From: Herpetosiphonaceae bacterium
Lineage (GTDB): Bacteria; Chloroflexota; Chloroflexia; Chloroflexales; Kallotenuaceae
DNA length: 64,000 bases
Assembly: GCA_013821605.1 (NCBI GenBank)
Contig: JACDGP010000007.1
Span: 1-64,000, forward strand
Direction of reading: 5' to 3'
The position numbers and the translations under genes are program-made. Every line of letters begins with the position of its first letter. Positions within the stretch are counted from its first letter, which is position 1. The notes below the pieces were generated by a model. That model was not told the DNA's origin, ran no database searches, and was given only the letters and a program-made list of their open reading frames with translations. Shown here piece by piece: positions 1 through 64,000 of this stretch.

Positions 1-2
1 CC

Positions 3-593
3 TCGTATGATGCCATCGACCATATTCGTAATGGTCCCGACTGGCAAAAGAATGTCGTCAATTACTCAAACTTCCTTCAGGATGCCCAAGCTGGCACGTT
101 GCCGGCAGTCAGTTGGTTGGTTCAGCCGACCAGTGTGAGCGATCATGCACCCCAAAGTGTCTGTGCCGGTGAGAATTGGACGGTACAGCAGATCGATGCC
201 ATCATGAACAATCCTACCTTATGGGCCAACACCGCCATTATTCTGGTCTGGGATGATTTCGGCGGCTTTTATGACCATGTCGTCCCGCCCAAAGGTCCGA
301 ATGGTCAGATCATGTATGGACTACGCGTGCCCGGGATTGTGATTTCGCCCTACTCGAAATCTACATTGGTCCATGGGGTCAACCACGTCATGTATAGTTT
401 CTCATCAATGTTGAAGATGGTGGAAGACAACTGGACGCTGCCGCCCTTGACCGACATGGACGGAACCGCCAACAGCTTGATGCTCACACAGGACTTCAAT
501 CAAACGCCGTTGCCACCCCTGCCGCTGGACAGGCGCGTCTGCCCTCGAACCCCTGGGCCAGCGCCCGCACCCGATGCCGGAGCTGGCGACTAA
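3..593 (+). CDS. Phosphoesterase (PF04185; phospholipase C / acid phosphatase-like), C-terminal part, truncated by window start
   Basis: Open frame from base 3 (SYDAIDHIRNGPDWQ...) into ORF 99..593; WDDFGGFYDHV and GLRVPGIVISPYSK motifs; near-identical to C-terminus of the next gene. Confidence 0.85.
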   Translation, partial: SYDAIDHIRNGPDWQKNVVNYSNFLQDAQAGTLPAVSWLVQPTSVSDHAPQSVCAGENWTVQQIDAIMNNPTLWANTAIILVWDDFGGFYDHVVPPKGPNGQIMYGLRVPGIVISPYSKSTLVHGVNHVMYSFSSMLKMVEDNWTLPPLTDMDGTANSLMLTQDFNQTPLPPLPLDRRVCPRTPGPAPAPDAGAGD

Positions 594-666
594 TGGCAGA
601 GTACCCGACCAACCCGCATTCGAACCGAGCGTTCACGGCTTAACTACCACTATAGGACATTATCCT

Positions 667-2070
667 ATGAAACTGGGAGCGAAAGTTATGGAGCATTCCC
701 CCATCCACGTCCGTCCGGTATCTCGTCTCATGGTCGTGCTCGTCCTGCTCCTGGTCGTCGTTGTGAGTCTGCTAGGGTGGTCGCCCACCGCTGCACGGCC
801 TGCCCTACCTACTACACCAATGCTGACCACTGGAGCGGTGCAGCCGCCTGCCAGCACCACACCAATCCAGCATATCGTGATTATGGATAAGGAAAATCGC
901 ACCTTTGATAACTACTTCGGCACCTTCCCAGGGGCTAATGGGACCACCACCTATACCGGCACCGATGGCCTCCGCCATACCCTCAACCACCAGCCGGACC
1001 ACTTGTCTGGCGACATTTCGCATTCTCATCCTGACTTCATTAACGCAATCGATAATGGCAAAATGGATAAGTTCTCGCAAATACTGGGAGCCATTCAGAA
1101 TGGCGTCGATGAGGCTGACTCCCAGCTGTATCAGGAGGACCTCCCCAAATACTGGAAGTATGCCCAGAACTTCACCTTAACCGATAATTTCTATTCGAGT
1201 GTTCAGGGTGCGAGCTTCGCCAACCATCTCTGGTCGATCGCGGCAGAAGCTGACGATGTCGACGGTGTTCCAAAATGTACCTTACCGTGCAGGCTTGCGC
1301 AGCGCTGGGGCTGTGACTCGGTAGCGAGCACGCTGGTAGAAGAGCGTCACGCGGACGGTACGATCGACAAGGTGTTTCCATGTTTCAACTTCCCCACGCT
1401 TGGTGATTCGCTGGACGCTGCTGGTCTCTCGTGGAAGTATTACACGCCCGACTACAACAAGCCCGGCTATATCTGGTCCTCGTATGATGCCATCGACCAT
1501 ATTCGTAATGGTCCCGACTGGCAAACCAACATCGTCAACTACGCAAACTTCCTTCAGGATGCCCAAAACGGGACGCTACCAGCCGTCAGTTGGTTGGTTC
1601 AGCCCACCAGCGTGAGCGATCATGCACCCCAAAGTGTCTGTGCCGGTGAGAACTGGACGGTGCAGCAGATCAACGCCATCATGAACAACCCCACCTTGTG
1701 GCCTAACACGGCGATTATCCTGACCTGGGATGATTTCGGCGGTTTCTATGATCACGTCCTCCCACCGCCCGGTCCGAATGGTCAGATCATGTATGGACTA
1801 CGCGTGCCCGGGATTGTGATTTCGCCCTACTCGAAATCTACATTGGTCCATGGGGTCAACCATGTCATGTATAGTTTCTCATCAATGTTGAAGATGGTGG
1901 AAGACAACTGGACGCTGCCGCCCTTGACCGACATGGACGGAACCGCCAACAGCTTGATGCTCACACAGGACTTCCGTCAAACACCGTTGCCACCCCTACC
2001 ACTCAACAAGCGCGTCTGCCCTCGAACCCCCGGTCCAGCGCCGGCACCCGACGCTGGAGATGGCGACTGA
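667..2070 (+). CDS. Secreted phosphoesterase family protein (PF04185, phospholipase C-like), tandem copy
   Basis: IQHIVIMDKENRTFDNYFGTFPG N-terminal motif and WDDFGGFYDHV C-terminal motif; N-terminal hydrophobic segment; ORF opens at 574 but 667/688 ATG is more likely. Confidence 0.85.
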   Translation: MKLGAKVMEHSPIHVRPVSRLMVVLVLLLVVVVSLLGWSPTAARPALPTTPMLTTGAVQPPASTTPIQHIVIMDKENRTFDNYFGTFPGANGTTTYTGTDGLRHTLNHQPDHLSGDISHSHPDFINAIDNGKMDKFSQILGAIQNGVDEADSQLYQEDLPKYWKYAQNFTLTDNFYSSVQGASFANHLWSIAAEADDVDGVPKCTLPCRLAQRWGCDSVASTLVEERHADGTIDKVFPCFNFPTLGDSLDAAGLSWKYYTPDYNKPGYIWSSYDAIDHIRNGPDWQTNIVNYANFLQDAQNGTLPAVSWLVQPTSVSDHAPQSVCAGENWTVQQINAIMNNPTLWPNTAIILTWDDFGGFYDHVLPPPGPNGQIMYGLRVPGIVISPYSKSTLVHGVNHVMYSFSSMLKMVEDNWTLPPLTDMDGTANSLMLTQDFRQTPLPPLPLNKRVCPRTPGPAPAPDAGDGD

Positions 2071-2075
2071 GGATT

Positions 2076-3305
2076 ATGTCGAATACCACCACTGATAACG
2101 ATCTAGCAACCATTGATGGAATGGCAGCGGTACAAACGATTCTCCGGGTGCTCCAGCGGATTACAGGCATGCGCATCGCGCTGGTGGCACGGGTCACAGA
2201 GGACGCATGGACCGCCTATGCCGTCCTAGACGAAGCCAATTTTGGGCTAAAGCCCGGCGACCAGTTAGAGCTGCAAACCACCTATTGAAGTGAAGTTCAG
2301 GGTGCGGTCGCACCCCTTCGTGTTAATCAAGCGAGCCAGGATCCGCGTTTTCGCGAGCATCCTGGCTTGCTACTGCACGGCATCGAAAGCTATATTGGCG
2401 TACCCTTGAATCGTCGGGACGGCAGCTACTTCGGCACCCTATGCGCCCTTGATCCTCAGGCGATGAACCTGTCTGATGCAGATTTCGAGGTCTTTCAGCT
2501 TTTATCACAGCTCATTTCGTTCGAGTTGGAAGCAGACGAGCAGCGGCGCAAGCGGGAGGCTGAAAAGCGTGCCTTGGAAGACATCATTGCCATCGCAGCT
2601 CACGATTTGCGGCAACCACTTGCCGTCCTTTCGGGGCGAGCAGAGCTACTGACGCGCCAAGTCCGGCGGGGGGCCACGACCGAGCAACTGCTCGACGGTC
2701 TCAACGGCATCGTGGCACAGGTGCGGCGTGCAACACGCCTCAGCGAAGCACTCCTTGATGTCGCCCAGATCGAGATGGGCGGTTTTACCGTGTCGGCGGC
2801 GCACTTCGATCTCATTGAGATGGTACGGCAGGCAGTTGAGGATGCTCAAACCTCAGCGCCGGCCCATACATTTTTATTGGATACTCCGGCAACCCTGCTC
2901 ATCTGGGGCGACGAGCGGCGGCTTGGTGAGGTCGTGCATAATCTGCTCGATAACGCCGCGAAATACACAGCCCCCGACTCGGGTCCTGTCGTGTTATCAA
3001 TCGCCGTGCTTGATACGCCGGAGCGGCCGCAGCGCACACGCCTGTGTGTGCGTGATCATGGTCGCGGCGTAGGGGACGATGCGCTGGGTCGCCTCTTTGA
3101 GCGCCAGTATCGCGCCCCTGACGCGACGAGGCAGGGTGTCAGAGGGACGGGGCTGGGCTTATATATCGTGCGCCAAATTGTGGAGGCACACGGTGGTAGT
3201 GTCTGGGCTGAACATGTGGATGGAGGCGGACTGAGGGTTTGTCTTGACCTACCCATGAACGTAGATACAGAGGGTGGCAATGCACATCATCGACCTGCGG
3301 CCTGA
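2076..3305 (+). CDS. GAF-domain sensor histidine kinase with one in-frame TGA (2286-2288): candidate selenoprotein, otherwise a nonsense-interrupted gene
   Basis: ORFs 2076..2288 and 2367..3305 are in the same frame with no other stop between; reads ...QLELQTTY[TGA]SEVQGAVAPLRVNQASQDPRFREHPGLLLHGIESYIGVPL...; H-box AAHDLRQPL, N-box LLDNAAKY, G-box GRGVGDD / GTGLGLYIV. Confidence 0.8.
2289..2322 (+). promoter_or_regulatory. Candidate bacterial SECIS-like stem-loop immediately 3' of the in-frame TGA
   Basis: GAAG(2292-2295)/CTTC(2316-2319) lower stem, 5' bulge TTCA, GGGTGC(2300-2305)/GCACCC(2310-2315) upper stem, apical loop GGTC (2306-2309), 17 nt after TGA. Confidence 0.55.
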
Positions 3306-3834
3306 AGACCTTGCCGCACGGGAACAAGTAGCACAGTTGTTGGTCGACATTTTCCCCCAAGCCTGGCCAGACATGGGTGCGGCGGGGGACGAGGTCAATG
3401 CGTCCCTCGCGCCAGATCGTGTAAGCCGGGTAGCCATGGATGGGCAACAAGCAGTTGTCGGTTGGATCGGCGGCATTCGGCAATACGATGGCCATGTTTG
3501 GGAACTGCATCCGCTCGTCGTACGGCAAGATCGGCGCGAGCAGGGTATCGGTCGAGCGTTAGTGGGCGATTTGGAGGAGCGCGTCCGTGAGCGCCATGGC
3601 CTGACGGTGTGGCTTGGCACAGACGACGATGCCGATCAAACCACCCTAAGCGGTGTTGATCTGTACTCCAACGTCGGTGCGCATATTGCCGGCATCCGGA
3701 ACCTCGCACGCCACCCCTACGAATTCTATCAAAAGCTAGGGTACGTGATTGTGGGCGTGCTGCCCGACGCCAACGGCATCGGCAGGCCTGACATCTACAT
3801 GGCCAAGCCGGTGTGGCGCTCGGGATCGACGTAG
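3274..3834 (+). CDS. GNAT family acetyltransferase, aminoglycoside 6'-N-acetyltransferase-like
   Basis: WELHPLVVRQDRREQGIGRALVGDLE, LGTDDDADQTTLSGVDLY, RNLARHPYEFYQKLGYVIVGVLPDANGIGRPDIYMAK. Confidence 0.8.
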   Translation: MAMHIIDLRPEDLAAREQVAQLLVDIFPQAWPDMGAAGDEVNASLAPDRVSRVAMDGQQAVVGWIGGIRQYDGHVWELHPLVVRQDRREQGIGRALVGDLEERVRERHGLTVWLGTDDDADQTTLSGVDLYSNVGAHIAGIRNLARHPYEFYQKLGYVIVGVLPDANGIGRPDIYMAKPVWRSGST

Positions 3835-4772
3835 AGCTGCTGCAAACGCTTCACCTCATCCACCACCATCTGACGCAGGGTCGCTGGCTCTAAGACCTGC
3901 GCCGAGGCACCCCAACCGAGCACCCATTGCAGGACCTCGCGCTCCTGACGAACGTGCAAGGTCAGGAGTAAACCATCGGTCCGCTCTTCTTCACCAACCA
4001 CAAAAAAGGAACGTGCCTCCCGGACCCAGCGCGCCACAGCCGGCGAGAAAAGTACGCGCACCACGACGCTACGTGCCGGGTCAATACTGCTTTGCTCGAG
4101 CTCAAGCTGCTCCGGTGGCTCGAAGGTACGGGTGAGGAGCGTGAGCTGCTGCATGCGCTCTAAGCGAAAATTGCGCCTGTCTTGTCGCAGGTGACAGTAC
4201 GCCACCAAATGCCAGACCCCACTCACCTGGACCAGAGCATATGGGTCGGCCTCACGAATAGGAGGACCCGTCGTATCGTCCGCACCAAAGCGTGCTGTGT
4301 AGCGGAAGCGCACCGTGCGCCGCTCGTTGATGGCCCGCCGCAAGTCGGCCAGCACTGCGACCGTCGCAGTTTGCAGCGCGGTAGGGGGGATGATAAAGCG
4401 GATCTGCTCGCGCAGTGCATCGACCTGCTCACGCAGTCGCTCCGGCACGACGGCTCGAATCTTACGTTCAGCCGACTGGGCCGCCAGGCGGTAGGCAGCG
4501 TCAAAGTTTTGGGCCATAACGTCACTGCCCAACAGCAGCATCATCGCCTCATCGCTCGTGAAGCGTAACGGTGGTAAAAAGTAGCCTTCAACCAGCGAGT
4601 AGCCCTGGCCGGGCGCAGCCACCACCGGTACTCCAGCCTCACACAGGGCCTGAATATCACGATAAACGGTCCGCTTACTGATCTCGAAGGTGGCGGCGAG
4701 GTCTTCGGCGCGCTGCCGCCGCTTGGCCTGTAATTCGAGCACGATTGCCAGGAGCCGGTCGGTGCGATTCAT
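3795..4772 (-). CDS. YafY-type HTH + WYL-domain transcriptional regulator
   Basis: MNRTDRLLAIVLELQAKRRQRAEDLAATFEISKRTVYRDIQAL HTH and WYL-like region; upstream in-frame ATG at 4826. Confidence 0.85.
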   Translation of the reverse strand: MNRTDRLLAIVLELQAKRRQRAEDLAATFEISKRTVYRDIQALCEAGVPVVAAPGQGYSLVEGYFLPPLRFTSDEAMMLLLGSDVMAQNFDAAYRLAAQSAERKIRAVVPERLREQVDALREQIRFIIPPTALQTATVAVLADLRRAINERRTVRFRYTARFGADDTTGPPIREADPYALVQVSGVWHLVAYCHLRQDRRNFRLERMQQLTLLTRTFEPPEQLELEQSSIDPARSVVVRVLFSPAVARWVREARSFFVVGEEERTDGLLLTLHVRQEREVLQWVLGWGASAQVLEPATLRQMVVDEVKRLQQLYVDPERHTGLAM

Positions 4773-4845
4773 GGTCCATCCATTGAAATGGCGACACAGG
4801 TTTAATGCTACCTGTGTCGCCATCACTGGGAGAGCTGGCTTTAAG

Positions 4846-6993
4846 CTAGGCCGGAATCAGCTCTTTAAGACGATTCCAGTCGCGATGCTGGGCTACCGCC
4901 GCAATGAACTGCTTGATCACCGCCTGGACATCAGCAGCCGATGGCTCGGGCGTATGAGCCGCCGTTGCTTGGAGACTCGCTTCAGCCGCTGGTGTCGGGA
5001 TCTGCGTCGCCGCCAACAGGTTAGCACCGGCCCCGGTCGCACCGATGGCTTTGCCATGCTTATAGGCTTCGTTGAGAAAATGAACTGCATCACCTTGCCG
5101 CTTCAGCGCATCCGCATTTTCCGCACCGCCCGGCACAATCACCGCATCGTACATGATCGAGCCGCCACTGGTAATAAACGTTGCGTCAGGGACGATATCC
5201 TTACCGTCGCTGCTCTTAATCGGGCTCAGGAACTTCGACACGATTTGTGAACGTGCTCCCGCAGCTTTGAGGGCTGCTTGAATCTCCGTCAACTCGGCCA
5301 AATCAACGCCGTCCATGGCGAGGATCGCAATACGGCGCGTCTTAATCGTATCCTTGACGGTATCCAGCATGCTGAGACCCGGCGCTTTGCGGATATTGCT
5401 CGGATCGGTGGGCGGAGGGCTATCGAAGGTAGCTGCGACACCGATGCCATACGCCACTTGCACCGCTAGGTCGCGATTGATCCTGGCGAGCAAAGCAATC
5501 ATGCGCTCGCGAATCGCTATGACTTGAACCTTGCCCAACTCGAACTGGAGCGCTTCAGCGATATGCTCCTGTTCCACCGTCGACATGCTGTTCCAGAACA
5601 AGGTTGCCTGACTGAAATGATCACCAAAGGTCTCGCTACGCACACGCACTTTCGGTCCTTCGACCTGTGCTGGATAGCTGACATAGCCCCGCAAATTCTC
5701 CGGCGATTGCATGGGACAGCCACCGCCCAGTGAGTTTGGCTCGTAGGCCACCCGGCCCTTGTTGATCTCGTACCGCATCTTGCCATCACGCTGGTTGTTA
5801 TGCACCGGCGCCACCGGCTTGTTGATCGGCAATTCGGCGAAGTTTTGCCCAATGCGCGTAATCTGCGTATCAATGTACGAGAATAAGCGGCCCTGCAGCA
5901 GCGGATCATTACTAAAGTCAATCCCAGGAACGACATGGCCCGGATGAAATGCCACCTGCTCCGTTTCTGCAAAGAAGTTGTCTGGATTACGATTCAACGT
6001 CAGCTTACCGATGCGCTGGGCCGGTACCAGGTCTTCTGGCCAGATTTTCGTTGCATCCAGGATATCGAAATCAAACTTGAACTCATCCTCCTCTGCCAGC
6101 AGTTGCACCCCAAATTCGTACTCGGGGTAGTCACCGTTTTCGATCGCTTCCCACAGATCGCGGCGATGGAAATCAGGATCCTTGCCAGCGATCTTCTGAG
6201 CCTCGTCCCAGGCCAGTCCATGCACGCCAAGCAAGGGCTTCCAGTGGAACTTAACGAAGGTCGATTTACCCTGATCGTTGACGAAGCGGAAGGTATGAAT
6301 GCCGAAGCCTTCCATCATCCGCAGGCTGCGCGGGATCGCGCGGTCCGACATAACCCACATCATCATATGCATCGACTCTGGCACCAGCGAGATGAAGTCG
6401 TAGAAGGTATCGTGCGCCGAAGAGGCCTGGGGGATTTCGTTATGCGGTTCCGGCTTGACGGCATGGATCAGATCGGGAAATTTGATCGCATCCTGAATGA
6501 AAAAGACCGGAATGTTGTTGCCGACGAGGTCAAAGTTACCGTCTGCCGTATAGAAGCGTGTCGCCCAGCCTCGCACGTCGCGTGCTGTATCGGCCGAGCC
6601 ACGGAAGCCGGCGACGGTCGAGAAGCGCACAAACACCGGCGTTTTGACCGCCGGATCTTGCAAAAAGGCTGCCTTGGTATACGGTGCCATCGATTCATAG
6701 ACCTGGAAAAAGCCATGTGCGCCCGAGCCACGCGCGTGGACGACGCGCTCTGGAATGCGCTCGTGATCAAAGTGGGTAATCTTTTCCCGAAACACGAAGT
6801 CTTCCAGCAAGGTTGGCCCGCGCGCACCTGCCCGCAGCGAATTCTGATTATCGCTGATGCGAGTACCATGATTCGTCGTTAGATGCTCACCTGGTTCGAC
6901 ACGTGCAGCATCTAGTTGCTGGTCTTTACTTTGCTCGTTTATGCTAACGTGCCCATCTTCCTGATGCCCGTTTGTAGCGTTATGCCCATCCAT
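4846..6993 (-). CDS. katE: Large-subunit catalase (HPII type) with C-terminal DJ-1/PfpI-like domain
   Basis: [49 protein letters not shown], long C-terminal GATase-like domain ([22 protein letters not shown]). Confidence 0.95.
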
Positions 6994-7262
6994 AATGTGA
7001 TCCTTAGCTTACGATTTGAAATCATCCTCCGTCCAATGTTCTCCTGGTAGAGTATGTTGCTCCTTTCGTTACGCTTACGTCACTACACCACCATGGAGCG
7101 TGGCGGGGTACTCAGGCAAAAGACACCCTGAGCAACTTTCACACCAAAAGAAGGGCGTCGTTGAACGCCTCTAACTGATAATTAGGTGATACGCCGGTTC
7201 CGCTCCATTTGCACCGGTACGCTACACTCCTAGCACACGTCCCCGCATAACTTGAGGTAGCT

Positions 7263-8687
7263 ATGGAACAGAATGATGTTGGGTTGATCGGACTAGCAGT
7301 GATGGGCCAAAATTTGGCGCGCAACATTGCCAGCCGCGGCTTTCATGTCGCGGTCTATAATCGCACCACGTCCAAAACCACGGATTTTGTGGCAGCCCAT
7401 CCCGATCCTGGGATAACGCCAACCACCGACCTTAAAGAGTTCGTTGGCGCACTTAAATCACCCCGCCGGATCCTGCTAATGGTTCAAGCCGGTGATGCGG
7501 TGGATGCCACCATCGCGCAACTGCAGCCACTGCTTGATCCAGGCGACATTATCATCGATGGCGGCAACTCGCTTTTCCGCGATACGGAGCGGCGTACCAC
7601 CGCATTAGCAGACACCGGATTTAACTTCATGGGCGTTGGCGTGTCCGGCGGCGAAGAAGGCGCGTTGCATGGCCCCAGTATTATGCCCGGCGGTCCGCGC
7701 GAAGCGTACACACCGATGGAACCAATCCTAACGGCGATTGCGGCCCATGCACCTGATGGCACACCGTGTGTGGCCTACCTGGGACCACGTGGCGCTGGTC
7801 ATTATGTCAAAATGGTCCATAACGGCATCGAGTATGGCGACATGCAGCTGATTGCTGAAGCATATGATCTGCTTGCACATGGTGCCGGTCTGGACGCCCA
7901 AGCGCTGGCCGAAGTCTTTAACGAGTGGAACCAGGGCGAGCTTCAGTCCTTTTTGATCGAGATCACGGCGCATATCTTTACCACTGCCGATACTGAAACG
8001 GGGCGGCCGCTGGTAGATATGATTCTGGATACGGCTCAGCAAAAAGGCACGGGCAAATGGACCTCGCAAAATAGCTTCGACCTGGGCATCCCCATCCCCA
8101 CGATCAACGCCGCCGTTGAGGCGCGTATGATCTCGGCTCTTAAAGAGGAGCGGGTGGCTGCTGCCAAGAGTCTGACGCAACCGGAGCGCCACTTTAAGGG
8201 CGATCAACAAGCCCTTGTCGCAGCGGTACGAGCCGCCTTGTATGCCTCGAAGATCTGTGCCTATGCGCAGGGCATGGCACTATTGCGCGGTGCATCCAAC
8301 GAGTACCAGTACGATCTTGATCTCGGGATCGTGGCCTCCTTGTGGCGTGCCGGCTGTATTATCCGCGCCCGTTTTCTCGACGATGTCACTGCCGCCTTCC
8401 GTCGCCAGGCAGATCTACCCAATTTACTGCTTGACCACACCTTCGCGACGGCTATCGCGGAGCGGGATGCCCAATGGCGCTCGGCCCTTCAGACCGCAAC
8501 CGAGCTCGCCATCCCCACCCCGGCGATGAGTTCGGCGCTGGCCTACTACGATGCCTACCGTAGTGCTCGATTGCCGGCGAACTTGATTCAGGCCCAGCGT
8601 GATTATTTCGGAGCCCATACCTACCAACGTGTCGACAAGCCAGGCACCTTCCACACGGAATGGGCCGCCAACAACCAGGAGCACTAA
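7263..8687 (+). CDS. gnd: 6-phosphogluconate dehydrogenase, decarboxylating
   Basis: GLIGLAVMGQNLARNIASRGFHVAVYNRT; GVGVSGGEEGALHGPSIMPGG; KMVHNGIEYGDMQLIAEAYDLL; QKGTGKWT. Confidence 0.96.
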   Translation: MEQNDVGLIGLAVMGQNLARNIASRGFHVAVYNRTTSKTTDFVAAHPDPGITPTTDLKEFVGALKSPRRILLMVQAGDAVDATIAQLQPLLDPGDIIIDGGNSLFRDTERRTTALADTGFNFMGVGVSGGEEGALHGPSIMPGGPREAYTPMEPILTAIAAHAPDGTPCVAYLGPRGAGHYVKMVHNGIEYGDMQLIAEAYDLLAHGAGLDAQALAEVFNEWNQGELQSFLIEITAHIFTTADTETGRPLVDMILDTAQQKGTGKWTSQNSFDLGIPIPTINAAVEARMISALKEERVAAAKSLTQPERHFKGDQQALVAAVRAALYASKICAYAQGMALLRGASNEYQYDLDLGIVASLWRAGCIIRARFLDDVTAAFRRQADLPNLLLDHTFATAIAERDAQWRSALQTATELAIPTPAMSSALAYYDAYRSARLPANLIQAQRDYFGAHTYQRVDKPGTFHTEWAANNQEH

Positions 8688-8690
8688 CTC

Positions 8691-10142
8691 ATGGGTTTCG
8701 CTCATCTTCACAGTCGTCGTTTGCCGGCGCTTACGCTGGCCTTGGTCCTCGCCCTATCATCGACCATGGTGGCCTTTGCCAACGTGGCGTTGAACACGCT
8801 CAGCACGGATCCGTTTACCAATACATCCAGCCAGCACCGTACCGAAGTTGAGCCCGACTCCTTTGCCTTTGGCTCCACCATCGTCGCCGCCACCCAGACG
8901 GGTCGTTTTACCGACGGCGGCTCGTCCGACATTGGCTGGGCTACCTCAACCAACGGCGGTCTCTCCTGGACGCACGGTTTTCTGCCCGGTGTCACCATCT
9001 ACCAAGGTGGCGGTACCTATCAGCGCGTCAGTGACCCCTCGGTCGCCTATGATCCCAAAGACAATGTCTGGCTCATTTCTTCCCTCGCGATCGGTAGCGG
9101 TAGCACCACTGCTGTCTTAGTCAACCGCTCGACCGACGGTGGCCTCACCTGGAGCAATCCCGTAACGGTCACACCCCATAGCGGCCTGGACAAGGATTGG
9201 ATCGCCTGTGATACAACGGCGAGCAGCCCATTTTATGGCCATTGCTACACCGAGTGGGATGATAACGGCGCCGGCAACGTCATCAAAATGAGCACCTCCA
9301 GTGATGGTGGCTTGTCCTGGGGTCCGGCCCTTAACACCGCCAACACCGGCCATGGGCTGGGTGGCCAACCACTCGTCCAGCCGAATGGAACCGTCGTCGT
9401 ACCGATCAGCAACGGCTTCAACGCAATCCTGGCTTTTACATCGACCAACGGTGGCGCAAGCTGGAGTATCACTGTAACAGTCGCGCAGGTCCAGGCCCAT
9501 ACCCCGGCCGCCGGCATTCGCAGTGACTTCTTACCATCGGCGGAGATCGATGGGGCCGGCAAGGTCTTCGTGGCTTGGCAAGATTGTCGCTTCCGCACCT
9601 CTTGCTCTTCGAATGATATTGTGTATAGCACCTCGACCGATGGTACTAACTGGTCGGCTGTCACCCGCGTGCCGATCGACAGCACGACCAGTGGCGTCGA
9701 TCACTTTATCCCCGGCATTGGCGTTGACCGCACGACTGCTGGCGCTAGTGCCCACCTGGGCCTCGCATATTACTATTACCCAGTAGCGCAGTGCACAGTT
9801 TCGACCTGCCAACTCGATGTCGGCTTCATTTCGTCAACGAATGGTGGCGCAAGCTGGAGTACGGCAACCCAACTGGCCGGCCCGATGAAGATCAATTGGC
9901 TGGCAAGCACTACGGGGGGCCGGATGGTGGGTGATTATATTTCGACCTCCTTCATTGGTACAAAAGCCTATCCGGTCTTTGCGGTTGCTAAGGCCAAGTC
10001 CGGCACGACCTTCAATGAAGCGTTGACGACCGTCATAAGTGGCTTAGCTGTTCGAGGCGGAAGTGCGGTGGCGACCGGCGCCGGCGCTGCCTCACTACCG
10101 GCCACGACAGCTGAACCACGAGTACCACGGACCGCCCAATAA
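8691..10142 (+). CDS. Secreted BNR-repeat / sialidase-like beta-propeller protein
   Basis: Signal peptide (LPALTLALVLALSSTMVAFA); repeated SxDGGxxW Asp-box motifs (STNGGLSWTH, STDGGLTWSN, SSDGGLSWGP, STNGGASWS). Confidence 0.85.
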   Translation: MGFAHLHSRRLPALTLALVLALSSTMVAFANVALNTLSTDPFTNTSSQHRTEVEPDSFAFGSTIVAATQTGRFTDGGSSDIGWATSTNGGLSWTHGFLPGVTIYQGGGTYQRVSDPSVAYDPKDNVWLISSLAIGSGSTTAVLVNRSTDGGLTWSNPVTVTPHSGLDKDWIACDTTASSPFYGHCYTEWDDNGAGNVIKMSTSSDGGLSWGPALNTANTGHGLGGQPLVQPNGTVVVPISNGFNAILAFTSTNGGASWSITVTVAQVQAHTPAAGIRSDFLPSAEIDGAGKVFVAWQDCRFRTSCSSNDIVYSTSTDGTNWSAVTRVPIDSTTSGVDHFIPGIGVDRTTAGASAHLGLAYYYYPVAQCTVSTCQLDVGFISSTNGGASWSTATQLAGPMKINWLASTTGGRMVGDYISTSFIGTKAYPVFAVAKAKSGTTFNEALTTVISGLAVRGGSAVATGAGAASLPATTAEPRVPRTAQ

Positions 10143-10193
10143 GGCCAGCCGCTAACAGTAGACATTAAGTGGCGCCGGGTATACACTAGGTGG

Positions 10194-10214
10194 GCGACAT
10201 GAAGTTCATGTCGC
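10194..10214. repeat. Perfect inverted repeat GCGACATGA-agt-TCATGTCGC in leader of the second sialidase-like gene
   Basis: Direct reading; 9-bp perfect stem. Confidence 0.7.
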
Positions 10215-10275
10215 TTGGAGGATGCCTAATGTGAGGTTGGCAAACGGCGCCGCTGTATTACAGGAGAACAAATCC

Positions 10276-11745
10276 ATGCATGTTTCGTCTCGTCTTGGAA
10301 GGCACGTGCGTGCCTTGCCGGCCCTTATGCTGGCACTCGTCCTCGCTTTCTCATCAACGATGGTTGCCTTTGCTAACGTTGCACTAACCACATTAAGCAC
10401 AGATCCATACACCAATACCACCAGCGAGCACCAAACCGAAGTTGAGCCTGACTCCTTCTCGTATGGCTCAACCCTTGTCTCAGTAACCCAGGTCGGTCGT
10501 TTTACGGATGGCGGCGCCTCTAATATTGGCTGGGCGACCTCAACCAACGGCGGTACCTCCTGGACGCATGGCTTTCTGCCCGGTATCACCATCTATCAAG
10601 GTGGCACCTATGACCGGGTCAGCGACCCAGCGGTTTCTTATGATCCAAAAGACAATGTTTGGCTAGCTGTTTCACTGGCACTCGCAGGAGGCACGAGCCC
10701 GCATGGTGATGCAGTACTGGTCAACCGCTCGACGGATGGTGGCCTCACCTGGAGTAATCCCGTTCCTGTTAAGCCATCACCGAATACATTTCTTGATAAA
10801 ACCTGGATTGTCTGTGACACCACCTCGACCAGCCCGTTTTATGGTCATTGCTACGCCGAATGGGACGACAATGCAGCCGGCAATCTCGTCCATATGAGCA
10901 CCTCGACTGACGGCGGACTGAGTTGGAGCGTGCAACGGAGCCCCGCCGACAATGCGAGTGGTCTGGGCGGGCAGCCCGTGGTGCAGCCTAACGGTACGGT
11001 CATCGTTCCGTTCAGCGCCAATCAGAGCGCCAACAAGGCCTTCCGTTCAACGGATGGCGGCGCAACCTGGAGCAGGTCGGTCACAATTTCTACGGTACAG
11101 TCTCACAGCGTTGTCATTCTGCGCACTCCGCCACTGCCGTCAGCCGAGATTGATGGTGCCGGAAAAGTGTTCGTCGCCTGGGAAGACTGCCGCTTCCGCA
11201 GCTCGTGCAGTTCGAATGACATCGTGTATAGCAGCTCCACCAACGGGGTAACCTGGACGGCACCGAGCCGCGTGCCGATCGATGCTACGACCAGCACGGT
11301 CGATCACTTTATTCCCGGTCTCGGGGTCGATAAATCTTCCTCCGGATCGACTGCTCACGTTGGCCTGGCCTACTACTACTACCCAGTTGCGAACTGCACC
11401 ATGGCTACCTGTGAACTCAATGTAGGCTTCATTTCATCGACCGATGGTGGCGCAACGTGGAGCGCACCGACACAACTGACGGGGCCGATAAAGTTAGCTT
11501 GGATAGCGAACACCACGCAAGGTCGCATGGTGGGTGACTATATTTCGACTTCCTTCTCCCGTGGCAAAGCGTATCCTGTGTTTTCGGTTGGCAAAGCCAC
11601 GCTTGGTGGGAACTTCCGCCAATCGCTGACGACCGTAGCGAACGGCCTCACCATTCAAGGCGGCACTGCTGCGGCTACCTCTACTGGTGCAGGTGCCATA
11701 CCGAACGTAGCACCGGAGCATGGAATCCTGCCCACGGCCAACTAA
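10276..11745 (+). CDS. Secreted BNR-repeat / sialidase-like protein, tandem paralogue of the previous gene
   Basis: MHVSSRLGRHVRALPALMLALVLAFSSTMVAFA signal; Asp-box motifs; high similarity to 8691..10142; ORF opens at 10222. Confidence 0.85.
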   Translation: MHVSSRLGRHVRALPALMLALVLAFSSTMVAFANVALTTLSTDPYTNTTSEHQTEVEPDSFSYGSTLVSVTQVGRFTDGGASNIGWATSTNGGTSWTHGFLPGITIYQGGTYDRVSDPAVSYDPKDNVWLAVSLALAGGTSPHGDAVLVNRSTDGGLTWSNPVPVKPSPNTFLDKTWIVCDTTSTSPFYGHCYAEWDDNAAGNLVHMSTSTDGGLSWSVQRSPADNASGLGGQPVVQPNGTVIVPFSANQSANKAFRSTDGGATWSRSVTISTVQSHSVVILRTPPLPSAEIDGAGKVFVAWEDCRFRSSCSSNDIVYSSSTNGVTWTAPSRVPIDATTSTVDHFIPGLGVDKSSSGSTAHVGLAYYYYPVANCTMATCELNVGFISSTDGGATWSAPTQLTGPIKLAWIANTTQGRMVGDYISTSFSRGKAYPVFSVGKATLGGNFRQSLTTVANGLTIQGGTAAATSTGAGAIPNVAPEHGILPTAN

Positions 11746-11769
11746 CCCGTATACTGGTTTGAACTGGCG

Positions 11770-11801
11770 AAGCCGGAGATACGCATGCGTATCTCCGGCT
11801 T
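11770..11801. terminator. Perfect 32-nt palindrome between convergent genes, likely bidirectional terminator
   Basis: AAGCCGGAGATACGCA|TGCGTATCTCCGGCTT, 16+16 nt perfect. Confidence 0.75.
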
Positions 11802-11832
11802 TCAGTGCACTGCTTCTACCCTAGCCATCGTC

Positions 11833-12270
11833 TCAAGCAGGTTCCCGCGCCACCGCCATCTTGGTTGTGGCGACGATGACATCCTCGTCACGCTGGTTCT
11901 TAACGATCAACGTATGGCTGACGACTCCCACCGTGTCGTTGCGCAACTGCTTAGCAAACACCTCTGTTTCCACATGAATCGTGTCACCGATCTTGACAGG
12001 ATTGACAAAGCGTAGCCAGTCAATGCCATAAAAGGCGACTACATATGGCGGCGCTAGCGTGATCAACCCGGTGGCAATCGTCAACACCAGCATGCCATGT
12101 GCGATGCGTTCACCGTACGCCGTCGTTGCAGCATACTCGGTGTCAATATGCAGCGGAAACCAGTCACCGCTGAGCATCGCAAATTGAACAATATCTGTTT
12201 CGGTAATCGTTCTGGCAGTTGTGCGTGTCCGCTCGCCGATCTCGATCCGGTCGAACCATGTCGTTATCAT
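11833..12270 (-). CDS. MaoC-like (hotdog) dehydratase
   Basis: ITETDIVQFAMLSGDWFPLHIDTEYAATTAYGERIAHGMLVLTIATGL. Confidence 0.9.
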   Translation of the reverse strand: MITTWFDRIEIGERTRTTARTITETDIVQFAMLSGDWFPLHIDTEYAATTAYGERIAHGMLVLTIATGLITLAPPYVVAFYGIDWLRFVNPVKIGDTIHVETEVFAKQLRNDTVGVVSHTLIVKNQRDEDVIVATTKMAVAREPA

Positions 12271-12288
12271 TCCGGTTTCAACCTTATT

Positions 12289-13140
12289 TTAAGAACTGGC
12301 AGGACCACCGTTGGCATCATGGTGTATTGCCGTAGTACGTTGCTGCTGAACCAGCTGCGTCAGGAAATCCAGACGTTGAATCACCATACCCACCTCCAAC
12401 TCCGCTTTCGTATTAACTTCGTGATCGATGTCGGAGGCCAAGCGGTCCTTGTCCGACTGGCGATTTTGACTCATCATGATGATCGGGGCCGAGTAGGCCG
12501 CCTGGAATGAAAGCACGAGGTTAAGTAGAATAAAAGGATACGGGTCCCATCTGTTGATCCAGGCCGTGACGTTGAGCGTGATCCAGGTCGCCAAAATGCA
12601 GGTTTGAATGATAATGAAGCGCCAGCTCCCCATAGTCGCAGCCACCCTATCTGCGATCCGTTGACCAAATGTCAACCGGTCATCCTCGACCTCGTTAACA
12701 TTGCGGCTAACACTAAGCCGCAGGAGTGCGTCGGTGCGGTGCAGGCGCTGCCCCAGAGTTTGCAGCACATCAAGCGCCGCAGGCGGATGCGCTTCGAGGA
12801 AGGAAAAGAACTCGCCCCGGTCGAGCGAGAGTGTTGTTACCTCCTCTACAGCTTGCACACGCGCGGAGCGTGGCTCGCCCGTCAGCATCGATAACTCACC
12901 AAAAAAGCCGCCAGGGCCGACTTCGTCCACGACAAGGTCGTGATTGCTAGCATCCTTGACCATAAATTTGACATGGCCCTGTAGAAGCACGTTAAAATAG
13001 TTATTCGACTCACCCTGCACGCTTATCACGGTCCCGGCCGGATAGGTTTTCGCGTCCATGATCTGACGAATAGCGCCAATTTCCTGATCGTCCATGAAGC
13101 AAAAGAGCGGCACTTGCTTGAGCGCGGCGATCTCGTCCAT
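12289..13140 (-). CDS. Cyclic-nucleotide-binding domain + DUF1003 membrane protein
   Basis: cNMP-binding PGGFFGELSMLTGEPRSARVQAVE; DUF1003-like WIFIIIQ/NRWDPYPFILLNLVLSFQAAYSAPIIMMSQNRQ. Confidence 0.85.
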   Translation of the reverse strand: MDEIAALKQVPLFCFMDDQEIGAIRQIMDAKTYPAGTVISVQGESNNYFNVLLQGHVKFMVKDASNHDLVVDEVGPGGFFGELSMLTGEPRSARVQAVEEVTTLSLDRGEFFSFLEAHPPAALDVLQTLGQRLHRTDALLRLSVSRNVNEVEDDRLTFGQRIADRVAATMGSWRFIIIQTCILATWITLNVTAWINRWDPYPFILLNLVLSFQAAYSAPIIMMSQNRQSDKDRLASDIDHEVNTKAELEVGMVIQRLDFLTQLVQQQRTTAIHHDANGGPASS

Positions 13141-13265
13141 TGTTAGGTTCCTTAGCTAGTGAGCTAACACAGCATGCCAGCGATTACGGGGGCTGTCAAA
13201 CCCTGATGGTCACTTCAAGGTAGCTTGATAGTCACCCATTCGAACAAAATAGCAAAATTGACCCC

Positions 13266-13294
13266 TTGACGCCAGCGGGCCAATACACTACACT
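13266..13294 (+). promoter_or_regulatory. Sigma70-type promoter
   Basis: TTGACG (13266-13271), 17-nt spacer, TACACT (13289-13294). Confidence 0.65.
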
Positions 13295-13323
13295 CTCCCT
13301 AACTTGCATAAGGAGGCGCACTC

Positions 13324-13395
13324 ATGACATCGGCTACCAACAATTTGATTGGACTCGACAACGCAGTTCCATGCGTGGTCGGGTGCCTTGTATAG
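13324..13395 (+). CDS. Putative leader peptide (23 aa, MTSATNNLIGLDNAVPCVVGCLV) of the ABC exporter operon
   Basis: AAGGAGG SD at 13310-13316 spaced 7 nt from ATG, preceded by good promoter and followed by attenuator hairpins. Confidence 0.6.
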   Translation: MTSATNNLIGLDNAVPCVVGCLV

Positions 13396-13448
13396 GTGCG
13401 CCTAACACCAAGACCTTCCTAACGAACAACTAACACTTCTGCGTCTTG

Positions 13449-13524
13449 TGGTCACGGGCCTCCTATGCCCCGTGGCCAACATATGTTAAACGGCCTCGGG
13501 GCGATCTACCCGGTGGCCTTTTTT
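13449..13524 (+). terminator. Attenuator: hairpin 1:2, alternative 2:3, and intrinsic terminator 3:4 with T6 tract
   Basis: 1 TGGTCACGGG (13449-13458), 2 GCCCCGTGGCCA (13467-13478), 3 GGCCTCGGGGC (13492-13502), 4 CCCGGTGGCC (13509-13518), TTTTTT 13519-13524. Confidence 0.7.
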
Positions 13525-13580
13525 GATTCCGGCGACCACCGGTTTCCGCTGGCCGTTGTTTCATTATGCAAGGATTTCTT

Positions 13581-15377
13581 GTGAACGTTTCGTTGACTCA
13601 ATCACGGGGCTTGCTTGGAAGCTACATCAAGCCCCAACGCACGCGGATCATCTTACTCACGCTTGGGCTGTTTGCCAGCTTAAGTTTGCAACTGCTCAAC
13701 CCGCAAATCATTCGCTATTTTATCGATACCACGCAACATGCCGGGACGATGCCGGGCGCACAGCGTGGCCTCCTCGTTGCGGCAGCAATCTTTATCGCGC
13801 TCGGCTTGACACAACATGCGGTCGCCCTGGTGACGCTGTACCTGAGCGAAATGGTCGGATGGAACGCGACAAATGCGCTACGGGCCGACCTTACCCGCCA
13901 CTGTCTCGACCTCGATATGTCGTTTCATAAGCAGCACACGCCCGGAGAACTGATCCAACGGGTCGATGGCGATGTGACGGCCCTGGCGAACTTTTTTTCG
14001 CAGTTAGTCATACGCGTCGTCGGTAATCTGTTGCTGATCGTCGCCGTCCTGCTGCTCCTCTTCCGCGAAGATTGGCGCTTAGGGCTCGGGCTAACGCTCT
14101 ATAGCCTGATTACGCTGGTCATCTTGGGTAGCCTACAGCAACTCGGTGTCAGCCAATGGGCCGGCGAGCGCCAGGCTCATGCCGAGATGTTAGGCTTCCT
14201 CGAGGAGCGGATGGGGGGTATGGAGGACATCCGGGCGAGCGGTGCGGAGCGCTACGTTATGGGCCGCCTCGAGTCTATCATGACCGATCTGCTCCGCAAA
14301 AGCCGCGTGGCTCAACTCGTCAGCAACCTGACCTTTGTGGCAACCAATTTCCTGCTCGTGACCGGCTATGCGCTCGGTCTTGGGTTAGGTGCCTACCTGT
14401 ACCTGCATGGCGGCATTAGTATTGGCACCGCTTATTTGATCGTGTTTTATATCGGCATGCTGGCGGACCCCTTACAAAACATTCGGGAGCAAGTCCAGGA
14501 TGTCCAACAAGCAACTGCCAGTATTCAACGCATCCAAGCTTTGTTCCATACGTCGTCGCAGTTAGAGCAAGCGGGACAAGGACGGTTGCCAACTGGCGCA
14601 CTCGCGGTCACACTTGACCACGTTTCGTTTGCCTACGGCGAACAACCATCATCCGTTGAGGAGCCCAGGGACGAAGCACAGGAGCATGCTGTACTGCACG
14701 CTATTTCGTTGTCCCTCCAGCCAGGTAAGGTGCTGGGGCTGTTGGGCCGCACCGGCAGTGGCAAAACAACGCTCACACGCTTGCTGTTCCGCTTGTACGA
14801 CCCGTCCCACGGTGAGTTGCGGCTAGCAACCACCGATCTGCGGGATGTGGCCAGTGCTGAACTTCAAGCGCGAGTTGGCATGGTCACACAAGATGTGCAG
14901 CTGTTCGCGGCGAGCATCCGTGACAACCTACGTTTTTTCAACCCACGCATTGGTGACGACCAAATCCGCCGAGCGCTCGCGCAGCTAGGACTGGAGCAAT
15001 GGGTTGACGCGCTACCCGCCGGTCTTGATACGATGCTAGCTGGCGGCGGGCAAGGTCTTTCGGCCGGCGAAGCACAGCTGCTGGCCTTCACGCGCGTCCT
15101 CCTCAAAGACCCGGGGCTCGTGATCCTGGACGAAGCTTCGTCGCGCCTCGATCCCGTGACCGAGCACCTCTTGGAGCAAGCAATCAATAACTTGCTGGCC
15201 GGTCGCACGGGCATCATCATTGCCCATCGCTTACGCACGGTGCAACGGGCCGACGAAATTTTGATCCTGGACCGTGGGCAGGTCGCCGAATACGGTCCCC
15301 GTGAAGCACTCGCCAACGACCCACACTCTCGCTTTTATAGCCTGCTGCAAACCGGGCTAGAGGAGGCTCTGGTATGA
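13581..15377 (+). CDS. ABC exporter half-transporter (permease-ATPase), subunit 1
   Basis: Walker [10 protein letters not shown], degenerate signature LSAGEAQ, Walker [12 protein letters not shown] start 13581 after AAGGA SD preferred over ATG 13566. Confidence 0.9.
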
Positions 15378-17206
15378 CGACCACCCAAGAACAACAAGGA
15401 GCCAGACGGCTCAAAACATGGCCATTTAACTGGCAACTCATTACGTATCAACCGTGGCCCTTCACCGTTCACTGCCTGTTTCATACCTTGTTTTTCATGG
15501 TGCCGGTGGCCTTGGGACTGATCGAAAAACGAGTATTCGATACACTTACCGGTGCCCAACCTGCCAGCCTGGGACTAGCGGGTCTGATCGCATTGTATGT
15601 CTCGCTTGCCCTGGCGCGCCTGATAACCTCGTTCGGCGACATCTGGGGTGGTGTGACCTTTCGTCGTGCTGTGGCTGGGCTGCTGCGTCGCAACGTATTC
15701 GCCACCCTGCTACGGCGACCCGGCGCAACGGCGCTTCCACTATCAACCGGCGAGGCGCTCAGCCGCTACGACGTCGATGTCGCCGAGGTCAGTGATTTTC
15801 CCACGTGGTTACCCGAGGTCGGCGGACAGCTAATTGCGTTCGTGATCGCGATCATAATTATGGCACGCATTAACCTCAAAGTCACGCTGGTGATCTTTGT
15901 GCCATTAATGTGTACGATCCTCATAACCCGCCTGGCTTGGGCACGCTTCCTGTTTTACAACCGGGCTGAACGCGTGGCCAGCGATCACGTCATCGGCTTT
16001 CTAGGCGAGCTGTTTGACGCAGTGCAAGCCGTCAAGGTCGCAAACGCCGGTAGCGACATGGTCGATCATCTAGCCACCCTTAATGAGACGCGACGCGTCG
16101 TAACGATACGCGAACAAGTGCTGTACGCCAGCATCCGGTCGGTGTCCAGCGGCGCTGTCACCTTTGGTGTCGGTGTAACCCTGTTGCTCGCTGGCCAAGC
16201 CATGAGCGCTGGCACCTTCAGCGTCGGCGACTTCAGCTTGTTCGTGTATTATCTGTGGTTCACAACCGAACTACCCCAACTGCTCGGCACCTTCGTCGGC
16301 GATTATAATCAACAAGCCGTCTCGATTGATCGCTTGGTGGCGCTGATCCCTGATGAACCGGCGCAGGTGCTGGTAGAGCATCATGCCGTTAGCGACCAGG
16401 CCGATCTGCCATCTACCCCCGAACTGGTGCTAGGGAGCGATGACCGGCTACGCAAGCTGGAAGTACGCTCACTCCACTACCACCACCCCGGCACAGCCAA
16501 AGGCATCACGGATATCAACTTCGCTCTCCTGCGTGGCTCGTTTACGGTTATTACCGGGCGCATCGGCTCCGGCAAAACAACGCTGTTGCGTACGCTTATG
16601 GGCCTGCTCCCGCAAAGTGGGGGCGAGACGCGCTGGAACGGCACCCTCATTGCCGAGCCCGGCACCTTTTGGAGGCCGCCGCGCTGTGCCTATACGGCGC
16701 AAGTGCCCCGCTTATGGAGCGATACGTTGCGCAACAACATCCTGCTAGGACTACCGGAAGATCAGGTCGATCTGCCGGCAGCCATCCACGACGCCGTGTT
16801 TGAGCAAGACGTCATGGAACTTAGTGCGGGGCTGGAGACGATCGTCGGACCGCGTGGCGTGCGGCTTTCTGGCGGTCAGGTTCAACGCGCAGCCGCCACG
16901 CGCATGTTCGTACGCCGCCCCGAACTGCTGATCTTTGATGACCTATCAAGTGCCCTTGATGTCGAAACTGAGCGAACATTGTGGGAACGCTTAGATCAGC
17001 GGATCAAGGCAAATCAGCAAGACGCGCCGACCTGTTTGGTCGTTTCACACCGGCGCGCTGCCTTGCGTCGAGCGGACCAAATTATTGTCCTGAAGGATGG
17101 CCGGATCGAAGCTAGGGGTATGCTAGACGAACTCCTCGTTACATCCAAGGAAATGCAACAGCTCTGGCAAAGTGATCAGGACCGGCAGATGGATGTTGTC
17201 ACATAA
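15374..17206 (+). CDS. ABC exporter half-transporter (permease-ATPase), subunit 2
   Basis: Walker [10 protein letters not shown], signature LSGGQ, Walker B LLIFDDLS (Asp at the usual catalytic Glu); overlaps upstream stop. Confidence 0.9.
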
Positions 17207-17270
17207 ATCGGTGATCGTCCGGTTGTGTCAGGCTTCAGTCACAAACAGTCGCTGCCGACCAAGGGCGGTA

Positions 17271-18089
17271 TTATATAACCGAACGAATCGTGCCCCCATC
17301 GACTCGGATAGTTGCGCCACTCACATAGTCAGCGAGCGGGCTGGCCAGATATGCTACGGCTGCGGCGATCTCCTCTGGTCGACCGAGGCGACCCACGTCA
17401 TTTGGAGCCATGGCCTGCGTTGCGTTGTGCTCGATTTCCTCCCACGTCTCGCCCCAGCCATGAGCCTGTGCCATATGTGCAAGCATTGGCCGAGCTGCCT
17501 CTGCCAGGATCGCGCCGGGAGCCACGACGTTTGATGTCACGCCGGTGTCCTTCAGTTCACGTGCGAGGGACACCGCAAGGTTGTGGCGAGCTGCCAACGA
17601 TGCATTATAGTTCGGCCCACCAGCCTGAGGCTGCTGCGACAGACCACCGCCAATCTGGATCACCCGACCCCAGTGTCGCTCGCGCATCTGCGGCACTAGG
17701 CGCTGGATCATCCGCACGCCAGAAATCACGTTGCTGTTGTATATCTGAGCCCAGTCCGTAGCCGTCGCCTCCGTCCATGAGAGGAAGCCGATGACTCCGG
17801 CATTGTTGAAGACTCCGGCATTGTTGACCAGAATATCAATCGGTCCGCTAGCAAGCCCCGCGACGGCAACCGCGTCAGCTCCGGCGTCGGTTGTGAGATC
17901 ACCAAGAGCGACCTCGGCTTTCCCTCCTCCGGCGCGGATCGCCTCGGCTACAGCGTTGGCTCGGCTTTCGTTGCGACCATGCACCACGACAGCAACGCCC
18001 TCCGCAGCGAGCAGCTTCACGATCGCCTCGCCTATCCCGGAACTCGACCCGGTCACTAGTGCCCTCTTCCCTGACAGTCTTAAATCCAT
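17271..18089 (-). CDS. SDR family oxidoreductase
   Basis: GKRALVTGSSSGIGEAIVKLLA, NNAG, YNASLAARHNLAVSLARE, SGATIRVDGG. Confidence 0.9.
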   Translation of the reverse strand: MDLRLSGKRALVTGSSSGIGEAIVKLLAAEGVAVVVHGRNESRANAVAEAIRAGGGKAEVALGDLTTDAGADAVAVAGLASGPIDILVNNAGVFNNAGVIGFLSWTEATATDWAQIYNSNVISGVRMIQRLVPQMRERHWGRVIQIGGGLSQQPQAGGPNYNASLAARHNLAVSLARELKDTGVTSNVVAPGAILAEAARPMLAHMAQAHGWGETWEEIEHNATQAMAPNDVGRLGRPEEIAAAVAYLASPLADYVSGATIRVDGGTIRSVI

Positions 18090-18251
18090 TGTGTCATCCC
18101 TTGCCTTTCACCTGACTTTTGCAGGCACTTCACCCGCGTATCTATCGTATACTGATAGAAATCCTAGAACAAGATGAGCAATGATCATAGGAATTCTACT
18201 TCTCTGTTTCAAGGGGTGCTCTTTTCAGATACCAGGACGAACGAGGTTGGA

Positions 18252-19460
18252 ATGGTACGTCAGCGGCAACCACAAGCATATCGTTTACAGGAGCTTGGAG
18301 ATTTTCTGCGTACGCGCAGGGCAAGGCTTACGCCTGAAGCTGTGGGATTGCCGCGAGGAAGCAGGCGCAAAACGCCTGGCCTCAGACGAGCGGAAGTGGC
18401 ACAGATGGTGGGTGTAAGCGTGGATTGGTACACCTGGTTAGAACAGGGACGTGCTATTACGCCTTCAACGCAAGTCTTAGAGCGCCTGGTGCAGGCGTTA
18501 CGTCTGGATGCGAATGAAAGAACCCATCTCTTCCTCTTAGCCCAGCAACAGGCACCTCCGGCGCTTTTGCAGGAAACCGAGATCGTGAGTCCAGCGTTAC
18601 AACATTTCCTTGATCAGTTTGGCACTCGTCCTGCCTTTGTGTCAGGAAGAAGATGCGATATCCTAGCGTGGAATGATGCTGGATGCGCTGTCTTTGGTGA
18701 TTTTCGTCTGAGGACCACCCGCGAACGCAATACGATCTGGGGCATCTTCACCAATCCCTTATCTCGGCAATTTATCGTCGATTGGGAAGAAGATGCGCGA
18801 CAGCTCTTAGCACAATTCCGGAGCAGTTGTGGTCGTTATCCTGGAGACGCCCAATTGACTGAGTTGATCCATGATCTCATGCTCTCTAGTCCTGAATTTC
18901 GCGCCTGGTGGCCTGATCATGAAGTACGTAGTGGGCAAGAAGGGCGGAAAGCGCTCAACCATCCACAGGTGGGGTATCTGCTGTTTGAACGTCTCACCTT
19001 TCAAGTCTTTGATACACCAGATCTCAAAGTCACTGTGTATACACCGTTAGAGGAAGCAGATACGCCTCGCAAGATGGAGCAGCTTCGGGATCAGTGGTAT
19101 CAACACGAAGGGCAGGGGCCTCATCCTCCTAAAGCGGTCTACGAGCTTACACAGACACAGATATCAGGACAAGATACTGTTGAATTGTGGCTAGCAGAAT
19201 GCTGTAAAAGAGAGGAAGGGGCATGGGTAGCGAACAGCGACGTCATGAGCTCCTATGCACATTGGTGCGAAGCACACGGATACGAACCAAAGAAGGCGAA
19301 AGGATTATCTCAATCGTTAGCTGCACATGGCCTGGAAGTTGGTGTTCGACAATGGGTCTACGCAGGTCCGGGGATACGCACAAAAACACGGGGAGTTCGA
19401 GGTCTAAGTGTGCAAGATTGCTATCAGACATCAAAGACACGTGGGGACAGATTGTCATAA
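18252..19460 (+). CDS. XRE-family HTH / MmyB-like regulator fused to a phage-plasmid primase-type C-terminal domain
   Basis: LRRAEVAQMVGVSVDWYTWLEQGRAITPSTQVLERLVQAL (HTH), MmyB-like ligand domain, then VELWLAECCKREEGAWVANSDVMSSYAHWCEAHGYEPKKAKGLSQSLAAHGLEVG (primase-C like). Confidence 0.75.
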   Translation: MVRQRQPQAYRLQELGDFLRTRRARLTPEAVGLPRGSRRKTPGLRRAEVAQMVGVSVDWYTWLEQGRAITPSTQVLERLVQALRLDANERTHLFLLAQQQAPPALLQETEIVSPALQHFLDQFGTRPAFVSGRRCDILAWNDAGCAVFGDFRLRTTRERNTIWGIFTNPLSRQFIVDWEEDARQLLAQFRSSCGRYPGDAQLTELIHDLMLSSPEFRAWWPDHEVRSGQEGRKALNHPQVGYLLFERLTFQVFDTPDLKVTVYTPLEEADTPRKMEQLRDQWYQHEGQGPHPPKAVYELTQTQISGQDTVELWLAECCKREEGAWVANSDVMSSYAHWCEAHGYEPKKAKGLSQSLAAHGLEVGVRQWVYAGPGIRTKTRGVRGLSVQDCYQTSKTRGDRLS

Positions 19461-19483
19461 TTTCTAATCTGTCCCCACGTGTC
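19436..19483. terminator. 18-bp perfect inverted repeat with 12-nt loop; stop codon of the upstream gene lies in the loop
   Basis: GACACGTGGGGACAGATT (19436-19453) / AATCTGTCCCCACGTGTC (19466-19483). Confidence 0.6.
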
Positions 19484-19661
19484 AATCGTCTTCTCAAGCG
19501 AGCTTACTGCATTGCATATTACTTCCTCTCTTTTTTATTGACACTTTGTCGGTTTTCCTGGCCCTCATCTGTCCCCAGTCGCTGAATAAATGGTGCTCGA
19601 TATCCTCATCCACAGCCGCCGCACTAAACAGTCGGCCAAGAAGTTCTTTTGCAAATTGAGG

Positions 19662-20090
19662 TTAGCGTGCGGATGACACCGACAGCTTCGTCTGCCGGTA
19701 GCGATTGCTCACCACGGCAAACACGGTGCGCCAGCCCAACAAGAAGATGCCCGTAAAAATCAGCGTGATCACGGCAAAGGTCGGCGGCACCAGGTCACGG
19801 AACAGGAACCTACGCAACACCAAGCCGAAGCCGATCCCGAGCAGCCAAGTCAAAGCCGAACGCCGCAACCACAGTCCTCGGCGCGGCGGTGGCAATTGGT
19901 AAGCACCCGTGAAGGGGGCGACCGCGAACCAGCCGAGCAAAAAAGGGCTGCCGATGCGCGCCAGGTTGAACAACCAGCTGCCGTCCTCGTGATGGCTGGC
20001 ACGGCCAACGACGACAAATAGGAGCACAGCGAGCACATCGCCGGCAACCAGCACCGGCAACGACTGCTTGCTGGGAGTAGGAGGCTTCAT
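19662..20090 (-). CDS. DUF3054 membrane protein
   Basis: LVAGDVLAVLLFVVVGRASHHE, RRSALTWLLGIGFGLVLR; four hydrophobic segments. Confidence 0.8.
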   Translation of the reverse strand: MKPPTPSKQSLPVLVAGDVLAVLLFVVVGRASHHEDGSWLFNLARIGSPFLLGWFAVAPFTGAYQLPPPRRGLWLRRSALTWLLGIGFGLVLRRFLFRDLVPPTFAVITLIFTGIFLLGWRTVFAVVSNRYRQTKLSVSSAR

Positions 20091-20415
20091 AAAATATCCT
20101 TTACGTAGATTGGCTACGCTACAACACCATTATACGCTTCACTACACACCTCGCCACAACGCCGGCCCGTTTGGTAGGTCAGAGCCGCCATGAAGCCTGT
20201 GCGGCGGTCCACATCCAGCAAAAGGTCGGACAGGTGGATGGGCTCGATGAGCCCTATGATTCCCGCGCGGGCCGATCTCGTCGCCGCTTTCGACCGACAG
20301 GCCGGCGCAATCACCCATGCCGCGTGCCCACGTCGAATGTACGGAAATAGGCGAACGCGCCAGATCCAATACTTTGCGGCTGGCCGCAGCGATGTTGCGT
20401 TTGGGCCTACCAGGG

Positions 20416-21093
20416 TCACGCCTTTGACTTCTGATGCACCCTCATTTTCTCGATATCAGTCGCTGCGTCTGGAGTTTTGCAGTTTGTTGCTCCATGATCC
20501 ACGATGACTTTTCCAATTACCTTGGCGACGGCTAGCGCTTTTTCCTCAAGCTGCGGGTTTCGGCCCCCAATGGTGATAAGCGCACTATTCATGGCGTAAC
20601 GGACGCGATTTTTCCGATTATGAAGGTCGCGCTCAATGGTCATGAGATAACGCTCGAAATAATCGTCCGGCAGGTTCTTATCATTTGTGGCAAGGTCACG
20701 TAATATGTTCCAACCAGTCGTCCCTATCCACTCACTGTCAGATTGGGTCCACTGCTCCATCTTTTCGCCGGCAAGTGCTGTTTGTGCTACGTATCGGGAG
20801 AACGCATCGGATAAAGGGTAGTTTTCCAGATCATCAGCCCACGAATCCAGAAGAACGCTATCCGCATCTTGCGGATCAGCGATCATTAAAGCCAGAATGC
20901 GAGCATCGTGGATACCTGATGACCACAATTGCTTCGCGAGATCATGATTAACCTTGATGTTTTTCTTCAGGTTCTTCAGCTCGGCATAACTAACGCCATA
21001 TTGATCGCCACTCACACCATGCTTACGATAGGTTTTACGAGCTTGTTCGGTTCCAAGCGCCTTCAATTGATCAAGAATTGGAAGTGTGGACAT
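20416..21093 (-). CDS. DNA alkylation repair (AlkD-like HEAT-repeat) protein
   Basis: YRKHGVSGDQYGVSYAELKNLKKNIKVNHDLAKQLWSSGIHDARILALMIADP; ORF opens at 21339, likely start 21093. Confidence 0.8.
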   Translation of the reverse strand: MSTLPILDQLKALGTEQARKTYRKHGVSGDQYGVSYAELKNLKKNIKVNHDLAKQLWSSGIHDARILALMIADPQDADSVLLDSWADDLENYPLSDAFSRYVAQTALAGEKMEQWTQSDSEWIGTTGWNILRDLATNDKNLPDDYFERYLMTIERDLHNRKNRVRYAMNSALITIGGRNPQLEEKALAVAKVIGKVIVDHGATNCKTPDAATDIEKMRVHQKSKA

Positions 21094-21422
21094 CGTAATA
21101 GGCTGATTGCGGGTCAAATTCCTCATCTCCTTCCTAACAAACGCCGTTCCACACAGGATGGTGAGTTGACGAAAGGCTCTGACATCTACGAAGCACTTCT
21201 CTACAATGGAGACATGAAAAGCATACCATATCTTGAAGAGAAAACCAACCCTGAGCATCCTTATATCCCAGGGCAATCGCATCTTATGTAAAACGCAGAT
21301 CATCGAGTTGGCCGTGCGGGCCGGGGTGCAGCGGTTCAAAATGGCTCCGTCGTTTGTCTTTCACCGAGAGTGACGAAGGGCCACTAGGTTGTGGCGAGGT
21401 GTGCTTTAGACCCCGCAGTATC

Positions 21423-23162
21423 TTACTGTTTCAGAAGCTGCTCAATTGCCGTATACGCAGGACGCGGGCTCCAGTCACCGTTGAGAATACCATACGAGGC
21501 CATCTGGTGCAGGGGATTGCCTGCAGCACTCCATGTGACAGCGAAGTTGAGGTTCCACACAAACAGCGCCCCTAGCCAGGGCGTGTATTGGCTTCGACCC
21601 AGTTCCAACGCCCGTACCAGATAGGCCGCTTGCTGGTCGAAGCTCACATTGTTGCCAAACTCATGGCCGGGCGTCGTATTCGTAGTCGCCCACCCGAACT
21701 CCGTAACCCAGATTTGCCGGTTGCCATGCCCACTATCCACGACCAACTGGCGCATATCTTCAAGGTACCGAAAATAAAACTCACGACTATTCGTCCAGCC
21801 CGGTCCCGGTCCCGGCTGAGCCGGCCACAACGTATCCGGCGGATTCGAGCAACCGAAGAGATGCACGCCGACGACGTCCAAATGGTCCCAAAAACGCTGA
21901 TCGGCAAACAGCGCCTTGTAATAGACGATATCGCTGATCGCCACATGTGGATCGCCGGACCATTCGGTCGGTGCCAGCGGTCCAGATATGACCAGTGCCT
22001 GTGGATCGGCAGCCTTAATTGTCACGTATGATTGCGCTAGCAGATCCACGTAGTCAGACGGCATTGGGATCGCTTGCGGTGCGTCTTCAATCCCCAGATT
22101 AACCTCGTTCCAAATTTCATACGCCTGCACCCGCCCTTGATAGCGCTGGGCCATCGCGCCCACAAAGGCGGCATAATCGGCATAATGTGCCCGATCCGGC
22201 AACCCCGAGGTCCCCGGTACGCCGGTTGCCCAGTCGGGCGCCTGATCGATCGACAACAAAAGCTTTAAGCCCTCCTGCTGCGCCGCCGCAACCACCACAT
22301 CCAATTCATTCCACGCAAGCCGGTGATCCAGCGAACCTTGTAGATCACGCCAACGCACTTGCTGGCGAATCCAACCGAAGCCCGCCGCCTGAGCGAGGCC
22401 CAAGACACGCGCGTGATCGGTATAAAACAAGGCAGCGTTCACGCCGTAGACCAAGTGCGCAGGCACGCTCGGCGTAGAATTGGATGCCGTAAACGCGGTC
22501 GGATCGATCTGGTCGGGGTGCGCCAGCCTATATTCATCGCCCAAGCGACCCAGCATCACCTGAAACAATGGCTCGGCATCTGGATGCCATTCCAGCCGTT
22601 GGCGCTCGAAATATTGGACCCAGTAGGTGGCACCGGTATCAGCGTTACGCTCCAGGAATTGCTCGGAGATCGGGCGACCGAAGATCGGTAGACCACCCTG
22701 TTGTGCATAGAAGGATTTGAATGGCGCGGGCGTATCGACTAACGCATGCTGGGTGACGGCATCCCAGTTTGCTACACTCGCAGGCTGAGCGACCGGTTGA
22801 AACGGCTCCTCGCTGCGCCGGTCGGCAACCAGCTCATCGCCCAGCAAGCGTCCAAGTATCAGCATGTGCTGATCGGCGCCAGGATGCTCTTCCAGCACAG
22901 CTCGCTCAAAATATTGCACGCGCAGAAAGGTAGCGGGCTCGGTCACACTTGCTTGCAAAAAAGGGCGCGAAATCGGATAGCCCAACGTCTGGAGCGGATG
23001 GGGCGTCGCCTGCCAGTATTGGTACATTTCATCCGTAATAGTTTGACCTGTCTCCGGGAAAAACAGCAGCTGTGCGTCCGCCTGGGCGGGATTAAGCTGG
23101 GCACATAGGATGGCAACCAGCATCACTACGAGCAGCAGGCGGCGTCGGGGCATGGGCGGCAA
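21423..23162 (-). CDS. Secreted glycoside hydrolase-like TIM-barrel protein (GH5/GH39-type) with N-terminal repeats
   Basis: Signal peptide; QAYEIWNEVNLG (acid/base NE motif), QIWVTEFGWATTN (nucleophile E); two QYFERxxLExHP repeats. Confidence 0.8.
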   Translation of the reverse strand: MPPMPRRRLLLVVMLVAILCAQLNPAQADAQLLFFPETGQTITDEMYQYWQATPHPLQTLGYPISRPFLQASVTEPATFLRVQYFERAVLEEHPGADQHMLILGRLLGDELVADRRSEEPFQPVAQPASVANWDAVTQHALVDTPAPFKSFYAQQGGLPIFGRPISEQFLERNADTGATYWVQYFERQRLEWHPDAEPLFQVMLGRLGDEYRLAHPDQIDPTAFTASNSTPSVPAHLVYGVNAALFYTDHARVLGLAQAAGFGWIRQQVRWRDLQGSLDHRLAWNELDVVVAAAQQEGLKLLLSIDQAPDWATGVPGTSGLPDRAHYADYAAFVGAMAQRYQGRVQAYEIWNEVNLGIEDAPQAIPMPSDYVDLLAQSYVTIKAADPQALVISGPLAPTEWSGDPHVAISDIVYYKALFADQRFWDHLDVVGVHLFGCSNPPDTLWPAQPGPGPGWTNSREFYFRYLEDMRQLVVDSGHGNRQIWVTEFGWATTNTTPGHEFGNNVSFDQQAAYLVRALELGRSQYTPWLGALFVWNLNFAVTWSAAGNPLHQMASYGILNGDWSPRPAYTAIEQLLKQ

Positions 23163-23736
23163 AGCTCCTAAGCGTTAATTATGAGTAGCCGTGGTGCAGC
23201 CCGTATGCTACGCGATACTCCCTACGTGCGTCAAGCAGAGCATAGAATGAGGAGCGGCCTCCAGTTACACCAACTCCAATGGCGCAGTGGTAATAAAGAT
23301 GATCAAGCCAGCGAGTGGATGCGGCGGATGCAATGTTCGCACGGCACGGGTATTGACATCCTGCCATAATGTGTGTAATGTAGGGCTACACCTTTTGCTC
23401 GCACGTCCCACCCACCTGCGCAACACCAATGGCCAATACCGGTCCATGGATCAACCCTTACCTACCTCGGCATGCGGCTGCCTATTCACGAGCTTGGTCA
23501 TTTGCAGCCACCTACTGAGCGTCGTGACGATGACTCTCGAGATGACCATGATAAAAAGCTCCACAACTGCATTCATCAAGCAAAGCACCTTATACATAGG
23601 TGGAAGGAGCTCGTGACCATGACATAATACGCACCAGTTGGTTGACCTCCGGTAGAGACTGACGGTAGACCCCTTATTCGTCTCGCAGCAATGATGACAG
23701 CATCATCTGCGGCATTATGCATGCAGGAGAATACGT

Positions 23737-24603
23737 ATGGGAACGTACACGGACTTGACCCTCAACCAGCCCGAAGGACCACGCACGTATCACGTGTATG
23801 CTCCTGACAACCTGACCAACCGGGCACCGGTGGTGATCGTGCTACACGGCACCGGAGGGTCCGCCCAGGGCATGATCGGCAGGCAGGGCGAGAGCGGTCT
23901 CACCCATTTCGGAGACGTTGCCGATGCCAACGGCTTTTTAGTTGTCGCACCGGATGCTGGGAACATCCAGTGGAACCCGGATCCCACCGCTCAACCGAAT
24001 GATATCGACTTTATTGTTGCGATGCTCAATGATGTCGCCAACCAGCACCCGATCGACCGCACGCACTGCTACGTGACGGGCATGTCGGACGGGGCAGAGA
24101 TGACCGTCGCCCTTGGGCTCCTTCATAGTGAGCTGTTTGCGGCGATTGCCCCGGTCGCAGGCGGCCTGACCTCCATAACGCAACCACACGCGCCGCCCGC
24201 CCATCCGTTGCCGATCCTCGCCTTTCAAGGTGATGCCGACCCGATCTGGCCCTTTGATGGGGGGCCATTGGGTCATCCGTCAGTCAACTACCTGCCAGCG
24301 ACGGAGAACCTGAGTTCTTGGAAAAGCTTTAATCAATGCACATCGGGACCACATCAAGGTCCGGTGCAGACGGATGATGCGAATGGCACAAGCCTGCAGG
24401 ACACCTTTTTCACCAATGGCAAGCGTGGCGCAGAAGTCCATCTCAACATCGTGCATGGAGGAGGGCATACCTGGCCGGGCGGGCCGCAATACAAACCCGA
24501 AAATGTCATTGGCAAGGTGATGAGCACTGTGGACGCCAGCACGGTCATCTGGCAATTTTTTAGTCACTTTCAACGCGACTTTGCAAACATCATTCCCCAC
24601 TAA
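23737..24603 (+). CDS. PHB depolymerase/LpqC-type esterase
   Basis: PVVIVLHGTGGSAQGM, TGMSDGAEMTVALG, GGGHTWPGG. Confidence 0.85.
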   Translation: MGTYTDLTLNQPEGPRTYHVYAPDNLTNRAPVVIVLHGTGGSAQGMIGRQGESGLTHFGDVADANGFLVVAPDAGNIQWNPDPTAQPNDIDFIVAMLNDVANQHPIDRTHCYVTGMSDGAEMTVALGLLHSELFAAIAPVAGGLTSITQPHAPPAHPLPILAFQGDADPIWPFDGGPLGHPSVNYLPATENLSSWKSFNQCTSGPHQGPVQTDDANGTSLQDTFFTNGKRGAEVHLNIVHGGGHTWPGGPQYKPENVIGKVMSTVDASTVIWQFFSHFQRDFANIIPH

Positions 24604-24629
24604 GGAATCATAAGCGAACCGTCCTTTCA

Positions 24630-24699
24630 CCCTATGCTAGCTACTTAGCGTATCCGTACTAAAAAATACCTACGGATGTCGCAAGTAGCTAGTATGGGG
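24630..24699. repeat. Long imperfect hairpin (29-nt arms, 12-nt loop)
   Basis: CCCTATGCTAGCTACTTAGCGTATCCGTA / TACGGATGTCGCAAGTAGCTAGTATGGGG; mismatches concentrated at one internal site. Confidence 0.7.
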
Positions 24700-24916
24700 G
24701 ATGGCTGATCGCTCCACAGTGCTGATGTAGCGTTACCCCGCTGCTGTACCCGCAGCCGTTTGTTCGGCGCACGCCGTTCACGATAATGCGCACATGGGCC
24801 ACATGGGATGCTGGGGGCATTTTTATGGTTGGCACGCCTCGCAGTTATGCCCTATAAAGTAGACAAGCTCTTTAGCAGCGTGTTACTCACGCGTGTTGAC
24901 CCACATCAGGACGAAC

Positions 24917-25735
24917 ATGAAGCTCGTAACGTACAACCTTTGGAATACCCACATTCACCGGCTGGAGCGGCTTAACGCTGCATGTGAGGAACTGTCCCAT
25001 GTGGCCGCTGATATTGTAGCCCTCCAAGAGGTGGCAGCACGTGTGGATGCAGCCGATGAACGCACCGCTGCTCGCTATATCGGTGACAGATGTGGCTATG
25101 AGCACATAGTAACGCGGCTCTACCCAGATGACCCCGACGAAGGGCTAAGCATTCTCAGCAAGCGCCCATTCTCGGCAGATGAGGTGGGATGGGATACATC
25201 CTTCGGACCACTGAAGAACTGTGGCCTACGCGTGTGTCTCACTATCGACCAAACCAATGTTGCGATCACCAACGTGCACCTTGACTATGACAGTATCGCC
25301 CATCGGGAGGCTCAGATCGTCGCGGTCTTAGAATGGATCGAGTCGCGAGCAGGGGCGGAATGTTACGAAATCCTGTGTGGTGATTTCAACGCCCCCCCCG
25401 ACTCGAGTGTCTACCGCTTCCTTATGGGTCAGCAGACCCTCCTCGGCAAAGGCGTGCAGCCATGGCATGATGTGGCGCGCTACCATGCCGAGAAGGCCGG
25501 TCGAACGCCGGCCCCTACGTTGGACTTCTGGAACAACCCGCGGTGGCGGGACGTCGCCACACTGTCGATCCCGGCCCGTGTCGACTGGATCTTCTTGCAG
25601 GATCTCTTCAACAGCGGCCTCCCGTACCCGCATGTGATGAATGCCGACGTATTTGGTACCGAACCAACGCCCCTCGCTCGCCTTGTTCCTAGTGATCACT
25701 ACGGTGTATACGCCGAGCTCGCTTTCGATACCTAG
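24917..25735 (+). CDS. Endonuclease/exonuclease/phosphatase family protein
   Basis: MKLVTYNLWN, ADIVALQEV, LCGDFNAPPDS, SDHYGVYAEL. Confidence 0.85.
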   Translation: MKLVTYNLWNTHIHRLERLNAACEELSHVAADIVALQEVAARVDAADERTAARYIGDRCGYEHIVTRLYPDDPDEGLSILSKRPFSADEVGWDTSFGPLKNCGLRVCLTIDQTNVAITNVHLDYDSIAHREAQIVAVLEWIESRAGAECYEILCGDFNAPPDSSVYRFLMGQQTLLGKGVQPWHDVARYHAEKAGRTPAPTLDFWNNPRWRDVATLSIPARVDWIFLQDLFNSGLPYPHVMNADVFGTEPTPLARLVPSDHYGVYAELAFDT

Positions 25736-25737
25736 TG

Positions 25738-25881
25738 CGTGCTGCTAATGCACTCATACTGCTGTGTCATATTGCGCTCAACTTGCTGAAAGAAGAACGG
25801 ACCGCGAAAGTTGGGGTCAAGGCCAAACGGCTCAAAGCTAGCTGGGATGACGACTATCTGCTCAAAGTCCTAGCTCAATAA
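25738..25881 (+). pseudogene. C-terminal remnant of an ISAs1-like transposase
   Basis: Reading frame RAANALILLCHIALNLLKEERTAKVGVKAKRLKASWDDDYLLKVLAQ* resembles transposase C-termini; no start and no upstream domain. Confidence 0.6.
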
Positions 25882-26148
25882 GACGCGATTGTCCTGCCTG
25901 ACGACTGTACACACTTGCAAATGATGGGACTAGGCCGGGCTAGCACTCTCAAATAGAAGAGCACATATGCAGGACACCTTGAAGGGGTTGGTATGCGCTG
26001 CACCGTCCAAGCTTAGGAACAACGAATCGCCCGTTGTTTTCGCTTGTTCCTGAATCGCCTTTTGACGCATTGGAAAGCGAAAAACCCAAAAACCGATGTT
26101 CGCCCCGGATCAACGGGAACAATAAATGGCCACCGGTAGGAGAACCAA

Positions 26149-27363
26149 ATGGTTGCGACCGAGCCGATGATCATCGCCCGAAGCTATGCCGACCGCGCGC
26201 TCGAACATATCCGCTATTTAACGGAAACGATTGGTCCGCGCCCTTCCACCCAAGAAGGCGAGCGCCTCGGGGCAGAATACGCCGCAGCGGTGCTGGAGCA
26301 AGCGGGCTTGGTCGTCCAGGTCGAAGGCTTCATGAGTGGTCGCTCGACCTACCGACCCTATGCCCTGGCCTTCGGTACCGGGCTTATGGGCAGCCTGATC
26401 CATGCTCTATGGCCAACCCGCACGACTGCCCTCGCCGCTGCACTGCTGAATGGTGCGGGTGCATGGGCCTTTGCTTGTGAAGCCGAGCTACGGCCCCATT
26501 GGGCTCGCCGTCTATTACCGGCCGGTCCCAGCCAAAACGTGGTCGCCATCATTCCACCGGCGGCTACAGTTCGTCATCGCGTGGTCTTGTATGGACACCT
26601 CGATACCCACCGCACACCCATCTTTTACAGTAATGCTGCGTGGGTCTCCGCCTTCTCATCGCTGGTCGGTGCGAGTTTCGCCGGTCTGATCGCCAGCAGC
26701 ATCAATGATGGCTGGGCAGCACTGCGCGGGCGCAAGCCCCTCCAACTGCCGAACATGATCGCCGCCGGCCTCCAGTTCTTTGGGCTCACAATGAGCCTCC
26801 ATGGTGACCGTACTCCCTATACGCCCGGTGCAAATGATAATGCGAGTGGTGCGTCGAGTGCTCTGGCATTAGGCGAACGGCTGGCCCAACAGCCTTTACA
26901 ACATACCGAAGTATGGATTGTGGCCAACGGCTGTGAAGAGCTAGGAGCCTACGGCATCGGGGCTCTGCTCACAGGTCACACTGCGGCCTTACAAGACGCC
27001 GATCTCATCTCGTTGGACATGGTCGGCATCGGTGCACCAACCCTTTTGTTGCGCGAAGGTTTACTGTTACCTAGCCATCCCGATCAGTCGCTGCTTGAGC
27101 GCGCTCGTGCAGTTGCAGCTGCCCACCCTGGTCTCCTTGCTGGGGAACATAAGGGCGGGGCCTATACCGACACCGGCATAGTCACCCGCCGTGGCTTTCG
27201 CGGTCTGACCATCGACACGCAGATCGCTGCCGACGATCCCGCAGCCGCCGGCATGGGCCACTGGCATCAACTGAGCGATACCGCAGACAAGATCGACGTG
27301 AACTGCCTGGCACGTACCCACGCCTTTGTCTGGGAGTTTCTGCAAGCGACGGACGCACAATAG
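26149..27363 (+). CDS. M28-family zinc peptidase-like protein
   Basis: VVLYGHLDTHRTP, YTPGANDNASGASSALALGERLA, GCEELGAYG, DTGIVTRRGFRGLTID. Confidence 0.85.
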   Translation: MVATEPMIIARSYADRALEHIRYLTETIGPRPSTQEGERLGAEYAAAVLEQAGLVVQVEGFMSGRSTYRPYALAFGTGLMGSLIHALWPTRTTALAAALLNGAGAWAFACEAELRPHWARRLLPAGPSQNVVAIIPPAATVRHRVVLYGHLDTHRTPIFYSNAAWVSAFSSLVGASFAGLIASSINDGWAALRGRKPLQLPNMIAAGLQFFGLTMSLHGDRTPYTPGANDNASGASSALALGERLAQQPLQHTEVWIVANGCEELGAYGIGALLTGHTAALQDADLISLDMVGIGAPTLLLREGLLLPSHPDQSLLERARAVAAAHPGLLAGEHKGGAYTDTGIVTRRGFRGLTIDTQIAADDPAAAGMGHWHQLSDTADKIDVNCLARTHAFVWEFLQATDAQ

Positions 27364-27372
27364 CGCTTTAGG

Positions 27373-28926
27373 TCATGCAGTCGGGGCAAGCCGTTCGGAT
27401 GGATCGGCGAGTTGACCATCCGGTTTAGCTGCTGGGGCAGGATTACGGATCATGAATGCCGAGACAATGCCGCCTAGAGCACTCAGCGCCGCACAGATCA
27501 GCATCGCGCGGTGAAAGGCAAAGGTATAGGCTTCCGCAATCACCCGCGCCGCCTCAGCGGGCATCTTGGTGGGATCGTGCGCGCCGGTCGGATCTTGCGC
27601 CGCCTGTTGTAGCGCAGGCCGGGCCGCCGCTGGCACACTACCAGCTCGTGACGCCAGCGCAGTAGTGAACGTTAGGGCGACAATGGCACCGAGCCCCGCC
27701 ACCGCCAGCAAGCCCGCGACGCGCGACACAACATTATTAATCGCCGAGGCGATGCCCGCATTATGCGCTGGCACTGCCGCCATTACCGCCGTCGTAAGCG
27801 GGGCCACCGTTACAACCAGACCGAGACCGATGATGATCGCGGCAGGCAGTAGCACCGCCCAAAACCCACTGGTGGGTTGCAGGCGCAGCAAAAGCAAGAA
27901 ACCGGCGGCACAAATCAAAGGTCCGATCGTCATAAAGAGCCGTGACCCATACTTGCCCGCCTGCTTGCCTGCAACACCCGATAGGCTCATCATGATCAAG
28001 GTCACGGGCAACAGTGCGAGTCCGGCACGGAGGGCTGAGTAGCCCGCCACGTTTTGCAAAAACAAAATCACAAAAAAGGACATGCCCGACAACGCCGTAT
28101 AGATGCCCAACGTCGCCAGATTCGCACCGCTAAAGGTCACCGAGCGGAAAAGCACCAGCGGCACCATCGGATGGCGCACACGCCGCTCGACCACCACAAA
28201 CAGCAGCAGCGCAACGACACCACCGATCAGCCCACCCAGCACCAGGGGCGAACTCCACCCCGCGACTGGTCCCTGGATCAGCCCATAGGTAACGCCACCC
28301 AGTGTCAGACAAACCAGGAGCGCACCCAGCCAGTCCAACTGACCACTCGCCGTTTCGTCACGCGTCTCGGGCACATAGCGCGAAAGCAAGCCCACCGTCA
28401 CCACGATCAGGGGCACATTAATAAAGAAAACCCAGCGCCATGAGACAGTATCAACCAACCATCCCCCGAGCAAAGGGCCCAGCAGCGTCGTAATACCGGC
28501 CCAGCCGGCCCAACTGCCGATGGCTTTACCACGTTCCTCGCCGGCTGGGTAAACCGCGGTAATGATCGCCAGCGAACCGGGCACCAGCAGTGCGCCCGCC
28601 ACCCCTTGGAGCATGCGTGCCACGACCAGCCAGCTCGTCGCAGGTGCTAGGCCGCACGCTACCGACGCTACACCAAAGGCGGACAACCCAACGACCATCA
28701 GCCGCCGCCGCCCATAACGATCTCCCAGCGCGCCACCCACAATTAATAAGGCGGCCAGTGTCACCAAATACCCATCAACGATCCACTGCAAGCCCGACAG
28801 CCCCGCGTGGAGGTTGCGATCAATCGTGGGCAGCGCGACGTTCACCACCGTCCCATCCAAGAACACAATCCCCGATGCCAGCACCATCGTGATCAGCGTC
28901 CAGCGTTTGGTTAGGGTCGCACTCAT
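27373..28926 (-). CDS. MFS drug transporter, DHA2 family
   Basis: MASGIVFLDGTVVNVALPTI-type DHA2 motif, GDRYGRRRLMVVG, 14-TM hydrophobicity; ORF opens at 29100. Confidence 0.9.
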   Translation of the reverse strand: MSATLTKRWTLITMVLASGIVFLDGTVVNVALPTIDRNLHAGLSGLQWIVDGYLVTLAALLIVGGALGDRYGRRRLMVVGLSAFGVASVACGLAPATSWLVVARMLQGVAGALLVPGSLAIITAVYPAGEERGKAIGSWAGWAGITTLLGPLLGGWLVDTVSWRWVFFINVPLIVVTVGLLSRYVPETRDETASGQLDWLGALLVCLTLGGVTYGLIQGPVAGWSSPLVLGGLIGGVVALLLFVVVERRVRHPMVPLVLFRSVTFSGANLATLGIYTALSGMSFFVILFLQNVAGYSALRAGLALLPVTLIMMSLSGVAGKQAGKYGSRLFMTIGPLICAAGFLLLLRLQPTSGFWAVLLPAAIIIGLGLVVTVAPLTTAVMAAVPAHNAGIASAINNVVSRVAGLLAVAGLGAIVALTFTTALASRAGSVPAAARPALQQAAQDPTGAHDPTKMPAEAARVIAEAYTFAFHRAMLICAALSALGGIVSAFMIRNPAPAAKPDGQLADPSERLAPTA

Positions 28927-30269
28927 CTTAGTGCACCTGTCGCTTGTCGTGGCGCCATCACCACCCGGCGCAACGCAGGAGCTGAAAGCACCAGCACGAC
29001 CGTCAGCAGAATTGCGCTCAGTGTAATCGCACGTGGACCACCCGCCGCCTTGCCTAGATGTTCGGTCAAGGACTGCACGCCGACCAGACGCAACGGCCAA
29101 TCAAATATGCGCGCCCAGGTGCCCATCTGGTCGCTGCTCAACCCGTCGGCAACTGCGGCGATCCCGAGTGAGCCAAGGCTTGGAATACCGATCAAGGTAA
29201 TTGCGTACAAGCTAAGCACACGACCTCGCAGCTCACTGGGCACATCAAGCTGCAGCATGGTTGCGATCATCGTCCCAAAAACGCTGACCGCGATGCCAAC
29301 GATCGCCAGCAACACCAGCCCAGGGATAAACTGCGGGCTAAGCGCGAAGGCTGCCAGCGCCAAGCACGTAATCAAGCCCGAGCCCAACAACACCAACCCC
29401 TGGCGTTTGATCTCGCGAATCGATGACATGATGAAGGCTCCGATTAAAGCCCCTGCTCCGCCGGCCGACAACAAGGCCCCATACCCACCCGGTCCAGTAT
29501 GCCAGACATCATCTGCAAAGATCGGCAATAACTGCTGGTACGAGCGCCCAAAAAGTGAAGCCGTGATCGACAAGAGCAACAGCCCAAGCAGCAATTTATG
29601 CTGCCAGACGTACCGAAAGCCACCGAACAAGGCGTTGGCCAGCGACGTATTGCGGGGCGGATTTGTCGGCACGTTGCGCATCGCGAACAAGGCCCCGATC
29701 ACCGCGAGATAGCTGAGGGCGTTGATCATGAACAGCCACCCTGCCCCGACAATATTCAACAGCAAGCCGGCGATCGCCGGGCCAATGAGAGCGGCCCCCG
29801 TATAGGTTGCCGAGTTAAGCGAAACCGCGTTCATCAAGTCTTCACGCGGAACCAATCCGGGGATTAGGGCCTGGCGGGTCGGATTATCAAAGGCCAGCAA
29901 CAGCGAGCCCGCGAAGGTGATGACGAGAATATGCAGCGGTTGCACCGTGCCACTCCAGGTCAACACGGCCAGCAGCACCGCCAGCAACAGCGAGCCTGTT
30001 TGGGTAATGTACAAGAGCTTCACGCGATTAACGCGGTCAGCTATCGCGCCTCCCACCGGCGGTACCACGATCATCGGGATCGCAAAACTCAAGCCAAGGT
30101 AGCCCAGATAGATCGGATTGTTATTGGTCACCTTGTAAATCAACCAATTCTGACCGACATTCTGCATCCAGGTGCCCATGTTCGACACCAGTAACCCGGC
30201 CCAGATCAAGGTGAAGTTACGATGATGGAGCGCAGGGTAGCGGCTCCGCGCCGTGGTGCTTGGTACCAC
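28923..30269 (-). CDS. MFS transporter, enterobactin-exporter-like (DHA3-type)
   Basis: PALHHRNFTLIWAGLLVSNMGTWMQNVGQNWLIYKVT; ATGA overlap with downstream MFS gene. Confidence 0.88.
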   Translation of the reverse strand: MVPSTTARSRYPALHHRNFTLIWAGLLVSNMGTWMQNVGQNWLIYKVTNNNPIYLGYLGLSFAIPMIVVPPVGGAIADRVNRVKLLYITQTGSLLLAVLLAVLTWSGTVQPLHILVITFAGSLLLAFDNPTRQALIPGLVPREDLMNAVSLNSATYTGAALIGPAIAGLLLNIVGAGWLFMINALSYLAVIGALFAMRNVPTNPPRNTSLANALFGGFRYVWQHKLLLGLLLLSITASLFGRSYQQLLPIFADDVWHTGPGGYGALLSAGGAGALIGAFIMSSIREIKRQGLVLLGSGLITCLALAAFALSPQFIPGLVLLAIVGIAVSVFGTMIATMLQLDVPSELRGRVLSLYAITLIGIPSLGSLGIAAVADGLSSDQMGTWARIFDWPLRLVGVQSLTEHLGKAAGGPRAITLSAILLTVVLVLSAPALRRVVMAPRQATGALR

Positions 30270-30422
30270 GCATACTCCTTAACAAGGTACCGGCGCACCA
30301 TCGTGTACGCCGTCTAGCTCAGTATACTCCAATCTGATCGAGCACCCAGCCTACATCCAGGGCGCGCAGTTTGCTGGTACAACTGTGTTGAGAGGATCTC
30401 GGCATCGATCTTCGTATCTGTA

Positions 30423-30444
30423 GGGGCAGGGCTTGCTCCTGCCC
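30423..30444. repeat. Short palindrome GGGCAGG-gcttgct-CCTGCCC upstream of terC-like gene
   Basis: Direct reading of 7-bp perfect arms. Confidence 0.55.
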
Positions 30445-30458
30445 GTAGGTTAGAAATA

Positions 30459-31346
30459 ATGTATACAGCCGTCGTTTTGACCATTTTACAGGTAATTTTT
30501 CTTGAGGGTATTTTATCCGTCGATAACGCTGCAGTAATTGGCACACTGGTCATGCCGTTACCAAACAACCGGCCGGTACCTTGGCCCTCGCCACTCCGTC
30601 GCTTCGGGGCACGTGTTAACCGCCTACTCGGACCGCAACGCTCGGCGGCTTTGAAAGTGGGACTCCTCGGTGCCTACGTGGGGCGAGCCCTGATGCTGGC
30701 CGTGGCGACGCTCGTGATCCAACAACCGGTGCTACGCTTGATCGGCGGATTCTACCTGCTCTTCCTGGCGATCGATTATCTCGGTGCCCAAGAGGAAGAG
30801 CAGATTACGGATGCCCCCCGCGTACGACGCCGGCGGCGCACCAACTTTTGGGGCGTTGTCCTGACCATTGAACTCGTTGACCTAGCGTTTAGCCTCGATA
30901 ATGTCGTCGCGGTTGTTTCTTTGTCGCAGGAATATTGGGTGGTACTAACCGGCGTGGCGATTGGCATCGTCCTGATGCGTTTTGCAGCCGGCCTTTTTAG
31001 TCGCATGATTGCTTGGGAACCACGCCTTGCCATCGCCGGCTATCTCTTAATCGCAGCCATCAGCATCCAACTCCTGCTGAATGAGTTCTGGGGCATTCGT
31101 TTCGTACCGCTCCATGTCGCCGGTGCGACCATTAATGCCGATATGGAGCAGTTTGCCTTATCGCTGCTCATCCTGGTGGCGACGCTCGCCTGTGCCCGCT
31201 TGCCGTGGCTCGCTCCGCTCAGCGTGATCTGGCGACCAGCCCTCCGTATCTGTGCCGGCTTACGCGCTGCTTTTCATTGGCTGGCTTGGCCCTTTCGGGC
31301 GCTCGTCCACTCGGTCAAGGGGATGGCGAGCGAACAAACTGGCTAG
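30459..31346 (+). CDS. TerC-family membrane protein
   Basis: LEGILSVDNAAVIGTLV and ELVDLAFSLDNVVAVVSL paired Ser-Asp-Asn motifs in TM helices. Confidence 0.88.
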   Translation: MYTAVVLTILQVIFLEGILSVDNAAVIGTLVMPLPNNRPVPWPSPLRRFGARVNRLLGPQRSAALKVGLLGAYVGRALMLAVATLVIQQPVLRLIGGFYLLFLAIDYLGAQEEEQITDAPRVRRRRRTNFWGVVLTIELVDLAFSLDNVVAVVSLSQEYWVVLTGVAIGIVLMRFAAGLFSRMIAWEPRLAIAGYLLIAAISIQLLLNEFWGIRFVPLHVAGATINADMEQFALSLLILVATLACARLPWLAPLSVIWRPALRICAGLRAAFHWLAWPFRALVHSVKGMASEQTG

Positions 31347-31395
31347 CATCCTGGTCATTTGACACGCGATACTGCGCTCGTTATGGTGTAACCCT

Positions 31396-32928
31396 ATGAC
31401 GGTGCGGCAAAAAAAGCTGATCGTGCTGGTCCTGGTGCTCCTGCAGTGCGTGGGCTATGCCGGATTGTGGGCCTTGCTGCACCTCCCCGACGTGCTGCCG
31501 CCGGTCGACAACGGCTGGTTTACACCGGGGTCGGCCTACATGGACTCCGTAGACCGCCTGCCGCTCGTTGCTATGCTAGCGGCAAAGCCCTGGACGGCCG
31601 GCGGGCTGTTACTACTTGACTTTGCGCTGCTGTGCTCCTTATACACCTTGAGCATTGGATTGGTATACCGCTGGGCACTAGCAATATCACAGCGCGCATT
31701 GCTTAGCTACACGGTCTGCCTTGCGCTACCCCTCTTGTTTTTGCCCCATCTGTTCTCTTCGGATGTGTATAGCTATGCCATGTTTGGACGGATACCGCTG
31801 CTCTACGGCGGCAACCCATTTACGGATCCGCCGGCACGCTTCGCGACCGATCAACTGCTCCCCCACATCTATTGGAAAACCACGGCTTCGGTCTATGGTC
31901 CGGCCTGGATCATCCTATCATTGCCCATCACCGCCCTCGCACAAGTGTTGGGAGGCGGTGCGGGTATCTATGTGCTCCTGTACAAGCTCGTTGGCTTCGG
32001 TTCATACCTCGCCAGCCTAACGGTCATCCGGCGCTTGCTCACGGACTGGATGCCACAACGCGCCACATGGGGAGTGCTGATGTACGCCTGGCATCCGCTG
32101 GTGCTGATCGAGTTCACCGGCAGCGGTCATAACGACAGCCTGATGGTGTTACTGATCCTCTTAGCCCTGCTCTTTGCTCACCGTCAATGGCACATAGTGG
32201 CCGTAGGGCTATTGGTACTGGCGGGGCTGGTGAAACCCGTGGCCCTTGCACTCGTACCGTTGTATCTCCTGTATACACTGCGGACGACGACCAAAGGACG
32301 AATTGCCCTCCTCGCCAAGCAAATAGCCGTGGGATGTGCCATCGTCATTGCCCTCTACGCCCCCTTCTGGAGTGGTCCTGCAACGCTTGCCATCCTGCAA
32401 ACAGCACCACCCCTGACCTTGCTCCATGATAGTCCGGCAGATTGGGTCGCAGCCCAACTCACAAGCAAAGCATGCATACCAGTGTCCCGTGCGTCCCCCA
32501 ACGACGGTCGCGAGCCACGAACTGTGCCAGCTCTCACCTGTGCTGACGATATCCAGGCCCAGGTGCGCATTGCAAGTCTCGCACTATTCATGCTCGCTTT
32601 CGTGGGGTTGCTGTTGTGGCCGGTGGCAAGCTTCAACCAATTGAGCGAGCGATCTGCCCAGCTATTCTTAGCATATGTGTTGCTTGCCGCACTCCATTTT
32701 GAGCCATGGTACATCACCTGGCTGCTGGCTCTCACACCCCTGCTCCGCCGGCCACAGATCATGCTTCTGCTAGGGGGCTGCACCATCCTCCTCCTCTATA
32801 GCACTTTGCCAGTTGGCGGACGCCTCCTGCTCGCTTATGCCCCAATCGGTGTCGAACTTCTGCGGCTTACCCTCCGGCGGATAAGCATACTATCCGCATC
32901 TCGAAGATTGCGTACCAGAGTCGGATAA
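31396..32928 (+). CDS. Polytopic glycosyltransferase (GT87/MptA-B-like mannosyltransferase family)
   Basis: SSDVYSYAMFGRIPLLYGGNPFTDPP, WHPLVLIEFTGSGHNDSLMVLLILLAL; multiple TM helices. Confidence 0.75.
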   Translation: MTVRQKKLIVLVLVLLQCVGYAGLWALLHLPDVLPPVDNGWFTPGSAYMDSVDRLPLVAMLAAKPWTAGGLLLLDFALLCSLYTLSIGLVYRWALAISQRALLSYTVCLALPLLFLPHLFSSDVYSYAMFGRIPLLYGGNPFTDPPARFATDQLLPHIYWKTTASVYGPAWIILSLPITALAQVLGGGAGIYVLLYKLVGFGSYLASLTVIRRLLTDWMPQRATWGVLMYAWHPLVLIEFTGSGHNDSLMVLLILLALLFAHRQWHIVAVGLLVLAGLVKPVALALVPLYLLYTLRTTTKGRIALLAKQIAVGCAIVIALYAPFWSGPATLAILQTAPPLTLLHDSPADWVAAQLTSKACIPVSRASPNDGREPRTVPALTCADDIQAQVRIASLALFMLAFVGLLLWPVASFNQLSERSAQLFLAYVLLAALHFEPWYITWLLALTPLLRRPQIMLLLGGCTILLLYSTLPVGGRLLLAYAPIGVELLRLTLRRISILSASRRLRTRVG

Positions 32929-33187
32929 TAGATGTACAGGCACATCTTATGCTACATTATAAGGAGTGCTGTTTGTTTTGCCGACGAGTATTGCTGTGTC
33001 CCGCACCAGGCTGTTCGTCATGCGAAGCAAACATGCTTTTCGTGCCGATGCCGTGGAGCAGCTCCCCGACGCATCTAGCAGCGAAGGAGGTGCTGATAGC
33101 GCGACACGTAGGACTGGGACCATTGACGGGGATGGATCACACCGGTATGTGCCGGGTGAACGTAACATCACAAGGATGGAGACACGC

Positions 33188-33775
33188 ATGAACAAGCGAT
33201 CTTTTTCACTCATGGGATTGGTAATGGCGGTGATATTCCTGGCAGCCGCAACTGCTAGCTTTGCGGCACCAAGTCGAGCCGTAACGCAACTAACGGCTAC
33301 GCTCAAGGGCACGGACGAAACCAAGGGCGGCGAACCAAATGGGACCGGTACGGCGACCCTCTCCATCGACTCAACCGCTAACTCAATCAGCTACACCATT
33401 AAGGTCACCGGAGCCACCTTGCCGATGAAGGCCGGCCATATCCATGAAGGTGCGGCTGGGGTCGCGGGTCCGGTCGTTCAGCCCCTCGGCGCACCTGATG
33501 CCAGTGGTACGGCCACGGGCACGGTTACCAGCACGGCAGACTTGATCCAAAAGATCCTGGCGAACCCGGCTGGCTACTATGTCAACGTCCACAATGCGCC
33601 TTACCCCGATGGCGCGATGCGCGGTCAGCTCATGATGGCATCGGCGGGTGGTCTACCCAATACCGGCGCGTCATCCCACTCCGGGTTGTTGGTCGTGTTG
33701 GCCCTTGCGGTGTTACTGGTCGGCATGGGCTTGATCTACGTTGCCTTGCGTCGTGACGACGCTCCAGCAGTGTAA
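33188..33775 (+). CDS. Secreted CHRD-domain protein with LPNTG-type C-terminal sorting-like signal
   Basis: GHIHEGAAGVAGPVV...NVHNAPYPDGAMRGQL (CHRD); C-terminus LPNTGASSHSGLLVVLALAVLLVGMGLIYVALRRDD. Confidence 0.85.
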   Translation: MNKRSFSLMGLVMAVIFLAAATASFAAPSRAVTQLTATLKGTDETKGGEPNGTGTATLSIDSTANSISYTIKVTGATLPMKAGHIHEGAAGVAGPVVQPLGAPDASGTATGTVTSTADLIQKILANPAGYYVNVHNAPYPDGAMRGQLMMASAGGLPNTGASSHSGLLVVLALAVLLVGMGLIYVALRRDDAPAV

Positions 33776-33821
33776 TTTACCTAAGCGGCATCATCCAGGT
33801 TCCACGGATGCAGCTCCTACG

Positions 33822-33851
33822 CAGCCCATTGTTTGTCTAAACAGTGGGCTG
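33822..33851. terminator. Terminator hairpin between convergent genes
   Basis: CAGCCCATTGTTT-gtct-AAACAGTGGGCTG, 13 bp with one G-U. Confidence 0.7.
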
Positions 33852-33854
33852 TGG

Positions 33855-35417
33855 TTATGCTGGCCTCAACCGTTCGAGAGCTGCTTGGTAAGCACCACCC
33901 CGCCATTTCGCCAGTGTTAAGATATGCGGGGCAAGAGCAAAGGACTCCGTCGCCGTGATATGGTCCGCATCGGGCCGCGCCTCACGATGGTATAAGAGTT
34001 CATAGTCACGCATACCACCGGACGCAAAATCGTTGATCTCATTAAGGTAGACTGCGTACGTGCCGCTTCGCGCTGGATCGGGTGCAATCATGAAGTCAAG
34101 TGCCAGCAGATCGGCCGACAAATTCGACCCTAAGCCATGATAAAGCTGCTCGGTAGCCCCCCAGTGACGCACCAGATAGGCTTCGAGACTGTGGAGCACC
34201 GCAACCGCCAAGGCATCCGTCGATTGGAGGGCTGCTTCAAAGGCGCGGAGTTGCTCCGGCTCAAGCGCGAGATCCTCCAGCAACGTACTCGTCGTGCTAC
34301 TACCGGCACCGCGCGTGATATTAATCACACCATGGCCGATCCGCACCCTCTTCCACGGTGCTAGCACCGCTTCCGGACCATTACGTAACACATACTGCCG
34401 TAGATTCCACTCCCGCCCGCTCCGTGTCGGTACGGGACGAATGCGCCCTTGCACCAGGATCATGGGTGTAGTGGCAAACGCTTCACGCAGCCAAGCGATG
34501 AGCGCGGGACGATCCTGCGGATAGCGCCAGAACTCAACTCCACTACCGCCAAACCCATCAACCGGCTTGGTAACAAGCTCCGCCAACTGGTATCGTGCTG
34601 AAAAGTCATCAAGTGCCATGATCCAGGCAGTTTCACCGGTCGTTGGCGCTAGCTGTAGTTCGTGGGCCAGATGAAGTCCAGGAATGCCGCTGACAATATC
34701 GACCAGAAGCAATTTATTCTCGCAGACCTCGCGGATCAGTTGTGAGCCCGGCATCGGCACACGCCACTGCCCATACTCCCCCACCAGCCGAAATTTATCG
34801 CGGTAATAATTATCGACCGGGAACAGGTAATGCACCGGCACCGGTTCCTCGAATTGGCGCCAAACCAGTCCATCCTCATCCAGCATCAAGGCAGCTTGGA
34901 GCTGTACTCGCTGATGGCCAAGGGAAGACACGGCTTCGATCCAAGAAGCATCACCGAGAGGTTGCGGTGAAACCACAAACACTGCCACATCCTCGCGCCC
35001 AAGCCCTGCTTCTAATAAGCTGAGAGCGTTAGGGTAAAAGTAGCTGGTCGAAACAGCGAGATTAATCGTACGCGTCTGCCACGCACTACCGGATACCTGC
35101 TCCACGCGCGGCGGCATGTAGCCATGGAGCAGCAGATGCTTCAGAAATCGAATACGGCGCTCTTCGCGATCTGGCGCGTTCCGAAAGGAAAGTGCTTCAG
35201 CTGGCAGAAAAGCCCCGAACTCACCTGGGTGCTCATCGATCCAGCCGCTGAGCGTAGTGGAAAGACCAACGTCGAGAGGATCACGCCGCACCGCAGCAAG
35301 CAATGACCGCAAACGGCTTTCAAAATCGTGCATCCCAGACACCTCAGCGTGATCACGAGCATTAGCGGACAGCTCAAGCGGATACCTGTTATTGTAAGCT
35401 CCGAGGCCATGGTCCAT
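33855..35417 (-). CDS. ATP-grasp-like protein of unknown function
   Basis: VTKPVDGFGGSGVEFW glycine-rich loop, ILVQGRIRP, VYLNEINDFASGG (E-x-N metal motif); likely internal start MHDFESRLRSLL. Confidence 0.55.
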   Translation of the reverse strand: MDHGLGAYNNRYPLELSANARDHAEVSGMHDFESRLRSLLAAVRRDPLDVGLSTTLSGWIDEHPGEFGAFLPAEALSFRNAPDREERRIRFLKHLLLHGYMPPRVEQVSGSAWQTRTINLAVSTSYFYPNALSLLEAGLGREDVAVFVVSPQPLGDASWIEAVSSLGHQRVQLQAALMLDEDGLVWRQFEEPVPVHYLFPVDNYYRDKFRLVGEYGQWRVPMPGSQLIREVCENKLLLVDIVSGIPGLHLAHELQLAPTTGETAWIMALDDFSARYQLAELVTKPVDGFGGSGVEFWRYPQDRPALIAWLREAFATTPMILVQGRIRPVPTRSGREWNLRQYVLRNGPEAVLAPWKRVRIGHGVINITRGAGSSTTSTLLEDLALEPEQLRAFEAALQSTDALAVAVLHSLEAYLVRHWGATEQLYHGLGSNLSADLLALDFMIAPDPARSGTYAVYLNEINDFASGGMRDYELLYHREARPDADHITATESFALAPHILTLAKWRGGAYQAALERLRPA

Positions 35418-35617
35418 CTATACTATAACATCAGCCGCTGGATGCTTCCACCAACTTTTGATCGTAAGTTGATAAGACAGTACCTATGTGCTAGACTATG
35501 AACCTTATACGGCGTATTGCCATATTCGTTTGTCAGGGCTTGATCATCACGACAGAAAAGCATAGACTGTTTAGGATGGTTGAGGCGCTCATCTAACACA
35601 AGGAAGCATATCGCTGT

Positions 35618-36259
35618 ATGAGTGAACTGCGAGCAGCTTATCCCTACCTGCTGGAACATCGCAATGAGTTCTGGCAAGCATTAGCCATCCATCTTGAACT
35701 AAGTGGGGCAGCCTTAATAATTGCCCTGCTGATTTCATTACCTTTGGGGCTATGGGCCGCCAAGCGCCGGCAAGCCGCCGAGCCCATTATTAATAGCGCA
35801 AATGCGCTCAGGGTCATCCCGAGTCTGGCGATCCTATTTCTGGCTGAGCCCTATCTAGGACTAGGTTTTAGACCGTCCCTGGTGGCACTAACGATCTTGG
35901 CTTGTCCACCCTTGATCATTAACACCTATGCCGGATTTCGGGCGGTGGATCGGGCGGTGGTCGAGGCGGCCTATGGGATGGGCATGGCAGCGCGGCAAGT
36001 CCTGCGTGGCGTCGAATTTCCGCTGGCGTTACCCGTGCTACTCGCTGGAGTCCGTATTGCTACAGTAGAAGTGATCGCTAGTGCTGCTCTTGCAGCGTTT
36101 ATTGCCGGAGGTGGCCTGGGGGACTTTATTCAACGCGGATTTTCGGTCGGTCGGCCAAGCATCATGCTGGTCGGAACTATACCAATTGCTCTGCTGGCAC
36201 TGGTTGCCGATCTTGTATTAGCAACGGCACAGCGGATGGTCACACCTGAGGGCCAGTAG
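35618..36259 (+). CDS. Glycine betaine/choline-type ABC transporter permease (OpuB-like)
   Basis: ANALRVIPSLAILFL, VDRAVVEAAYGMGMAARQVLRGVEFPLALPVLLAGVRIATVEVIASAALAAFI. Confidence 0.9.
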   Translation: MSELRAAYPYLLEHRNEFWQALAIHLELSGAALIIALLISLPLGLWAAKRRQAAEPIINSANALRVIPSLAILFLAEPYLGLGFRPSLVALTILACPPLIINTYAGFRAVDRAVVEAAYGMGMAARQVLRGVEFPLALPVLLAGVRIATVEVIASAALAAFIAGGGLGDFIQRGFSVGRPSIMLVGTIPIALLALVADLVLATAQRMVTPEGQ

Positions 36260-36296
36260 CATCCATCTCAGGACATGTTACAAGGAAGGTAGGCGT

Positions 36297-37526
36297 ATGC
36301 AAAACAGAACAGGATTGGGGCGCATTGCCGCGCTGCTCACGTTGATCATCGTTATGACTGCTTGCGGAAGCAGCACGACGACCAGTTCCGGGGGTGCGAC
36401 CACAACCGGCGCTGCGACAACGACTGCTGGCAGTGCCACGATGGCAACCACGCCGATGAGTGATGCTTCAACGGCTGCTACGATGGCAGCCACGATGGCG
36501 AGTGATACCTCGACAGCCGCTGCGATGACCACCATGACGGCGAGTGATACCTCAACGGCTGCTGGAACGATGTCCGGTACAAGCATGGCTACCACCGCCA
36601 CAAGTGATGCCACGATGTCCGGTACGACTATGGCTACCACAGCAACAAGTAATGCCACGATGTCCGGTACGACTATGGCTACCACAGTGGGTCCGACCGG
36701 TAGTGGTGCGACGATCAAAGTTGGCTCCAAGAACTTCACCGAAGAATTCATTCTTGGCGAAATGTATGCACAACTGCTGGAAGCTAACGGCTTCAAGGTC
36801 GAGCGCAAATTCAACCTAGGCTCGGAGCAGATCGCACAGCAAGCGCTCGTCAACAAGGACATCGATTTGTATCCCGAGTACACCAGTACGGGTCTGCTGA
36901 CGATCCTCAAGCTGCCGGCGATCACAGATCCCCAAAAGATCCTGGATACGGTTAAGAGTGAGTATGAAAAGCGCTACCAGCTGACTTGGTTGAAGCCCGC
37001 GCCCTTCAATGACACAAACGCTTTGGCCATGACCAAGAAGCGCGCCGACGAGCTGGGGATCAAGACGTACACCGATTTGTCGAAGAAGGCCGACCAGCTG
37101 ATCGCCGGTGGTCCGCCAGAATTTTTTGCCCGTGAGGATGGTGTACCTGGGCTCGTAAAGGCGTACGGCGGCTTCAACTTCAAGGCGACCAAGCAACTTG
37201 ATCCGGGTCTGCGTTACCCGGCCCTCACCAGTGGCCAGATCGATGTCGTCCGAGCCTTCAGCACGGACGGTCAGCTCGCCAGCCCCGATCTCGTCGTGAT
37301 TCAGGACGACAAAACCTTCTATCCGATTTACCAGGCCGCGCCCGTCGTCCGCATGGACACGCTGCAGGCCAATCCGCAGATTGCGGACATCTTAAATAAG
37401 CTGGCTGCACCGGCGTTGGATGACAAAACGATGGCTGGCCTCAACCTCATGGTTGATGGACCCGACAAAAAAGATCCGGCCGCTGTTGCTAAGGACTGGT
37501 TGACGCAGCAAGGGTTGTTGAAATAA
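36297..37526 (+). CDS. Glycine betaine/choline ABC substrate-binding lipoprotein (OpuBC/OsmF-like) with Thr/Met/Ala-rich linker
   Basis: Lipobox VMTACGSS; IKVGSKNFTEEFILGEMYAQLLEANGFKVERKFNLG; low-complexity linker. Confidence 0.92.
   Translation: MQNRTGLGRIAALLTLIIVMTACGSSTTTSSGGATTTGAATTTAGSATMATTPMSDASTAATMAATMASDTSTAAAMTTMTASDTSTAAGTMSGTSMATTATSDATMSGTTMATTATSNATMSGTTMATTVGPTGSGATIKVGSKNFTEEFILGEMYAQLLEANGFKVERKFNLGSEQIAQQALVNKDIDLYPEYTSTGLLTILKLPAITDPQKILDTVKSEYEKRYQLTWLKPAPFNDTNALAMTKKRADELGIKTYTDLSKKADQLIAGGPPEFFAREDGVPGLVKAYGGFNFKATKQLDPGLRYPALTSGQIDVVRAFSTDGQLASPDLVVIQDDKTFYPIYQAAPVVRMDTLQANPQIADILNKLAAPALDDKTMAGLNLMVDGPDKKDPAAVAKDWLTQQGLLK
36567..36692 (+). repeat. 45-nt in-frame tandem repeat (2.8 copies) in linker
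   Basis: ACGATGTCCGGTACRASYATGGCTACCACMGCMACAAGTRATGCC x2 plus partial third copy. Confidence 0.85.
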
Positions 37527-37540
37527 GCAAGGCGCAGCAA

Positions 37541-37573
37541 GCAGGGAGTCATGCACTCCCTGCTCCTTTTTTG
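37541..37573 (+). terminator. Intrinsic terminator inside the opu operon
   Basis: AGCAGGGAGT-catgc-ACTCCCTGCT followed by CC TTTTTT. Confidence 0.85.
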
Positions 37574-37581
37574 GAAATTGT

Positions 37582-38565
37582 ATGAGTGACGCACCCGCGC
37601 TCATTGCCGACCATGTTTCCAAGCAGTTCCCAGGTGGACAGCGACCCGCTGTGGACGATTGCTCGTTTACGGTGAACGCCGGCGAGTTGATCATCCTACT
37701 CGGAACCTCCGGCTGTGGCAAAACAACGCTGTTGAAAATGGTTAACCGCCTGTATGAGCCGACCGGGGGGCGAATATTATTTCATGGCACCGATATTACG
37801 CAGTTGCCTGCCACAGCCTTACGCCGGCAGATCGGCTATGTAATTCAGCAGACCGGGTTGTTCCCACACATGCGCATCGCCGACAATATCGCGGTCGTTC
37901 CGCGCTTGCTCGGCTGGCAACCAAGCCGTACCGATGCTCGTATTGACGAGTTGCTCACGCTGGTTGGCCTACCAATCGACTATCGTCAGCGCTACCCGCG
38001 TCAGCTTTCCGGTGGTGAGCAGCAACGGGTTGGAATTGCCCGAGCGCTAGCGGCCGATCCGGCGGTGATGCTCATGGATGAACCGTTCGGCGCGATTGAT
38101 GCGATCACACGCACCCGGCTGCAAGGGGAACTCCTCCAGCTGCAAGAGAAACTTCACAAAACTATTCTCTTCGTCACACACGATGTAGAAGAGGCACTGC
38201 GCCTCGCCGACCGCATTATTGTTATGCGCGACGGCAAGATCCTACAATTTGACACGCCACTACGCGTCCTGACCGAACCGGTCGACGATTTCGTCGCCCA
38301 ATTGATCGGCGCAGATGACCTGCTACGGCAACTGAGTTTGCTTAAGGTAGGAACGCTCACCACTGCCCCAGTTTCACCAACAGATGTTGGTGACGGAAGC
38401 CCGCAAGTGCGAGCCAACGATGACGTGCGCCACGCACTCGCACTTCTCCTAGGTACAGGGGCACAACGGGTGCTCGTGATAGACGACGCGGGGCATGTCA
38501 CCGGTCAACTCGGTTTTGGGGACGTGCAACGCGCGCTGCATCATGACCTGGCGGTCGGGAGTTAA
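37582..38565 (+). CDS. Glycine betaine/choline ABC transporter ATPase (OpuBA/ProV-like)
   Basis: LGTSGCGKTTLLKMVNRL, LSGGEQQRVGIARALAADPAVMLMDEPFGAID; CBS-like C-terminus. Confidence 0.92.
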   Translation: MSDAPALIADHVSKQFPGGQRPAVDDCSFTVNAGELIILLGTSGCGKTTLLKMVNRLYEPTGGRILFHGTDITQLPATALRRQIGYVIQQTGLFPHMRIADNIAVVPRLLGWQPSRTDARIDELLTLVGLPIDYRQRYPRQLSGGEQQRVGIARALAADPAVMLMDEPFGAIDAITRTRLQGELLQLQEKLHKTILFVTHDVEEALRLADRIIVMRDGKILQFDTPLRVLTEPVDDFVAQLIGADDLLRQLSLLKVGTLTTAPVSPTDVGDGSPQVRANDDVRHALALLLGTGAQRVLVIDDAGHVTGQLGFGDVQRALHHDLAVGS

Positions 38566-38568
38566 GCA

Positions 38569-39198
38569 ATGAGCTATTTGCTCGGTCACTGGAGCGTCGT
38601 CGCCCAGCGCTTCAGCCAACATCTCCGGCTGACACTGCTGGCATTAGCTATTGCCCTCATTATCGCCGTACCGATCGGCATTCTCGTGACCCGTTTCAAG
38701 CGTTTGGAGGGGCCAGTACTAGGCCTCTTCGGTGTGCTATATACCATTCCCAGCTTGGCGTTGCTTGTATTACTGATCCCATTGGTGCACCTTGGGATAA
38801 CCAACGCGTTGATCGTCCTCGTGACCTATGCCCAAGTCATCCTGGTGCGAAATATCGTGGTTGGGCTGAACGGTGTGAGCCCGGCCTTACTTGAAGCTGC
38901 GCGCGGTATGGGCATGAACAATTGGCAGCGCCTGATCAAGATCGAATTGCCACTGGCGTTGCCCGTGATCATCGCAGGCGTTCGTATTGCGGTCGTAGCA
39001 ATCATTGGCATCGGCACCGTAGCAGCCCTTGTGAATGCCGGTGGTCTCGGGGCGCTCCTCTTCGAAGGCGTAGCGCGTAACTATCCGCAAGAGATTCTGG
39101 TCGGCGGCGTTGGCGTGGCCCTGCTTGCGGGCCTAGCGAATCTCCTACTCCGCATTGCTGAGCAGCGCGTTACCCGCAACATCTATGGTGACACTTAA
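38569..39198 (+). CDS. Glycine betaine/choline-type ABC transporter permease (OpuBD-like)
   Basis: LYTIPSLALLVLLIPLVHLGITNALIVL, LLEAARGMGMNNWQRLIKIELPLALPVIIAGVRIA. Confidence 0.92.
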   Translation: MSYLLGHWSVVAQRFSQHLRLTLLALAIALIIAVPIGILVTRFKRLEGPVLGLFGVLYTIPSLALLVLLIPLVHLGITNALIVLVTYAQVILVRNIVVGLNGVSPALLEAARGMGMNNWQRLIKIELPLALPVIIAGVRIAVVAIIGIGTVAALVNAGGLGALLFEGVARNYPQEILVGGVGVALLAGLANLLLRIAEQRVTRNIYGDT

Positions 39199-39871
39199 GG
39201 TGGACAACCCCGGGCTGCCTGAACAACTCGCGCTGGTCGACTACCGTCGCTGCGTCGCCGAACTATATGCAAGTGTACGGGAAGGTCCGGGCGATCCGGA
39301 GGTCCGTTGGCAGCACTACCGTGCCGGACGTGAGCACCTCTTCGCCAGTCACCCGCAATCACCGCTTTCACCGGCGCAACAAGCCCATTTTCATGGACTC
39401 GAATACTTCCCCTACGACCCAGCACTCCGTTTTGCCGTCCCACTCGACACGGCGGTGGATGCTGCCGACTTCACCCTTGAATTGCGTGACGACGGTCCGG
39501 TGCGCATGCGTCGCTGTGGCCGCGTCAATATCAACATTGAAAATCAGCCAGTGAGCCTCTCGCTCTTCTGGATTTTAGGCTACGGTGGAGGGCTGTTCCT
39601 CCCGTTTCGTGATCAAACCAACTCCCACGAGACATATGGTGGGGGTCGCTATCTGCTAGATACCATTAAGCATGCCGACCTGGGCCAGGAAGGCGACCGG
39701 CTGGTGCTTGACTTCAATTATGCGTACAATCCGTCCTGCGCCTATAACGAGCGCTGGCAGTGTCCGCTGGCGCCCGTCGAAAACCGGCTTCCAGTTGCGG
39801 TCCGGGCCGGGGAACATGCCTATCCGAGTGAGACCGCGCGAGGGAGCCCGGGGACGCCCCCTGCGAGGTAG
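39185..39871 (+). CDS. DUF1684 domain protein
   Basis: LFWILGYGGGLFLPFRDQTNSHETYGGGRYLLDTIKHAD and FNYAYNPSCAYNERWQCPLAPVENRLPVAVRAGE; overlaps permease stop. Confidence 0.88.
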   Translation: MVTLKVDNPGLPEQLALVDYRRCVAELYASVREGPGDPEVRWQHYRAGREHLFASHPQSPLSPAQQAHFHGLEYFPYDPALRFAVPLDTAVDAADFTLELRDDGPVRMRRCGRVNINIENQPVSLSLFWILGYGGGLFLPFRDQTNSHETYGGGRYLLDTIKHADLGQEGDRLVLDFNYAYNPSCAYNERWQCPLAPVENRLPVAVRAGEHAYPSETARGSPGTPPAR

Positions 39872-39973
39872 CCAATTGAGCAGTGCTGTTTGTCGCTCGT
39901 GAGTCGCATGGGACAGGCGGCATGGTCTTTGCTGATAACGAGTCTATATGACTTAGCAAAGGAGCAACAGGTT

Positions 39974-40276
39974 ATGAGCGATGCACCTCTCTTCCAAAAC
40001 ACCGACGACCAAGAAGCGGCATATGCACCGGATGAACTCCCCCGAGGCACAAGTGGAGAAACCCGTGCTGAGGTAGACGACGCCGGCACCCGCAACAGTG
40101 ATGCTGCTGCCGGTACCACAGGGCCCGTGGTACCACTGGGAGCGGGAGCTCTTGCCGGTGGCTCTGGCAGCAGTGGCTTGTCGAGTGGGCTAGGTGGTGG
40201 CAACCCTGCAGCAGGCGTCATAGCCATTGACGCTGCTACGGATGCTCGGGCGAATCCGCGCGATCGTGACGTGTAG
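39974..40276 (+). CDS. Small low-complexity Gly/Ala/Asp-rich hypothetical protein
   Basis: AAGGAG SD upstream of MSDAPLFQNTDDQEAAYAPDELPRG... Confidence 0.5.
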   Translation: MSDAPLFQNTDDQEAAYAPDELPRGTSGETRAEVDDAGTRNSDAAAGTTGPVVPLGAGALAGGSGSSGLSSGLGGGNPAAGVIAIDAATDARANPRDRDV

Positions 40277-40344
40277 GCAGTTCGTGCCTGAGCAATGAGC
40301 TAGCTCGGCAGGTAACTCACAATAGGTATAGCCTGCCGAGCCGT

Positions 40345-41391
40345 CTAGCGTTCCCCGTTTTGGTTCAGACGCTGTGCGGTCGGCTGATTAAGTTGTGCTA
40401 AGGCATGCAGCAGTGGTCCCTCCGCCTGGCCTTCAAGCGCTTTACCATTCACATGTTCCGCCCAGCCTTGCGGAGCCGCAGGCAAGCCAAACCGATTGAC
40501 CAGACCTAGCAAATCTGTGACGAAGCCCGGCAAGATACCGTGCACAAGTGCCCCGAGTTGCGCCGGGAACGACAGGATGCGTTCCGCACTACCACGTACA
40601 GTCGCATGCAGGATCGCCCGCGCCGCCCTGGACGGATGAATCGCTGTCAGCGGGGCTAGCTCGCCGGTGGTGAACCACTTGTATTCACCTGTGGCGTCAC
40701 CGGCGTAGGTCGCATGCACATGCGCACCCGTTCGCATCAGTCCGGGCACAATTGTTGTCACCGTAATGCCCGTTCCCGCCAACTCAGCCCGCAGCCCCTC
40801 AGAAAAGGAGATCGCCGCCGCCTTGGCCGTACTGTACGGCAGCAGGTGCGGTACACTCAACTTGCCACCGATCGAAGTAACGTTCACGATTCGCCCGCTC
40901 CGCCGCTCGCGCATCTGTGGCAGCACGGTCAAGGTTGCGTACACCATGCCCCAAAAGATAATGTGTTGCGCCTCCTCGAAGTCGGCCACACCCAACGTCT
41001 GCAATGGTCCGACGGTGATCGTTGCTGCATTATTGACCAGAATATCAATCTGCCCAAAGTGCTGGGTCGTAGCCGCTATCATCGCTTCTACCTGCGCCAA
41101 ATCAGACACGTCGCATGGCATAGCAAAGACATCTACACCACGGTCTTGCAACGCTTGTCGCGCCCGCTCTAGGGTCTCGGCACCACGCGCACAGATCGCA
41201 ATCCGGCAGCCAGCATCGGCGAATTGTGTCGCAAGCTCAAACCCAAGCCCACGTGAACTGCCCATGATCAGGACAACCTGCCCTCGTAGCTCCGCCAGCC
41301 GGCGATTGTCCATAATTGCTTGACCTAAGATGGTGGCTCCCAACCCGGCGGCAACCATCCCCCGTAAGCGCCTCTGTTTCTTGCTGCGCAT
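40345..41391 (-). CDS. SDR family oxidoreductase
   Basis: GQVVLIMGSSRGLGFELATQFADAG, NNAA, YSTAKAAAISFSEGLRAEL. Confidence 0.9.
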   Translation of the reverse strand: MRSKKQRRLRGMVAAGLGATILGQAIMDNRRLAELRGQVVLIMGSSRGLGFELATQFADAGCRIAICARGAETLERARQALQDRGVDVFAMPCDVSDLAQVEAMIAATTQHFGQIDILVNNAATITVGPLQTLGVADFEEAQHIIFWGMVYATLTVLPQMRERRSGRIVNVTSIGGKLSVPHLLPYSTAKAAAISFSEGLRAELAGTGITVTTIVPGLMRTGAHVHATYAGDATGEYKWFTTGELAPLTAIHPSRAARAILHATVRGSAERILSFPAQLGALVHGILPGFVTDLLGLVNRFGLPAAPQGWAEHVNGKALEGQAEGPLLHALAQLNQPTAQRLNQNGER

Positions 41392-41649
41392 GCACTCCTA
41401 CTCCTCATCTATACGGAGCAAGACGGCAGGAAGTGTGCCAGACATCGCGCAGCCAGCTCTACGGAAACTCAAAGCTACTAACTGAGCCGCACCAGCAACA
41501 CCGTCAGTATCCTACAGTAGCTGTTTATCAGTTATTCATATACGAATCTGTGGTACACATAACTTTGCCGCCTATGGTATACTGGCAGCACTCTCTGCGA
41601 ATCAACTATCCTTTGAACTGTACCATAACGTGTTTAAGGGCTTTTCCAT

Positions 41650-42795
41650 ATGATCGAGCCGCAAAGCTACGAGCAGTTGAAGCAAGAAATTGCAGCTCGT
41701 ATGCTGGAAGACAAAGGACTTCTTGACAAGCTAAGGTCAGAAATCCGACCACTGAGGACCGAGTCCCGACGTATTCAACCTCGTACTACGACTGCCGTAT
41801 CTCTTGTGGGTACCGATGGTGGCAACAACAGTCTCCAATTTGATCCTTTCCTTGTACAGCTTATCCGCGTAGTCGACTCTAGCAACAATGAGTACTGCCT
41901 TGAAGCGATTACCCCGACCACAAATGTATTAAGACTAAGTGCTAGTCAGTTTGATAGTGACGGATCACCTAGAACAGCACTAGGACGGATGATGGCATAT
42001 TTAGGTGTCAAGGATTTGTCACAGATTAGTCATATGATTCGTCCAAGCAATGATAGCTATCCTGCCAGTCCAAGCTGGGTTCAGGTATATCGCGAACTTG
42101 TGGAATGGTCTATTTTGTTTTCTATTATTAGGGAAAAAGATTTCGGGACAGATACTCTGATCGTTTTTGATGGCTTGCTTCGTAGTAAAGTTTTTGCAGG
42201 AGACTTGTTCAAAAAGTATTTGCAGGGTCTTCTAGAAGGTATTGAACAGCAGAAGCGGAAAAACCGCCGCAAAATCTACCTTGCAGGAGTAGCAAAACAC
42301 AGTAAGGTTCTTTCACGTTACCGACTGGCAATGGCACTAGAACAAGTACTTACTACGAATTATCCAGCATATGTGCAAATTCCCCGCGACTTAGAGGAAA
42401 AGTCTTACGTTTGGGCTGAGTACGCGCGTGGAGATGATCGAGTGATAGGAGGCGCGGAGGCTAACAAGTACGTAGGCGGTAAGTTGTTCTTCGTCAAATT
42501 TGGTTCTGGGTCGCGTGACCATGTATGGCCGATTGATATTTTCCTGCCTCAAGTTGTGGATGCACAAACTGTCATTGGTTACATGCTAGCTGACGCGCTT
42601 AATGGTTTTCCCGTCCCTTGCTATCCTCAATGTCTTCAAAAAGCACACGAGAATGCAGCATTAGTCGATTTTGACTTGGATATACTACAAGATCAAATCT
42701 ACGATGCAATCCGCTCAGTGCTCAAAGATGAAGCGCCATCGCTTGACGCATTCCGGTTACAAGACGCTGATCCATCTCAAAGACGATATTCGTGA
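41650..42795 (+). CDS. nurA: NurA-domain nuclease
   Basis: VSLVGTDGGNNSLQF, LIVFDGLLRSKV, GVAKHSKVLSRYR, FPVPCYPQCLQKAHENAAL; immediately upstream of HerA-like ATPase. Confidence 0.78.
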   Translation: MIEPQSYEQLKQEIAARMLEDKGLLDKLRSEIRPLRTESRRIQPRTTTAVSLVGTDGGNNSLQFDPFLVQLIRVVDSSNNEYCLEAITPTTNVLRLSASQFDSDGSPRTALGRMMAYLGVKDLSQISHMIRPSNDSYPASPSWVQVYRELVEWSILFSIIREKDFGTDTLIVFDGLLRSKVFAGDLFKKYLQGLLEGIEQQKRKNRRKIYLAGVAKHSKVLSRYRLAMALEQVLTTNYPAYVQIPRDLEEKSYVWAEYARGDDRVIGGAEANKYVGGKLFFVKFGSGSRDHVWPIDIFLPQVVDAQTVIGYMLADALNGFPVPCYPQCLQKAHENAALVDFDLDILQDQIYDAIRSVLKDEAPSLDAFRLQDADPSQRRYS

Positions 42796-42807
42796 AAGCG
42801 ATTCTTA

Positions 42808-45018
42808 ATGACCGGAATTGAACTTTTTCCCCGGGATCAGGTTATAGGCGTATTTCGCGGTTTTCGAGAGGGCGGCTTAGAGTTTCACGCCGACCTCGTT
42901 CTTCCGTATCGAAATGATTTTCAAAGCTTGCCGATGCACGGGCAATTTTTGCTCGTTCAACTTGAGACTCCTCAGGAAGCTGTCCTTGGGAGAATAGCAT
43001 CGTTCTCATCTGAGGGAAAATTATCGGTAGGGTCAGGTGAGGAGTTTAACATACGTGCAGTTCGCGAGAACCGCACGATTCCTGAAGATTTACGAGAACA
43101 GTACTTGAAATACAAAGTAAATATCCGCGTTCTTGGTGTACTCAGAAATAACCTGAAGGGATCTCTAACTTTTGTTGCATCCCATCGTCGATTACCGCAT
43201 GTGGGGAGTTGCGTTGCATTCCCATCAGGGGAAGTATTGCGAGAAATAGCTGGGCATAACATCGAGAACGGGGCAGAGATTGGTCATTTCGCTCTCGGGG
43301 AGTATATTTACGCAGGTAGTAGTGATAAGTTGAAGATTGACGAGTGGATGCAGATTAAAAGTCCAGAAATACTTATCAAATTTCCGGTTGAGAGCCTTGT
43401 ATCGCGTCGGTCTTTCATCTTTGCGCGAGCGGGATTTGGGAAGTCAAATCTGAATAAGCTCCTTTTCAGCAAGCTCTATGAGAAAACACCGACCGTCGTA
43501 AAACGTGGAGACAAGCACGTTCCGGTTGGAACCATCATCTTTGATCCGGATGGTGAATATTTTTGGCCTGACGATAAGGGACGTCCTGGACTATGCGACG
43601 TTCCGGCCTTGCAAGGCAAGCTTGTAGTATTTACACCTCGCAAAGGGCCGAGCCCATTTTATCAATCCTTTGTAGCCGATGGTATCAGGCTTGATATCCG
43701 GCGGCTGCGCCCTAGCGATGTTATTGCGATCGCACTGCCACCAGAAAAACAAGATCAGCAAAATATTCGGAAGCTCAAGGGGTTAGACCAGGGTCGCTGG
43801 GAACAACTTGTAAACCTCATTGATAAGAGTCACAACCAAACGTCGCTGGATGCCATTGGAAAATTGCTTGATTTGTCCAAGGAGCAAGAGGTGGAGGGTG
43901 TAGCGGCTCGAGCTAACATGACGGTTATCGTTCGGGCACTGCACGACAAAAGTAGTCAGCTTATGGATAAGCTGATCAAGGCTCTCAAGGACGGCAAACT
44001 TTGTGTCGTTGACGTATCTCAAATGCGGGGAGGCCAATCGCTAATATTATCAGGTCTCATACTTCGCAAGATTTTTGACCGTAACCAGCAAGAATTCACA
44101 GCTGCCAATCCTGATACCATTCCCACCATTGCAGTCGTGGAAGAAGCTCAGTCTGTTCTCAACGAGAGAGCTACAGCAGCGGAGCCATACATTACTTGGG
44201 TAAAAGAGGGTAGGAAGTATGACCTGGGTGCATTATTAATTACACAGCAGCCCGGTAGCATTCCCGTGGATATTCTGAGTCAAGGTGACAACTGGTTTAT
44301 CTTTCATCTTCTATCGTCTGCAGATCTAGCAAGTGTCAAGAAAGCCAATGCACATTTCAGTGAAGACTTGTTAAGTGCACTCCTCAATGAGCCAATTCCA
44401 GGCCAAGGCGTGTTCTGGAGTTCTGTGGGTGGTAAACCTTACCCTGTCGCCATTCGCACTTTATCCTTCGAGGAACTGTTCAAAGTGCTGGACCCTCATT
44501 ACAATAAAGCTGCCTGCGAGACTTACGCCTCAAAACTAAAGGAAGAGTTTCAAACGACGCTTGAAGAGACAGTACAAGCTATGCAGCCGCCGCTTGCAGT
44601 GAATGGCAATGGTAATGGCTCAGCTCTGCAAAACGGTCAACCACCCCAGGTATCACCACGCAGATCTCAGAAAACAGACATTCCAGCGATGACTATCAGT
44701 ATGTTCGCAGACACATCTAGTGATGAAAATCCTGATGACGAATCAATTGATGTCCTTAAGGCATATGAAACCAGAGCTATTCAAGCACTTGGGGATGATC
44801 CGCAGTTTAGGAGTAAAGTAAAAGGCGAAGGAATCGCATGGGGCAGCATCAAGCACTTATTAAAGAGTAAACTGCCATCTACACTTGAAGATCAGGATGA
44901 CCGAGCGTACCAACTTGTTAGCAAAGCTCTTACGGAGATTTTAGGACCGCGTGGCGAAGGATGGCATTCATTCGTAAATGGACAAGGCAAAACATATGTG
45001 AAAGCAGGGAAGGGATAG
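42808..45018 (+). CDS. herA: HerA-like hexameric ATPase/translocase (DUF87)
   Basis: SFIFARAGFGKSNLNKLL Walker A, TIIFDPDGEYFW, TIAVVEEAQSVL Walker B, EGRKYDLGALLITQQPGSIPVDILSQGDNWFIFHL. Confidence 0.88.
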   Translation: MTGIELFPRDQVIGVFRGFREGGLEFHADLVLPYRNDFQSLPMHGQFLLVQLETPQEAVLGRIASFSSEGKLSVGSGEEFNIRAVRENRTIPEDLREQYLKYKVNIRVLGVLRNNLKGSLTFVASHRRLPHVGSCVAFPSGEVLREIAGHNIENGAEIGHFALGEYIYAGSSDKLKIDEWMQIKSPEILIKFPVESLVSRRSFIFARAGFGKSNLNKLLFSKLYEKTPTVVKRGDKHVPVGTIIFDPDGEYFWPDDKGRPGLCDVPALQGKLVVFTPRKGPSPFYQSFVADGIRLDIRRLRPSDVIAIALPPEKQDQQNIRKLKGLDQGRWEQLVNLIDKSHNQTSLDAIGKLLDLSKEQEVEGVAARANMTVIVRALHDKSSQLMDKLIKALKDGKLCVVDVSQMRGGQSLILSGLILRKIFDRNQQEFTAANPDTIPTIAVVEEAQSVLNERATAAEPYITWVKEGRKYDLGALLITQQPGSIPVDILSQGDNWFIFHLLSSADLASVKKANAHFSEDLLSALLNEPIPGQGVFWSSVGGKPYPVAIRTLSFEELFKVLDPHYNKAACETYASKLKEEFQTTLEETVQAMQPPLAVNGNGNGSALQNGQPPQVSPRRSQKTDIPAMTISMFADTSSDENPDDESIDVLKAYETRAIQALGDDPQFRSKVKGEGIAWGSIKHLLKSKLPSTLEDQDDRAYQLVSKALTEILGPRGEGWHSFVNGQGKTYVKAGKG

Positions 45019-45029
45019 AAGCTTTCAAA

Positions 45030-46139
45030 ATGTCTGACAAAATCATCAATATGTCTTTGAATGCTGTATGCCCGTATTTCACGATGTTCCCACTGAAATT
45101 CCCATATTCGATTCTCAGCCATCATGCTAACCCTGGTGATTGGATTATAGATCCATTTTGTGGCAGAGGAACAACAAATTATGCAGGTCGTCTTTTAGGG
45201 CTTCCGTCCATTGGAATTGATAGTAGTCCGGTCGCAGTCGCATCATCTGAGGCAAAATTAGCGAATGTGGCACCCGATGCTATTATTGAAGCAGCTGAAC
45301 AAATCTTGAGCGAAGTTAAAATCGCGCAGGATGTGCCAACAGGCGAATTTTGGGACTGGGCATTCGATCCCTCTGTGTTGAATACTATCTGCCGCTTACG
45401 TGAAGGATTGATGCGTTCGTGCCTCTTGGACTCTCACAAGGCATTACGAGCTATTCTTATGGGAGCACTGCATGGACCTCGCGGCAAAATACGGCAATCT
45501 TACTTCTCGAACCAATGCCAAAGAACATATGCACCCAAACCGAGATATGCTGTAAAATTCTGGAAAAGCCGAGAGCTACAGCCAGCCTTTGTCGATGTGT
45601 TAGAGATTATCGGGAACCGCGCACATCGATACTATCAACAATTACTACCTTCATGCGGAGGTTACATTCTTCATGGTGACAGTAGAGCACAAGAGACATA
45701 TCTTCACCTTAGCGATGGTCCTAAAATAAAGTGGGTCTTAACCTCCCCGCCCTATTACGGCATGTGTACTTATCTTCCCGATCAATGGCTCAGGCTGTGG
45801 TTCGTAGGTGGACCATCTAATGTTGAATATTCAACGAACGGGCAACTTGAACACTCAAGTGTTGCCGGTTTTTCCGACCAATTGAGAAAAGTCTGGAAAA
45901 ATGTGGGGACAATATGTCGACCAGATGCACGAATGATTATTAGATTTGGTGGAATAAATGTTAGAAATGTTGCACCCATGACTGTGCTGAAGGAATCGCT
46001 CAAAAACTCTGGATGGAAAATTCAGACTCTTAAATCAGCTGGCTTTGCTTCCGAAGGCCGAAGGCAAGCTGTACATTTTTCCAAATCTAGTAATAATGCA
46101 CTTGAAGAGTACGATGTTTGGGCGAAATGGGAAGGGTGA
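45030..46139 (+). CDS. DNA methyltransferase (N4-cytosine/N6-adenine, amino-MTase type)
   Basis: Motif I-like WIIDPFCGRGTTNYAGRLLG, motif IV TSPPYYGMCTY; ORF also open from 44961 overlapping herA. Confidence 0.8.
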   Translation: MSDKIINMSLNAVCPYFTMFPLKFPYSILSHHANPGDWIIDPFCGRGTTNYAGRLLGLPSIGIDSSPVAVASSEAKLANVAPDAIIEAAEQILSEVKIAQDVPTGEFWDWAFDPSVLNTICRLREGLMRSCLLDSHKALRAILMGALHGPRGKIRQSYFSNQCQRTYAPKPRYAVKFWKSRELQPAFVDVLEIIGNRAHRYYQQLLPSCGGYILHGDSRAQETYLHLSDGPKIKWVLTSPPYYGMCTYLPDQWLRLWFVGGPSNVEYSTNGQLEHSSVAGFSDQLRKVWKNVGTICRPDARMIIRFGGINVRNVAPMTVLKESLKNSGWKIQTLKSAGFASEGRRQAVHFSKSSNNALEEYDVWAKWEG

Positions 46140-46288
46140 AATTGAACACACTTTACTATGAACTACATGGGAGTGATAATTCGGGCATTATTTACCAGCC
46201 TGAAGGCTATAGACATTGAGAGCTACGTCATCATTCTACCCCTGATCTGTCTAAGCTTCACCTCTATGACCAGCAAGAATGACCAGCT

Positions 46289-47767
46289 ATGAATTTCCAA
46301 GAACTAGATGCCTTGATCGAACAGGCTATGACAGCGTGGCCGGCGCCCGGTCTTGCTGGAGCAATTGTTCACAACGAGGACATCTTCATGCGCGGCTACG
46401 GCGTGCGCAGCCTCGATGACCCGACCCGTGTCGATGAGCGCACCATCTTTGCCATCGCTTCGTGTACCAAAGCCTTTACAGCCTTGGCCCTTCAACTGCT
46501 TGCGGAAGAAGGCCGCCTCACGCTCGACGATCCAGTCACCGCCTACTTCCCGGAGTTTCAGCTATATGATCCGTATGTAACCCGCGAAATAACGGTTCGC
46601 GATCTTTTATGTCACCGTAGTGGGTTACAAACCTTTGGCGGTGACTTACTGGCATACGGCACAACCTACAGCCGTGATGAAATTCTGTGGCGCATACGCT
46701 ATCTAAAGCCCACCTCAAGCTTCCGGAGTCAATTCGGCTACCAAAACATCATGTATGTGTCTGCCGGTCACGTCGTCGAGGCGGTATCTGGCACGAGTTG
46801 GGATAGCTTCATCCGGGAGCGCATCCTTCTACCGCTCGGTATGACCTCGAGCACAACCAGTGTGTCTACGTTCACCGCCGACACCAATCTTGCACAGCCC
46901 CATATCCGGCGGCACGGCATGCTTCGGCAGATCCCTTATCTCAATGTTGACAACGAAGCGCCCGGCGGTGGCATCAATTCAAATGTACTAGACATGCTGC
47001 AATGGGTGCAGTTGCAACTGGGACAAGGCACATGGGAGGGCAAATCGCTGGTTAGCGCTGCACGTATACAAGAAATGTGGTCCCCCCACACCATCATTGC
47101 TCCCGATGAACAAAGCCTCCAGCTGTATCCCTCGCCGCACTTCCAAGCGTATGGCCTTGGCTGGTTCCTCCGTGACTACCAGGGCCGAAAAGTGATCGAG
47201 CATAGCGGTGGCTTGCCCGGCATGGTGTCGTTGGTCGTCCTCGTGCCCGAAGAGCAGCTTGGCTTCGTCCTATTGAGCAACGGTGAGACGGCATTCACGA
47301 CGGTGGTCCGCAACAGCATTCTCGACCATGTTTTTGGCGTTGCACCTACGGATTGGAGTGCCGTGTTGCTTGACGTTACGCATAAGCGGGAACTAGCGGA
47401 TCAAGAAGCAGTGCGCAAAACCGAGGCGCAACGGGTGCCGGATACCCATCCTTCGCTAGACATATCCCAGTACGTGGGTGACTATACCGGTCAACTGTAT
47501 GGCCCGGCGACCGTCGGTGAGGAAGAAGGCAAGCTCGTCGTGCGGTTGACCCCGGCACCCAGCTTGGTAGGCGAATTAGAACATTGGCACTATGACACAT
47601 TTCGTGTCACCTGGCGCGATCCGTATTTTCCAAAGGGCTTCGTCACATTTATCTTGGATGCACAGGCCAAGGTTACGGAGATGAAGATCGACACGCCCAA
47701 TCCGGATTTTGACTTTAAAGAATTAGAGCTACATCGTATCCGTCACGACCACATCGCGCAGTCGTAA
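46289..47767 (+). CDS. Serine hydrolase (class C beta-lactamase-like) with DUF3471-type C-terminal domain
   Basis: FAIASCTKAFTALALQLLAEEGRL (SxxK), YQNIMYVSAGHVVEAVSG (YxN-like), HSGGLPGM. Confidence 0.9.
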   Translation: MNFQELDALIEQAMTAWPAPGLAGAIVHNEDIFMRGYGVRSLDDPTRVDERTIFAIASCTKAFTALALQLLAEEGRLTLDDPVTAYFPEFQLYDPYVTREITVRDLLCHRSGLQTFGGDLLAYGTTYSRDEILWRIRYLKPTSSFRSQFGYQNIMYVSAGHVVEAVSGTSWDSFIRERILLPLGMTSSTTSVSTFTADTNLAQPHIRRHGMLRQIPYLNVDNEAPGGGINSNVLDMLQWVQLQLGQGTWEGKSLVSAARIQEMWSPHTIIAPDEQSLQLYPSPHFQAYGLGWFLRDYQGRKVIEHSGGLPGMVSLVVLVPEEQLGFVLLSNGETAFTTVVRNSILDHVFGVAPTDWSAVLLDVTHKRELADQEAVRKTEAQRVPDTHPSLDISQYVGDYTGQLYGPATVGEEEGKLVVRLTPAPSLVGELEHWHYDTFRVTWRDPYFPKGFVTFILDAQAKVTEMKIDTPNPDFDFKELELHRIRHDHIAQS

Positions 47768-48253
47768 CCAGGCAATCTTGGCGATTTCTGCGAGCGCGGT
47801 ACGCACCTCTTGCTCGTGACCGTTATGCAAGCGGGTGTTGAAACCGGCTAGGATGCTGTCTTTTTTGTTCTCCCGCGCACAGATCACAAACGGGAACTGG
47901 AACCGCTCATGGTAAGCCTGGTTAAGCTGCGTGAAGAGCGCGATCTCATCAGCAGAGAGTCGATCCAAACCGGCAGCAGCCTGCTCACCCGTGGACTGTG
48001 GCGTGAGGCTACCGGCCAACGCTGCTTTGCCAACCAGATCAGGATGCGCGCGAATCAGGGCTAGCTGTTGTTCTGGCGTTGCCGCATACATAACCTGGCA
48101 TAGTGCCTGATGAAGCTCTTCCAAGCTGCTCCAAGGATGGGTGCGCCAACCCTCAGCTACGATCCAAGGCGAGTCTTCAAAAACAAATCCCAGGCGTGCC
48201 ACGAATTGTGTCTCATCAAGGGTGTTAAGAACGGGCAGGGTCGTAGGTTCCAT
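47729..48253 (-). CDS. uraD: OHCU decarboxylase (ureidoimidazoline decarboxylase)
   Basis: FEDSPWIVAEGWRTHPWSSLEELHQAL, LIRAHPDLVGKAALAGSLTPQSTGEQAAAGLDRLS, FPFVICARENKKDSILAGFNTRLHN. Confidence 0.92.
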   Translation of the reverse strand: MEPTTLPVLNTLDETQFVARLGFVFEDSPWIVAEGWRTHPWSSLEELHQALCQVMYAATPEQQLALIRAHPDLVGKAALAGSLTPQSTGEQAAAGLDRLSADEIALFTQLNQAYHERFQFPFVICARENKKDSILAGFNTRLHNGHEQEVRTALAEIAKIAWLRLRDVVVTDTM

Positions 48254-48259
48254 AGCCTT

Positions 48260-48880
48260 TCAGTCCGAAGCTTGCGCGGCGTGTTCGACCATCCAGGCCT
48301 TGCCGTCTGCCAGCCGTTCAACCTGAGCAAGGGTGGCAATCGGAATACCGCGTTCGACCAGCGGTCCGCGACCCGCTTGGAACAGTTTTTCGACCAGGAA
48401 ACCTGCAACAACTACGTGCGCACCCGCTTCGGCCACGATTTCGGCAAGTGCCAACGCTGTACGCCCATTGGCCAGAAAATCATCGATGAGCGCTACTCGC
48501 ATACCCGCTGCGAGATACCGAGATGCTACGACCAGCCGCGTATCGCCGCCTTTCGTAGGAGAAGGGACGATGCGTGACAAGGCCGGTGGTTCTACCACCG
48601 GAGCATACTTTTTCGCATAGACCATGGGCACGTTCAAAGCCAAAGCAGTCGCTAAGGTGGGCGCGATACCGCTCGCCTCGGCAGTCAGCAGCAGATCCGG
48701 CGCGCACGACCGAATACGATCAGCAAGCGCGGCACCCATCGCTGACATAAATTCTGGTTCGATCCGGTGATTGAGAAAGTGGTCGATTTTCAGGATGCGA
48801 TCGCCTTCGACGGTGGCCTCGCGTAAGATGCGCTCGACCAGAGGGGCAAAGGGTGTATCTAATGCAACCGATGCTGGCAT
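48260..48880 (-). CDS. xpt: Xanthine phosphoribosyltransferase
   Basis: ILKIDHFLNHRIEPEFM, TAEASGIAPTLATALALNVPMVYAKK, VALIDDFLANGRTALAL. Confidence 0.93.
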   Translation of the reverse strand: MPASVALDTPFAPLVERILREATVEGDRILKIDHFLNHRIEPEFMSAMGAALADRIRSCAPDLLLTAEASGIAPTLATALALNVPMVYAKKYAPVVEPPALSRIVPSPTKGGDTRLVVASRYLAAGMRVALIDDFLANGRTALALAEIVAEAGAHVVVAGFLVEKLFQAGRGPLVERGIPIATLAQVERLADGKAWMVEHAAQASD

Positions 48881-48909
48881 CTTCTTCCTTTGCGACGGTG
48901 CACGGCTGC

Positions 48910-49929
48910 CTAATAGCCCAATTGCCGTTCAACGACATTGAGCAGCGGTTGTCCGTCCAGGTAGCGACGTAGGTTTTCAGTGAACAGATCGAGCACGCGT
49001 TCAGTATAGCTTTGGGTCATACCAGCGATATGTGGCGTGATGATGACGTTCGGCATTGACCACAGAGGGCTGGTAGGCGTCAGAGGTTCAGGATCAGTCA
49101 CATCCAGGGCAGCACCACCCAGGGTTTTATGTGCAAGAGCTTCCTCCAAGGCAGCCTGATCAATCAACCCACCCCGCCCAATATTAACGAGCAGCGCATC
49201 AGGTCGCATTGCGGCTAGCTCAGAGGTGCCGATGATATGCCGTGTTGTAGGAGTGAGGGGTAGGGCCAGCAGCACGACATCGCAGGCCTGTAAAAACGCA
49301 TGAAGCTCGGTCAAAGGGTAGTAGCGCTCAGGTAGGGAACCATCGGGATCACCGGTGCCCTGAGGCGTCCAGCCATTAAAATGCTGGGCCTCGGGCGTAC
49401 GTTGTGTCGCTAGGATGCGCATGCCGAAGCTCGCGCCAAGACGAGCTACTTCGCGACCAATCGCGCCATAGCCAATGATCCCTAGCACCGCGCCACGTAG
49501 CTCCGTTGGCATTAAGGCTGCACGTTGCTCAGCACGTGCCCAGGTCTTATCCCATTGTAGGCGCTGCATCTGGGGCAAACAGTGCATATGCGCCAGGATG
49601 GTCATCAAGACATACTCACCAATTTGGATCGCATGCACACCATTAGCACTGGTGATCTGTAGCGAACTTTGCCATATCGGCAGACGTTGCAGATTGTCGA
49701 CACCGGCAAAAGGAACCTGTAGCCAACGTAGACCGGGCGCACGTTGCGGATCGAAATCGACTTGGTCGGCATAAAGCACTTCAGTCTGCGGCGTGAAGAC
49801 TTGCTCCAACTCAGCACCCGTTTTCACCGGCCGTGCTTCCACCACCAACCGGTCAGATACCCCGCGTAACCGTGCCACTTGTGCCGCATCTAGCTGCTCG
49901 GCACACAAGACATGGACTTGTTCGCTCAT
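48910..49929 (-). CDS. D-2-hydroxyacid dehydrogenase family protein
   Basis: GIIGYGAIGREVARLGASFGMRILATQR, LLVNIGRGGLIDQAALEEAL, NVIITPHIAG. Confidence 0.9.
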   Translation of the reverse strand: MSEQVHVLCAEQLDAAQVARLRGVSDRLVVEARPVKTGAELEQVFTPQTEVLYADQVDFDPQRAPGLRWLQVPFAGVDNLQRLPIWQSSLQITSANGVHAIQIGEYVLMTILAHMHCLPQMQRLQWDKTWARAEQRAALMPTELRGAVLGIIGYGAIGREVARLGASFGMRILATQRTPEAQHFNGWTPQGTGDPDGSLPERYYPLTELHAFLQACDVVLLALPLTPTTRHIIGTSELAAMRPDALLVNIGRGGLIDQAALEEALAHKTLGGAALDVTDPEPLTPTSPLWSMPNVIITPHIAGMTQSYTERVLDLFTENLRRYLDGQPLLNVVERQLGY

Positions 49930-50023
49930 AATCACCCACAACTCACGGGCCGAGTATAGCATGTTTCAGCGGGGAGCTTCGAAGACGTCATGCTAAAATA
50001 CTCACTGCAAGGAGTTTAAGCAC

Positions 50024-50269
50024 ATGGCGCTTATTATCGAAGAAGAAGCAATCGATAGCTTGCCGATCACGATTGATCCCGAGATTGTCAGCGGCACGCC
50101 TGTGTTCGTGGGAACACGCGTCCCGGTTGAGGCGCTCCTAGATAACTTGGCAGCGGGCGTCGCACTCGACGAGTTTCTCGACAATTTTCCCACCGTAACC
50201 CATGATCAGGCGTTGGCAGTCCTCAAGTTTTCAAATCAGACACTCAAAAAGCTTGGACAGGCGAAGTGA
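50024..50269 (+). CDS. DUF433 (VapB-like antitoxin) protein
   Basis: ITIDPEIVSGTPVFVGTRVPVEALLDNLAAGVALDEFLDNFPTVTHDQALAVLKF. Confidence 0.9.
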   Translation: MALIIEEEAIDSLPITIDPEIVSGTPVFVGTRVPVEALLDNLAAGVALDEFLDNFPTVTHDQALAVLKFSNQTLKKLGQAK

Positions 50270-50355
50270 CGATCCTGCTCGATGAAGGGGTTCCAAGAAT
50301 TATCCAAAAACGCCTGCTCCATGCTATACTCAACCTTGTCATCATCTCACCATGA
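50266..50355 (+). pseudogene. Truncated DUF5615-like (PIN-like toxin) N-terminus
   Basis: GTG-start frame VTILLDEGVPRIIQKRLLHAILNLVIISP*, overlaps DUF433 stop; DUF5615 proteins start M-ILLDENLP. Confidence 0.5.
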
Positions 50356-50371
50356 AAGGAGGGCGACTCCC

Positions 50372-50413
50372 GTGACGGAATTGCTCTTCATCCCCACCGA
50401 CGCCGACCTCTAA
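50372..50413 (+). CDS. Putative 13-aa leader peptide (VTELLFIPTDADL) upstream of MFS exporter
   Basis: AAAGGAGGG SD 8 nt before GTG; extended -10 TGCTATACT at 50322-50330. Confidence 0.4.
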   Translation: MTELLFIPTDADL

Positions 50414-50605
50414 CGTGCGTCCGGTGACTGCAAACTAACCCAAACCGCTACTTTTTCATTCATCCGAGCCGTGCGGCTAGGCGATTGCCTGCTCGTGCCG
50501 TGGCTGCTTGAACGCGGGTCCCGGACGCATACGGTCCCGTAGGTGCGCTTGCGTCTGCCTACGGTTGTGATCGCTGTGTCGTCGTATTTGGGGGAGAGTA
50601 TCGCA

Positions 50606-51883
50606 ATGTTTGCACGTTTCACGGGCTTATGGCGGCACCGGGATTTTATGAAACTGTGGGCCGGACAAACCGTTTCGGTCTTCGGCTCATTGATTGGGGG
50701 TACCGCACTCCCTTTTACCGCAATTTTGGTCTTGAAGGCGACGCCGCTCGAAATGGGGCTGTTGGCCGCTGCCGGGCTTGCACCGGGCTTTGCCGCCGGA
50801 CTCTTCGCCGGCGTATGGGTTGACCGGCTCCGTCGTCGTCCAATTTTGATCGCGGCGGATCTAGGTCGTGCATTGCTGTTAGCGACCATTCCGCTGGCAG
50901 CCTTCATGCACCAATTGCACATCACGCAACTCTATAGCGTAGCCTTCCTGAACAGCATCCTAACGATCTTCTTCGATGTTGCCTACCAATCGTATCTGCC
51001 AACGTTGGTGGGACGCGAGGAAGTCATTGCGGGCAACAGCAAGCTTTCGGCAAGTGCGTCAGTGGCTGAGTTTAGCGGCTTTGGCATCGCTGGTTGGCTG
51101 ATCCAGATTTTTACTGCTCCGATCGCCGTGCTGATCGATGCCATCTCGTTCCTGGTCTCCGCTACAACGGTCGGCCTGATCCGCACGCCCGAAGCGCGCA
51201 CCGTCGCGCGGGAAGAGCGTCAAGGTATGTGGCATGAGATCATGGCAGGACTACGCGAGTTGCTCCAGAGCCCGATCCTGCGGGCATTAGCGAGTTGCAC
51301 ATTGATCAAACAACTCGGCGGCGGCATGATCGGGGCGGTGATTTTGCTCTACACCAACCGCGAATTAGGCTTTTCACCGGGGATTCTGGGGATGATTTTC
51401 GGTGTCGGCGGTATTAGTGCATTCTTCGGCGCTGTCATCGCACCCTACGTCACGCGGAAACTTGGAATTGGCCGAGCGAGTAGCTATAGTTTATTGGCTG
51501 CTTCCTGCCTGGGTTTTTTAATACCACTTGCACATGGAGCCACGCTATTGGCTGCACTGCTGCTGATTGTCCCGCAGCTTCTTGGCGACGGTTGTTACAC
51601 GATCTACGATATCAACACACTAAGCCTGCGGCAGGTCTTAGCCCCGGAGCGGCTACTTGGACGTGTGAATGCCAGCATGCAGTTTATTAGTCAGGGAGGA
51701 TTGCTGGCGGGATCGCTGCTTGGCGGAGTGTTGGGCAGTCTTGTTGGGCTACGGGCGACCCTGGTACTGGCCTTCTGCACCGGCCTTGTCGGAGCAGTAT
51801 GGCTGCTGCTATCGCCCGTACGTGGGGCTAGCATCCCAGCCGAGATGCTGGCCTCATCGGTGCCCGCGACATTGCAATCATAA
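50606..51883 (+). CDS. MFS drug/macrolide-efflux-type transporter
   Basis: LWRHRDFMKLWAGQTVSVFGSLIGGTALPFTAILVLKATPLEMGLLAAAG; GGGGGAG SD. Confidence 0.9.
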   Translation: MFARFTGLWRHRDFMKLWAGQTVSVFGSLIGGTALPFTAILVLKATPLEMGLLAAAGLAPGFAAGLFAGVWVDRLRRRPILIAADLGRALLLATIPLAAFMHQLHITQLYSVAFLNSILTIFFDVAYQSYLPTLVGREEVIAGNSKLSASASVAEFSGFGIAGWLIQIFTAPIAVLIDAISFLVSATTVGLIRTPEARTVAREERQGMWHEIMAGLRELLQSPILRALASCTLIKQLGGGMIGAVILLYTNRELGFSPGILGMIFGVGGISAFFGAVIAPYVTRKLGIGRASSYSLLAASCLGFLIPLAHGATLLAALLLIVPQLLGDGCYTIYDINTLSLRQVLAPERLLGRVNASMQFISQGGLLAGSLLGGVLGSLVGLRATLVLAFCTGLVGAVWLLLSPVRGASIPAEMLASSVPATLQS

Positions 51884-51922
51884 AAGCGCAGGGAACCGCC
51901 CGATACATCAACCGGCTCCATC

Positions 51923-53236
51923 TCAGCCGTTTGCCGGCTCCGCTTCCATGATCGGGTGGCGTTTGTCGAGCTGTTGGGCGGCGAGCAAGATGGCACCGAT
52001 GCCCAACAGCAGCACCACCGCGCCAAGCCAGTAGGGCGTTTCGCCGCCCAAGCGGATGTAAAGCACGCCGGCCACGAGCGGGCCGGCGATGTTGGTCAGC
52101 GAGCGCAACGCCATGTTACCGCCCTGCACGGTGCCCTGTTCGCGCGGTCCCGTAGCCGCCGACGTTAGCCCATTCAGGGACGGTTCCAGCAGGCCGGAGC
52201 CAACGGCGAGGAAGATGATGCCGACCAGCATCAATACCGGCTGCGGTGTAAGGGCGACCGCGCCGACTAGCACATAGGCAATTGCCTCGCATATCAGGCC
52301 TGCGATGGTCAGCCGGAGCTCACCGAAGCGCGGGATGAGCCGCTCCGCCAGAAAGCCCTGCATAACGATGTCGATGCAGCCTATCAACAGCAGCAGCAGG
52401 CCGATCTTCTGTGGTGTCCAGGAGAGTTTATCGATTGCCAGCACCGCTAGTTCGGTGGTGAACATAGCAAACGGAAAGAAATAGCAGAGGCCGGTGACCA
52501 GCAGCCAGCGCAGGCGGGGCATGGCGAAGATGTTGCGGAGCTGCTTCAGCGGGTTCAGGTTGCTCAGGCTAACCTGTGTGGCGCGATGCTGGCGCTGCAA
52601 GCTTTCCGACATGGCGAAGTAGCCCCAAATGGTGTTCGCAAGCAAGACTACCGCAGCCAGGTAGAGGGGCGCTGAGTAGCCCCATTTGGCCGCGAAGCCG
52701 CCGATCACCGGGCCGACGATAAAGCCGACGCCGACGACACCCCCGATCTGCCCGAACAGCTTGCCGCGCTCCTCCGGCTTGCTCACGTCGCCGATATAGG
52801 CGGCCAGAATGCTATAGTTGGCTCCGGTCAATCCATCGATGATGCGGCTCAAAAACAGCACCCAGAGCGCCCCACCGATGCCGAAGATCACGTAGCCAAT
52901 GACCGATCCGAGCAGGCAGAGCAACAGCAGCGGGCGCCGGCCAAAGCGGTCACTGAGGACGCCCAGAGCGGGCGCCGCGACGAACTGGCAGATCGCATAG
53001 CTTGCCGTCAGCCAGCCAACCACCGTCGCCAGATTGTGTGGGTCGCCTACGTATTGCCGCACGATAAAAGGCAGTACCGGGCTGATAATGGTAAAGCCCA
53101 ACGAGTTCAAGAACGCCGTGGAAATCAAAAACAGGATCGTGAAGCGCGATGGGCCCGCCGGTTCTTGAGCGAGTCTGGCTTCGTTGGATGGTGTATTCAA
53201 TGGTATTCTCCCTGCTTGCTTCACTAGGAAGCACAT
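51923..53236 (-). CDS. MFS transporter, TetA-like (DHA1) family
   Basis: GVLSDRFGRRPLLLLCLLGSVIGYVIFG, RIIDGLTGANYSILAAYIGDVSKPEERGKLFG. Confidence 0.9.
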   Translation of the reverse strand: MCFLVKQAGRIPLNTPSNEARLAQEPAGPSRFTILFLISTAFLNSLGFTIISPVLPFIVRQYVGDPHNLATVVGWLTASYAICQFVAAPALGVLSDRFGRRPLLLLCLLGSVIGYVIFGIGGALWVLFLSRIIDGLTGANYSILAAYIGDVSKPEERGKLFGQIGGVVGVGFIVGPVIGGFAAKWGYSAPLYLAAVVLLANTIWGYFAMSESLQRQHRATQVSLSNLNPLKQLRNIFAMPRLRWLLVTGLCYFFPFAMFTTELAVLAIDKLSWTPQKIGLLLLLIGCIDIVMQGFLAERLIPRFGELRLTIAGLICEAIAYVLVGAVALTPQPVLMLVGIIFLAVGSGLLEPSLNGLTSAATGPREQGTVQGGNMALRSLTNIAGPLVAGVLYIRLGGETPYWLGAVVLLLGIGAILLAAQQLDKRHPIMEAEPANG

Positions 53237-53332
53237 GAAATGTGGTGTGATGTGTTCTCAGCACCACTAGTGTAGGGAGCAAAAGAGCATGCCGGTATCA
53301 TCCGGGCGGGTAGTCGGAGTGGGTGATTGTTG

Positions 53333-56300
53333 TTAGAGCAAGCCCAGTTCGCGGGCGGCACTCGCCGCTTCCAGACGGCTGTTCACGTTTAGCTTGCGGT
53401 AAATGCTTTTGACGTGGACCTTCACGGTGTTTACCGAAACAATCAGGTTGGTGGCGATCTGGGGATTGCTGCGCCCAGCGGCGACCAGGTGTAGCACGCG
53501 GCGCTCCTGTGGGCTCAGGAGTTCGATGTTCGCGCGCCCTCCGATAGCGGTGACGCCACCCAGGACGGTTTTGGCAAATGCCAGCAGGCCCTTGTCGGCC
53601 AATGTGGGCAAGGTGGCGCGCAACAAAGCGGCCAGTGCTTCGCCCTCAGCGACAAAAACGCGCTGGGCGTTGGCAGGTTGAGCACTGGCAAGGGCAGCGG
53701 CGAGTGTTTGCCGGGCGTTGTGTGGCTGGCCGATTGCGGTAAAGGCCAGCGCCAGCGGCAAGCGCATCTCCAGCGCGACGCGCCCGCGGCCATCAGACTC
53801 GGCAGCGGCAAGCAGCGGTTCGAGAAGTTGGACGGCAGCCTCGGGGTCACCCTCAGCCATGAGCAGGCGACCTAGGAGGATGGCCTGGCGATCATGCTGG
53901 ACGCGCGGCAATTCCAGTTCGGGGGCCTGTGTATATTGCCAGCGTTGGGCAGAGCTTAGATCGCCGGTGGCCAAGGCAATGCGCGCCTGCTCAAACGTGA
54001 TCCGGGCGACCAATTGCATTGCCGCTGGCAAGATGGCCCGCTCCTGCCTGACCAACAGCGCGGCACAGCGGGCCAGTGCGGCCTCACTTTGGCCATGGGC
54101 CTGCTCCACGCGGGCCAGGATCAGGGCTGCGTCAACGTGGGCAGACTCGTGCGGGTACTGACGCATAACGTCCACAACGTCCTCTGCCTTCGTCCAGGCC
54201 GCATCCAGGTCATTCTCGCAAAGAGCGATCTCGGCCAACCCATGCAACGCGTTGGCCATATCCTCAATGTCACCCATTGCCCTAGCTTCAGCCAGCATCT
54301 GGCGAAACAGCGGCGCGGCACGCTGCAACTCATTCTGCTCCAAGAGGATCCAGCTCAGCGCGATGGCATTGGCACGCGCGAACGGGCGGTTGCCGAGATG
54401 CTCGCACATCGCTCGCGCTTCCGCGAACCGGGCACCGGCGCGGTAGAGATGGCCTGCGCCTTGTTCGCCTAATCCTAGGGTGCCCACGCAGATACTGCGC
54501 CAGTTCAGTTCATGTGGCGGCAGCGCTTCCAGCGCAACTCTGGCGCAGTCCACCGCCGCCGCGATCTCGCTCCGTTCCCTAAACAAGAGCGCGCGAAAAG
54601 CGAACACCTGGCCCAGTCGATCCGTTTCGCCGGCGACACTGAAACCATGCAAGGCCTTGATGAGCAGGCGCTCGATTTCGTCGCCCACGATGCCGGTTGC
54701 TGGTCGCATTTTCACGATATGGCTAAAAAGCATCGCGATCGCCAGGGCAAGATTGAACAGCGGGCGTTCATCCATCACGCCCTGTGGCAGCCGGGTGAGC
54801 CAGCTTTGCAGGGTGTAGAACTCCGGTGGGCCGTGTAGCTCTGGGCGTTCGAGGCTGAATTGAGGCCCGACCACAAGCTCAATCAGGTCGACGGCGCGCT
54901 GCGAGTTATCCGCAACAAACGCTGCCTCGATCGCTTCGGGCAGCATGGCATGTTCTTCGTACCAGCGCCCGGCGCGTGCCAAAATGTTGCGCATAGCAGC
55001 CTCACCGAGGCGGCGACGTGCCTCTGCCTGCATAGCCGTGGCGAACAGCGCATGGTAGCGATACCAGAGGCCGGACCCGTCCAACGGTTCAATGAACAGG
55101 TTCGCCTGTTCCAGGAGTTCCAGAACCTCTTGGCTGTCGCTGCGCCCGGTCACGCTATCACACAGTGAGGTGGTCAGACGAACGAGGAAACTTGTTTGCA
55201 GCAGGAACAGTTGGAACGGAGCAGGCTGGTTATGGAGCACCTCGGCGACGAAATACTCGCCGATGCTACGGCGACCGGCGATGAAGTTTTCCAGAATGTG
55301 GTCGATGTCGCTCGCGTTATCCCGCCCTTCAACGGCCAGAGCCAGCAAACGTAGACCGGCAGCCCAGCCCTCCAGACGCGATTCAACAAGGGCGATTTCG
55401 TCCGGTTGTAGGGGAACCGGGATGATCTGCCTCAAGAAGGCCGCTGTTTCGGCATCCGAAAAGCGCAACTCGGGCGCCTCGATCTCGGTGAGTTCGCCGG
55501 TGGCGGCCAGGCGAGCCAGTGCCAGCGGCGGACGCGTGCGGGTAGTGATCAGCAGGCACAATTGTCGCGGCAGATGATCAAGCAGCAATCCGACCGCTTC
55601 GTGGATCTGTGGCGTCGTGATCCCGTGGTAGTCTTCCAGCACGAGGATGCCCTCGCACCGGATTTGCGCCAGTTCGTTAACGAACACTGTCAGGATCATG
55701 TCCAATGGCGACTTGATCGCGAGTGGCGCATCGAGCAGAGCCAGTGATTGCGCCCCCACGTCAGGACCAAAGGTGCGGCAAGCGGTGATCACATAGCGCC
55801 AAAAACGCAACGGGTCATTGTCGCCCTGGTCAAGCGCCAGCCAAGCAATGACGGGCGCGTTGTCCTGTTCGGCGGCTTCAGCCAACCACTGGCACACTAG
55901 CGTGGTTTTGCCGAAGCCAGCGGGGGCACTCAGCAGGGTTAGCTTACGTTCGCGTCCAGCGTCGAGCTGGGCCAGTAGCCGCTCACGCCTGACCAGCGAA
56001 TTGTGCAGGCGCGGCGGCTGGAGCTTAGGCACAAGCAGTATCTCCGCCGTGGCAAGCCCGGCGTGACCACCATCCTCCACTTCCCCAACTGCTGGTTGGG
56101 GAACAACCACCTGCTCGCCGTTCCCCTCAAGTGCCCACGCCAACTCTTCTAAACGCACAAACGTCAGCTCGCCCGAACGCCCGGCGTACCGTTTCGCAAC
56201 GCTCTCGCGCTGGCGGCGGTAGGCGTACCAGTAGCCAAGGCCGGCCTTGCGCCGTTCTTTCAGCAGACTCAGCCGCCCATTGCGCCCCCGGAACGAAAAT

Positions 56301-56467
56301 GAGCCGTGTTCATCAAGCCAGCGTGACCAGGCGTCGGCGTCGAGAACAGCCGAGGCTTGATCGCCTTCGCGCAGTTCATAAGCCTTCCATTTAGTGGACC
56401 AGGCTAGCGTAGAGCGAGCATGTTTCGGCAAGCGCTTACCCTCTAGGATACGTTGTCCCCCAACCAA
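53333..56467 (-). CDS. LAL/MalT-type LuxR-family ATP-dependent transcriptional regulator
   Basis: LTLLSAPAGFGKTTLVCQWL P-loop; C-terminal LSPQERRVLHLVAAGRSNPQIATNLIVSVNTVKVHVKSIYRKLNVNSRLEA HTH. Confidence 0.93.
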   Translation of the reverse strand: MVGGQRILEGKRLPKHARSTLAWSTKWKAYELREGDQASAVLDADAWSRWLDEHGSFSFRGRNGRLSLLKERRKAGLGYWYAYRRQRESVAKRYAGRSGELTFVRLEELAWALEGNGEQVVVPQPAVGEVEDGGHAGLATAEILLVPKLQPPRLHNSLVRRERLLAQLDAGRERKLTLLSAPAGFGKTTLVCQWLAEAAEQDNAPVIAWLALDQGDNDPLRFWRYVITACRTFGPDVGAQSLALLDAPLAIKSPLDMILTVFVNELAQIRCEGILVLEDYHGITTPQIHEAVGLLLDHLPRQLCLLITTRTRPPLALARLAATGELTEIEAPELRFSDAETAAFLRQIIPVPLQPDEIALVESRLEGWAAGLRLLALAVEGRDNASDIDHILENFIAGRRSIGEYFVAEVLHNQPAPFQLFLLQTSFLVRLTTSLCDSVTGRSDSQEVLELLEQANLFIEPLDGSGLWYRYHALFATAMQAEARRRLGEAAMRNILARAGRWYEEHAMLPEAIEAAFVADNSQRAVDLIELVVGPQFSLERPELHGPPEFYTLQSWLTRLPQGVMDERPLFNLALAIAMLFSHIVKMRPATGIVGDEIERLLIKALHGFSVAGETDRLGQVFAFRALLFRERSEIAAAVDCARVALEALPPHELNWRSICVGTLGLGEQGAGHLYRAGARFAEARAMCEHLGNRPFARANAIALSWILLEQNELQRAAPLFRQMLAEARAMGDIEDMANALHGLAEIALCENDLDAAWTKAEDVVDVMRQYPHESAHVDAALILARVEQAHGQSEAALARCAALLVRQERAILPAAMQLVARITFEQARIALATGDLSSAQRWQYTQAPELELPRVQHDRQAILLGRLLMAEGDPEAAVQLLEPLLAAAESDGRGRVALEMRLPLALAFTAIGQPHNARQTLAAALASAQPANAQRVFVAEGEALAALLRATLPTLADKGLLAFAKTVLGGVTAIGGRANIELLSPQERRVLHLVAAGRSNPQIATNLIVSVNTVKVHVKSIYRKLNVNSRLEAASAARELGLL

Positions 56468-56601
56468 CAGGGATATTGTAGTCCGTGCGAGTCTCTACCG
56501 CAACTGTTCCCCAACCTAGCCGAGCAGTCATAGAACTTGCCGTACATCTCGCAGACGTGTATTATGCGTATACTCTCCTAAGGAGGGGAGCGCACATAAC
56601 G

Positions 56602-57528
56602 ATGCAAGTAGCACAACCAACACCAGACCGCTCGCGGGGAAACCGGAGACTACTTATTGCCACTGCGGTGATTGCGGTGGGTATCTTGGTTGGGATCGGC
56701 CTGTTCCTTCCCCGCAGTGATGCTGGCGCACTTACGGGTGCGAGCGCCGGTACCAATAGCAGCGGTCAACTGCTGGTGCTCGCGCTCCCCGCCTTTCTCG
56801 CGGGCGTTTTCTCCTTTTTATCACCATGTACCCTGCCGATCCTACCGGCCTACTTCGCCTTTACCTTTGCCGCGCGTCGTCAGCAGGTAGCACTGATGAC
56901 GTTGGCCTTCTTCCTGGGCTTGGCGACCACCATGGTCATCCTAGGAGCCAGCCTCTCGTTGCTTGGGAGTGTCGTCCACCAGTTCCGCGATATCCTGACC
57001 GAAGTCGGCGGGGTGCTGATTATTGGCCTAGGAATTATGAGCATGCTGGGCAAGGGCTTCAGCGGTGTCAAGATGAGCGAACGGCCCGCAGCAACCTTTG
57101 CCGGGACCTACCTGTATGGTATGACCTTTGCCTTGGGATGGACGGCCTGCATTGGACCAATCCTAGGAGCCTTATTGACATTGCTCGTGACCCGCGGCGG
57201 ATCGGTGCTGGTTGGTGGGGCACTGGCCTTTATCTATGCTCTGGGACTGGCAGTTCCCTTGTTTATGGTCGCGGTATTTTTCGGGAAAGTCGGGGCTGGT
57301 ACACGCTTCTGGCAGCTCGCCAAAGGGCGGGGCTGGGAAGTCAAGCTGGCTGGGCGTAGCCTGTTTCTTCACTCAACGAGTCTTCTAAGCGGTTTGTTAC
57401 TGGTTGGCGTCGGGATTTTATTGGCAACAAACAGGATCGCCTACCTGAGCACCTGGGCTTCAGGCAACGGCGATCTGGGAGGACAGATTCAGGAATGGCT
57501 AGCACGAATCTTCCGGATCGGCAGCTGA
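56602..57528 (+). CDS. ccdA: CcdA/DsbD-family cytochrome c biogenesis membrane protein
   Basis: FLAGVFSFLSPCTLPILPAYFAF, GWTACIGPILGALL (paired PC motifs). Confidence 0.9.
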   Translation: MQVAQPTPDRSRGNRRLLIATAVIAVGILVGIGLFLPRSDAGALTGASAGTNSSGQLLVLALPAFLAGVFSFLSPCTLPILPAYFAFTFAARRQQVALMTLAFFLGLATTMVILGASLSLLGSVVHQFRDILTEVGGVLIIGLGIMSMLGKGFSGVKMSERPAATFAGTYLYGMTFALGWTACIGPILGALLTLLVTRGGSVLVGGALAFIYALGLAVPLFMVAVFFGKVGAGTRFWQLAKGRGWEVKLAGRSLFLHSTSLLSGLLLVGVGILLATNRIAYLSTWASGNGDLGGQIQEWLARIFRIGS

Positions 57529-57953
57529 CAGGCAGCCTACCGTGTGATGAGTGTGCGGGCGGGGTAGTCATCCTGCGCACCAACGCGGGGGTACAACTCC
57601 TAATGATCGCCGATCGTTATGGCAATTGGACCTTACCCAAAGGTCATCTTGAGCCCGGTGAAACATCGGTGATGGCCGCGTTGCGCGAAATCCAGGAAGA
57701 GACCGGCATTACCGGCACGATTGTGGCACCACTCGGCTGCGTTAGCTATCCAATCGACCGAGGCGGTACGCGCTGTGGCAAAAATGTCCAATATTTCCTG
57801 GTCGAGACGACCTCCCCCACGCTCGTACCACAGCGAAGTGAGATTACTGCCGCTGCTTGGTTCTCGCCGACGGACGCACTGGCGGCCAACTTCTATGCGA
57901 ATAATCGTCCGATCCTAGAACGAGCGCTCCACGTCCTACGCTCACGCGCATGA
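57495..57953 (+). CDS. Nudix hydrolase
   Basis: GHLEPGETSVMAALREIQEETGITG Nudix box. Confidence 0.92.
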   Translation: MASTNLPDRQLTGSLPCDECAGGVVILRTNAGVQLLMIADRYGNWTLPKGHLEPGETSVMAALREIQEETGITGTIVAPLGCVSYPIDRGGTRCGKNVQYFLVETTSPTLVPQRSEITAAAWFSPTDALAANFYANNRPILERALHVLRSRA

Positions 57954-59032
57954 GGCCCAGACTCACCGGTTATCTCCGTTGGCTTGAGGAGCTGGCTCAC
58001 CAACCACTGGCAGGTTGGAATGGTTTTACGACGCCCCGCAGCGACAACATGAACTTCGGCCTACGCTTTCAGATCGCCTTCAGCGGCTATGCCCTGGGGG
58101 CGATTGCCATACGTGAGCCAGAGTTCCGCGCACGCTGTATCACGGCACTAGGTGCTTTGATTGAACGCTTCTTATCACCGCCGGTATGGGCCTACTGGGT
58201 GGCGGCGACAGGTAGTCATGACCCGGTCGCGTGCGCGAATATTCAGTACAGTGGTCATCTCGGCCATTTGCTTGGGCTGTATGAACTTCTCGGAGGCGAT
58301 GCACGCTTTGATCAGCCCTGGGACTTCGAGCACAATGGACAGCGCACCAGCTACACGCATACCGGAGTGATCGAGGCGATCCATCGCCAAATGCTGGCGA
58401 ATCCCTATCATGGGGTCGAGTGCGAGGCGGGTTGTACCTATGTATCGTGTAACGACCATGCGCTCTGGGCAACCTTGTTGCATGACCGCGTACACGGCAC
58501 CCACTTCGCCGACGCGAACGCGGCGTGGCTAGAGTTTCTACAGGAGCGCCTGATATTTAGCGGCCCACGGGTGCCAGGACGTGGTGCCGTTACGGCCATC
58601 TACTCGACGCGCCTCGGGCGAGCCGCACCCTTAGGCCTCAACTTCATGGATGCCTGGTCGTTGGCCTTACTCGCACCCCTCGCACCCGATCTGGTTCAAA
58701 CCCAGGCGCGGCGTTTATGGCCCCGGCTCCATTATGAAAGCGATGGTACAGCTTATTTACCATCAGCCAATATCTGGCAGCGGATGGAAGGCTCAGATGC
58801 GGCGGTCAATAGCGGCTTTGCCTTCGTGCTGGCCGTTGAGCTTGGCGAGACCGCAATCGCGGATGCACTCTTGGGCTATGCCGAGCAAAACTTCAAGCCA
58901 ACTACAACGGACGAGGCCTTTCGCTATGATGCGGGGATCGCACCGGCCTATACAACGGCCTTGTTTGCCATGGGTGAAGCGGGCGGACTGGGCCAACTCC
59001 TTCACCAGCCGGCCCATGCCATATGGTCCTGA
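57950..59032 (+). CDS. Linalool dehydratase/isomerase (LDI)-like alpha/alpha-barrel protein
   Basis: IQYSGHLGHLLGLYELLGGDARFDQPWDF; VECEAGCTYVSCNDHALWATLLHDRVHGT; ATGA overlap with upstream Nudix gene. Confidence 0.65.
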   Translation: MRPRLTGYLRWLEELAHQPLAGWNGFTTPRSDNMNFGLRFQIAFSGYALGAIAIREPEFRARCITALGALIERFLSPPVWAYWVAATGSHDPVACANIQYSGHLGHLLGLYELLGGDARFDQPWDFEHNGQRTSYTHTGVIEAIHRQMLANPYHGVECEAGCTYVSCNDHALWATLLHDRVHGTHFADANAAWLEFLQERLIFSGPRVPGRGAVTAIYSTRLGRAAPLGLNFMDAWSLALLAPLAPDLVQTQARRLWPRLHYESDGTAYLPSANIWQRMEGSDAAVNSGFAFVLAVELGETAIADALLGYAEQNFKPTTTDEAFRYDAGIAPAYTTALFAMGEAGGLGQLLHQPAHAIWS

Positions 59033-59034
59033 AT

Positions 59035-59655
59035 ATGGAAATCATGCCCCTGCTCGATGAACTGCGCACGGTCGCGCGTAACGGTCTAACATACAGCACC
59101 AATTCTTATGATCAAGAGCGCTATGAGCGGCTCTTAGAGCTTGCCAGCATCTACTATGGCCAAGCCGTCGATCTCCCGCCAGCAGATGTTCGCCAACGGT
59201 TAGCCGCTGAAATCGGCTATGTCACACCAAAGCTTGGCGCCGACGCGGCGATCTTTGATGATCAAGGCAAGATATTGCTAATGCTGCGCGCCGACGATGG
59301 TCGCTGGTGCGTACCGTGTGGCTGGGTCGAACCAAACGAATCACCCGCTCAAACCGCAGTCCGTGAGGCGCAGGAAGAAACGGGACTTGATGTGCAGGTC
59401 GTACAACTCGTTGACGTGCTCACGCGGCTGCCGAGCATGCACAACGGGCCTCACACAATGGTCTCGGTCGTGTATCTGTGCGAGATCATTGGCGGCACAC
59501 TTCAGCTATCACACGAAGGTCTGGAGTTGAGCTATTGGCGGATCGAGGATGTGCCGACCTGGCATCCCGAGCATCGTGAGCGGGCCGAAGCGAGTTATGC
59601 AGCGTGGCAAACGCGCCAGGCCACCAAGGTCCCATCCACAATTTCCCTACTCTAA
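59035..59655 (+). CDS. Nudix hydrolase with N-terminal accessory domain
   Basis: GWVEPNESPAQTAVREAQEETGLDV Nudix box; N-terminal ELRTVARNGLTYSTNSYDQERYERLLELA. Confidence 0.92.
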   Translation: MEIMPLLDELRTVARNGLTYSTNSYDQERYERLLELASIYYGQAVDLPPADVRQRLAAEIGYVTPKLGADAAIFDDQGKILLMLRADDGRWCVPCGWVEPNESPAQTAVREAQEETGLDVQVVQLVDVLTRLPSMHNGPHTMVSVVYLCEIIGGTLQLSHEGLELSYWRIEDVPTWHPEHRERAEASYAAWQTRQATKVPSTISLL

Positions 59656-59742
59656 TCTACCATCATTTGTTGCCGCCGCTGGCCTGTGCTACCATAGCTG
59701 CGGCCCGGTTCACAACTAGGCCGGAACGAGAAGGAGCGAACG

Positions 59743-60912
59743 GTGAAACTCCACGAGTATCAAGCTCGCGATATTTTACAGCACTATGGCGTACCCGTCA
59801 CTGGCGGAGGTGTTGCCAGCACGCCTGAAGAAGTGCGCCGCCTGGCCGAGGAGGTTGGCGGCCATGTAGCGGTGAAGGCCCAGGTCTTGTTTGGTGGTCG
59901 TGGCAAGGCCGGCGGCATTAAGGTGGTCCAGACGGCCGACGAAGCTGAGGCCGCAGGCAAACAAATTCTGAAGATGCGCTTGATCTCGCCACAAACAGGT
60001 CCCGAAGGCGTGATTGTTGAAAAAGTGCTGGTTGCGGAAGCCATTACCTATGACCGTGAAGTGTATCTGTCGGTCATTCTGGACCGTGGCAGCAAACGGA
60101 TCGTCGTCCTCGCCTCCGCCGAAGGTGGTATGGAGATCGAAGAGGTCGCCCAAACACATCCGGATGCCATCAAAAAAGCAGTCGCCGATCCCGAACTGGG
60201 GCTACAGGAGTTCCAGGCGCGCGAGCTAGCCTTCTCCATTGGATTGACCGACGCAAAGCAGGCGCGCCAATTCGCCTCGATTGCGATGGCCCTGTATCGC
60301 ATCTTTGTCGAAACCGATGCCTCGCTGGTCGAAATTAATCCGCTGGTGATCAAACAAGATGGCTCGTTGTTGGCCCTGGACTCCAAAGTGCTGCTCGACG
60401 ACTCGGCCCTGTTTCGCCACAAAGATCTAGCGGCCATGCGCGACGACGCCGGTGAGCCGGAAGCGGAGCAAAAGGCCCGTGCGTCGGACCTCACGTTTAT
60501 CAAGCTTGACGGCGATATCGGCTGCATGGTGAACGGGGCCGGGCTCGCGATGGCAACCATGGATGTGGTCAACCTGTATGGCGGTAAGCCGGCGAACTTC
60601 CTTGACATCGGTGGCGGCGCGAATGCCAAGAAGGTAGCGGCGGCGCTCGACATTATTCTGGATGATGCCAACGTCAAGGCGGTGCTGATCAACATTTTTG
60701 GCGGTATCACCCGTGGCGACGAAGTCGCTAAGGGTATCGTTGCGGCATTGGATAACGTTCGGCGTAAAGTGCCGATGGTCGTGCGACTGGTCGGAACCAA
60801 TGCGGAAGAAGGAGCACGCATTCTCAAAGATGCCGCCTTGATCCCAGCGACCTCTCTCTCGGAAGCGGCGAAGAAGGTCGTCGCCGTGGCGAAGGGCGCA
60901 CCGCAGCCATAA
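59743..60912 (+). CDS. sucC: ADP-forming succinyl-CoA synthetase beta subunit
   Basis: [76 protein letters not shown]. Confidence 0.96.
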
Positions 60913-60930
60913 AGGAACGATGGAGGTCCT

Positions 60931-61425
60931 TCAGCGATGAGAAAGGTGTGACTCCTCGCCGCACCGATGCCGCTCGCACATGTGGTTGAGCTTGTGGAGG
61001 GCAGCTTCCAGTATATGGCGTTCGCGTGTATCGTCCGTGCTGGCGTGCAAAGCGAGGAGCCTATCCTGCCAATGGAGCAGGGATGTCTGCCAACGGTGGT
61101 CGTTTGCCCCATCGAATTCAGCCACAATATTGAGGTCGTGCTCCAGCAAACAAAGCTCTTTCTCGACTTCAGTATAGCGGGCAGCAATAGCTGGCAGACG
61201 CTCAGACTTGGCAGCCGGGTAGTAGGTGTTCGCGACCAACGCATGCGGTTCACAGCGAAACAAACCGGCCAGCAGCACAATCGTCCGCTCCGAAGGCACG
61301 GCCAAATCCATCTCGAAGTGCGAAATGGCGGTGCGTGAGGCAGCGATACGGTCGGCCAACTCTTGTTGCGTCCATCCAAGGGCAGTACGGTAGTGCGCAA
61401 TGCGTGCGCCGAGCTTATCGAGCAT
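60931..61425 (-). CDS. XRE-family HTH regulator
   Basis: LGARIAHYRTALGWTQQELADRIAASRTAISHFEMDLAVPSERTIVLLAGLF. Confidence 0.85.
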   Translation of the reverse strand: MLDKLGARIAHYRTALGWTQQELADRIAASRTAISHFEMDLAVPSERTIVLLAGLFRCEPHALVANTYYPAAKSERLPAIAARYTEVEKELCLLEHDLNIVAEFDGANDHRWQTSLLHWQDRLLALHASTDDTRERHILEAALHKLNHMCERHRCGEESHLSHR

Positions 61426-61485
61426 ATACCAACAATACCATAATCCTCGCTTAGCGAGTGCTAAGTGAGTTAGCAGACACGGTGA

Positions 61486-62511
<1,026 letters not shown>

Positions 62512-62532
62512 GGACTGAAGAAAGGGGACATC

Positions 62533-63414
62533 GTGAGCGTTCTCGTCGACAAGAATACCCGGTTGCTGGTACAGGGCATTACCGGACGTGAGGGCGAATT
62601 TCATACACGCGCGATGCTCGGCTATGGCACCACTGTCGTGGCGGGGGTAGTGCCGGGACGCGGTGGACAGCGCGCCATCGACGACAAGGTGCCCGTTTTC
62701 AATACGGTGCGTGAGGCAGTCGAGCAAACACAGGCCAACGTGTCGATCATTTTCGTGCCCGCGCCTTTCGCCCCCGATGCGATGCGCGAGGCCGCCGATG
62801 CAGGTATTCCTTTCATTGTCTGCCTGACGGAGTACATCCCGGCTAACGATATGGTCCCGACCTACGAATATATTAAGCAGCGTGGCGCACGCCTCCTTGG
62901 GCCTAATTGTCCGGGCCTTCTGACACCTGGGGGGGCCAAGGTCGGAATTATCCCAGGTTCGATCGTCGCCGAAGGTCCGGTTGGAGTCGTCTCAAAGTCG
63001 GGCACGCTGACATATGAGGCTGTTGACGCGCTGACCAAGCTCGGTATCGGTCAGACAACGATCATTGGGATTGGCGGCGATCCAATCATTGGTACGAACT
63101 TCATCGACTGCTTGCAATTATTCCAGGACGATGCCGACACTAAGGCGATCGTTATGATCGGCGAAATCGGCGGTACAGCCGAGCAGGAAGCTGCAGCCTT
63201 TATCAAGGCGCATGTTACGAAGCCGGTCGTCAGCTTCATCGCAGGTCAGACAGCACCTGCGGGTAAGCGTATGGGCCATGCGGGAGCAATTATTTCAGGA
63301 GGCGAGGGCACGGCGGCCGAAAAGATCGCGGCTCTGGAAGCAGCGGGGGTCGCAGTAGCTAAGGAACCGGGCGAAATCGCCCAACTCGTCCAGCAGCGTC
63401 TGCACCAGAGATGA
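62533..63414 (+). CDS. sucD: Succinyl-CoA synthetase alpha subunit
   Basis: [60 protein letters not shown]. Confidence 0.96.
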
Positions 63415-63487
63415 CGTCTACCTGCTACCAACTGCAACTTTTCCGTGTAGGTAACGTACAATCACTGCATAGCTTGTGGAGGCATAC

Positions 63488-63814
63488 ATGATCCTAGCGT
63501 TATTCGGTGGTTCGAAGGACCAGCGCCGGACACCCCTGGCAGAAGGCGAACAGTTGATCGCAGCCTTCGGCGGAATCGAAATGGATCTGACGGAGGCCCC
63601 GTTACAAGAACAAACCTACATGTCGGCGTTGGCCTTTTGCGGCGGGATTAAGCTGCTGGTACCGCGCGGCACCGATGTCGTTTTCTCTGGCTTTTCGCTG
63701 ATGGGAGGTCGCGAATACCGCCATGCTGACGACGAGCAGAACCAAGACCACTATGCCACCATTCACCTCAACTCGGTAGCAGTCATGGGCGGTATCGAAG
63801 TAGTCGAGGTCTAA
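63488..63814 (+). CDS. LiaF-like cell-wall-active-antibiotics-response domain protein
   Basis: IAAFGGIEMDLTEAPL...ALAFCGGIKLLVPRGTDVVF...AVMGGIEV repeat pattern. Confidence 0.7.
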   Translation: MILALFGGSKDQRRTPLAEGEQLIAAFGGIEMDLTEAPLQEQTYMSALAFCGGIKLLVPRGTDVVFSGFSLMGGREYRHADDEQNQDHYATIHLNSVAVMGGIEVVEV

Positions 63815-63846
63815 GTTATCGCGCAACGTATGGCTGGCTCTATAAA

Positions 63847-63879
63847 GAACGAGGGGCAGGTGTGAACTGTCCCTCGTTC
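63847..63879. terminator. Hairpin terminator
   Basis: GAACGAGGGGCAG / CTGTCCCTCGTTC, 13 bp with one G-U. Confidence 0.6.
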
Positions 63880-63902
63880 CTCTGTTGAAGAAGGCGGTTC
63901 CA

Positions 63903-64000
63903 TGCGTTGCTCCATCATTTTTGTTATGGTTGATGGTCTTGGACTCGCGCCGCCAGGAGCGCAGAATCTGGTCCTGGGGAATCTACCGCTGCTGACGCGA
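63903..64000 (+). CDS. Start of an alkaline-phosphatase-superfamily/metalloenzyme-like protein, truncated by window end
   Basis: MRCSIIFVMVDGLGLAPPGAQNLVLGNLPLLTR open to window end. Confidence 0.45.

Follow-up and report, generated by a model that had tools for sequence, protein, structure and literature searches.

The gene at positions 2076–3305 of the window, the whole 64,000-nucleotide stretch of DNA that was analysed, very probably encodes a selenoprotein sensor kinase, in which an in-frame UGA is read as selenocysteine (Sec) within a GAF domain that would work as a redox or electrophile switch. All features described here lie on the forward strand. Coding continuity, the Sec machinery, the SECIS element, the exchange of Sec and Cys, and selection on the full-length protein were computed directly.

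Architecture of the kinase gene

The ORFs at 2076–2288 and 2367–3305 share one frame, whose only internal stop is the TGA at 2286–2288. This arrangement, already described in a first-pass annotation of the window, was confirmed from the sequence. The complete CDS comprises 409 residues, with Sec at position 71 (Sec71), and contains three domains. The GAF domain, the sensory module that bears the Sec, spans residues 18–150 (positions 2127–2525; PF01590, 3.8e-11). It is followed by the HisKA phospho-acceptor domain (residues 167–234, positions 2574–2777; PF00512, 4.3e-11) and the HATPase_c catalytic domain (residues 278–394, positions 2907–3257; PF02518, 1.4e-25). All three score above the Pfam gathering cut-offs in the joined protein, which is therefore a GAF-domain sensor histidine kinase.

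The TGA codon in related GAF domains

A search of 61 related genomes recovered the full protein at identities of 55%, 51% and 36%, each time with TGA in the corresponding column, and a GAF-only search of the phylum followed by a class-wide profile search brought the TGA-bearing GAF domains to 19. One more was found in each of an Actinomycetota sample centred on Microbacterium and a sample centred on Myxococcales, in both cases as the top-scoring match of the search. TGA thus occupies the Sec column in 21 distinct GAF domains from 18 genomes and three phyla, 19 of them in the window's class and one in each of the two further sampled phyla. Among 102 distinct homologous GAF domains, which include these 21, the column holds Cys in 73, the residue that had been proposed as usual for the family, and neither TAA nor TAG in any. 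The TGA and the hairpin that follows it are kept in relatives down to approximately 30–35% identity and in the two other phyla. By this comparison, the Sec-GAF family is a previously uncatalogued one of at least 21 predicted signalling genes in three bacterial phyla. When the full-length protein was searched against 85,462 named genomes, 54 loci were recovered, mainly as matches to the kinase half, and no GAF relatives were among them; viral contigs contained a single distant GAF domain and nothing related to the full protein.

Alignment of the homologues revealed that Cys and Sec exchange at this column. In a tree of 85 GAF domains, built on 137 columns and with many forks unresolved, the Sec/Cys label switches at least five to seven times. 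The exchange is also seen between siblings of one genus (G444 with Sec, G443 and G445 with Cys) and between paralogues inside one genome (G482a and G482b; G500c and G500b).

The SECIS element

The region downstream of the TGA folds into a hairpin with a minimum free energy (MFE) of −13.5 kcal/mol. A lower stem, formed by GAAG (2292–2295) and CTTC (2316–2319), is separated by a 4-nt 5' bulge (UUCA) from an upper stem, GGGUGC (2300–2305) with GCACCC (2310–2315), which is capped by the apical loop GGUC (2306–2309). The loop begins exactly 17 nt past the TGA. The two-part SECIS-like hairpin of the first-pass annotation folds as it was drawn, with GGUC at +17, but its lower stem (2292–2319) is not conserved as such in the alignment of relatives, and the conserved core consists of the upper stem and the loop (2300–2315). 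The bacterial SECIS (bSECIS) model comprises a loop of 3–9 nt with G in its first two positions, a stem of 4–16 bp, a distance of 16–37 nt between the UGA and the loop, and an MFE of at most −7.5 (PMC13188914 Fig 2). With a loop of 4 nt (GGUC), a stem of 6 bp, a spacing of 17 nt and −13.5 kcal/mol, the window hairpin falls inside all of these ranges. Rfam contains no family that matches it.

Taken alone, the window hairpin is only modestly better than shuffled sequences (z −2.1; 9 of 200 shuffles fold equally well), and it was therefore judged by its conservation, which, in the aligned sequences, raises it far above chance. GGUC is found at exactly +17 in 21 of the 21 TGA genes versus 1 of the 73 Cys genes. 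This sole Cys gene, G500b, is a near sibling of the Sec paralogue G500c in the same genome. Its locus (L172, G500:C305:1850-2272) encodes a Cys-GAF that retains GGTC at +17 with one stem mismatch, a C-A pair, and the hairpin is apparently a relic, a SECIS element decaying after a change from Sec to Cys.

Pairing in the stem reaches 94% across the 18 distinct Sec sequences. Its covariation score is 0.435, whereas shuffled sequences give 0.162 ± 0.037 and slid partners no more than 0.163; as the sequences are related, the shuffle counts do not translate into probabilities. Covariation is seen between columns 18 and 27 (C-G in 12, U-A in 5, U-G in 1), both of them third codon positions whose changes are silent in the Gly and Ala/Glu codons that occur there. 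Columns 19 and 26 alternate between G-C and U-A, and here the peptide changes from GAVAP to GSVEP. Since the Cys relatives carry different peptides at this site (TSNAP, TTRAP, TAAEP and others), requirements of the RNA element seem to influence the protein sequence in the Sec forms. The hairpin also scores as terminator-like; a terminator was rejected, because coding is conserved past the hairpin and the hairpin follows UGA and not Cys.

Selenocysteine machinery of the host

The four components of Sec decoding that the first-pass annotation had proposed to look for are all present in the host genome: selA (544 bits), selB (320 bits, in a 635-codon frame), selD (377 bits; L010, G000:C92:30441-31370) and tRNA-Sec, with the anticodon tca/UCA, detected by both Rfam and ARAGORN. 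UGA also serves as an ordinary stop elsewhere within the window, and this genome, with all four components, thus decodes Sec. In selD, too, an in-frame TGA stands for the active-site residue (SCAGUAAKMG), which makes the host SelD itself a predicted selenoprotein. A second selB-like match in the host (446 aa, under the cut-off) is probably EF-Tu. With this machinery, the conserved hairpin and the alternation of TGA and Cys at one column, Sec would almost certainly be inserted at UGA 2286–2288 in the cell.

In the window's class, selA scores above the cut-off in 14 of the 16 genomes with TGA genes; it was not found in G003 (86% complete) and G027 (76% complete), both of which contain a full selB. 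Cys-only genomes of the class also frequently have selA, so this co-occurrence is weak evidence, consistent with Sec decoding rather than decisive. Four near-complete genomes of one family in the same order (f3; G010, G013, G016 and G025) have neither selA nor a full selB, which suggests that Sec decoding was lost in them.

Output domains joined to the Sec-GAF

The proteins of the window's clade have the composition GAF-HisKA-HATPase and approximately 400 residues. Elsewhere in the family the Sec-GAF is found in GAF-GAF-PAS-GGDEF-EAL (G333a), GAF-GGDEF-EAL (G003b) and GAF-PAS-GGDEF (G449) proteins, in a PAS/GAF-GGDEF protein (G482a), in a GAF-PAS-PAS-HK protein cut by the contig end (G333b) and in a hybrid kinase, GAF-HK-receiver-LuxR (G457). 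The variety of outputs to which it is joined characterizes the Sec-GAF as a portable sensory module.

Proposed mechanism and comparison with known proteins

In the mechanism proposed here, the GGUC hairpin downstream of the UGA at 2286–2288 would direct SelB and tRNA-Sec to decode this codon as Sec. The resulting Sec71 would take the place of a Cys that is usually conserved in this GAF subfamily. Most likely it would be the residue at which a redox or electrophile switch reacts. Its selenolate would be oxidised or modified, probably with reversible formation of a selenenyl-sulfide to Cys123, and the resulting change in the GAF domain would alter the output, which is histidine autokinase activity in the window protein and c-di-GMP turnover or a hybrid kinase-LuxR response in relatives. 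The first-pass annotation had inferred redox or ligand sensing through selenium; on the present alignments, a redox-switch function is moderately likely, and the chances that Sec71 pairs with Cys123 are about even.

The proposed partner, Cys123 (codon 2442–2444), belongs to a GTLC motif; all 21 Sec forms and 62 of the 73 Cys forms have Cys there. Its column and the Sec/Cys column are the only two invariant thiol-type columns in the profile set. The best solved relative is the GAF-GGDEF diguanylate cyclase Dcsbis/PA2771 (PDB 4zmu; 1.7e-11), which has both the Cys of an SFC motif, in place of Sec, and the Cys of GTLC. The Dcsbis GAF domain contains a large empty pocket whose ligand is unknown, and its cysteines are not mentioned in the paper describing it (PMC4937426). 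The presence of two invariant thiol columns, the co-conservation of Cys123 and the occurrence in Dcsbis of both cysteines and of an empty pocket favour a mechanism in which Sec71 is reversibly oxidised or modified and Cys123 possibly acts as the resolving residue. A single-sequence AlphaFold2 model of the GAF domain (mean pLDDT 36.5) is too poor to give the distance between residues 71 and 123. The Chloroplast Sensor Kinase (CSK)/Hik2 is, like the window protein, a histidine kinase with a GAF domain; it differs in having a Cys and a [3Fe-4S] cluster. A conserved Cys of its GAF domain has been implicated in redox sensing (PMC6949291).

Alternative explanations

If the TGA were a nonsense mutation or a sequencing error, the gene would be a decaying pseudogene, and the interrupted frame is what such a gene would show without Sec decoding. 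However, the same column carries TGA in 21 loci of three phyla, no other stops occur, and a GGUC hairpin follows at a fixed distance in all of them. In an alignment of eight full-length TGA-bearing orthologues with two Cys versions, dN/dS 3' of the TGA is 0.14–0.27 (orthologue pairs with unsaturated dS), so the kinase half is maintained as a protein in frame with the GAF domain. Decay and missing sel genes, named beforehand as signs that would speak against a selenoprotein, were both looked for; neither appeared, and purifying selection acts after the TGA. These comparative data refute the pseudogene reading, which has virtually no likelihood left. A decoded UGA could still serve mainly to sense selenium supply, the full kinase being produced when selenium is present and, without it, a 70-residue GAF fragment or a kinase re-initiated at an internal GTG or TTG. 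Any Sec gene is in principle selenium dependent and such start codons do exist inside the gene, past the UGA; against this, a thiol is retained at the column in the Cys versions, an indication of chemistry at residue 71, the second Cys is co-conserved, and the many outputs attached to the Sec-GAF show no tie to selenium genes. A selenium-status switch is accordingly improbable.

Two further readings retain chemistry at residue 71 and assign it another role. Sec71, with Cys123, might be a ligand of a metal, an Fe-S cluster or another cofactor instead of one half of a redox pair; a GAF Cys ligates the [3Fe-4S] cluster in CSK/Hik2 (PMC6949291), and two invariant thiol-type columns are on hand. 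Because these thiols are only two, and because known selenoproteins mostly place Sec in redox motifs (PMC13188914), a ligand role is considered unlikely, though conceivable. The GAF domain might also be an enzyme whose turnover is reported by the kinase, with Sec in the catalytic or the resolving position. A precedent is free methionine-R-sulfoxide reductase (fRMsr), a thiol enzyme with a GAF fold and a catalytic Cys, and catalytic Cys is commonly replaced by Sec. The Sec-GAF profile, however, matched no solved fRMsr chain at E 0.01, and the domain is always joined to signalling outputs in the proteins examined, which makes an enzymatic role doubtful. Reversible oxidation or modification of Sec71 is the reading retained here.

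Relation to catalogued selenoproteins

The window gene resembles bacterial selenoproteins such as formate dehydrogenase FdhA and SelD in that UGA lies at a Cys column, sel genes are present in the genome, and a hairpin with G in the first loop positions follows closely downstream, within the spacing of 16–37 nt. It differs from the 119 prokaryotic selenoprotein families listed in a 2026 review (PMC13188914 Table 1), which include no GAF protein, kinase or sensor, in that its Sec lies in the sensory domain of signalling proteins. Most of the catalogued families are oxidoreductases or bear redox motifs, some others being transferases or proteins for transport or metal handling (PMC13188914). No selenoprotein model of NCBIfam matches, the GAF domains giving just weak matches to the nifA and ptsP models. 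A search of the openly accessible selenoprotein literature found no GAF or kinase selenoprotein, in line with the earlier suggestion of a new class. Within that literature, the Sec-GAF kinase is, as predicted from its sequence, a selenoprotein by mechanism that belongs to a new class of host protein.

It is likely that Sec-based sensory domains are widespread, with Sec as the sensing centre of two-component and c-di-GMP proteins and selenium used for the perception of signals and not for metabolic catalysis or repair. If true, Sec in a modular sensory domain shared by histidine kinases and c-di-GMP enzymes would put selenium to a new use. It would also identify the residue that reacts in a common Cys-type GAF subfamily, of which Dcsbis is an example. 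Standard gene calling breaks Sec-GAF genes apart at the UGA, as it did in the ORF listings used here, and many genomes therefore probably contain copies that have been overlooked.

Genomic context

The kinase gene is flanked by genes for a phosphoesterase and an overlapping GNAT acetyltransferase. Gene neighbourhoods differ among the window copy, G003 and G027, so the signal of the kinase is not readable from its context. The acetyltransferase ORF (3274–3834) overlaps the stop of the kinase, which suggests translational coupling. On the other side, at the start of the contig, there are two closely similar phosphoesterase ORFs in tandem (99–593 and 574–2070), the first possibly being the 3' remainder of a gene that the contig end truncates.
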